Translations under genes and position numbers: made by a program | Virus record (IMG/VR): IMGVR_UViG_3300033148_002045 | Location: 1-25,792 of that record | Strand: one strand, 5' to 3' | DNA length: 25,792 bases | Source of the DNA: a virus | The notes under the pieces: generated by a model | Databases searched by the model: none | Seen by the model: only the letters and a program-made list of their open reading frames with translations | What the model was told of the DNA's origin: nothing | Shown: positions 1 to 25,792 of the stretch, piece after piece | How the letters are laid out: each line of letters opens with the position of its first letter | Numbering within the stretch: the stretch's first letter is position 1

Positions 1-683
1 TTCTCCCACTCAGCGTATGCCTCTGGTGATATTAATGCCGCTTGTAAGGCACCGGCGCCCGCTTCTGGATCTATCAGCTTTATAAGTGCCGCCTCTTCCT
101 TGAGCGCATTTGTGAAGGTCTTGTCGTCACCTTCGGCTTTCGGCCTATCTACTATCAACTTACCTTCTGGATCGTATCGTCCTTGTCCTTCTGAGAGCGT
201 AAAGCCTTTTCCTTTTTTGCCCTTACCCTTCAACGTCTTAAGGTCTTCTGCCGTTGGCTCCGTCCATTTTTTCGTACCCGCATCCCATATCAAAGGATTG
301 CCGGTTGTCTTATCGTAAGTCCACCATCCACCATCTTCCAGCTTGATCTTATTGCCGTCAGGAGATATCTGGATTGACTCGACAGGTGCGGTAATACCCA
401 TCTTGGGAGCGATTACATCACGGAACATTTCAGTTGCAATGCCTTCAGTCTTTGGGTTCGATCCCAACTTTTCCCAGGTAGCCATCATATTCTTAAATTC
501 TTCAGCCTCACCTAACCTCTCGTCCTGTCCGGCCTCGAACTCCCCTGCCTTGCTTAATTCCCTTCCGGCTACACCGGCTATCAAAGGAGCCGCATAACCT
601 GAACTACCCTGCCTTTCTGTTAAGGCTCTAAAGCCCTTTTCGTGGGGATTCTTCCTAGCGTATGTATCGTAAATTCCTGGCAT
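1..683 (-). CDS. Unknown phage protein, probably virion or ejection protein (3' end cut by window)
   Basis: Reading leftward from an ATG at 683 the frame stays open to base 1, giving at least 227 residues and no stop, so the C-terminus lies outside the window. The protein begins MPGIYDTYARKNP. It has a Gly/Ala-containing stretch near residues 28-45, a Glu-rich helical-looking stretch (about 45-70), and a segment with several Trp residues and GK-rich turns (about 105-165). No catalytic motif is recognised. It follows the 373-residue protein by about 10 bases, with GGAGGT-like bases before the ATG, so it belongs to the same late transcript. In short-tailed phages the genes after the tail tube and fibre often encode ejected internal virion proteins. 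That role is inferred from position only. Confidence 0.6.
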   Translation of the reverse strand, partial: MPGIYDTYARKNPHEKGFRALTERQGSSGYAAPLIAGVAGRELSKAGEFEAGQDERLGEAEEFKNMMATWEKLGSNPKTEGIATEMFRDVIAPKMGITAPVESIQISPDGNKIKLEDGGWWTYDKTTGNPLIWDAGTKKWTEPTAEDLKTLKGKGKKGKGFTLSEGQGRYDPEGKLIVDRPKAEGDDKTFTNALKEEAALIKLIDPEAGAGALQAALISPEAYAEWE

Positions 684-693
684 AATAACCTCC

Positions 694-1815
694 TTATTTT
701 CCTAAACTATAACCGCTACCACCACTACCACCGCTGAGACTGAATTTACTGTAATCAGGGCTTATGCTCTTTCCTCCTCCTCCTCCTCCTCCGCCACCAT
801 AGCCATAGAGGAAGGCAAGCCCGGAAGATGTGTCAAGCATACTCTTAGTGAAGTTCTGGTTCCTTATCGAATCAGCCTCCCACTTTTGTATCGCCGCATT
901 GTTCGACAATCCATAAGAGGACATAACCCCTGCGGTACCTAAGCGAGCCTGAGATCCTGCCTGTCCTGCTTTCTGTATAGCCAAAGCCTCGTCAGCCCTA
1001 CCGCCAGCGTCAATATAGTTCAGGGTATTAAGGTCAAACTCCCTGTCGTACCTTTCAAGCTCCTGCGATGCAAGGGTTGCCTGTTGAGCGATATCAACAT
1101 CGATCCCCGCTTTTTCACTCCGCATCTCGGCTTCAGTGTCAACCTGATACCTGGATCCGGTTAAGCCTCTTGCATTGGCAGTTTCTCTGGATCCCTTAAC
1201 GGCCTTGTCATATCTCTTGTCAACGTCAAGGTGAAGAGCGTCTGAGTAGGTCTGTGCATATTCCTCATAACCTCTGTAATCCGAGGACCTTGACTCAGGA
1301 GCGGCGATCTCGTCCTCTGCGGCTTTAATAAGCTGGGCTTTGGACATTTCCAAGCCCCCCTTACCAACAAGATTGACTATTGACGCAAGTTTACCGCCAC
1401 TAAAATAGCCTTTCCCACCGACTGCTGGAATAAGATCTCTGACTGTTGCCTCTCTTTCATTAAGTGTTTCAATTTCTTTTCTAAGCTCCGCAACCCTACC
1501 ATCTCTCTCAGACTGCGATCCACTTGCGTTTAACTTATAAAGGATCCCTGTCCTGATTTCTCCCCTTAATTTATCATCTGCCTTCTGCTCTGCCGTCTTT
1601 GGTGCCGCCTTGTAGATGTAGGCATTTTTACCAGCGTCCCACTCCTGGGATCCAGCTAGGTTCCCATCACTGTCGTAACTGAAGTAATTTGCCGGTGGTG
1701 GAGCCGGTGGTATGTTGGGCGCTTTGGGTGCGTTTGCTGCTGAATATACTGCCGCCGCACCTGTGGCTACTGCGCCAACACCTAAAGCTATTGCCAATCC
1801 AGTTGCTATCGCCAT
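694..1815 (-). CDS. Putative internal virion / ejection protein with N-terminal hydrophobic segment and poly-Gly C-terminus
   Basis: A 373-residue protein. Residues 2-30 form a small-residue hydrophobic segment (MAIATGLAIALGVGAVATGA) that reads like a membrane-inserting helix rather than a cleaved signal. A proline-rich linker (about 30-42) follows, then a long charged, helix-rich body (about 70-300) with many Lys/Glu/Ala/Arg. The C-terminus is extremely Gly/Ser-rich and includes ten successive Gly around residues 340-350, encoded partly by seven GGA repeats at 772-792. Its ATG at 1815 shares a base with the stop of the acetyltransferase gene, so the two are translationally coupled. The amphipathic/hydrophobic N-terminus and the position after the tail genes suggest an ejected internal virion protein. 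No family is recognised with certainty. Confidence 0.65.
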   Translation of the reverse strand: MAIATGLAIALGVGAVATGAAAVYSAANAPKAPNIPPAPPPANYFSYDSDGNLAGSQEWDAGKNAYIYKAAPKTAEQKADDKLRGEIRTGILYKLNASGSQSERDGRVAELRKEIETLNEREATVRDLIPAVGGKGYFSGGKLASIVNLVGKGGLEMSKAQLIKAAEDEIAAPESRSSDYRGYEEYAQTYSDALHLDVDKRYDKAVKGSRETANARGLTGSRYQVDTEAEMRSEKAGIDVDIAQQATLASQELERYDREFDLNTLNYIDAGGRADEALAIQKAGQAGSQARLGTAGVMSSYGLSNNAAIQKWEADSIRNQNFTKSMLDTSSGLAFLYGYGGGGGGGGGKSISPDYSKFSLSGGSGGSGYSLGK

Positions 1816-2258
1816 TAGATTATCTCCTTCATATAGTGAATTTCTATAGGCTTATAACCTCTCTTATCGTATATCCTCTTGACTTTTTCAGGCATAAGAT
1901 CTGTCAGGTGAACCATGATGATACGCTTACACTCTTTAGACTTCGCCCACGTTTCAAAGGCGTCCAGGAGAAGCAAGCCTTTTCCTCTTTGCTCAGGAAG
2001 AACGAACCAAAACAATTCTGTTGCACTCAGTAGGCCACTATTGACATCAGGATAACAGAAACCGCCTATCGTCCCACAAATCTTATCACCCTCAAATAGC
2101 CCATAAATTATACCAATTCCGGCATCAATGAATTGCGTCCAGTTCTTTTTGAACACTTCCATGTCAAAGTCCTTAAGATGTTCGGAAGAAGCGAAAAACT
2201 TAGTTGCTATCTCCCGCAGGATATCAAGCTCGTCTGTTCTTAGGCTTCGTATTTCCAT
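1815..2258 (-). CDS. GNAT-family N-acetyltransferase
   Basis: A 147-residue protein with the GNAT fold pattern. Beta strands lie around residues 46-68 (IIYGLFEGDKICGTIGGF). Motif A is at about 81-105, with strand ELFWFVL followed by the acetyl-CoA pyrophosphate loop Q90-R91-G92-K93-G94 and helix LLLLDAFETWAK. A final region, KRIYDKRGYKPIEIHY, corresponds to motif B. It is therefore expected to transfer an acetyl group from acetyl-CoA to an amine, but the substrate is not predictable. GNAT genes are recurrent cargo inside structural modules of short-tailed phages, where they could modify a virion or host protein. It lies 13 bases after the lipoprotein gene and overlaps the next gene by one base. 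Confidence 0.85.
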   Translation of the reverse strand: MEIRSLRTDELDILREIATKFFASSEHLKDFDMEVFKKNWTQFIDAGIGIIYGLFEGDKICGTIGGFCYPDVNSGLLSATELFWFVLPEQRGKGLLLLDAFETWAKSKECKRIIMVHLTDLMPEKVKRIYDKRGYKPIEIHYMKEII

Positions 2259-2271
2259 TAGAAATCCATCC

Positions 2272-2622
2272 TCAAAAATGAGCTAAATTCCACATGACAA
2301 CAGCCCCTTCTCCAGTGGTAACAATCTTTAAACCATTTAATCTCCAGTTATGAGGCATGTAATGAGCAACCGTAAAAACTGCAACATTAGCTATTCCAAC
2401 ACCTATCCATACTTTCTTCATGTCAGGGTAGCAACTATCTTTTTTCCTGACCAATTTATTCTTCTCACATATACCATTCTTTTCAAACTGTGAAGTCGTA
2501 AGACCGTCACCTATGGTGGTTAAGGTGAAGGTAAACATCCAGTTTTTTTCTTCACCTGTCCAGTTGCCACCAGCGCAAGAGGTTATTAGGAAACAAGATG
2601 CTATGATAATTATTGTTTTCAT
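2272..2622 (-). CDS. Predicted lipoprotein, unknown function
   Basis: A 116-residue protein. Residues 1-15 (MKTIIIIASCFLITS) form a short lipoprotein signal, with lipobox I13-T14-S15-C16 giving a lipid-modified Cys16. Residues +2 and +3 are Ala-Gly, which in Gram-negative hosts favours outer-membrane sorting. The mature part has two Cys in GICEKN and DSCYPD about 15 residues apart. A moderately hydrophobic segment (about 70-90, VWIGVGIANVAVFTVAHYM) could be a membrane helix, and another lies near the C-terminus. The start shares a base with the stop of the fibre-like gene. Phage lipoproteins can act as superinfection exclusion factors or as outer spanins. Neither is demonstrated here: no paired inner spanin is visible, and the length and internal hydrophobic segment are not spanin-like. 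Confidence 0.8.
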   Translation of the reverse strand: MKTIIIIASCFLITSCAGGNWTGEEKNWMFTFTLTTIGDGLTTSQFEKNGICEKNKLVRKKDSCYPDMKKVWIGVGIANVAVFTVAHYMPHNWRLNGLKIVTTGEGAVVMWNLAHF

Positions 2623-3689
2623 TATGGTAGAAGCTCCAACATTGCAGTAAAAGCCTTAAAACTTATATTCGCATGAGCATCACCATGTTGATAGGTAACG
2701 GAAAGAGTCAACGCCCCGGTAGAATCTTCGGCTACCGCATTGTGCATACTTAATACGTTTTCGGCGTTATAAATTGATGTGCTATCTGAGCCATCCATTG
2801 TTTGACCACCGCCATCATCACAATGAAGGACAGAGTAAGCCACCTGTGCGCTTGCAGAATTCTTAGCTTGCAAAATTGCAGACAGAACGACATGCGCCCT
2901 GCCCGCATTGATAGCGAAAGTACTAGCTGGAGTAAGCGTGGCTATTGTTGTGGCGCCGTATTTGACTTTTACAATTGGAGTGGTTGTGCTGCCAGAATTG
3001 TTTAGGTGATCTCCAAGAAGCGTTAAGCGCAATCCTCTGTTAGTAGACAACGTATTGGCTGGAACAGAAAAAGAATATACTGTGGTTTCGGTTGTGGTGT
3101 TCACGACCTCTGTTTCAGTTACATCCCTATCAAGAACAATAACAGATGTGCTGGGTCGTGACTGTCCGGTCAATCTCCAATCTCCTGTCGCATATTCACG
3201 GAAGGTTATTTCGTCCCCTGCCATTGTCGTTATGTTTAATCCGTATGGCAGGATCAAATCAGTTGCATGATGGGTGAGCGTTAATACTCCGTCAAAATGA
3301 AGCGTTACTTCTTTACCAACTTGTCCACTTGTAATAATAGATGTTATTGAAGTTGTGCCTGTAACATCAAAGTAATCACCATCTGTAGGAAAACTTGCTG
3401 TAGTGAATAAAGCTGCCTCACTTACTACATCAGCGCCTTTCTCGCCCAATAGTCCTAAATTCGTCGCACTCAACGTCCCTATTGTTATCCAGGCATTGTT
3501 CGCTGCGTTCCGTATCTTTAAGAGATCGTTTGCCGTGTCAGTCCACATCTGAAAGGCGTACATGGTGGACGGCTCTGTGGCGCCTGAGTTGGTGCTTGCC
3601 AACGCCTGTATTGCGGCATTAATAGCAATCCTCATGGTTGCTCCGGTATTCGCGTCCCCTGTGGCTATGTCCATATCGTGCTGGCTCAT
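2622..3689 (-). CDS. Tail fibre / appendage-like structural protein
   Basis: A 355-residue protein. The N-terminal part (about 1-72) has the pattern common in short-tailed phage appendage proteins: a start of the form MSQHD.DIA, a helix INAAIQALAS, then SGATEPSTMYAFQMWTDTA and LLKIRNAANNAWITIG, which recurs in fibre N-termini. It is followed by a beta-rich section (about 85-180) with LHFDGVLTLTHHATDLILP and GDEITFREYATGDWRLTG, resembling the beta-roll at the end of fibre modules. A Thr/Ser/Val-rich beta domain of about 170 residues then continues to the C-terminus. The fold suggests a trimeric or hub-attached fibre that contacts the host. It begins right at the stop codon of the nozzle gene, fitting a tail operon. 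Confidence 0.75.
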   Translation of the reverse strand: MSQHDMDIATGDANTGATMRIAINAAIQALASTNSGATEPSTMYAFQMWTDTANDLLKIRNAANNAWITIGTLSATNLGLLGEKGADVVSEAALFTTASFPTDGDYFDVTGTTSITSIITSGQVGKEVTLHFDGVLTLTHHATDLILPYGLNITTMAGDEITFREYATGDWRLTGQSRPSTSVIVLDRDVTETEVVNTTTETTVYSFSVPANTLSTNRGLRLTLLGDHLNNSGSTTTPIVKVKYGATTIATLTPASTFAINAGRAHVVLSAILQAKNSASAQVAYSVLHCDDGGGQTMDGSDSTSIYNAENVLSMHNAVAEDSTGALTLSVTYQHGDAHANISFKAFTAMLELLP

Positions 3690-5152
3690 TATCTACCTCC
3701 TATCTCACCATAGATTATTATATCGTCAATTTCAACCTGTTTATCTGAGGTATTCGAGAAAATCATCTGTGCATTTCTCCCCGATCCAAACAAAGGTATC
3801 TCTACTTTGGAGTACGGTATTTCATCCATATTCGTCCATGCATCAAAATCAGCCACACCGTCCCATAACGTAAGGTTGTCAGGTGCCGTGTCAAATGTCG
3901 TGTACTGCGTTGCCGGAGACAGGTTCATATCGTACTTCATTTCAAGCGTTATTGTGGCTGTAGCAAAAGGATATGTAATAATCTCTGCACGTTTAGGATA
4001 GACCTTGTACCCTTTACCAGAGAACGCGAACCACGCTGTCTCCCATAACATAGCAGGATTGACTCCTGCAAAGTCGGAGACTGTCGGATCTACTTGGTAA
4101 AGAAAACCTGTTCCACAATAATAGAGATCCCCGCTGGCTGTGCTGAACATCCCATTCACATCGGCTCCTACAATCCTACCCCATGCTTTCCATGTATAGG
4201 AATAGACCCATATAGTCGTGCCTATCAGGAGTAAATACCAACCTTGAGAAGGATAATGTGCGGAAGAGAAGTTTGACCCGCTTAGTATCTGCGATCTTAT
4301 GGTAGGATCTATGGCCTCGGAAAGATCGTTCATGTTCAGGTTCCCGGTAGTCACTATTTGCTTAAGGCTCTTAACACCGGAGTCATATAAAAGAGCGAGA
4401 TCTGTTCCAAGTCCCTCGATTGTACCGGTATCAACAACACCGGCTCCTTCTATGAGTTGAGCTATTGCGAAGTCACCGCTTGCCGTTGGATCCGAACCAC
4501 TATAAATGACAATGGTATTCCTGAAATAGAATATCAGGAGATCCACATAGGTGCCTATGTCCAACAACTCTCCACCACGCCTTAAGACGTACTGGAAGTC
4601 GAGAAAGCCGGCATCATCAGCCGTTGTGTAGTCCTCCGGGTCATCTAAGGCTGAATGAGTGGCGAGAAGGACGTTGGTACGTTCCAGAAACCACACCCTG
4701 CCTTTATGCACATGAACCTTAAAAGCTGTAGCAGGGGGAGTGCCGCCAAGAGCCGAGACCGTAGTGCCGTCATACTTCATTGGCGCATCCACGCCATTTA
4801 CCATGATACAGAGGTTCTTCATCGTGGCAAAAGAAACCTTTGCACTGGAGTCGAGACCTGTCTTTATCTCCGTTAAACCTGCCCCTGCAACCTTCCAGAT
4901 CTTACCGCCTCCGGCACATAGTATCTGAGTGGTGCCGTCTGTTTTTTTGAACTCCCATCCTGTCTTAATAACATTCGTTACAGTGGAAGAGTTTATTTTC
5001 GTATAGCCAGGAACCTTTGCAATGCCACCCCTCAGCGATATGTGGCAGTTCTGGAGTTTCATGGAATACTTGAAAGGCATCTTCGAGATTGGGAATATAG
5101 ACGCCTCTCCTGCGGTGAAATCTCTTATTGGGAATGGTGTTAAATTTGCCAT
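3689..5152 (-). CDS. Tail nozzle / stabilisation-type protein (P22 gp10-like)
   Basis: A 487-residue, almost entirely beta-strand protein. The N-terminus contains LRGGIAKVPGYTKINSS, the 'PGY' signature of tail nozzle/stabilisation proteins. Repeats of the form 'VNGVDAPMKYDGTTVSAL', 'VHVHKGRVWFLERTN', 'LATHSALDDPEDY' and 'IVIYSGSDP' look like successive blades of a beta-propeller-like ring. In the P22 and T7 families this class of protein forms the lower tail tube that completes the channel below the adaptor. The preceding gene is a tail adaptor candidate ending at the adjacent base, and the following gene is a fibre, which is the expected order. Assignment rests on pattern and order, not on a computed alignment. 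Confidence 0.8.
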   Translation of the reverse strand: MANLTPFPIRDFTAGEASIFPISKMPFKYSMKLQNCHISLRGGIAKVPGYTKINSSTVTNVIKTGWEFKKTDGTTQILCAGGGKIWKVAGAGLTEIKTGLDSSAKVSFATMKNLCIMVNGVDAPMKYDGTTVSALGGTPPATAFKVHVHKGRVWFLERTNVLLATHSALDDPEDYTTADDAGFLDFQYVLRRGGELLDIGTYVDLLIFYFRNTIVIYSGSDPTASGDFAIAQLIEGAGVVDTGTIEGLGTDLALLYDSGVKSLKQIVTTGNLNMNDLSEAIDPTIRSQILSGSNFSSAHYPSQGWYLLLIGTTIWVYSYTWKAWGRIVGADVNGMFSTASGDLYYCGTGFLYQVDPTVSDFAGVNPAMLWETAWFAFSGKGYKVYPKRAEIITYPFATATITLEMKYDMNLSPATQYTTFDTAPDNLTLWDGVADFDAWTNMDEIPYSKVEIPLFGSGRNAQMIFSNTSDKQVEIDDIIIYGEIGGR

Positions 5153-5788
5153 TTACATCGGCTCCACATCTTTTAAATTACTCAAGCCCTGATTGATAGC
5201 TGTACCTGTGAGGCTGTTAAGGAACTCCTCAAGCTCTACGTTTTCTGCGTTGCCCTGCTCTATCTTAGCGATTATATGCCCGCCTGAAATCATCGTGTCT
5301 TCGTCAAGTAAAGGTACATCGGTTGCGCTAGTCAACCTTGCCGGACGTTTAATGGCCTCCACATCTATCTGATACACCGCATCCGGAACCGGGTGTACTT
5401 CGATTTTAACATCGTCACCGGCTCTGCTATACATCCGATACACCAAAGGCTGTGCCTCTGTGGATCCTTGCTGTCGAACATACTCCCTGAAATCACCATC
5501 CTCAAACTTTACGAGAGGATCGGATGTGCTGATCTGTAAATTCGTTAGCGTTGAAATCTCTCCGGAAGGATCGAGAGAAACTGTGTAAATCTTTGTCGAT
5601 GCCACCGTGTCAAAGTTGCCGTATATCTTTAAGGCATCCCAAACGGTAGCGTCCTTCATTATGTCTCTCTGTACCCTGTTAAGAAAGCCCAGGATAAGGG
5701 CAGCATGAGCGTCTGTGATAGCTGGGGATTGCGGGAGTCTTAAGTTCTTCTGTATCTCGTTAATTATGTTTAAGACATTTAGAGCCAT
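5153..5788 (-). CDS. Head-tail / tail adaptor protein (tail tubular A-like)
   Basis: A 211-residue protein. An N-terminal helical segment (MALNVLNIINEIQKNLRLPQ) is followed by a helix around 'LILGFLNRVQRDIM', then a beta-rich core and a C-terminal helix with 'MISGGHIIAKIEQGNAENVELEEFLNSL'. Proteins of this shape, between about 190 and 220 residues and encoded just before the nozzle, are ring-forming tail adaptors that bind the portal exit and the nozzle. The GG-x-I-x-x-x-x-x-G segment near residue 170 is also typical of these adaptors, where the protein docks a helix to neighbours. It is ten bases from the WMG-repeat gene and one base before the nozzle gene. The family assignment is by pattern and neighbourhood. 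Confidence 0.72.
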   Translation of the reverse strand: MALNVLNIINEIQKNLRLPQSPAITDAHAALILGFLNRVQRDIMKDATVWDALKIYGNFDTVASTKIYTVSLDPSGEISTLTNLQISTSDPLVKFEDGDFREYVRQQGSTEAQPLVYRMYSRAGDDVKIEVHPVPDAVYQIDVEAIKRPARLTSATDVPLLDEDTMISGGHIIAKIEQGNAENVELEEFLNSLTGTAINQGLSNLKDVEPM

Positions 5789-5798
5789 AATTTGTCTC

Positions 5799-6002
5799 CT
5801 ATGACAATTTAATTTGATCTGTCGGCGTAAAACCTACACCATTAATCTGATCTGTCTCGAATGCGGCAACACCATCTATTACATCGGTAGGTGAATAAGG
5901 AGTGCCGACAATTATGTCAGTCAAAGCGGCGGCGCCCATCCAATCGCCCATCCACTTACCCATCCATCCGCCCATCCATCCGCTATCTGTCTCTCTTGAC
6001 AT
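5799..6002 (-). CDS. Small WMG-repeat protein, unknown function
   Basis: A 67-residue protein whose ATG overlaps the stop of the 690-residue gene in a TAATG junction, so it is likely translated by coupling. Residues 8-23 are four tandem tetrapeptides, GWMG-GWMG-KWMG-DWMG, encoded by four 12-base repeats. The C-terminal part alternates 'YSPTDVIDG', 'FETDQINGV' and 'FTPTDQIKLS', which looks like a degenerate D-x-I-x-G-V repeat. No membrane segment or catalytic motif is visible. It lies between the exported-protein block and the tail adaptor, so it may be a small virion or assembly peptide, but nothing in the sequence proves this. Confidence 0.6.
   Translation of the reverse strand: MSRETDSGWMGGWMGKWMGDWMGAAALTDIIVGTPYSPTDVIDGVAAFETDQINGVGFTPTDQIKLS
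5934..5981 (-). repeat. Four tandem 12-bp repeats encoding x-W-M-G
   Basis: On the coding (minus) strand the unit is GGATGGATGGGC with small changes (GGATGGATGGGT, AAGTGGATGGGC, GATTGGATGGGC). The period of 12 keeps the reading frame, so copy-number change would add or remove whole tetrapeptides. Confidence 0.9.
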
Positions 6003-8074
6003 TAATTACACCCTGTTAAAATTAGAGTCACGGCGTCTCTGTTAAAACTTACGTCCATCGTGGATGACACAACATTTGTATCATCGTCAATATTTCTGAA
6101 CTTAGGTGTTGTTGTACCCATACCGGTACTTATACCAAGCTGAGTAGCTGCCATTGCACATATAATTTCTCTCAGTGTCCGTGTACCGTCCACCGTTTCG
6201 TCAAGTATTGCATCAACAGCAGCAGCAGTTAAGGCCATAGAATCCCCTGCCTTTGCAGGAGCATAATTACCCTGAGTCGTTGCAAGGGTTGTTCCGTCTG
6301 CACCCGTTACTGTGTCGAGATCAGTTTGTGCGGTGTCCTGCTTCGCCTCTGTAGCTAAACCGCTTTGTACCTGAGTAACATCATATCTCGCATCATCACT
6401 AAGAGTCAGATTTGTAATCCCTGAAGTCGTGAAATTTCCCCTTATCGCTACCGTACCACCTGTGCTAGTCCCTTCAATAAACTGACCGTTACCCTCAAGG
6501 CTCATCGTGTCAGTCCCCGTATCACCCATAGCCTCTACCTGAATACCGCCTGAGTAATTCCTAAAGCTTACATTCGTATTACCCACTGCTGCGCCAAAGT
6601 CAAGAGACGGTGAACCTGTACCAGCTACTTCGGAATAACAGCCAATACAAGCGTAGTCACCTGCTGCCGACAAAGTGAGTGTTGTTGAAAGTCCACTCTC
6701 CTGAAAATGCGCCTCACCAATAGTTACCGTTCCGATATGAGCATGTTCAAACTCTACCTCACCTGTAGGAGTTGTTCCTGTGCCTGATACTGCTGGACCA
6801 TGAAAATGTGTGTTTGATATATCCTGACCACCTAAAGCAAGCGTCCAGTCATGTCCATAGAAAACCTGACTTACCTGACTTGCTGCCAAAGTAATGGTTG
6901 AATTTGGAGCGATACTGAAACGATTAAGGTTCAAAGCCGTAGCCAAAGTATTCGCTGCTGCAATCGTTGAGACAGGGTTCGTAGAAACCCCATCAATACC
7001 AACTACTGTATTCGTGTTTGAAAGATTTGTATCTATCCAGATCGAACCACCATCATAAATAGACGTTCCGAGAGAAAACGATGTAAACATCTGATCTATT
7101 GCAAGGGTTGCTGTGGTCAATCCTGAGGCAGCGTAGAATCTAATCCTCACCTTTCCAATATTACTATTAGTACCAACCATTGACGTAAATAAATCATAAC
7201 TGTTCACCTCATTTGTAGAAGCTGCCTTCCCTGATAATGTCCCGATCTGCACCCATCCAGGGGCTATCCAATCATACCCAAACACATCAAGAGAATCATT
7301 ATTACCGTTTAAATAACCTGTGACCGTAACTGAAGATGGAATCCCTGCCCCTATGGTGAACTCATAATACAGTTCCATCGCCCCTGTGTCGTCAGTATGC
7401 TCATGGTTCGTGCCGTCAAGGGCTGCTGTGCTTGCATAAGTGCCGCTTGACTGCGTGCCTGTGGTCAAGGTAACTGACGCAGGGGAGGTATTTACAGCCG
7501 AACCGACATTTGAGATATTTGAGAGTTGACTTTGTGTTGAGGGGAAGGTATCGCCTGTTAAACCGGTTGTGTCATATTGATTGACTATATTTGCATGAGC
7601 CGTAGCACCAAGATAAGAGTCGCCTGTCTGCGCTGTATGGCCTGTGAGTGTCGAAACGGTAGGTACAACTGCACTCGTATGTGTAATAGCTTCAAGTTGG
7701 GCTAATAAATCCCCTGTCCTCCAAGGGTATAGAACAAGCATGGTATCTTTTGAGTCAGTCGTTGTAGACTGCACCTTGACAGAAACAGTGTCACAGTTCA
7801 TTTCCCCGGACGTTAAGTCGAGATAGTACATACCTGAAGAAGTGGCTATCTCAGTCGCTTCATTAGTTGCGTCACCATCACCAGCAGCGTCACAACTTAT
7901 CTCAGTATCCAGCCCTGCTGCACCCGTTACAGGATCACCGTCGTTGTCTAATATCGGGAACGAAACACGAAACGCCTGATTCTTAACTGGCACAATAGTT
8001 GCATCTGTCGAAGCACCCCATACATTAGGAACGCTAAGTAGTAAGATTATGAGTATGCTAAGTAGTATCTTCAT
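6002..8074 (-). CDS. Exported 690-residue protein with phage tail-type modules
   Basis: Residues 1-20 (MKILLSILIILLLSVPNVWG) are a textbook Sec signal: Lys, a long Leu/Ile core, and a likely cut before or after Ala21. Residues 25-115 match a module common in phage tail and virion proteins, seen here as KNQAFRVSFPILDNDGDPVT, an AGLDTEIS.DA segment, and SSGMYYLDLTSGEMN. The middle (about 130-560) is Thr/Ser/Gly-rich and beta-strand-rich. Near residue 590 a short coiled or helical patch (ATEAKQDTAQTDLDTV) starts a C-terminal phage module: AAVDAILDETVDGTRTLREI, then a final beta hairpin with FRNIDDDTNVV and VSFNRDAVTLIL. Six Cys are visible. A phage structural architecture with an export signal is unusual. 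It could be placed outside the cytoplasm or be a periplasm-matured appendage. Its ATG lies one base before the stop of the preceding gene. Confidence 0.75.
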   Translation of the reverse strand: MKILLSILIILLLSVPNVWGASTDATIVPVKNQAFRVSFPILDNDGDPVTGAAGLDTEISCDAAGDGDATNEATEIATSSGMYYLDLTSGEMNCDTVSVKVQSTTTDSKDTMLVLYPWRTGDLLAQLEAITHTSAVVPTVSTLTGHTAQTGDSYLGATAHANIVNQYDTTGLTGDTFPSTQSQLSNISNVGSAVNTSPASVTLTTGTQSSGTYASTAALDGTNHEHTDDTGAMELYYEFTIGAGIPSSVTVTGYLNGNNDSLDVFGYDWIAPGWVQIGTLSGKAASTNEVNSYDLFTSMVGTNSNIGKVRIRFYAASGLTTATLAIDQMFTSFSLGTSIYDGGSIWIDTNLSNTNTVVGIDGVSTNPVSTIAAANTLATALNLNRFSIAPNSTITLAASQVSQVFYGHDWTLALGGQDISNTHFHGPAVSGTGTTPTGEVEFEHAHIGTVTIGEAHFQESGLSTTLTLSAAGDYACIGCYSEVAGTGSPSLDFGAAVGNTNVSFRNYSGGIQVEAMGDTGTDTMSLEGNGQFIEGTSTGGTVAIRGNFTTSGITNLTLSDDARYDVTQVQSGLATEAKQDTAQTDLDTVTGADGTTLATTQGNYAPAKAGDSMALTAAAVDAILDETVDGTRTLREIICAMAATQLGISTGMGTTTPKFRNIDDDTNVVSSTMDVSFNRDAVTLILTGCN

Positions 8075-11000
8075 TTAACGCCCCCAAAATGGTTGGTTGT
8101 CGAACGTAAAAGGAACATTCCTGAAACGTATCATCATTGGTTGACCTGAACTGATCGTTACAAAAGACCATCGTATTTCTGAATAGGCGGGGTTCCGCTC
8201 ATCGGTGCTACCTTTTTCCATGTAGATTAAATTCTTGCTCAAAGAATCTCTGTCAGACGTTAAGACAAACCAAGGGGTATCTGCCGTCCATGATGTACAG
8301 CTAGACCATGTAGCACCATCGTCAATCGATTGAATATTACAGTTTGACAGGATAAGAAACAAACCCTCCGACCCTACCAGTAAAGCATTTGGAGCGATAA
8401 CCGTAGAACTCACAAGGTCTTCAACCCAATTTGCGTTTGTCCCGTCACGGACAATAAAGTAAGACCCTGATCCTGACACGCCTATTGCTATTATAGGCTC
8501 AGTGTTATTCTGAACATTAATTGCGTTGTTGGCTTGCATACCTGCTTCTGAGTCACTGTGAATACCTCTTTTAGTCCACGTTATATCATTGTCAACAACT
8601 GTTCCCCATTGATTCGTAGGCCATGTCGGTTGACTTCCACTCGTTGTTCCACCACCTGAATCGGCTGTATACATAAATCCGTCATGCGGTGAAGCTAAAG
8701 CACAATCATAAGCTCCATAGGCCGTTGTAGATGTCCAGGTTGTACAAGGCCAATCCGTTCCTGAATTATCCTTCATTGAATAAACCAGATCAGCATCAGA
8801 TTCGTCTATGGGTAAGCCTCCTGCTGAATGTTCAGTCAGATCACTTCTGTAAAATTTAAACGTCCCATGAGTTACCTGCGGCATGATATTTGTATAATAT
8901 GTTTCGTGGTAGACGTTTGTGCCGGAATCATCTCTTATGCCCCATAGAAAATGTATAGACTTCTGCCCTGACACTTCATCCCCAAGGCTAATTCCCTGCA
9001 TGTAAGTCTTAGAATCTCCACTGGTATCACTCGCCATTGCAAACCTTACGGCGGTGTACCAAGTCCCGGCTGCGCTTCTTTCCATTACGAATATACCGTT
9101 ACTACCTCCATAATAACCAACCATATAGAATAAAAATAAGTCACCGTCATCATCCACCACTATCCGTTTATAACCCCTGCCCGTAATCGCTGGTGGGCTT
9201 ATATTTGTCCAGCCAATACTTAGCACATTAGAAAACGAAGCATCGTCGATTGCGTAATCAGATTTATAGATTCTAATATTTTCATCATCACCGTCACTCA
9301 TTGTCCTGCCACCCATAATCAGGTAAGCGAATCCGCTTGTGTCGAGATAGACATCCATTGAGTTGTGAAGGTCTGAGTATCTGTAAGGGCTTCCAAGCCC
9401 CCACTCGGCAAAATCCCAAGTTTCACTGCTATTATCGTACACATTCATTATTATTTCGTTACCTCTGTTAAACAAGGCAAAAAACGAATGATTGTTATAC
9501 GTCCTTACGTGAGTTGAATAGTTCTGTCCGAAGGCTTGGTTCCTGTTGCCCTCCCTACTTATAAGTATCCCCTCACTACCTAATTCTGTCGGATCGCCCA
9601 TGTCTTCAGTATGAATCATCAACTGATTGGTAGAGTCTTTATGATAAATAACAGTGAACATATCAGAATCCCATAAGGGAGATGAGAGTCTATATGTTGA
9701 CTTTGTAGCCACTGTCACGATAGAAGAAGCTGCTCCAAAACCTCCTGCCTCTGTCCAGATTATCTGCTCAATAGCTGTATTTGCATTATTAACAAAGGCT
9801 ATATAAACTTCATCGTCTTCGCCCATATTCGCCATAGACGTAAAACCACTCAAATTATTAGCCGTACCTACAAGGTCTGCATCTACTACATCAGCCGCAC
9901 CATCCCATGTTCCATCTCTGACGTTACCTCTTAATGTGTCTGAGTCTGTGGCATGATACTCACGCCATGTCGCCACAATTCTGTCATTCCTTGAAGCTAC
10001 ACATCTAAACTTTTTATAGTGCCCTAAGTCTGTCGCTATTGTCTCAGCACTACCCCACGAAGAACCACTATACTCTTTATATTTGAGTGTATAAGGCGCA
10101 CTTGACCCATAGGCATAACAAGCCCCAATCTTTCCCGTCCACTGAGCGTTGTAAGGGATTAACTGTATTGCCCCTGAGTCACCCGAGAGCGTGTGAATAG
10201 TCGTTGCTGCGCTAAACGCAACATTCCCTACAGCTTTACTCGCTACCTCAAGACCTGTCGTTCCGTTGGTCGATGACATCCAGGCAGTATCATTCCTTGC
10301 TAAGATAACGGTAGGTTCTGACGCAAAAGTGGCTGGCGGGACTTTACTGTGAGTGGCTATATTATAACTCGTTGAATCAGTGTCATTGTCTTTTGCCGTA
10401 ACTTCCATCTCTCTGTCGCCCGATTCAGCTTGACCGACCATGCTATAACCCCATGAATACTGTGCGCTTGGGTAGTACATTGACAAGCCTCTACCGCCTG
10501 TCACCGTTGTCATAGAAGGAACATTGTGGGCTGTATGAAATTGAAGGGTGTCATTCTCACCATAAATAATCTGAGGTTGTGTTGCTGAAGTTCCGTCTTC
10601 ATCCCAAATAGCAGTTATATATCTTCCATCATTCCAGACGTGGTTTTGAAATGGCTGACCTAAAGCACCCTCGTCTGAAGGACGGGAGATAAGACCCGGG
10701 GAATATAAAGTAGTTGCCGTCAATGACACGGCAAAAGATATCGAACTGGACATATAAAGCGGATTAGCCTGTGTCGCACCAACTGTCAACCATCCAACAT
10801 CAGGAGTCGCCCCTAGACCACTCCTGTAACGTGCTATTACCCAATCAGCCGATCTTGCATTGTCTGAGATAGTCAAGTCATCAAGATCGCCTATAAATTC
10901 ATGGTCTGGTGTAGTCGTATCTGAGTCTGCGCCAATCACTAAAATCTCATTGTCACCGTCACTTAAATTAGCATCTGTAAAGGCCGCTGTTGCCTTTTGA

Positions 11001-11884
11001 ACACCATCCATATAAAGTCTTACAAGATCGTTTGTATTATCAACAACACCAGCGATATGATGCCATGCACCATCGTTTTCAGCAGTTGAGGCATAAGTCG
11101 CTACCGCAAAACCTGCTGCCCCATCATCATAAGCCTGAAATTTCCACGAATTCACAGGCTGGTCAAACCACAATAAAAAGTTACCTGCTGCACCTATTTG
11201 ATCCTTAGACCACACCCTTTGACTGTTAGCACTGTCGCTGGTCTTAAACCAACCGTCTACTGTAAGGTCAGTATATGCACTCATTTCAATATCTGATATC
11301 TCGAACTGATCCCCTGTTCCGTCAAAAGTCTGACCCCTGTCAACCTGCCCTGCTACGTCTGTCGGCAGGCTTCCATTCTCAGTCCCATTATTGCTATTAG
11401 ATGTCTGGTCTTCTCTTGAACCTGTGGCGTTAGGGTTGTCGGTGTTTTGATAATAAGCTCCAATATAATTAGCATCCCAAGTGTTTGTTGTGCAACCATC
11501 TGTAGGCGTTACCGCATCCCAATTGATATAAGCAAACGTATCTCCTGTCGTTCCTTCATAGTCAATCTCAAAACTCCAGTGAGCATCATCCTCTGTGGCA
11601 TTGTAAGATTCATTGTCAAAAGGGATCAGGGTAGTACCATCAACCGTGGTAAATCTAACCTCACAACCATCCGTAACTGGAGGGCTACTGTCCCAAAAGT
11701 CTGCCTCTCCCGAGTCACTGTTATACTTCCCGGGACCAGTAAGATCAGAGGTCAAATGAGTGTCCGCATCAATAGTGATAAGTTTCCTCTGCTTATATCC
11801 AAACAGCCATGCCGTGCTACTGTGAGCCACAGACACAAAGGCAAATAAGAATATAAGAGAGAATATGTAAGTTTTAGTTTTCAT
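8075..11884 (-). CDS. Exported giant protein: DUF2341-like + LamG lectin fold + propeller-like repeats
   Basis: At 1269 residues this is the largest gene here. Residues 1-22 (MKTKTYIFSLIFLFAFVSVA then HS) are a Sec signal. Residues about 25-125 resemble a DUF2341-type module (GYKQRKLITID..., CEVRFTTVDGTTLIPFDNES). Residues about 145-365 are a concanavalin-like LamG domain, with strands FDGTGDQFEISD, DLTVDGWFKTSD, GAWHHIAGVVDNTNDLVRLY and EFIGDLDDLTISDNARSADW. Residues about 380-1000 carry repeated beta motifs such as IVATWREYHATDSD, EDDEVYIAFVNN and DMFTVIYHKDSTN, reading as a sialidase/BNR-like propeller. Near residue 1090, SGSQPTWPTNQWGTVVDNDI resembles a phage carbohydrate-binding or linker repeat. 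Eight Cys are visible. The likely role is glycan or surface binding outside the cytoplasm. No catalytic sialidase residues were confirmed, so enzymatic activity is not claimed. Confidence 0.78.
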   Translation of the reverse strand: MKTKTYIFSLIFLFAFVSVAHSSTAWLFGYKQRKLITIDADTHLTSDLTGPGKYNSDSGEADFWDSSPPVTDGCEVRFTTVDGTTLIPFDNESYNATEDDAHWSFEIDYEGTTGDTFAYINWDAVTPTDGCTTNTWDANYIGAYYQNTDNPNATGSREDQTSNSNNGTENGSLPTDVAGQVDRGQTFDGTGDQFEISDIEMSAYTDLTVDGWFKTSDSANSQRVWSKDQIGAAGNFLLWFDQPVNSWKFQAYDDGAAGFAVATYASTAENDGAWHHIAGVVDNTNDLVRLYMDGVQKATAAFTDANLSDGDNEILVIGADSDTTTPDHEFIGDLDDLTISDNARSADWVIARYRSGLGATPDVGWLTVGATQANPLYMSSSISFAVSLTATTLYSPGLISRPSDEGALGQPFQNHVWNDGRYITAIWDEDGTSATQPQIIYGENDTLQFHTAHNVPSMTTVTGGRGLSMYYPSAQYSWGYSMVGQAESGDREMEVTAKDNDTDSTSYNIATHSKVPPATFASEPTVILARNDTAWMSSTNGTTGLEVASKAVGNVAFSAATTIHTLSGDSGAIQLIPYNAQWTGKIGACYAYGSSAPYTLKYKEYSGSSWGSAETIATDLGHYKKFRCVASRNDRIVATWREYHATDSDTLRGNVRDGTWDGAADVVDADLVGTANNLSGFTSMANMGEDDEVYIAFVNNANTAIEQIIWTEAGGFGAASSIVTVATKSTYRLSSPLWDSDMFTVIYHKDSTNQLMIHTEDMGDPTELGSEGILISREGNRNQAFGQNYSTHVRTYNNHSFFALFNRGNEIIMNVYDNSSETWDFAEWGLGSPYRYSDLHNSMDVYLDTSGFAYLIMGGRTMSDGDDENIRIYKSDYAIDDASFSNVLSIGWTNISPPAITGRGYKRIVVDDDGDLFLFYMVGYYGGSNGIFVMERSAAGTWYTAVRFAMASDTSGDSKTYMQGISLGDEVSGQKSIHFLWGIRDDSGTNVYHETYYTNIMPQVTHGTFKFYRSDLTEHSAGGLPIDESDADLVYSMKDNSGTDWPCTTWTSTTAYGAYDCALASPHDGFMYTADSGGGTTSGSQPTWPTNQWGTVVDNDITWTKRGIHSDSEAGMQANNAINVQNNTEPIIAIGVSGSGSYFIVRDGTNANWVEDLVSSTVIAPNALLVGSEGLFLILSNCNIQSIDDGATWSSCTSWTADTPWFVLTSDRDSLSKNLIYMEKGSTDERNPAYSEIRWSFVTISSGQPMMIRFRNVPFTFDNQPFWGR

Positions 11885-12354
11885 TAGCTAGCCGTTACAT
11901 CCACCGTCACACTGCCAATTGGGATAACATGACCAGTGTCACCATTTTCTATTGTTATCGTACCTGAAGCACTAAGAACCCCAAAAGCAAGCCTGTTCGC
12001 TTCAGTCGTACAAGACAAGCAATCCCATATCTCAACGTAAGTACAATCAGTTGCACACCAGTCAGCACTTGGAGCATTCATTGTAACCGCCACAGTGTTA
12101 GAAATTGACCTACTCGCTGCCGCTGTCCCAAAAGTTATGATCTCTCTTGCATAATTACCCCCTGTCACTTCAGTGCATTTAGTCGAGTCAGTAGGTGTAG
12201 AGTTATTGCAAAGCCCGACATACACTGTTTGGTCTTTAAACAGAGTGTCTAATGTCGGGTTTGAACCGCCAGTGGTGGTAAGACCTGCCTGAACTGGCAA
12301 GGCAAGGAAGAGCGTTAACAGCAATACAGATATGAACGTAAATAAATTCTTCAT
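11884..12354 (-). CDS. Exported Gp80-like tail-fibre-type protein, Cys-rich
   Basis: A 156-residue protein. Residues 1-23 (MKNLFTFISVLLLTLFLALP, then VQA) form a Sec signal with V-Q-A before the likely cut. The mature part follows a phage domain often annotated as tail fibre/Gp80-like: VYVGLC, a TEVTGGNYAREIITFG strand pair, an NAPSADW turn, a TYVEIWD strand, and a final GTITIENGDTGHVIPIGSVT hairpin. Unlike the usual cytosolic relatives it has six Cys (49, 60, 100, 104, 112, 115), four of them clustered, which would suit disulphides in an oxidising compartment. Its stop overlaps the start of the 1269-residue gene, so the two are likely co-translated. The fold assignment is by eye. Confidence 0.75.
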   Translation of the reverse strand: MKNLFTFISVLLLTLFLALPVQAGLTTTGGSNPTLDTLFKDQTVYVGLCNNSTPTDSTKCTEVTGGNYAREIITFGTAAASRSISNTVAVTMNAPSADWCATDCTYVEIWDCLSCTTEANRLAFGVLSASGTITIENGDTGHVIPIGSVTVDVTAS

Positions 12355-12361
12355 TGTCCTC

Positions 12362-12820
12362 TTACCCCCTTAATTCTACATCAGGTTCCGTGCCATCATC
12401 ATACATCTGAAATGGGTAACGCATGGCGGTACTTTTAACCATTTCCATACCTTCGCTACCGTCCTCACGATCTCTCTGTGTGTAAACGTCTGCTACAGCG
12501 TGTTCAAGGACTTCTACAACCTGAACCGGCACCCTGACCTTATACCCACGTTTAATCTTATAAACAACCCCTGCAACTGCAACCGTCACATCGTCCTTGC
12601 CGCCTGGCGCTTCCGTTGCGGGGATCATAATCACCTTCTTCTTAGATCCCTTGAGGATCTTCCACGCATCGTTAGCGTTAGGCTCCCTACCGGACTCCTT
12701 AGCCTTCTTCTCTATGCCCTTCGCTATATCCTTCGATGTGTCCTTGTTAAGCGCCTCGTTAGCAAGTATCCCTTCTTTCTCTTTTCTCTTCCTCTCATTT
12801 TTTGCTGCTGTTGTTTCCAT
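12362..12820 (-). CDS. Small structural-module protein, possible paralogue of next upstream gene
   Basis: A 152-residue protein with a highly charged N-terminal third (Lys/Glu/Asp, residues 1-65) and a compact domain at about 68-118: 'VTVAVAGVVYKIKRGYKVRV' then 'PVQVVEVLEHAVADVY'. A similar beta-beta-'VP..V...L' unit occurs in the neighbouring 142-codon region gene. Similar short proteins accompany N4gp56-type capsid genes in phages I know, but I cannot assign a precise function. AAGGAGG lies eight bases before the ATG. A C-terminal 'AMRYPFQMYDDGTEPDVEL' tail follows the domain. It sits 7 bases before the first of the exported genes. Confidence 0.65.
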   Translation of the reverse strand: METTAAKNERKRKEKEGILANEALNKDTSKDIAKGIEKKAKESGREPNANDAWKILKGSKKKVIMIPATEAPGGKDDVTVAVAGVVYKIKRGYKVRVPVQVVEVLEHAVADVYTQRDREDGSEGMEMVKSTAMRYPFQMYDDGTEPDVELRG

Positions 12821-12870
12821 GACTACTGCCTCCTTGTTCTTTGTTTAAAGTATTGTTATTCCTTGTCTGG

Positions 12871-13248
12871 TTATGCCGGCGGAGCCTCTTCGACAATTGC
12901 TTCCTCAGCCTCTACAAACAAAGCCATTAGAACGTCCTTTTTATCTTTAGGATTATGCTCTACCCCAAATTCAACGAGTTTTGCTACGATCTCAGCTTTA
13001 GTAAGTTCTTTGTCCTCTTCCGGTACTTCCTCGTCATGGATCTCTGTGTAGTGAATACCACTATCCATGAGAGCCGAAATGACAAATTCAGGCACTACGA
13101 TTGGTTCGTCCAGCTTGATATCAATCGTCCGTCCTGCAATCCTCATTTGAAGGGGAGAATCCCTATCAACGTCCTTTCTTTCGACAAGGATCTTGATCGT
13201 TTTTTTATCATCGTCATGGTACCCTTTTGCCTTATGTTTTTTACCCAT
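12871..13248 (-). CDS. Small acidic structural-module protein
   Basis: The start at 13248 (MGKKHKAKGYHDDDKK) is chosen because AGGAGGT lies nine bases upstream. An upstream in-frame codon at 13299 would read through the terminator hairpin and lacks a ribosome site. The 125-residue product has a basic start, then a domain 'LQMRIAGRTIDIKLDEPIVV' followed by 'PEFVISALMDSGIHYTEI', and a Glu-rich tail ending in 'EEAIVEEAPPA'. An ungapped comparison of 26 residues with the next gene gives 8 identities, centred on AG...IK.......VP..V...L. It is the first gene after the terminator at 13264-13296, so its level depends on read-through or on an unseen promoter. Function is unknown. Confidence 0.65.
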   Translation of the reverse strand: MGKKHKAKGYHDDDKKTIKILVERKDVDRDSPLQMRIAGRTIDIKLDEPIVVPEFVISALMDSGIHYTEIHDEEVPEEDKELTKAEIVAKLVEFGVEHNPKDKKDVLMALFVEAEEAIVEEAPPA

Positions 13249-13263
13249 GTTAATTTTACCTCC

Positions 13264-13296
13264 TGAAAAAGAGGCGGGGGTTTTGCCTCCCCCGCC
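13264..13296 (-). terminator. Intrinsic terminator after the decoration gene
   Basis: On the minus strand, GGCGGGGG, an 8-base loop and CCCCCGCC form an 8-bp GC-only stem (13273-13280 pairs with 13289-13296), followed at once by TCTTTTTC. It lies about 10 bases after the stop of the 107-residue gene and before the AGGAGGT of the next gene. It would end or attenuate the capsid transcript. Confidence 0.85.
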
Positions 13297-13306
13297 CAAG
13301 TTTACA

Positions 13307-13630
13307 TTATCTGTAGGCTTCCCAACACATTGTTTCGGCTGTTACGTTAACATCAGTATCAGCACCAATTGTGAAGCCCTCTTTGTCAGCGCCAAGAGTG
13401 CCAGCATACGGCGTTATGCCTAGCGTTGTTATCGCGGCTGTAGTACCGGCGGCAATAGTTTTAAAACCTGCCGCGTCACCCATGCTATCATTCCAGGAAA
13501 GCATCGCATCGCCGTCAATATTAAAGACCTTAACAACTCTCGGCTGGAAACCGCACGCGATGTTAATCGCTGCTCCGGTACCTTCTACCGTACCATGTTG
13601 CATGTTACTTTTAGCTACTTCGTTACTCAT
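13307..13630 (-). CDS. Putative head decoration / capsid-accessory protein
   Basis: A 107-residue, compact beta-rich protein: 'QHGTVEGTGAAINIACGFQP', 'RVVKVFNIDGDAMLSW', 'GFKTIAAGTTAAITT', 'GITPYAG' and 'GFTIGADTDVNVTAETM'. This pattern, with the 'GITPYAG...GFTIGADTDVN' end, is one I associate with the small gene that follows N4gp56-type capsid genes and is thought to be capsid-associated. Here an HNH gene lies between it and the capsid gene. A strong terminator follows it, which is typical of a gene made in high copy with the capsid. The exact role (decoration, cement or other) is inferred. Confidence 0.6.
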   Translation of the reverse strand: MSNEVAKSNMQHGTVEGTGAAINIACGFQPRVVKVFNIDGDAMLSWNDSMGDAAGFKTIAAGTTAAITTLGITPYAGTLGADKEGFTIGADTDVNVTAETMCWEAYR

Positions 13631-13655
13631 AATATTAAGTCTCCTTTCTAAAGAT

Positions 13656-14255
13656 TTAATTGTGAAATTTAGTATGTTCAGCTTTTGTCATAACATCAAG
13701 ATTCCCTATCCTGTTGTTGGTTCTAACTTCGTCTTTATGATGTACGTCGTATTTTGGTGAAAGGTAAAGATTGCCACCGAGCTTAATGAGCGCTGGATGG
13801 TCTGGATGGTTTTCGCTAAGGTGTCGCTCCATGACAAGGCGATGCTCAAATACGTAGCCATTCGATGCAAAAGGGTGGTTAGGCACACTGATATAAATGT
13901 AACCATCAGAGTGATATGTTCTGCCACCTTTCCAGTTTGCATTTTTCGCACCATAACGAGGTTTTCTCTTAACGCATCCATAGGAACAATACTTAACCCT
14001 GTCTTTCCATGCAGGCCATGTTTCAAAAATCGTCCCGCAAGTTGGACAGATCTTCTTGATTTTAGCTGTTGGCCTTCCTTTCCATCCATACCAGCACTTT
14101 GTAGAGCAAAATCCAGAACCTTTGCGGGAAGGTGAAACACTATACACCTTCCCGCATTTCTTGCAGGTCTGAGTGACTTTACTCCTGTTGTACATGCACG
14201 CTTTGGAGCAATACTTACCTTTCGTTTTTTTCCCGCAAACAGGGCATTTAGACAT
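13656..14255 (-). CDS. Free-standing HNH homing-type endonuclease with three zinc modules
   Basis: A 199-residue protein. Three successive C-x2-C ... C-x3-C zinc modules (Cys 4,7,16,20; 31,34,50,54; 70,73,90,94) are followed by a 'NWKGGRTYHSDGYIYISVP' strand region. An HNH_3-type nuclease core then has E137-H138-R139 on its helix, H172-H173, N180/N181 and N185-L186, and His194. This composition is standard for phage homing endonucleases: zinc fingers bind DNA and the HNH core nicks or cuts it. AGGAGGT lies before the ATG, so it is independently translated. It sits between the capsid gene and its usual partner, as expected for a mobile gene that inserted next to a conserved target. The cleavage site is not determinable here. 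Confidence 0.88.
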   Translation of the reverse strand: MSKCPVCGKKTKGKYCSKACMYNRSKVTQTCKKCGKVYSVSPSRKGSGFCSTKCWYGWKGRPTAKIKKICPTCGTIFETWPAWKDRVKYCSYGCVKRKPRYGAKNANWKGGRTYHSDGYIYISVPNHPFASNGYVFEHRLVMERHLSENHPDHPALIKLGGNLYLSPKYDVHHKDEVRTNNRIGNLDVMTKAEHTKFHN

Positions 14256-14321
14256 GACAATACCTCCTTTATTTTTTGCCTTATCTTACTTGATGTTTTG
14301 AGGTATGTCAATGTCATTTTC

Positions 14322-15314
14322 TTAACCTTTTAAGGCAGTTTCCAGCCTGTACATCCAGAGTTCTTGAAGGATAACGGTTGCGTTCCATGTTTTCCAACCC
14401 ACGGTGCCTCTCTGAGCAAGAGGATCGTCCTTAGTGGCCTTCATGTTCACAACATAGGTTGAAACTGCGTTCTTACCGGCAAGAGGAACAACGCCGTAAG
14501 CATCCTTACCAAAAATAAGCATAGGATAAATGTCGCAGTTGGTACCCGTAGTAGACAGGCAACTATTGGTTGAAGCTGCTCCACCGGCATCAGCCCAGGG
14601 AGTAAGATTGTTGTCACCAACAAACCTGAACTTACCAAAAGCGCCCAATTCGCCGTTCATCATACTGCCTTGACTTGGGTACTGCTGAGTCTGTACGAAC
14701 CCTGTCATTCCTTCGAGATCAGGAAGTGCGTCTGTGTGAGTCGCAACAGGATAAGTAGGTGCTATTGGAACGGTACCGATATCCGGTGTAGGCGAAACGA
14801 AGGAAGTCTGAAACTTAGCCTCCTGCGCCATGAGCAACCTTGCCACTGTACGCCATGTAGCGGTTGTGAAAATATCAAGGGTAAGTGCCCTTGAAACGAT
14901 AGCGGAAGTAGGCGCATAGAATACACTTGTACCTGCTTTCAAAACACCGGCTCTAAGAACATCGATAGTTTCATCAGCCTGAAGGCCGAGGATATCGATA
15001 GACTCGTTAAGAACTGGGTCCTGGTGAGTGTCCTGAATAACATCAGTAATACCCACCCAATCGCCGTACTGCTTGGTGGTTACACTCACATCCGTCTTTG
15101 TGAGCGTCTTGCCGGTTGGTGTGATCCCCTCAGAAAGCGGAGTCGTAGCATTGGCAAGTTTGTTGTACCTTCTGAACTTGATCGTTTGAGAATTCTTCTG
15201 TGGCAGAGGTCTAACCTGCCCGAACTGTCCGAGAACATTATTTGTCGCTATCCGAGTCAGAAGTCTCCTGTCGGCATAAGCGGTTATTCTCGGAGTAATG
15301 TCGCTATATAACAT
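14322..15314 (-). CDS. Major capsid protein, N4gp56 family
   Basis: A 330-residue protein, a typical length for the family. The N-arm 'YADRRLLTRIATNNVLGQFG' (about 14-32) leads to 'PLPQKNSQTIKFRRY' (about 36-50) and 'TTPLSEGITPTGKTL' (about 57-71). 'QYGDWVGITDVIQDTHQDP' (82-100) and 'ADETIDVLRAGVL' (113-125) are near-diagnostic of N4gp56-type HK97-fold capsid proteins. The C-terminal part has 'LIFGKDAYGVVPLAG' and 'QRGTVGWKTWNATVIL'. Two Cys (NSCLSTTGTNC, about 250-262) sit close together in a loop. It builds the icosahedral shell around the scaffold. The order portal, scaffold, capsid is canonical. Confidence 0.95.
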   Translation of the reverse strand: MLYSDITPRITAYADRRLLTRIATNNVLGQFGQVRPLPQKNSQTIKFRRYNKLANATTPLSEGITPTGKTLTKTDVSVTTKQYGDWVGITDVIQDTHQDPVLNESIDILGLQADETIDVLRAGVLKAGTSVFYAPTSAIVSRALTLDIFTTATWRTVARLLMAQEAKFQTSFVSPTPDIGTVPIAPTYPVATHTDALPDLEGMTGFVQTQQYPSQGSMMNGELGAFGKFRFVGDNNLTPWADAGGAASTNSCLSTTGTNCDIYPMLIFGKDAYGVVPLAGKNAVSTYVVNMKATKDDPLAQRGTVGWKTWNATVILQELWMYRLETALKG

Positions 15315-15326
15315 AGTGAACTCCTT

Positions 15327-16228
15327 TCATAATGCGGGAGTCTCTTTGATATGCTCGTCTGCTTTCTTCCATTCGGCGTCGTAATCGTTAGGATCAGCCT
15401 TACTTCCCGCCTTTGTCTTGAATTGTGACGAGCCTCCTTTAAGAGACATCGCATTGGTTAATCGTTCTTGTTTAGTAAGAGTCTGTTCTTTTTCTGCATC
15501 TGGTACCTGTTCCCCCGCTTTGTACTTCTTATAAGCGGTTACTGCTCCGATGATGTCCTGTGGATTGTCAGAGTAGAAAGCGGCGGTTCTCTGTGCAGGA
15601 GTGGCAATTTTACTGCCCCAATCAAAATAATCCTGCTTGTTCTCACCGTCCACGATCAGCTTAAAATCGGGGTGAACTTTCACAATTTCAGGAAGAAGAT
15701 CTCTTTCAAACTCTTCCCTTATCTTTTCGGCACGATCTTCCTTGTTTTGCTTGGAAGTCTCTTCGGAGTCTTTTATCCGCCTGTCCTCATTGGCAAGGAT
15801 GGTTTCTATCAGCTTGATAGTGACCTCCTGGCTTTTCTTGAGTTCCGGGTAATCCTCTGCGGTTTTTTCGGCCTCTTCCTTCAGAGTCTTAAGCGCCTCG
15901 ACAGCTTCCGTCTGCTTTTCTTGTGCCGCAGTAATATCGTCACCTGTGGCCTTACCGTCAACATAGTCCTGAAGTTTATCTTCAAGCTCTTGTTTGGCGG
16001 CAACGAGCGCCTTGTTTTTGCCCTCAAGGTCAGTGTTGTACTGCTTAGTTTCCTTGTAGGCTTTGCTTACGGACTCAAGTGTGCCGTGATCGGGATCCTT
16101 TTCTTCCTCTTTTTTCTCAGGGGCTTCAGGCTCTTTTTCCTCTTCCTTCTTCTCTTCTTCTGCCTGAAGAAATCCCTCTTCTTTATTAGAATCCTCTCAC
16201 CCTCGGTCTTCTCTTGCTCCTTGTCCAT
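15327..16228 (-). CDS. Scaffold-like protein, reading frame broken near its 5' end
   Basis: Between portal and capsid, an ATG at 16228 with AGGAGG six bases before it opens MDKEQEKTEG. That frame ends at about 16069. The downstream frame, open from 16196 to the stop at 15327 (289 codons), has no usable start before a GTG at 15683. Joined by a -1 frame change, the product is about 300 residues: a very acidic Glu/Lys/Pro head (EDSNKEEGFLQAEEEKKEEE), a long coiled-coil-like Gln/Glu/Lys helix region (about 50-180), and a C-terminal part with 'PDFKLIVDGENKQDYFDWGS' and 'TAAFYSDNPQDIIGAVTAYK'. Size, charge and position fit an internal scaffold. An authentic -1 frameshift, a natural mutation, or a missing base in the assembly can all explain the break. 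Confidence 0.7.
16109..16115 (-). promoter_or_regulatory. Candidate -1 slippery heptamer A AAA AAG in scaffold gene
   Basis: On the coding strand the ATG frame reads AGA AAA AAG AGG, which contains A AAA AAG in the correct phase for a -1 slip into the long downstream frame. This heptamer is the dnaX-type slippery sequence. A second similar tract (AGG AAA AAG AGC) lies about 27 bases upstream. Slip here is only one of several explanations for the broken frame. Confidence 0.3.
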
Positions 16229-16271
16229 CATCATCCTCCTCCGGGGCTACCAAAAGGTAGAAATCCCATTG

Positions 16272-16487
16272 TTAATACGCATTTGTATCTACTTCGCCTT
16301 TACTTGCTTCACTCTCAAGCCTGATATTTTCAGGTAACTCAAGAATATAATCGATAGCTTTTACTGCGCCTTGCGCTCTGAATAGTTCAACCCCCTCTTT
16401 CGTAAGGCATTTATCAGAACTCTCTTTTCTCAGTTCCTCTATGCGCCTTAAATAAGCCTCATTGTTCGTCATTAACGGTTCGGTCAT
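16272..16487 (-). CDS. Small hypothetical protein between portal and scaffold
   Basis: A 71-residue, hydrophilic, mostly helical protein (MTEPLMTNNEAYLRRIEELR...). Its ATG overlaps the portal stop by four bases (ATGA), so it is translated by coupling with the portal. Possible helices are residues 9-23 (NEAYLRRIEELRKES) and 34-52 (FRAQGAVKAIDYILELP). No zinc, membrane or catalytic motif is seen. Small genes at this site can be head-assembly helpers, but no family is recognised. Confidence 0.6.
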   Translation of the reverse strand: MTEPLMTNNEAYLRRIEELRKESSDKCLTKEGVELFRAQGAVKAIDYILELPENIRLESEASKGEVDTNAY

Positions 16488-18487
16488 TGCACTATGCCTC
16501 CTGGTGGTGCGCCCTCTGGTGGAAGTCCCTCAGGGGCAAGATTAGTCAAGTCCTGCCCTTGAGGGGAGCCAGGAGGTGTAGCCTGGGTAACAACTTCAGC
16601 CGGTACAATACCGAGTTCCTTTAATACCTGCACTTGCTCACTTCTCTGCAATATGAGGTAGAGCTTATCAATGTCGAGATCCTTTCGGAGATCCGTAAAC
16701 GCCTTGCTTCGTTCCTGCATTTCAGCCATGATCTGTGCGATCTGTTCGTCACTTTTCATAACTTCATCAACGTCCAGATAATCCGCAACGATCTTCATCA
16801 TCTTAATTCTGTCCTGGAAGATAGCATCTGATGGGTTGTTCGTTATCTGCATGAACTTCATAATGGCCTCTATCTTGATCTCCTTAGCCATGAGAGAGTC
16901 TGTGCCGGTTGCCTTGATCTTAAGCGGGATTTTGTTCTTATTATCCGCATCCATTTCCATAAACCAGTCATAGTGACTTTCTACAATCGGCTCCACCCAA
17001 TACCGGTCAATGTTACGCATAACTGTTTTCAGATTAATATTGGCCTGAGTCATAAGCATCGACATACCTGTGGCGGTTTTGTTCAAGAAACTACCGGCCT
17101 GTCCCTGGGTGTACTTAGGAAGCCCTGTTTCCTCGTCTGCAAAACGCTCAAAGAGTTCGATAAGCTCCTGAAGCCCTCTTGTAATATCTGGGAACGATAT
17201 ACTGTCAATCATTTCCTTTGGCGATGCGCCACCTTTACCCCACCATACTTTATAGGGATAGATCTTCAGGTCTGTTGTTTTAGTGAAGTCAATCTTATTT
17301 GAGTTTATTGCTACCATACCGGCGCCACTCATGGCCTTATTGTCGATCATCATTCTCGCTGCGGAGTTAATCATCTTCTGGGAGTCCCGCATAGCCTCGG
17401 CAACGCCCATGCCGTAAATAATGTGAGGACGCTTTTTATAAGGGCACACCCTGAAAGGTCTGCGGTTAAGCGGGTTGACGCACGATTTAATGACAATACC
17501 GTCTGCCGCAGTCACAACAAGAGCGTCAACGAGAGTATCATCATCTATATCGTCTGTGAGTCCTTTGGTATCAACTGACCTAAGGTGCTTTGCCGGCACC
17601 CATCCCCAACCTTCAAGGGTGGATATTCTCTCGTCCTTCTTGCCCTGCTCACCGATATAGTTGTCACCAAGCTGTATGTAGCGTTTATCGTCCTTATCGT
17701 GGGTAGTTCTCCTTTGTGCCGCTTCAAGAACTTTCGCTCTGTCATATCCGCCGTTATCAGCGAGCTTCAAGAACTCTGCCGGCAATAGCCTTTGAAAGTG
17801 AAACTCCATGATAGAGTCTGCTGATGTTTTTGCGTTGGAGTCCACATAGTATTCCCATAAAGGAATGTTGCTAGTGACCGGCACGATCTCTTCTGTCTCA
17901 ACTCTTTGGTAAGGATTTATCGTGTCTGACAGGCCACTTGCCGACATTCCACCTATCTTGCTCTCAACATACTTAGATATGATCCTCTTCTCTACAACAG
18001 GATCCTTTAGAACGGCTGTACCCAATACAGCAAGTTCAAGTATGGCGCTATCCATTGTCTCGGCAATCTCTATATCCCTGAAGTGATCCTTCAGGCGATC
18101 CCGGAAAGCGTTTGCCATATCTTTTGCCTCTTGTGGATCCATGCCGAGGTCCCTGAACCCAACCGGTATCGTGTCGAAAGGCATTTCACCGTCACCAGGA
18201 AAGGCCGCATCCATGATCTTAGAATGTGCCGTATGGCATTTAAGCGTGGTTAGCTTTATGAATATCCGAGATCTGTTACCCTTCCCTTCAGTTTCTTTCA
18301 TCCATCGGGTATTCGGACTATACTGCCCGAGGAAGTTATACCAACACTCTTCCCAGATAGTTTCCCAGGGGATCCGCGCATTAGCAAATGACTCGAAGAT
18401 CTCGTTACAGTAATTCGCTAAACCTCCTGCTATATGGAGTCTGTTTTCGCCTGTATTGTTTGTGCTGGTCAATATTTTTTCAGCCAT
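16484..18487 (-). CDS. Portal (head-tail connector) protein
   Basis: A 667-residue protein of the size of large short-tailed-phage portals. The N-terminal region (about 20-75) has 'FANARIPWETIWEECWYNFL' and 'RIFIKLTTLKCHTAHSKIMD', where the early helices and clip/wing start. The stem/wing part includes 'WEYYVDSNAKTSADSIMEF' and 'RPFRVCPYKKRPHIIYGMGV'. The long helix after 'AMRDSQKMINSAARMMID' and a Gln/Met-rich stretch around 480-600 ('TGMSMLMTQANINLKTVMRN', 'EQIAQIMAEMQERSKAFTDL') are classic portal crown/barrel helices. The C-terminus is Pro/Gly-rich. The portal forms the dodecameric vertex through which DNA is packaged and ejected. It starts directly after the terminase stop and is followed by scaffold and capsid, as expected. 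Confidence 0.9.
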   Translation of the reverse strand: MAEKILTSTNNTGENRLHIAGGLANYCNEIFESFANARIPWETIWEECWYNFLGQYSPNTRWMKETEGKGNRSRIFIKLTTLKCHTAHSKIMDAAFPGDGEMPFDTIPVGFRDLGMDPQEAKDMANAFRDRLKDHFRDIEIAETMDSAILELAVLGTAVLKDPVVEKRIISKYVESKIGGMSASGLSDTINPYQRVETEEIVPVTSNIPLWEYYVDSNAKTSADSIMEFHFQRLLPAEFLKLADNGGYDRAKVLEAAQRRTTHDKDDKRYIQLGDNYIGEQGKKDERISTLEGWGWVPAKHLRSVDTKGLTDDIDDDTLVDALVVTAADGIVIKSCVNPLNRRPFRVCPYKKRPHIIYGMGVAEAMRDSQKMINSAARMMIDNKAMSGAGMVAINSNKIDFTKTTDLKIYPYKVWWGKGGASPKEMIDSISFPDITRGLQELIELFERFADEETGLPKYTQGQAGSFLNKTATGMSMLMTQANINLKTVMRNIDRYWVEPIVESHYDWFMEMDADNKNKIPLKIKATGTDSLMAKEIKIEAIMKFMQITNNPSDAIFQDRIKMMKIVADYLDVDEVMKSDEQIAQIMAEMQERSKAFTDLRKDLDIDKLYLILQRSEQVQVLKELGIVPAEVVTQATPPGSPQGQDLTNLAPEGLPPEGAPPGGIVQ

Positions 18488-19918
18488 TTAATATCCTGCC
18501 TCCGGATCCATAGGCTGATAGCCTGTGGACTCTCTGTGCCCTATTTCGTCAAAATGACTATCAACTCTCGTGTAATCCGACATAGGTTGAGCGAAGGTTA
18601 AAATCATCGCATCTGCCACATCGGGGGATTGCAAACCTCTCTTCTTCATATCGTCCTTGCTCTCAAGTACAATCTTGCCGGAATGGTCCACTTTGTATTT
18701 AGGTGTTGTAAGCTGCCCCAGGAGATCGTTTTCACTGTTGTCCCACAATTTTCCTCTTCTCATTTCCAGCCACGTCCGGCACTCTCCCCACAATTCATCA
18801 CGAAGTTTCTTGTAATGTTTAGGTTCTAAAGCCGGAGATTCAGATACACATACGGGCGTAACCGGAAACCTCAACTCTAAGAGCCTATCAAATACACCGG
18901 CTCCTATTCCTATAACATCAACAAAGATCTGCGCTGGCTTCATCTTCCTTGCAAGCATGGCAACGTAGCGCACAACTTCCATTGTGTCTTTCTGTCTGAG
19001 AACATGATAGGGGAGAAAATTGTCGCCCTGACGCACACTTATACAAGTAGCATCGTCACCAAACCTTGCAACGTCAACACCGAATACAACCGGCAGTTCG
19101 TTTTGTGGTTGGATCTCTCTTGCCAAGGCAGCTTCAACTAAATCGTAGGGAATGAAAGCGTCTGAGTCACGCTTAGGGAATTGTCCGAGAACACGGACCT
19201 GATAGATATTAGAATCCTCACCGTACTTACTTGCCATCCTCGGAACGTACTTAGCCGGTACGATAGGAGAGTCAAGGCAACTCCAGGCGAGTGTTTTGTA
19301 GTCTCTTCTGTCCTGGTGGTGGGATCTGAAAAAGGTACCTTCGAGGCGTGTCGGGTTGGCACACATGAACTCTTTAGTCTCGATCATACCGTGAGCGCCG
19401 TCTGCAACCTCAAAGATTGCCTCCGGAATACCACTGGCCTCGTCAAGGATTCTCAGAATGTAGTTAGCGTGAAAACCCTGTAAAGCCTCGGGGTTTTCCT
19501 TGGTCGACGTCCTGGCAACCGCAAACCACTCTTCAGGATGGTTCTTATGAAAGAACTTTTCTTTGGTCCAGGCGAACCAACTCTTAAAAGGCTCACGCAT
19601 CTGCCGGTGCCACTTTGACAGTTCAGCCCATAGAATATCGTGCAATTGGTGTCTGGAAGGTGCGGTACAGGGGATCTTTGGGAATGGGCGGGTTGACATG
19701 TAGTGGAGTATGTTCCAGGATTGGGTCGCAGATTTTCCCGGACCATGTCCGCTTCGTATTGAAACGTGGTCGTGTTGATCTAAGGCAACAAGTCCTTCAA
19801 CCTGCTGATCGGTAGGCGTGACTTTGAGGATATGCTTAACAAAGCCTACCCTGTCGTCAAAAAGCTCCTTGACAGTCTTCTGTAGTATCCTATCCGGTTG
19901 CTCTATCCTGCTCGCCAT
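18488..19918 (-). CDS. terL: Terminase large subunit
   Basis: A 476-residue packaging motor. The ATPase domain has a Walker A at residues 56-63 (SGHGPGKS), a Walker B with the ILRILDE stretch (D159-E160), and an adenine/coupling region near 85-110. The nuclease domain has the RNase H-like triad: D282 in VFGVDVARFGDD, D334 in IFVDVIGIGAGV and D433/D436 in SPDVADAMIL. It cuts concatemeric DNA and drives it into the prohead through the portal. The gene overlaps the RusA-like gene upstream by 29 bases and runs directly into the portal gene. No small terminase subunit was recognised beside it. Confidence 0.95.
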   Translation of the reverse strand: MASRIEQPDRILQKTVKELFDDRVGFVKHILKVTPTDQQVEGLVALDQHDHVSIRSGHGPGKSATQSWNILHYMSTRPFPKIPCTAPSRHQLHDILWAELSKWHRQMREPFKSWFAWTKEKFFHKNHPEEWFAVARTSTKENPEALQGFHANYILRILDEASGIPEAIFEVADGAHGMIETKEFMCANPTRLEGTFFRSHHQDRRDYKTLAWSCLDSPIVPAKYVPRMASKYGEDSNIYQVRVLGQFPKRDSDAFIPYDLVEAALAREIQPQNELPVVFGVDVARFGDDATCISVRQGDNFLPYHVLRQKDTMEVVRYVAMLARKMKPAQIFVDVIGIGAGVFDRLLELRFPVTPVCVSESPALEPKHYKKLRDELWGECRTWLEMRRGKLWDNSENDLLGQLTTPKYKVDHSGKIVLESKDDMKKRGLQSPDVADAMILTFAQPMSDYTRVDSHFDEIGHRESTGYQPMDPEAGY

Positions 19919-20318
19919 AGTCAGTTTTTTCCGTTATGAATGGCTGACTAGGCCGGTATGGATTAATTAAAGGCTCTATTTTTATTCCTCCCTGGTACGC
20001 CCACTTCTTCGTAACTCTAAAATCGTATATATGTGAATCTTCCGGCAACACCGCATCCCATAGAGCTTTAATAAAGTTGTCTCCGTCTGGTCGCTGTCTG
20101 TGAGGCTGAAGATACATTTCTGCTTTCTTTTTTTTACTCCAACTTTGAGGCATTGGAACTAAAAACGTAACATGGTGCGTGTCCGGCAATGCTACTGAAT
20201 GGAGTCGACATAAATCCTTGAATAGATAATACTTGGAAACGGCGGGGCGTTTCGCCCACTTATCCCTCTGTGTCATTCGCGGCTTTGCAACCGGTGTTAT
20301 GTCGTAAAAATCAGCCAT
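19890..20318 (-). CDS. rusA: RusA-type Holliday junction resolvase
   Basis: A 142-residue protein. The N-terminal 'VAKPRMTQRDKW' (10-21) and basic 'WSKKKKAEMYL' (60-70) precede the catalytic region with P77-D78-G79-D80-N81, 'FIKALWDAVLPEDSHIYDF' and a Lys at 104. RusA uses three Asp near 78, 80 and 94, which match the D-x-D and D of the family. It cuts four-way DNA junctions symmetrically after recombination or replication, often so that branched phage DNA can be packaged. The coding frame ends inside the start of terL, so the two proteins are likely translated together. Confidence 0.88.
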   Translation of the reverse strand: MADFYDITPVAKPRMTQRDKWAKRPAVSKYYLFKDLCRLHSVALPDTHHVTFLVPMPQSWSKKKKAEMYLQPHRQRPDGDNFIKALWDAVLPEDSHIYDFRVTKKWAYQGGIKIEPLINPYRPSQPFITEKTDYGEQDRATG

Positions 20319-20523
20319 AATTACAAGTCCTTAAATGCTGTGGCTCTCTGCCTAAATACGGTTCAACTGATTTGCCGCAATGGTAACAGTTGGTAGTGCC
20401 TTTTTTTGCATAGATCATTTGGCCTGGCTCAATAGTTACATGACACATACAATAGTCTAAAGGCGGTATCGTTTCACCGTCCGGCATCCTAACTCTTATA
20501 TATCCAAAATCAAGCTGTCCCAC
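20311..20523 (-). CDS. Small Cys-motif protein
   Basis: A 70-residue protein with 'DYCMCHVTIEPG', 'NCYHCGKSVEPYLG' and 'LRTCNYG', so several Cys and one His could bind a zinc ion in a small knuckle. The N-terminal half is beta-rich (LDFGYIRVRMPDGETI). It overlaps the resolvase start by eight bases and the upstream gene by 14. No known family is recognised. Confidence 0.6.
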   Translation of the reverse strand: MGQLDFGYIRVRMPDGETIPPLDYCMCHVTIEPGQMIYAKKGTTNCYHCGKSVEPYLGREPQHLRTCNYG

Positions 20524-20710
20524 TTTCTGTCTCCAGAATAGCGTTCTTTTTTGGATAGATATATGTGTAACCGTCTATTATCTTGTAATACAAATGCTTT
20601 GCCTCTAACTGAGGCAAGCCCTTCTGTAGGGTATTAATAGCCTCGATGAACAATGGATCGCTCCGTCCTTCAATTACACCGGCTATTTCAATAAGATGTT
20701 CGCTATACAT
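20510..20710 (-). CDS. Small hypothetical protein
   Basis: A 66-residue protein with helices around residues 4-32 (EHLIEIAGVIEGRSDPLFIE) and a C-terminal beta ending 'YYKIIDGYTYIYPKKN'. The segment IIDG.TY also occurs at the end of the 96-residue gene at 21840-22130, so the two may share a small domain. It overlaps the upstream stop by eight bases (20703-20710). Function unknown. Confidence 0.55.
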   Translation of the reverse strand: MYSEHLIEIAGVIEGRSDPLFIEAINTLQKGLPQLEAKHLYYKIIDGYTYIYPKKNAILETESGTA

Positions 20711-21083
20711 GCCCTATCTCCTTCTTGGCAACCTTACCCTTCTTCTTTGCCTGTTGTTTCTTATCCGCTTCAATGTCCTTGGCAATTTCTGTAAGCTCTG
20801 CACCGGGATCTATATCAGGTGCATCGTCCTTATCCCACTTCTTCTGAGCCATGATCTTCACCATGAAGAGGTCGTGATACTGCTTACATGCCTGAATAGC
20901 CATGGCGATAGAAGGCTTTACCGGTGTCTTAACGATCCCTTCAGCCCTACCACCACTCCTGATATCGGTATCAAGCTCGTCCTTGTCACGCCGTATAACC
21001 CGCATGAGGAACTTGCGAATATCGGAAAAGTCCTCAGCTACCCATTCTTTTACTTTTCTCTGTAAATCAACCTTACTTGCCAT
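20703..21083 (-). CDS. Hypothetical protein, candidate small terminase by position only
   Basis: A 126-residue, mostly helical and highly charged protein: 'MASKVDLQRKVKEWVAED', 'DIRKFLMRVIRRDKDELD', 'KPSIAMAIQACKQYHDLFMV' and a Lys/Asp-rich C-terminal tail ('KKQQAKKKGKVAKKEIGHV'). Small terminases are often about this length and helical and are usually encoded just upstream of terL, but here three genes intervene and no clear helix-turn-helix or oligomerisation motif can be read. Its ATG overlaps the stop of the preceding small gene in TAATG, so it is coupled. Unknown is the safest label. Confidence 0.6.
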   Translation of the reverse strand: MASKVDLQRKVKEWVAEDFSDIRKFLMRVIRRDKDELDTDIRSGGRAEGIVKTPVKPSIAMAIQACKQYHDLFMVKIMAQKKWDKDDAPDIDPGAELTEIAKDIEADKKQQAKKKGKVAKKEIGHV

Positions 21084-21229
21084 TACCTATTCCTCCGGCG
21101 TGATTTTTTTGATAATTTCTTTTTCCTTTTGTGCGCTGCTGACTTCCCCTTCTTAGGGAGAGGATCGTTAAATACTTTTGTAAGTAAAGGGCTCATGCCT
21201 ATCCCTGCATATAGAGAGTAGGGGTTCAT
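21083..21229 (-). CDS. Short basic peptide (48 residues)
   Basis: An unlisted short gene. An ATG at 21229 begins MNPYSLYAGIGMSPLLTKVF and the stop overlaps the next ATG (TAATG). The ATG itself overlaps the stop of the gene before it (TGATG). The C-terminal half is strongly basic (KKGKSAAHKRKKKLSKKSRR) and may bind nucleic acid. Two coupled junctions make it a real gene rather than a gap. Confidence 0.65.
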   Translation of the reverse strand: MNPYSLYAGIGMSPLLTKVFNDPLPKKGKSAAHKRKKKLSKKSRRRNR

Positions 21230-21840
21230 CAGGAAGCACTCTCCTTTTTCCAGAACTCGTCACGGCTGATTCTATAGGTATTGCCGTATTCGTCTACCTG
21301 TATGGCAACAGTATCTTCATCTAAACAGGCATCAACTAATTCCTGTATATTATCTTTAAACTTACCGAGTACCCTTGTCTCGTAATCTTTCATGCGGTCC
21401 GTATAGAATTTGTTAAGGGCAACCTGAGCCTCCCTGTAATCCTTGCTTCCTACACGAGAATCGCCCCAAGGAACGAAGTCACTCAACATCTTTGATTTAA
21501 ACTCTTCTTCAGGAACTATACCGAGGTGCCTTTTCATAAGGAAGTCCGTGACCGTCCTCTTGCCAATACGGTTGCCTAGCTGGACAACTTCTGTAGCAGT
21601 TGGATTGTGAGAAGGAACACCTTTTTGATAATCTAACCTGGAAGGTCTTAAAGCATCAAGGTCTTTAAGGTAGGCAGCAAGCCTGAGACAGTCGGGGCAG
21701 CGATGACCAACAAGCTGAGGGGAAAAATTGCCATGAAGAGAACACTTCCCCACTTCCCAACTTTTCGATGGTTCCGAAATGTTGATATGTGTCAAACTCT
21801 CTTTCTTTGGTCTAAAATCTTCTCCGTAAAATGTCATCAC
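21229..21840 (-). CDS. Hypothetical protein with N-terminal CxxH...CxxC motif
   Basis: A 203-residue protein. A Cys/His knuckle 'GKCSLHGNFSPQLVGHRCPD' continues with another Cys close to residue 51, so a zinc site is likely at about 30-52. The rest is helical and charged ('GKRTVTDFLMKRHLGIVPEE', 'NKFYTDRMKDYETRVLGKFK'), ending 'VDEYGNTYRISRDEFWK'. The start is either a GTG at 21840, which shares a G with the upstream TAG, or the ATG at 21837. A bacterial or phage DNA-associated role is possible but not shown. Confidence 0.6.
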   Translation of the reverse strand: MMTFYGEDFRPKKESLTHINISEPSKSWEVGKCSLHGNFSPQLVGHRCPDCLRLAAYLKDLDALRPSRLDYQKGVPSHNPTATEVVQLGNRIGKRTVTDFLMKRHLGIVPEEEFKSKMLSDFVPWGDSRVGSKDYREAQVALNKFYTDRMKDYETRVLGKFKDNIQELVDACLDEDTVAIQVDEYGNTYRISRDEFWKKESAS

Positions 21841-22130
21841 TACCTCGCAAAGAAATAAGTCATTCCATCAATAATCTCAATCTTAACCTTATCCTTACTC
21901 ACGTTCGGGTAATCCGCCTTAAGATCAGCAATAACCATGTCAACAATTGGATCCTGAGCCAACAGAACACCCGGGTAAAGGGCAAACTCAATAGGCCGAT
22001 CCAACTGATGACCAGTGTGTTTCTCAATCTTCTCCTTGACCTTTCTCTTATCATACGGTGAAAGTATCTCATGGTCTGGTATTATTGGTTTGGGGAGTAT
22101 CTTCATGCTACCCGCCAGTGTATTCGCCAT
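21840..22130 (-). CDS. Hypothetical protein (96 residues)
   Basis: The ATG at 22130 has GAGG about nine bases upstream; a second ATG at 22106 is just after the stop of the preceding gene and is also possible. The predicted protein is helical-beta mixed, 'DKRKVKEKIEKHTGHQLDRP' followed by 'VDMVIADLKADYPNV' and a final IEIIDGMTYFFAR that recalls the 66-residue gene. If the first ATG is used it overlaps the 60-residue gene by 23 bases. Function unknown. Confidence 0.55.
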   Translation of the reverse strand: MANTLAGSMKILPKPIIPDHEILSPYDKRKVKEKIEKHTGHQLDRPIEFALYPGVLLAQDPIVDMVIADLKADYPNVSKDKVKIEIIDGMTYFFAR

Positions 22131-22290
22131 AATACATGTCCTCCATTAAATTTATGGCAGCTTCTTCCGTTGGCAGTACAATACTCCATTCGGGGGAATC
22201 TGATTCAAATTTATAGCAAGCAATTACTTTCCCTCCACGCCTATAAGTTCGATCTTTCATCATTGAGGTAACTGTGTCGTGATTGCTCAT
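22108..22290 (-). CDS. Small hypothetical protein
   Basis: A 60-residue protein ('TYRRGGKVIACYKFESDSPE', 'EEAAINLMEDMYYGEYTGG') with one Cys and no domain I can name. Its ATG follows the stop of the 29-residue membrane peptide (TGATATGAG), a junction almost identical to that at 22640-22651. Confidence 0.5.
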   Translation of the reverse strand: MSNHDTVTSMMKDRTYRRGGKVIACYKFESDSPEWSIVLPTEEAAINLMEDMYYGEYTGG

Positions 22291-22291
22291 A

Positions 22292-22381
22292 TCAATTCCA
22301 GATAAAGAAATAACTGATTAACCCCGACACCACCATCAGGCCGGCAATCAGCATAAGTAGATATTTCTCAATACTCGTCAT
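22292..22381 (-). CDS. 29-residue single-membrane-helix peptide
   Basis: A short gene below common size limits: ATG at 22381 overlaps the TGA of the 88-residue gene (ATGA), and the stop TGA is two bases before the next ATG. The product MTSIEKYLLMLIAGLMVVSG LISYFFIWN has an N-terminal charged turn and a membrane helix at about residues 7-28. It could be a small membrane-active protein; no lysis role is shown. Confidence 0.6.
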   Translation of the reverse strand: MTSIEKYLLMLIAGLMVVSGLISYFFIWN

Positions 22382-22644
22382 GTTGCCTCATACGTCTGTT
22401 CAAAGATATCAGGCTTACAGGGGTAAAACTCGCCCTTAACGCCCTTGATAATCCAATCACCATCCCTTGCCACCATATCCCCCTCTTCAGTCTCTATCAC
22501 AAGCAACTGAGTGACGCCGGCATAGGTAGCTTTGTTGCTAGCGAATTTAAGACACTCGGATATCGTATACTTACCATCGCCATTGAAATACTGAATAGCC
22601 TCAATCACAACCGGCTTCTTCCTGTACTTAGCTACACCACTCAT
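22378..22644 (-). CDS. Conserved small phage protein (YRKKPVVIEA type)
   Basis: An 88-residue protein starting 'MSGVAKYRKKPVVIEAIQYF' and ending 'KGVKGEFYPCKPDIFEQTYE'. This pair of ends, around an 'LLVIETEEGDMVARDGDWII' centre, is a very widespread small phage family of unknown function. It is fairly acidic and beta-rich. The stop overlaps the next start by four bases. The ATG is two bases downstream of the 45-residue peptide stop. Confidence 0.75.
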   Translation of the reverse strand: MSGVAKYRKKPVVIEAIQYFNGDGKYTISECLKFASNKATYAGVTQLLVIETEEGDMVARDGDWIIKGVKGEFYPCKPDIFEQTYEAT

Positions 22645-22645
22645 A

Positions 22646-22783
22646 TCAATTCACCAAAGTATAAACTGGCTCCGGCTCACAGCTAAACAGAACCAACGTG
22701 AGAATTATCAGAATTAAAAAAGGGAACCCAACCATCCACGATAGCAAGATCCCCTTTTCTACGGTTGAGAGAAAACACTTCAA
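22646..22783 (-). CDS. 45-residue peptide with membrane helix or lipobox
   Basis: A TTG at 22783 with GGAGAG seven bases upstream opens a 45-residue frame, ending in a TGA two bases before the next ATG. An internal ATG would give 29 residues. The helix at about 15-33 (WMVGFPFLILIILTLVLFS) ends in V-L-F-S-C, a possible lipobox, then EPEPVYTLVN. It is either a small lipoprotein or a single-pass membrane peptide. The start choice is uncertain. Confidence 0.45.
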   Translation of the reverse strand: MKCFLSTVEKGILLSWMVGFPFLILIILTLVLFSCEPEPVYTLVN

Positions 22784-22830
22784 GGCATACTCTCCAAAAA
22801 ATATATTAATTTAGGGACTTCATACGCATA

Positions 22831-22859
22831 CAGTTAAAGGAAAAAAAATACATTGTCAA
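22831..22859 (-). promoter_or_regulatory. Possible sigma70 promoter for the leftward operon
   Basis: On the minus strand, TTGACA at 22859-22854, a 17-base spacer and TAACTG form a consensus -35 with a weak -10 (TTAACT at 16 bases is another reading). It would start transcription about 40 to 50 bases before the 45-residue gene. Confidence 0.35.
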
Positions 22860-22981
22860 GAAAATAATCAGTTATTAGATATTATCGAACAACTGAAGTT
22901 TTTATTATTTTTTTTATTCTCAGAGAATATAGAAGAACAGGAAAGACAGTTTCATGGAGAGTAAAAAGATTATCGAGCGCA

Positions 22982-23022
22982 GGGGGGACTCCTGTATCGT
23001 GATGGGGCGAGGGGGGTGGGGG
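22982..23022 (+). repeat. G-tract cluster, G-quadruplex candidate
   Basis: The plus strand has runs of six, four, six and five G within 41 bases; the last three runs are separated by only three and one bases. One loop would be long (16 bases), so the most compact quadruplex is uncertain. Confidence 0.5.
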
Positions 23023-23026
23023 TCGT

Positions 23027-23164
23027 GTGAGGTCGAAAGATATAGAGCATAATGTGACTATTGATGAAAGAGTGTCCTATCCCACCAGGCAGCGTGTCGG
23101 TGCTGTTCTGGTTGCATATAACCGTCAAATAGCAGTGGATGATCCCTTAAAAGTAGTGGTATGA
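23027..23164 (+). CDS. Possible 45-residue protein, GTG start
   Basis: A GTG after GAGGGGGGTGGGGGTC opens a frame whose product starts MRSKDIEHNVTIDERVSYPT and continues RQRVGAVLVAYNRQIAVDDP to a TGA at 23162-23164. The amino acid mix looks protein-like, but the ribosome site is only a G-tract, and a competing frame exists on the other strand. It may be a remnant or a chance frame. Confidence 0.25.
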   Translation: MRSKDIEHNVTIDERVSYPTRQRVGAVLVAYNRQIAVDDPLKVVV

Positions 23165-23485
23165 ACGTAAACACCTATTATCATTGAGAGTGTAAAAATG
23201 CACCTACGTCGCATAAGTATTAAAATGTAAACCACTTCCACAGCCTCTTTGATCTTATCCCACTTCAGGGCGCTATACTGCCTTTATTTGGGTATCTCAT
23301 TTATTCCGGCTTATTCCTGTTTATTGTCATGGTCAACCACATATGCACGATAGGTTGACAATAGAAGTTTTACCTTAGCCCTCCTGCCCTTTTACCTCTT
23401 TACCTGCTTAACTACACAAACACAGTACCAGCACCATTCAGCAGCTACAGCACCGCCACAGACCATCAAACCTCTTAATCATACC

Positions 23486-23518
23486 AAGACAAGGACAGTG
23501 ACTTTAAAGACAAGTACA
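23486..23518 (+). repeat. Near-identical 12-bp direct repeat, 21-bp period
   Basis: AAGACAAGGACA and AAGACAAGTACA differ in one base and start 21 bases apart, about two helical turns, so a protein could bind both on one face. Confidence 0.5.
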
Positions 23519-23656
23519 AAGGCCAGGTGAGCTGCGCTTATTTAAACTGCATTGATATAGAGACTAGAGACAGAGAAAATACAATCCCCCCTATTATCCC
23601 CCCACGCCAAACTCTTCTAAAGTTCTATTCCTTTACCTCGATAGTAATAATAAAGC

Positions 23657-23684
23657 TTGACAAGGTTGTTAGGTATGCTACACT
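23657..23684 (+). promoter_or_regulatory. Sigma70-like promoter for the rightward operon
   Basis: TTGACA at 23657-23662, a 16-base spacer and TACACT at 23679-23684 make a good match to the consensus. The predicted start lies about 35 to 40 bases before the MGLDMYL gene, whose AGGAGGG site follows. Confidence 0.65.
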
Positions 23685-23728
23685 TTACCTAGATGGTAAC
23701 TATAACCAATTAACAGGAGGGTAAGACA

Positions 23729-24214
23729 ATGGGCTTGGACATGTATTTAGACAAGAGAAGGTATGTAAGTGGGTTTGGTGGCAAGGGGGAGAAAAGCGAA
23801 AGGGAACAGTTAGTAATTACAGGCATTGAAGGGATTGACACGAAAAAGGTTAGCTACATCATTCAGGAGGCGATCTACTGGAGGAAGGCTAACGCCATAC
23901 ACATGTGGTTTGTTGATAACGTCCAGAAGGGAGAGGACGATTGTAAAGACTATTACGTCGAACTCAGTCAACTCCAAGAGCTATTACGCACCATCACGAA
24001 TGTTTTAGACCAAACCATAATGGTTGACGGTCAGGTAGTCAAAGACTCCGCAACAGCAGAGAAGCTACTACCAACATCGGAAGGGTTTTTCTTTGGTGGT
24101 ACTGATTACGATGAATACTATTTTGACGATCTGCAACGTACCAAGAAAGACCTTGAAGACCTTATAAAAAACCACGATAACAGCTTTGAATATTACTACC
24201 ATTCATCATGGTAA
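23729..24214 (+). CDS. Conserved phage protein of the MGLDMYL type, unknown function
   Basis: A 161-residue protein. The N-terminus MGLDMYLDKRRYV, the central 'YWRKANAIHMWFVDNVQKG' and the C-terminal 'LLPTSEGFFFGGTDYDEYYF' are highly recurrent features of a protein found in many phages and bacteria. Conserved Trp, His and Cys (W-R-K-x-N-x-I-H...D-D-C) suggest a structural or ligand site, but no activity is established that I know. AGGAGGG lies eight bases before its ATG, and it is the first gene after the rightward promoter, so it is probably expressed early. Confidence 0.8.
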   Translation: MGLDMYLDKRRYVSGFGGKGEKSEREQLVITGIEGIDTKKVSYIIQEAIYWRKANAIHMWFVDNVQKGEDDCKDYYVELSQLQELLRTITNVLDQTIMVDGQVVKDSATAEKLLPTSEGFFFGGTDYDEYYFDDLQRTKKDLEDLIKNHDNSFEYYYHSSW

Positions 24215-24229
24215 AGGGAGGTTATAATT

Positions 24230-24499
24230 ATGGCAAGTTGGATCATAACAAAGGATCATACTTACGATCCACGGTATAAAGTAATAATGCCAGACGCAAA
24301 GGGGACGTATAAGGGCGACAAGAACCAGTGTTGCCATGAGTTCAAGATGTATGACGATGATGGTGTACTTTATTATAACGGGCTATCATCAGACAAGGAC
24401 AGCGAAGGGGCTTTTAGTCCTTTGGATGATTTTGGGACGCCTAACGCCGGATGCACAGAGATCAGGTACAAAGAAGGTGACGAATTTATAGCAATTTAA
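24230..24499 (+). CDS. Small hypothetical early protein
   Basis: An 89-residue protein with strands 'WIITKDHTYDPRYKVIMPDA', 'HEFKMYDDDGVLYYNGLSSD' and 'AGCTEIRYKEGDEFIAI'. Adjacent Cys-Cys-His (about 34-36) and a later Cys might form a metal site but this is unproven. A GGGAGG site lies about nine bases before the ATG. No family is recognised. Confidence 0.65.
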   Translation: MASWIITKDHTYDPRYKVIMPDAKGTYKGDKNQCCHEFKMYDDDGVLYYNGLSSDKDSEGAFSPLDDFGTPNAGCTEIRYKEGDEFIAI

Positions 24500-24514
24500 C
24501 AGGGGGTGATTAAA

Positions 24515-24796
24515 ATGGAACAGACATTAAATGCAGTAATAAGAAAACAGCCAAAATGGTTCGACGGTAACACCGCAAGGCTTTTAGGTGATTTAAGTTA
24601 CGATGTTCTTTATGGCAAGAAGACAGGGGAGCGATTCCTTGTTAGAAAAACAAACGCTTGGACTGATATGTTCGATGGCGTTAAAAAACCACACTGGAGA
24701 GTGAACAGCATCCAAGATGATCTGAAAATAGGCGATCTTCACGATGAGATCTTTAAGACTCTGGAAGATGTCAAAACCTATCTATTAGACAAATAA
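24515..24796 (+). CDS. Small hypothetical protein
   Basis: The start is set at the ATG at 24515, because GGGGGTGA lies about six bases before it; a GTG at 24506 would sit inside that site. The 93-residue protein starts MEQTLNAVIRKQPKWFDGNT and has a repeated Trp-rich, Lys/Asp-rich pattern with 'DGVKKPHWRVNSIQDDLKIG'. No membrane or zinc motif is apparent. Function unknown. Confidence 0.6.
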   Translation: MEQTLNAVIRKQPKWFDGNTARLLGDLSYDVLYGKKTGERFLVRKTNAWTDMFDGVKKPHWRVNSIQDDLKIGDLHDEIFKTLEDVKTYLLDK

Positions 24797-24806
24797 AGGA
24801 GCTATT

Positions 24807-24920
24807 ATGTTCGAAGAAATGACACTAAGAGAAATAATCACAATCGGCACACTGGCGGGGCTGTCAGCAGTCCTCGCCATTCTTAATCTATGGCAACTAC
24901 ACACAAGGGAAAGGGGGTAA
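24807..24920 (+). CDS. 37-residue single-membrane-helix peptide
   Basis: A short gene: GGAGC lies six bases before ATG. The product MFEEMTLREIITIGTLAGLS continues AVLAILNLWQLHTRERG and has one membrane helix (about 9-29) with a basic C-terminal tail, so it is probably inserted with the N-terminus out. It precedes another small gene by two bases. Role unknown. Confidence 0.6.
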   Translation: MFEEMTLREIITIGTLAGLSAVLAILNLWQLHTRERG

Positions 24921-24922
24921 AA

Positions 24923-25063
24923 ATGGAATCATGCTCCACGCAACACGAAGAAGTATACTATAAAGGCGATTATTGCCCTGCTTGTTATGCGCTAGAAGCA
25001 TTGAACGATGAAATCTCTTATCTCAATAGCAGGATAGAGGAGTTGGAGGCTAAAATTAACTAA
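24923..25063 (+). CDS. 46-residue Cys-motif peptide with short coiled coil
   Basis: ATG at 24923 is preceded by AGGGGGT. MESCSTQHEEVYYKGDYCPA leads to CYALEALNDEISYLNSRIEE and LEAKIN. Cys4 and His8 with C-x2-C at 18 and 21 could bind zinc; the C-terminal half has a coiled-coil pattern and could dimerise. No family is recognised. Confidence 0.6.
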   Translation: MESCSTQHEEVYYKGDYCPACYALEALNDEISYLNSRIEELEAKIN

Positions 25064-25085
25064 CCACATAACAGGAGGTAGAACC

Positions 25086-25322
25086 ATGCCAAAGAAGGAA
25101 TTTAAAGACACAGTTTTAAAAGAGTTTAAAGATGTTGGCAAGTACAAGGTGAGACTGCTCCAGAGCCAAAACGACGGCAAGGTGCTTGATATTCGGGAGT
25201 TTATAGAACCGTCTGGGGAAGGTAACTACACCGGCTACACACGCAAAGGGATCAGGATCATGGCGCACACTGGCGAAGGATCAGAGGTTGACACCCTGCT
25301 ACAGATCCTCAAGAGTCTTTAA
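25086..25322 (+). CDS. Candidate PC4/YdbC-like single-strand DNA-binding protein
   Basis: A 78-residue protein. After a Lys-rich start, the core 'KYKVRLLQSQNDGKVLDIREFIEP' region (split by the turn QNDGK) is followed by 'GYTRKGIRIMAH' and a C-terminal helix 'EVDTLLQILKSL'. The sequence order strand, 'LDIREF', a variable loop, 'RKGIRI', helix matches the PC4-type single-strand DNA-binding/transcription coactivator fold (p15, YdbC). That would suit early regulation or replication. AGGAGGT lies upstream. The match is weak enough that other small beta-strand proteins are possible. Confidence 0.5.
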   Translation: MPKKEFKDTVLKEFKDVGKYKVRLLQSQNDGKVLDIREFIEPSGEGNYTGYTRKGIRIMAHTGEGSEVDTLLQILKSL

Positions 25323-25328
25323 GGTTTG

Positions 25329-25352
25329 AGTAATCCCTTTCGGGGGATTGCT
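25329..25352 (+). other. Hairpin after the PC4-like gene
   Basis: AGTAATCCC and GGGATTGCT pair with one G-T wobble around a TTTCGG loop, seven bases after the stop. The following GAGGTCTT is not a clear U-tract, so termination is possible but weak. It could also protect the transcript end. Confidence 0.45.
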
Positions 25353-25385
25353 GAGGTCTTAAATAACAAACAGAAGGAGTAGGGT

Positions 25386-25610
25386 ATGGATATAGAACGT
25401 GAAGACTTAGAGCATAACGATGAATGGTATTGTGATAGATGTAAGAAATTCCCCGATAAAATAGAACACTGTTACCAGGGGCAGGTTGTTGAGATACGCT
25501 TTTGGTTGAACGGACAATGGGAGCTTGACGAATCCAATCAAGAGAAGTTGGAAATTGACTATAAATGTTTTTATTGCTCTCACAGGCTTGAATGGAAAGG
25601 AGAAGAATAA
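25386..25610 (+). CDS. Small zinc-ribbon protein
   Basis: A 74-residue protein with C-x2-C (YCDRCKK, about 16-19) and C-x2-C (KCFYCSHR, about 61-64) about 42 residues apart, plus His29-Cys30, a typical zinc-ribbon layout. Strands 'GQVVEIRFWLNGQWELDESN' fill the gap between the pairs. Zinc ribbons in phage early genes often serve nucleic acid or protein binding, but the partner is unknown. AGGAGT precedes the ATG. Confidence 0.7.
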   Translation: MDIEREDLEHNDEWYCDRCKKFPDKIEHCYQGQVVEIRFWLNGQWELDESNQEKLEIDYKCFYCSHRLEWKGEE

Positions 25611-25611
25611 C

Positions 25612-25792
25612 TTGACACAGACCAACGAACCAGTAAAGGCCGATCCTATTAAGCCTTTAACGAAAGAACACACGAAACTGATAGGCAAGCACCTAGCCTT
25701 GATCGTTGTCTACACTATGGGCTATGTGGAGCCATTAAACAGCGATGCCAGTAAGGACATCGCTAAACATTTCCTTGAGTACCTTGACGAGT
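25612..25792 (+). CDS. Truncated hypothetical protein, TTG start
   Basis: AAGGAGAAG precedes a TTG at 25612, one base after the stop of the zinc-ribbon gene. The frame is open to the window end, giving at least 60 residues: MTQTNEPVKADPIKPLTKEH, then TKLIGKHLALIVVYTMGYVE and PLNSDASKDIAKHFLEYLDE. It is helical and charged, with no recognised domain in the visible part. Confidence 0.55.
   Translation, partial: MTQTNEPVKADPIKPLTKEHTKLIGKHLALIVVYTMGYVEPLNSDASKDIAKHFLEYLDE

Follow-up and report, generated by a model that had tools for sequence, protein, structure and literature searches.

Tailed phages normally assemble their particles in the cytoplasm, and for this reason a set of tail-fiber-like proteins that appear to be exported is unexpected. 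Such a set is encoded in the window, by which we mean the whole stretch of DNA analyzed here (25,792 nt, or 25.8 kb, of an IMG/VR virus record). The locus thus raises the question of whether these proteins leave the cytoplasm and, if they do, whether they still become parts of virions. The first-pass annotation had placed three genes, encoding proteins of 156, 1269, and 690 aa, end to end between head and tail genes, and this arrangement was confirmed by the open reading frames (ORFs) and by matches of the flanking genes.

Genomic setting of the cassette

The window phage is podovirus-like. Its late genes lie on the minus strand in the order terminase, portal, a 118-aa gene in the scaffold position, capsid protein, and an HNH endonuclease plus small head genes, followed by the genes for Gp80 and the 1269-aa, 690-aa, and 67-aa proteins and then by those for an SU10-type adaptor, a nozzle/stabilization-like protein, a fiber-like protein, and others. 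The terminase, portal, and capsid genes therefore precede the three-gene set, and the adaptor and nozzle-like genes come after it. The best match of the capsid protein was Pseudoalteromonas phage vB_Pun_Y3 (38%), and that of the terminase was phage C72C1 (42%); no close homolog of the capsid protein was retrieved from phage and IMG/VR searches.

The three ORFs are contiguous, with junctions of 1 base or 0 bases. The ATGs of the 1269-aa and 690-aa genes directly abut the preceding stop codon, and purine-rich leaders stand ahead of the Gp80 and 690-aa starts. At the junction of signal and mature part there is no ATG, GTG, or TTG and hence no alternative start, which, together with the stop-start coupling, fixes the start sites of the 1269-aa and 690-aa genes.

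Of the relatives that we found, L128 is the closest (terminase, 63%; portal, 53%; capsid, 62%; nozzle, 57%), and it shares both borders of this region. The upstream boundary is a 152-aa gene (positions 12362 to 12820, minus strand; 46% to L128 positions 6858 to 7145), and the downstream boundary is the SU10-type tail adaptor gene (5153 to 5788, minus strand; PF24175, 1.3e-9; 40% to L128). In L128, the adaptor gene comes immediately after the homolog of the 152-aa gene, and the entire block from Gp80 to the 67-aa gene is missing. The last gene of this block (5799 to 6002, minus strand) encodes a 67-aa protein with WMG repeats (GWMGGWMGKWMGDWMG) and no signal. The best explanation of this comparison is that a fiber cassette (positions 5799 to 12354) has been inserted, with head genes on one side of it and the adaptor gene on the other; it is accessory because L128 lacks it, although two genomes do not settle gain in the window versus loss in L128. 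The GC3 of the three genes is 0.36 to 0.39, versus 0.42 to 0.51 in most core genes. The adaptor gene of L128 (positions 7171 to 8193) encodes an extra N-terminal stretch of ∼130 aa, for which there was no Pfam match.

Signals, domains, and cysteines of the three proteins

A clean Sec signal on each protein had also been proposed from the sequence. Our own heuristic rule, which recognized all of its controls (OmpA, PhoA, MalE, and Lpp), and inspection agree with this assignment: each protein is predicted to start with a positive n-region, an uncharged hydrophobic core (at least 9 residues), and an AXA-type site. All three signals are encoded on the minus strand. That of the Gp80 protein (12286 to 12354; MKNLFTFISVLLLTLFLALPVQA, predicted cleavage VQA-G) stands where the family N-terminal helix would be. 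The signal of the 1269-aa protein (11819 to 11884) would be cleaved after residue 20 or 22, i.e., (V)A-H or AHS-S, and that of the 690-aa protein (8015 to 8074; MKILLSILIILLLSVPNVWG, VWG-A) ends exactly before the native N terminus, ASTDA, as aligned to relatives. Whole-protein shuffles passed the same rule in 2.0%, 0.4%, and 0.7% of cases for the 156-, 1269-, and 690-aa proteins, respectively. The background in related loci was 19 of 2230 ORFs of at least 100 aa; at 300 aa or more it was 2 of 722, both doubtful. Three chance signals side by side would thus be unlikely. No lipobox was found by the heuristic in the three cassette proteins; only a separate 116-aa gene has one. We regarded the following as doubtful and excluded them: an internal-Met match (L012), a readthrough frame (L216), and matches to the rule in L097 and L100.

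The predicted modules were borne out in part. Profile or homology support was obtained for a Gp80 domain, a LamG domain (PF13385), and a tail-type N-terminal module, while no profile was found for the proposed DUF2341, propeller, and tail-type C-terminal modules. The Cys counts of 6, 8, and 6 were correct.

The 156-aa protein (11884 to 12354, minus strand) consists of the signal and a 133-aa mature domain with 6 Cys. It matches PF23140 at 3.7e-15 (56.8 bits, against a cutoff of 27) and PHROG 240, "head protein," at 5e-7, and it thereby belongs to the same domain family as fiber I of Ralstonia podophage GP4 (PDB entry 8JOU); a Gp80 relative in L003 matches 8JOU chain a at 6.4e-13. The GP4 chain starts with MAAASTYTENN and is signal-less, whereas the window Gp80 bears a signal. 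Likewise, 80 related Gp80s carry 0 to 2 Cys, as opposed to 6 in the mature window protein. The family N-terminal helix (LSxYLEN) is not recognizable in the window copy, which has the signal and GLTTTGGSNPTLDTLF instead; its mode of attachment may differ for this reason. No close homolog of the whole 156-aa protein was found in phage and IMG/VR searches. An AF2 model of the mature protein (24 sequences) was poor (pLDDT 57, no PDB match) and was not used.

The 1269-aa protein (8075 to 11884, minus strand) contains a LamG domain at approximately residues 190 to 350 (PF13385, 1.3e-22) and 8 Cys, which by position form four local pairs (74/131, 589/628, 1047/1061, and 1182/1196). Its N terminus gave no DUF2341 profile match up to an E value of 5. 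Apart from the LamG domain, a whole-protein query of phages and IMG/VR retrieved no relatives, full-length or otherwise, and mature residues 1 to 149 had zero matches in IMG/VR.

The 690-aa protein (6002 to 8074, minus strand) is of the tail fiber type by homology and predicted fold, with a signal, a virion-type N-module, and a CBM-like and beta-helix region. In the AF2 model of the mature protein, the N-module and beta-helix were confident and the CBM-like part was of low confidence. The N-module occurs in 26 phage contigs (L098 to L123), with 41 to 67% identity to the window across all 26 and 57 to 67% in the closest relatives; the L098 copy (67%) aligns from mature residue 1. None of the 26 relatives has a signal, and the module had no match in 398 Pseudomonadota genomes. 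The relatives begin M-ASTDAxPxPxKNxAYRVTFPILDADGD, and the window protein reads MKILLSILIILLLSVPNVWG followed by ASTDATIVPVKNQAFRVSFPILDNDGD. The signal substitutes for the initiator methionine alone, and predicted cleavage would restore the native N terminus. The middle region shares 47 to 54% identity with tail proteins from five contigs (L005 to L009), which are also signal-less. One of these phages (L008) encodes, between lysis-type and tail genes, a predicted exported 126-aa protein with 4 Cys (positions 7562 to 7942).

Relatives of the 690-aa protein carry conserved unpaired Cys, in whose stead the window protein has new, locally paired ones. The Cys of the N-module motif ADCTNE (mature position 49) is present in 19/19 aligned relatives and is Ala in the window; mature position 440 is Cys in 5/5 relatives and Ser in the window, and position 425 is Cys in 4/5 and Ala in the window. 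New Cys occur at mature positions 41, 74, 456, 619, and 669. The sole family Cys retained, Cys 459, has gained a CxxC partner at 456. Such loss of lone Cys together with acquisition of pairs would fit folding in an oxidizing compartment. The alignments indicate that the signals were added secondarily to virion modules; the protein families of the cassette are known ones, and their exported form is new. The first-pass annotation had regarded absence of the signals from close relatives as evidence against export. Nearly all family members indeed lack them, but an artifact is not thereby shown; this near-absence instead indicates a derived trait.

Signal-bearing Gp80 proteins in prophages

A search of Pseudomonadota prophages retrieved seven more signal-bearing Gp80s (L209, L220 to L224, and L242; the heuristic labeled those of L222 and L223 lipoproteins, and on inspection we reassigned them to signal peptidase I). 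In each, the signal lies right ahead of an intact family N terminus, with the LSxYLEN helix kept, and the mature protein has exactly two Cys. The positions of these Cys differ: before GTEV and in E[FY]CVFD in L209 and L242, in xCSD-like and N..[VI]C motifs in L220 and L222 to L224, and in VCPTD and VVCWG in L221. At 69% identity to the Gp80 of L209, the signal-less copies of L243 and L244 contain no Cys and a single Cys, respectively. No signals were found among eleven Bacillota copies. Since seven of the eight signal-bearing proteins come from bacterial prophages, the variant is recurrent.

Among 120 distinct sequences, an even Cys count of at least 2 was found in 8/8 signal-bearing Gp80s (2 each, and 6 in the window) but in only 1/112 signal-less ones, a simple contingency count that ignores relatedness. 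Four changes of signal state were seen in a tree built with IQ-TREE, and three or more of these fall on well-supported branches. The Cys pair accompanies the signal in 3/3 independent phylogenetic pairs (sign test, p = 0.25; three pairs cannot reach significance). The window Gp80 lies apart from the prophage clade, on a long branch; thus, its signal was probably gained separately.

Each signal-bearing genome gave one Gp80 match in our searches. In L233 (positions 667 to 1808) and L235 (11032 to 12218), the signal-bearing Gp80 genes overlap the stop codon of a spanin-like membrane gene and lie within or beside lysis cassettes of Mu-like prophages. L235 also encodes a LamG protein a few genes after its Gp80. 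Two large Cys-rich, predicted exported proteins were noted as well, one of 1206 aa in L218 (12223 to 15843), with HZS_alpha and PKD matches, and one of 1819 aa (G110:C1:3703951-3709410); they have similar N termini and flank structural genes of the G110 prophage.

Probable export and possible fates of the proteins

Export of the neighboring set, as first proposed, is well supported because the signals stand exactly before native N termini, the Cys complement has been rewired, and the combination of signal and Cys pair recurs in prophage Gp80s. We therefore consider it very probable from these sequence features that all three proteins undergo Sec export, cleavage, and disulfide formation in an oxidizing compartment. 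A contrary view is that the signals are inconsequential, or a sequence or start-site artifact, and that the proteins act in the cytoplasm as their relatives do. The scarcity of signals among family members speaks for it. However, stop-start coupling and the lack of an alternative start fix the gene starts, three successive signals are unlikely to arise by chance, and Cys changes accompany the signal in separate lineages, so that this view has a very small probability. Hardly more probable is that the signals are uncleaved N-terminal anchors that keep virion components attached to the inner membrane while assembly proceeds, an alternative offered in the first-pass annotation. The length of the hydrophobic cores is compatible with anchoring, but canonical cleavage sites in 3/3 proteins, one of them at a native N terminus, and the gain of paired Cys, which implies a folded part in an oxidizing compartment, disfavor it.

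Given export, we propose that Sec would export the three large cassette products, whose signal peptides would be removed and whose disulfide-bonded folding would take place outside the cytoplasm. The mature fibers would be retained in the envelope up to lysis, at which point virions freed from the cytoplasm would acquire them as disulfide-stabilized adhesins on the tail or neck. We assign this joining at lysis a little less than an even chance. In its favor we counted the late structural position of the genes, the full family N terminus retained by prophage Gp80s, the spanin-like overlap in L233 and L235, and the single Gp80 per genome. In addition, the mature 690-aa protein keeps a complete attachment-type N-module with its native N terminus, as would be expected of components that continue to be attached to virions. 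The main competing possibility, which is somewhat less probable, is that the proteins are exported and are not virion components, with virion modules co-opted to serve as adhesins (periplasmic, surface, or released) that may block receptors, exclude phages, or bind a matrix; the free adhesive complex, trap, or superinfection block first suggested for this locus would be of this kind. The evidence for export fits such adhesins equally well, the cassette is accessory, and glycan binding is suggested by the LamG domain and by the predicted CBM-like and beta-helix regions. Phage-exported receptor blockers are also known: T5 Llp is a phage-encoded, periplasmic, disulfide-containing protein that abolishes receptor binding (PMC9586334). 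Yet a free adhesin would not need a complete virion-type N-module, kept at ∼57 to 67% identity, and the genes lie in the late structural cluster rather than in an early or lysogenic position. Exclusion lipoproteins of the Llp type are small and made early, whereas the cassette proteins have no lipobox, most of them are far larger, and their genes lie among the late structural ones.

Virion proteins with Sec signals do exist in filamentous phages, whose coat proteins are embedded in the membrane before assembly. Those are ssDNA phages with membrane-embedded coats, in contrast to the soluble fibers of a tailed dsDNA phage considered here. We found no description of Sec-exported tailed-phage fiber proteins in the literature searched, a scope outside of which most subscription journals fall, and no precedent there for periplasmic fibers meeting virions at lysis. 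More generally, and still more tentatively than for this cassette, some tailed phages may mature virion parts (disulfide-stabilized fibers and neck/fiber proteins) via host Sec and disulfide machinery outside the cytoplasm, with attachment of these parts to heads delayed until lysis or later. If so, tailed-phage assembly would extend beyond the cytoplasm, envelope folding and disulfides would be open to receptor-binding proteins, and joining at lysis would count as a genuine step of assembly. Should the proteins instead be free adhesins, phages would have turned virion fibers into secreted weapons or shields. Related genes labeled plain "head" or "fiber" proteins may be misread, and the signal-bearing prophage Gp80s make the question directly testable in isolates.

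Elsewhere in the window, positions 2272 to 2622 encode a 116-aa putative lipoprotein (MKTIIIIASCFLITSC) with a lipobox and further hydrophobic stretches, which adjoins a GNAT acetyltransferase and is a candidate exclusion or envelope protein. A stretch of ∼1 kb (22645 to 23728) is nearly devoid of ORFs of at least 60 aa. With minus-strand late genes on one side and a plus-strand small-gene cluster on the other, it is likely a divergent control region.

Follow-up and report, generated by a model that had tools for sequence, protein, structure and literature searches.

Tailed phages are thought to complete their virions in the cytoplasm. In the filamentous phages, the virion proteins pIII and pVIII carry Sec signal peptides, pIII contains disulfides and assembly takes place outside the cytoplasm; Bor of lambda and Llp of T5 are exported as well, from genes that lie among the late or structural ones. 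In the Ralstonia podophage GP4, a virion appendage gene encodes Gp80/fibre I (PF23140; PDB 8jou), and in the podophages ctXG6705 and Venkman a gp80-like gene is followed by fibre genes, one of which is annotated as a concanavalin A-like lectin/glucanase. Lom and the spanins have been named as leader-bearing phage proteins (PMC12309495, PMC7504290, PMC12633290, PMC13243795); Lom of lambda, as described there, is exported and encoded among late or structural genes, like the three predicted exported proteins considered here. Our search for literature on fibre proteins with signal peptides found none, although an open-access search cannot prove absence in print.

A three-gene block in the late operon of a podophage

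The window (the whole 25,792-nucleotide stretch analysed) contains three consecutive co-directional genes, each with a predicted signal peptide, that form a block within the late operon of a podophage. The start and stop codons of the block overlap or abut. The features are as follows.

5153..5788, minus strand: SU10-type adaptor (PF24175, E 1.3e-9), with homologues in L005, L006 and L007
5799..6002, minus strand: 67-aa ORF that contains WMG repeats and closes the inserted block
6002..8074, minus strand: 690-aa fibre-type protein with six cysteines; predicted signal peptide at residues 1-20, then the N-terminal domain
8075..11884, minus strand: giant predicted exported protein, 1269 aa, eight cysteines; its start and the stop codon of gp80 overlap (TAATG)
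8573..8632, minus strand: QPTWP...ITWT motif of the giant, residues 1085-1104, read from the translation
8777..9478, minus strand: BNR_4 propeller region of the giant (33 bits on the record, over the cut-off)
10838..11323, minus strand: LamG domain of the giant (PF13385, Laminin_G_3; E 1.5e-24, 81 bits on the record)
11825..11884, minus strand: signal peptide predicted for the giant by the rule-based scorer, residues 1-20, with 1-22 just as likely
11884..12354, minus strand: gp80-like neck/fibre I protein, 156 aa, six cysteines in the mature domain (PF23140, E 3.7e-15)
12286-12354, minus strand: predicted signal peptide of the gp80-like protein, residues 1-23 (heuristic)

The block is absent from the three nearest relatives (L005, L006 and L007), in which the adaptor stands directly after p152 and has an N-terminal extension of about 95-130 residues that the window adaptor lacks. 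That the adaptor might dock to exported fibres is guesswork. The 67-aa ORF has no homologue in the comparison loci. Genes for TerL, the portal, the MCP, the SU10-type adaptor and a stabilization-type protein surround the giant, which the original prediction had rightly placed among virion genes. An ordinary, leaderless fibre-type gene is also present in the window (2622-3689), and counts against the reading that the exported proteins join the virion.

Predicted signal peptides

The N-terminus of the giant (MKTKTYIFSLIFLFAFVSVAHS) fits a Sec signal peptide, in keeping with the exported nature first claimed for it. All leader calls are sequence predictions from our own rule-based scorer, under which the three consecutive leaders score 4.69, 4.59 and 4.52 and show n-, h- and c-regions and AxA-like ends. 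A score of at least 4.2 was reached by just 54 of 4404 ORFs of at least 100 aa (L002-L348), and at this background rate the chance of three in a row is, by our own arithmetic, about 2e-6 per place. In the gp80-like and 690-aa genes the leaders sit directly ahead of canonical phage-protein starts: leaderless gp80 homologues start with MxxxSDYLEN, and in leader-bearing ones the leader is followed by GALSDYLEN, while homologues of the 690-aa N-terminal domain begin MASTDA and the window reads ...NVWG and then ASTDA.

The signal peptides of both neighbours of the giant (12354-11884 and 8074-6002) had been missed earlier. Since the giant is flanked by leader-bearing phage fibre-type genes, its leader looks like a property of the three-gene block rather than of one captured gene. 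For both neighbours most homologues lack a leader and recurrent groups have one; a predicted leader before a fibre gene recurs in other phages and prophages.

Domains and relatives of the giant protein

The giant is a single 1269-residue gene, as originally described, with one open frame on the minus strand and an ATG start. The LamG domain and propeller-like region proposed for it were both recovered above family cut-offs, on the fragment and on the record. When residues 23-395 are scanned alone, Laminin_G_3 matches with E 1.9e-21 (77.2 bits against a cut-off of 27.6), and BNR_4 (PF15892) matches residues 760-1045, likewise scanned alone, with E 3.7e-8 (33.5 bits against 27.3); a scan of the whole 1269-aa chain gives a weak Laminin_G_2 match only and does not list BNR_4. 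These family profiles, on which the two assignments rest, support a lectin-plus-propeller build. Residues 376-1269, predicted without an alignment, reached a mean pLDDT of 32, too low for a fold search. The DUF2341-like start was dropped: on the record PF10102 gave nothing at E<=10, in a search where control genomes gave a PF10102 signal, and is absent from the profile matches of residues 23-186. The PTWP...WT repeat does exist, but it is not the C-terminal end that it had been taken for, as about 165 residues come after it.

The full architecture has no known relative in the searches made (IMG/VR, phages, plasmids, comparison loci and PDB). Pattern scans of IMG/VR gave no relative of the whole giant and none of its BNR_4 part. 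In tblastn against phages the LamG region is matched in five records, all of one cyanophage species, and the BNR_4 part has no match; in Synechococcus phage ACG-2014e the matched LamG region is annotated as a virion structural protein. The plasmid search gave three records, matching the LamG region only at 27-30% identity, and no close bacterial relative; the giant is matched best by the LamG regions of plasmid proteins from Streptomyces and Embleya. Ten records or genomes holding relatives of the neighbour genes have no relative of the giant. Among 11745 ORFs of the comparison loci it is matched in two, by its motif-containing C-terminal part only (L252, 6e-8; L241, 5e-7). A PDB sequence search returned nothing for the whole chain or the LamG part; with the BNR_4 part it gave only three weak hits to proteins of unrelated name, the best at E 0.29.

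Family and predicted fold of the gp80-like protein

The gp80-like protein matches PF23140 (Gp80) with 56.8 bits, against a cut-off of 27, and its mature part with 57.8 bits; the family profile in turn matches PDB 8jou ('virion-associated phage protein') at E 1.4e-17. In a structure model of moderate quality (pLDDT 71), the predicted fold resembles 8jou_a, the GP4 fibre I (Z 10.6, rmsd 2.3, 108 aligned, model residues 26-152), and two phage neck/connector proteins (Z 9.8 and 9.6); absence of a structure from the fold lists was not counted as evidence. From residue 3 onward the mature region is predicted to fit GP4 fibre I. AlphaFold makes residues 3-13 a helix, an outcome compatible with a signal peptide but no proof of one. 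The one homologue annotated 'detected in phage particle proteome', in phiM5, is leaderless. Profile and predicted fold alike place gp80 among the virion families.

Co-occurrence of leaders and cysteines

Leaders are found in 26 of 159 unique gp80 copies, mostly prophage ones (170 of 175 matching ORFs were used; five without anchor motif or start were skipped). At least two mature cysteines are present in all 26 leader copies versus 3 of 133 leaderless copies. Of these three, two begin at an uncertain position, and the third (L221) has a longer leader, which escaped the rule. In the 25 leader copies outside the window the cysteines fall in three column pairs that are never mixed (17, 5 and 3 rows). 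Such mutually exclusive pairs are what a disulfide formed outside the cytoplasm would lead one to expect. The paired cysteines of the gp80 relatives give indirect support for leader cleavage and translocation. One leaderless copy nested in a leader clade (L190) has lost both cysteines of the pair.

We do not treat the Fisher value of 7e-27 as a probability, because the gp80 rows are kin. On a tree from which three of the 159 copies were left out for unclear starts, and in which L221 was recoded as leader by hand, three changes suffice; they give three independent contrasts, all pointing one way (p 0.25 by sign test). The association is not phylogenetically independent, which counts against the export reading. 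A single origin of all leader copies, the window copy included, is not rejected (p-AU 0.69; 72 of 156 rows), and for that reason the idea that the window gp80 gained its leader independently was dropped. By our own count, leader copies occur in 22 of 61 genome loci, all 22 with Gram-negative titles, and in 0 of 18 loci with Gram-positive titles. Copies with swapped cysteine pairs occur in Sulfuriferula and Gallionellaceae prophages.

In the 690-aa family (84 of 94 ORFs used, 10 skipped, 76 unique), the window protein and L307, both leader-bearing, have a common cysteine pair that none of the 74 leaderless rows has. On L307, which is a different phage contig, two neighbouring genes of fibre length have leaders, and so does a small gene between them. 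A further member (L297), skipped by the rule and added by eye, has a clear leader and no cysteine, which counts against the export reading. The cysteine argument is also weakened by the capsid protein of the window, certainly cytoplasmic, which has a cysteine pair absent at those positions in L005-L008.

Proposed export to the virion and alternative explanations

The explanation we favour, tentatively and as a quite possible one, is an exported, disulfide-bonded set of glycan-binding appendages that joins virions at lysis. The giant would be the middle member of an appendage block made up of a gp80-like anchor, a giant glycan-binding fibre and the 690-aa fibre, expressed together with the late virion genes. 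We infer that export is real and the host diderm: cleavable Sec signal peptides would direct all three proteins to the periplasm of a presumably diderm host, where they would fold and form disulfides. Lysis would then mix the compartments, so that the three proteins could join the virion neck or tail, and the virions would gain an outer layer of LamG and propeller domains that bind, and perhaps cleave, envelope glycans. It is also possible, and proposed with more reserve, that some tailed phages and prophages of diderm bacteria build part of the virion outside the cytoplasm, as Sec-exported, periplasm-oxidised neck or tail fibres attached at lysis; the window trio with its giant would be the extreme case and the leader gp80s of proteobacterial prophages the common form.

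The leader and cysteine evidence also speaks for a main rival, itself doubtful and foreshadowed in the earlier suggestion of a receptor decoy, in which the three exported proteins never join the virion. Derived from duplicated or captured fibre genes, they would stay in the envelope or be released and, around the time of lysis, serve as receptor blockers, decoys, superinfection exclusion factors or secreted enzymes that degrade glycans. The separate ordinary fibre-type gene agrees with this, as do short upstream genes with an N-terminal hydrophobic stretch, found for 5 of 24 leader versus 2 of 119 leaderless gp80s among copies with a scorable upstream gene (p 0.0015, kinship uncorrected). Some of these upstream genes resemble Rz-type spanins, and this would link export with lysis. 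Yet translational linkage joins the giant to its partners within a structural operon, beside the adaptor, the gp80-like protein has a predicted neck/fibre fold, and three genes of fibre-type architecture exceed the needs of a decoy.

It is improbable that these are ordinary fibres assembled in the cytoplasm, with hydrophobic N-termini that serve as anchors and stay uncleaved or that form coiled-coil-like docking helices, or with export being incidental. The AlphaFold helix, the capsid cysteine pair and the leader without a cysteine speak for this, but the n-, h- and c-regions with AxA-like ends, the fit of the mature gp80 region to GP4 fibre I and the concerted switches of cysteine pairs in leader copies only speak against it. 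Least probable is the capture of a host surface adhesin as cargo unrelated to the virion, an origin that had been suggested for the giant. LamG, propeller and signal peptide together are a common bacterial surface build, and the Streptomyces and Embleya matches point the same way; against it stand the match to the ACG-2014e structural annotation and the position of the giant, in phase with the late operon, between two genes of phage fibre-type families with the same kind of leader.

If fibre modules do pass through Sec and are completed at lysis, virion composition would depend on envelope conditions, such fibres could carry disulfides, and progeny would be prevented from binding glycans until release. 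Should the proteins be absent from virions, they would form a widespread class of secreted phage proteins, anti-receptor or glycan-active, concealed by the names 'head protein' or 'tail fibre'. The Sulfuriferula and Gallionellaceae prophages with swapped cysteine pairs make the question testable, and in both cases a leader ahead of a fibre gene is not to be written off as a misplaced start.

Comparison with known systems

BNR_4 and LamG_3 are domains of bacterial proteins, and both are found in the giant over family cut-offs, although its whole architecture is unmatched in the searches made. The pIII and pVIII proteins belong to filamentous virions extruded through the membrane and have no sequence kinship with the trio, whereas the window is from a tailed dsDNA phage. 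Lom, Bor and Llp are small membrane proteins or lipoproteins, in contrast to the fibre-type proteins of the window. In ctXG6705 and Venkman the gp80 copies are leaderless and the cluster follows the gene in the tail tube A/adaptor position, whereas the window block precedes the adaptor. GP4 fibre I, of the same family and predicted fold, has a canonical start without a leader (chain residues 1-139 aligned), whereas the window gp80 has a predicted signal peptide and six cysteines.

Gene order and the three-gene block

The record, 25,792 bases long, is a linear virus contig from IMG/VR. Its minus strand encodes, in order, TerL, a portal of the SU10/Head-tail_con type, a scaffold region, the major capsid protein and several small genes, followed by a gp80-like gene, a giant gene, a 690-residue fibre-type gene, a 67-residue open reading frame (ORF), an SU10-type adaptor, a stabilization-type protein and a further fibre-type gene. 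The genes of principal interest are:

11884-12354, minus strand, gp80-like gene (PF23140)
8075-11884, minus strand, giant gene, 1269 residues, ATG start, the frame as first described
6002-8074, minus strand, 690-residue fibre-type gene
5799-6002, minus strand, 67-residue ORF

The first three are consecutive, with start and stop codons that touch or overlap, and a signal peptide (leader) was scored in all three products by our rule-based scorer, which gives a score of at least 4.2 to 54 of 4,404 ORFs of at least 100 residues in the comparison loci L002-L348. The nearest relatives by capsid protein identity (L005, 62%; L006, 62%; L007, 57%) have the same gene order otherwise, but in them the adaptor gene comes directly after the gene p152 and encodes about 95-130 additional N-terminal residues relative to that of the window. 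The window is thus best described as carrying a block inserted at the adaptor, together with an adaptor that lacks the extension. The 67-residue ORF that ends the block contains a repeated WMG (GWMGGWMGKWMGDWMG); a small gene likewise follows the 690-type gene in L169, L170 and L307, and is unrelated to this ORF by sequence search.

A GNAT-type acetyltransferase gene lies within the late operon (1815-2258); its BLAST match in Pseudoalteromonas phage vB_Pun_Y3, annotated as diamine N-acetyltransferase, occupies the counterpart position, as does an acetyltransferase-like ORF, named by eye, in L007. Downstream in the structural operon is a lipoprotein-like gene (2272-2622, 116 residues, lipobox TSC), and L007 encodes a 128-residue leader protein at a comparable position. 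The capsid gene is followed by an endonuclease gene of the HNH/zinc-ribbon type, also named by eye (13656-14255); in StenR_269 an annotated homing endonuclease is immediately ahead of the capsid gene.

Domains and leaders of the block proteins

The components of the block are of known kinds: Gp80/fibre I, LamG and BNR_4. A scan of the whole giant chain gave almost no domain signal. Scanning in pieces bore out the predicted LamG domain (Laminin_G_3, E = 1.9e-21) and propeller region (BNR_4, E = 3.7e-8); each scored above its curated cut-off and was recovered on the record as well. The proposed DUF2341 start found no support in profile searches, and the PTWP...WT motif is present, though not at the terminal position originally assigned to it.

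PF23140 takes its name from the fibre I protein of the podophage GP4, and its profile matches PDB 8jou, a protein associated with the virion. The alignment of the modelled window gp80 with 8jou (Z = 10.6) starts at residue 26 of the model and residue 3 of the chain, the next-best fold matches being two other phage neck/connector proteins (Z = 9.8 and 9.6). Virion proteins of the gp80 family start M-x-x-(x)-SDYLEN; the window copy and a set of copies from prophages and viruses have instead a leader ending in A, followed by GALSDYLEN or similar. Likewise, the residues after the leader of the 690-residue protein, ASTDATIVPVKN, correspond to the opening residues of its leaderless homologues, MASTDARPVPKKN.

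Cysteines and leaders

From 175 ORFs with a gp80 profile match (L085-L269 plus the window), 170 could be anchored and 159 were unique. The 26 leader-bearing copies have two mature cysteines each, except for the window copy, which has six; among leaderless copies 114 have none, 16 have one and three have two. In two of these three (L231 and L237) the start is unclear, and the third (L221) has, by our reading, a longer alanine-rich leader. The cysteines of the 25 non-window leader copies occupy columns 48 and 138 (17 rows, columns shared by L221), 47 and 120 (five) or 53 and 122 (three), and are never mixed. The first partners all fall within a single loop, and the second partners fall on two strands that, judging by the modelled secondary structure, are probably neighbours. 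A leaderless copy from Nitrosospira sp. NpAV (L190:9974-10414), nested in the leader clade, retains neither cysteine and has the look of a natural reversal.

A disulfide of use only beyond the cytoplasm would leave this kind of pattern in the sequence. The pattern is not proof, because the tree needs three leader changes, with the cysteines moving the same way in all three (sign test, p = 0.25), and a single origin of every leader gp80, window included, is not rejected (72 of 156 rows). In the 690-residue family a cysteine pair is common to the leader-bearing window and L307 proteins and occurs in none of 74 leaderless rows; leader-bearing L297 has no cysteine. The window capsid protein (14322-15314) also has a close pair at residues 252 and 260 (NSCLSTTGTNC), absent from L005, L006, L007 and L008, a warning that cysteine pairs are not a safe sign of export here.

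Spread of leader-bearing copies

Leader gp80s occur in 22 of 61 genome loci. By our count of record titles, which may be wrong for the many metagenome-assembled genomes, all 22 are Gram-negative (mostly beta- and gammaproteobacteria, with one Verrucomicrobiaceae and one Planctomycetota) and none of the 18 loci with Gram-positive titles has one. No leader was found in the 14 deposited phages examined of 33 records matching a leader gp80 query (11 judged by annotated starts, nine of these also scored, and three examined earlier). One of the 14, phiM5, has a leaderless copy whose annotation records its detection in the particle proteome. A short gene with an N-terminal hydrophobic stretch lies directly ahead of five of 24 leader gp80s versus two of 119 leaderless ones, kinship ignored, a hint that leader copies may be linked to lysis cassettes. 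L307, a 61-kb viral contig, has three consecutive leader genes (660 residues with a GTG-type start, 90 and 661). In the complete Manatee Spring siphophage (MW202621.1) the C-terminal end of the window's 690-residue protein has a match in a fibre-type gene, and immediately ahead of that gene are two adjoining signal-peptide genes (131 and 367 residues; L088:3506-5024).

Possible functions of the putatively exported proteins

The sequences strongly suggest that the leader proteins are exported; that they join virions we infer from family membership and gene position. The best-supported reading, which we hold tentatively, is that the trio forms an exported appendage set: the proteins would be produced late in infection, pass through Sec, be oxidised in the periplasm and attach to virions once the cell opens. 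The same sequence evidence agrees with proteins that are secreted to block receptors, serve as decoys or act on glycans and that never become part of the virion; this is the main rival, which we consider somewhat less likely.

In the part of the literature covered by our search, we found no case in which a tail or neck fibre family of a tailed phage carries Sec leaders. For an appendage set of this kind, the nearest analogy in working, with no kinship to the trio, is provided by the coat proteins of filamentous phages, which are exported virion proteins.
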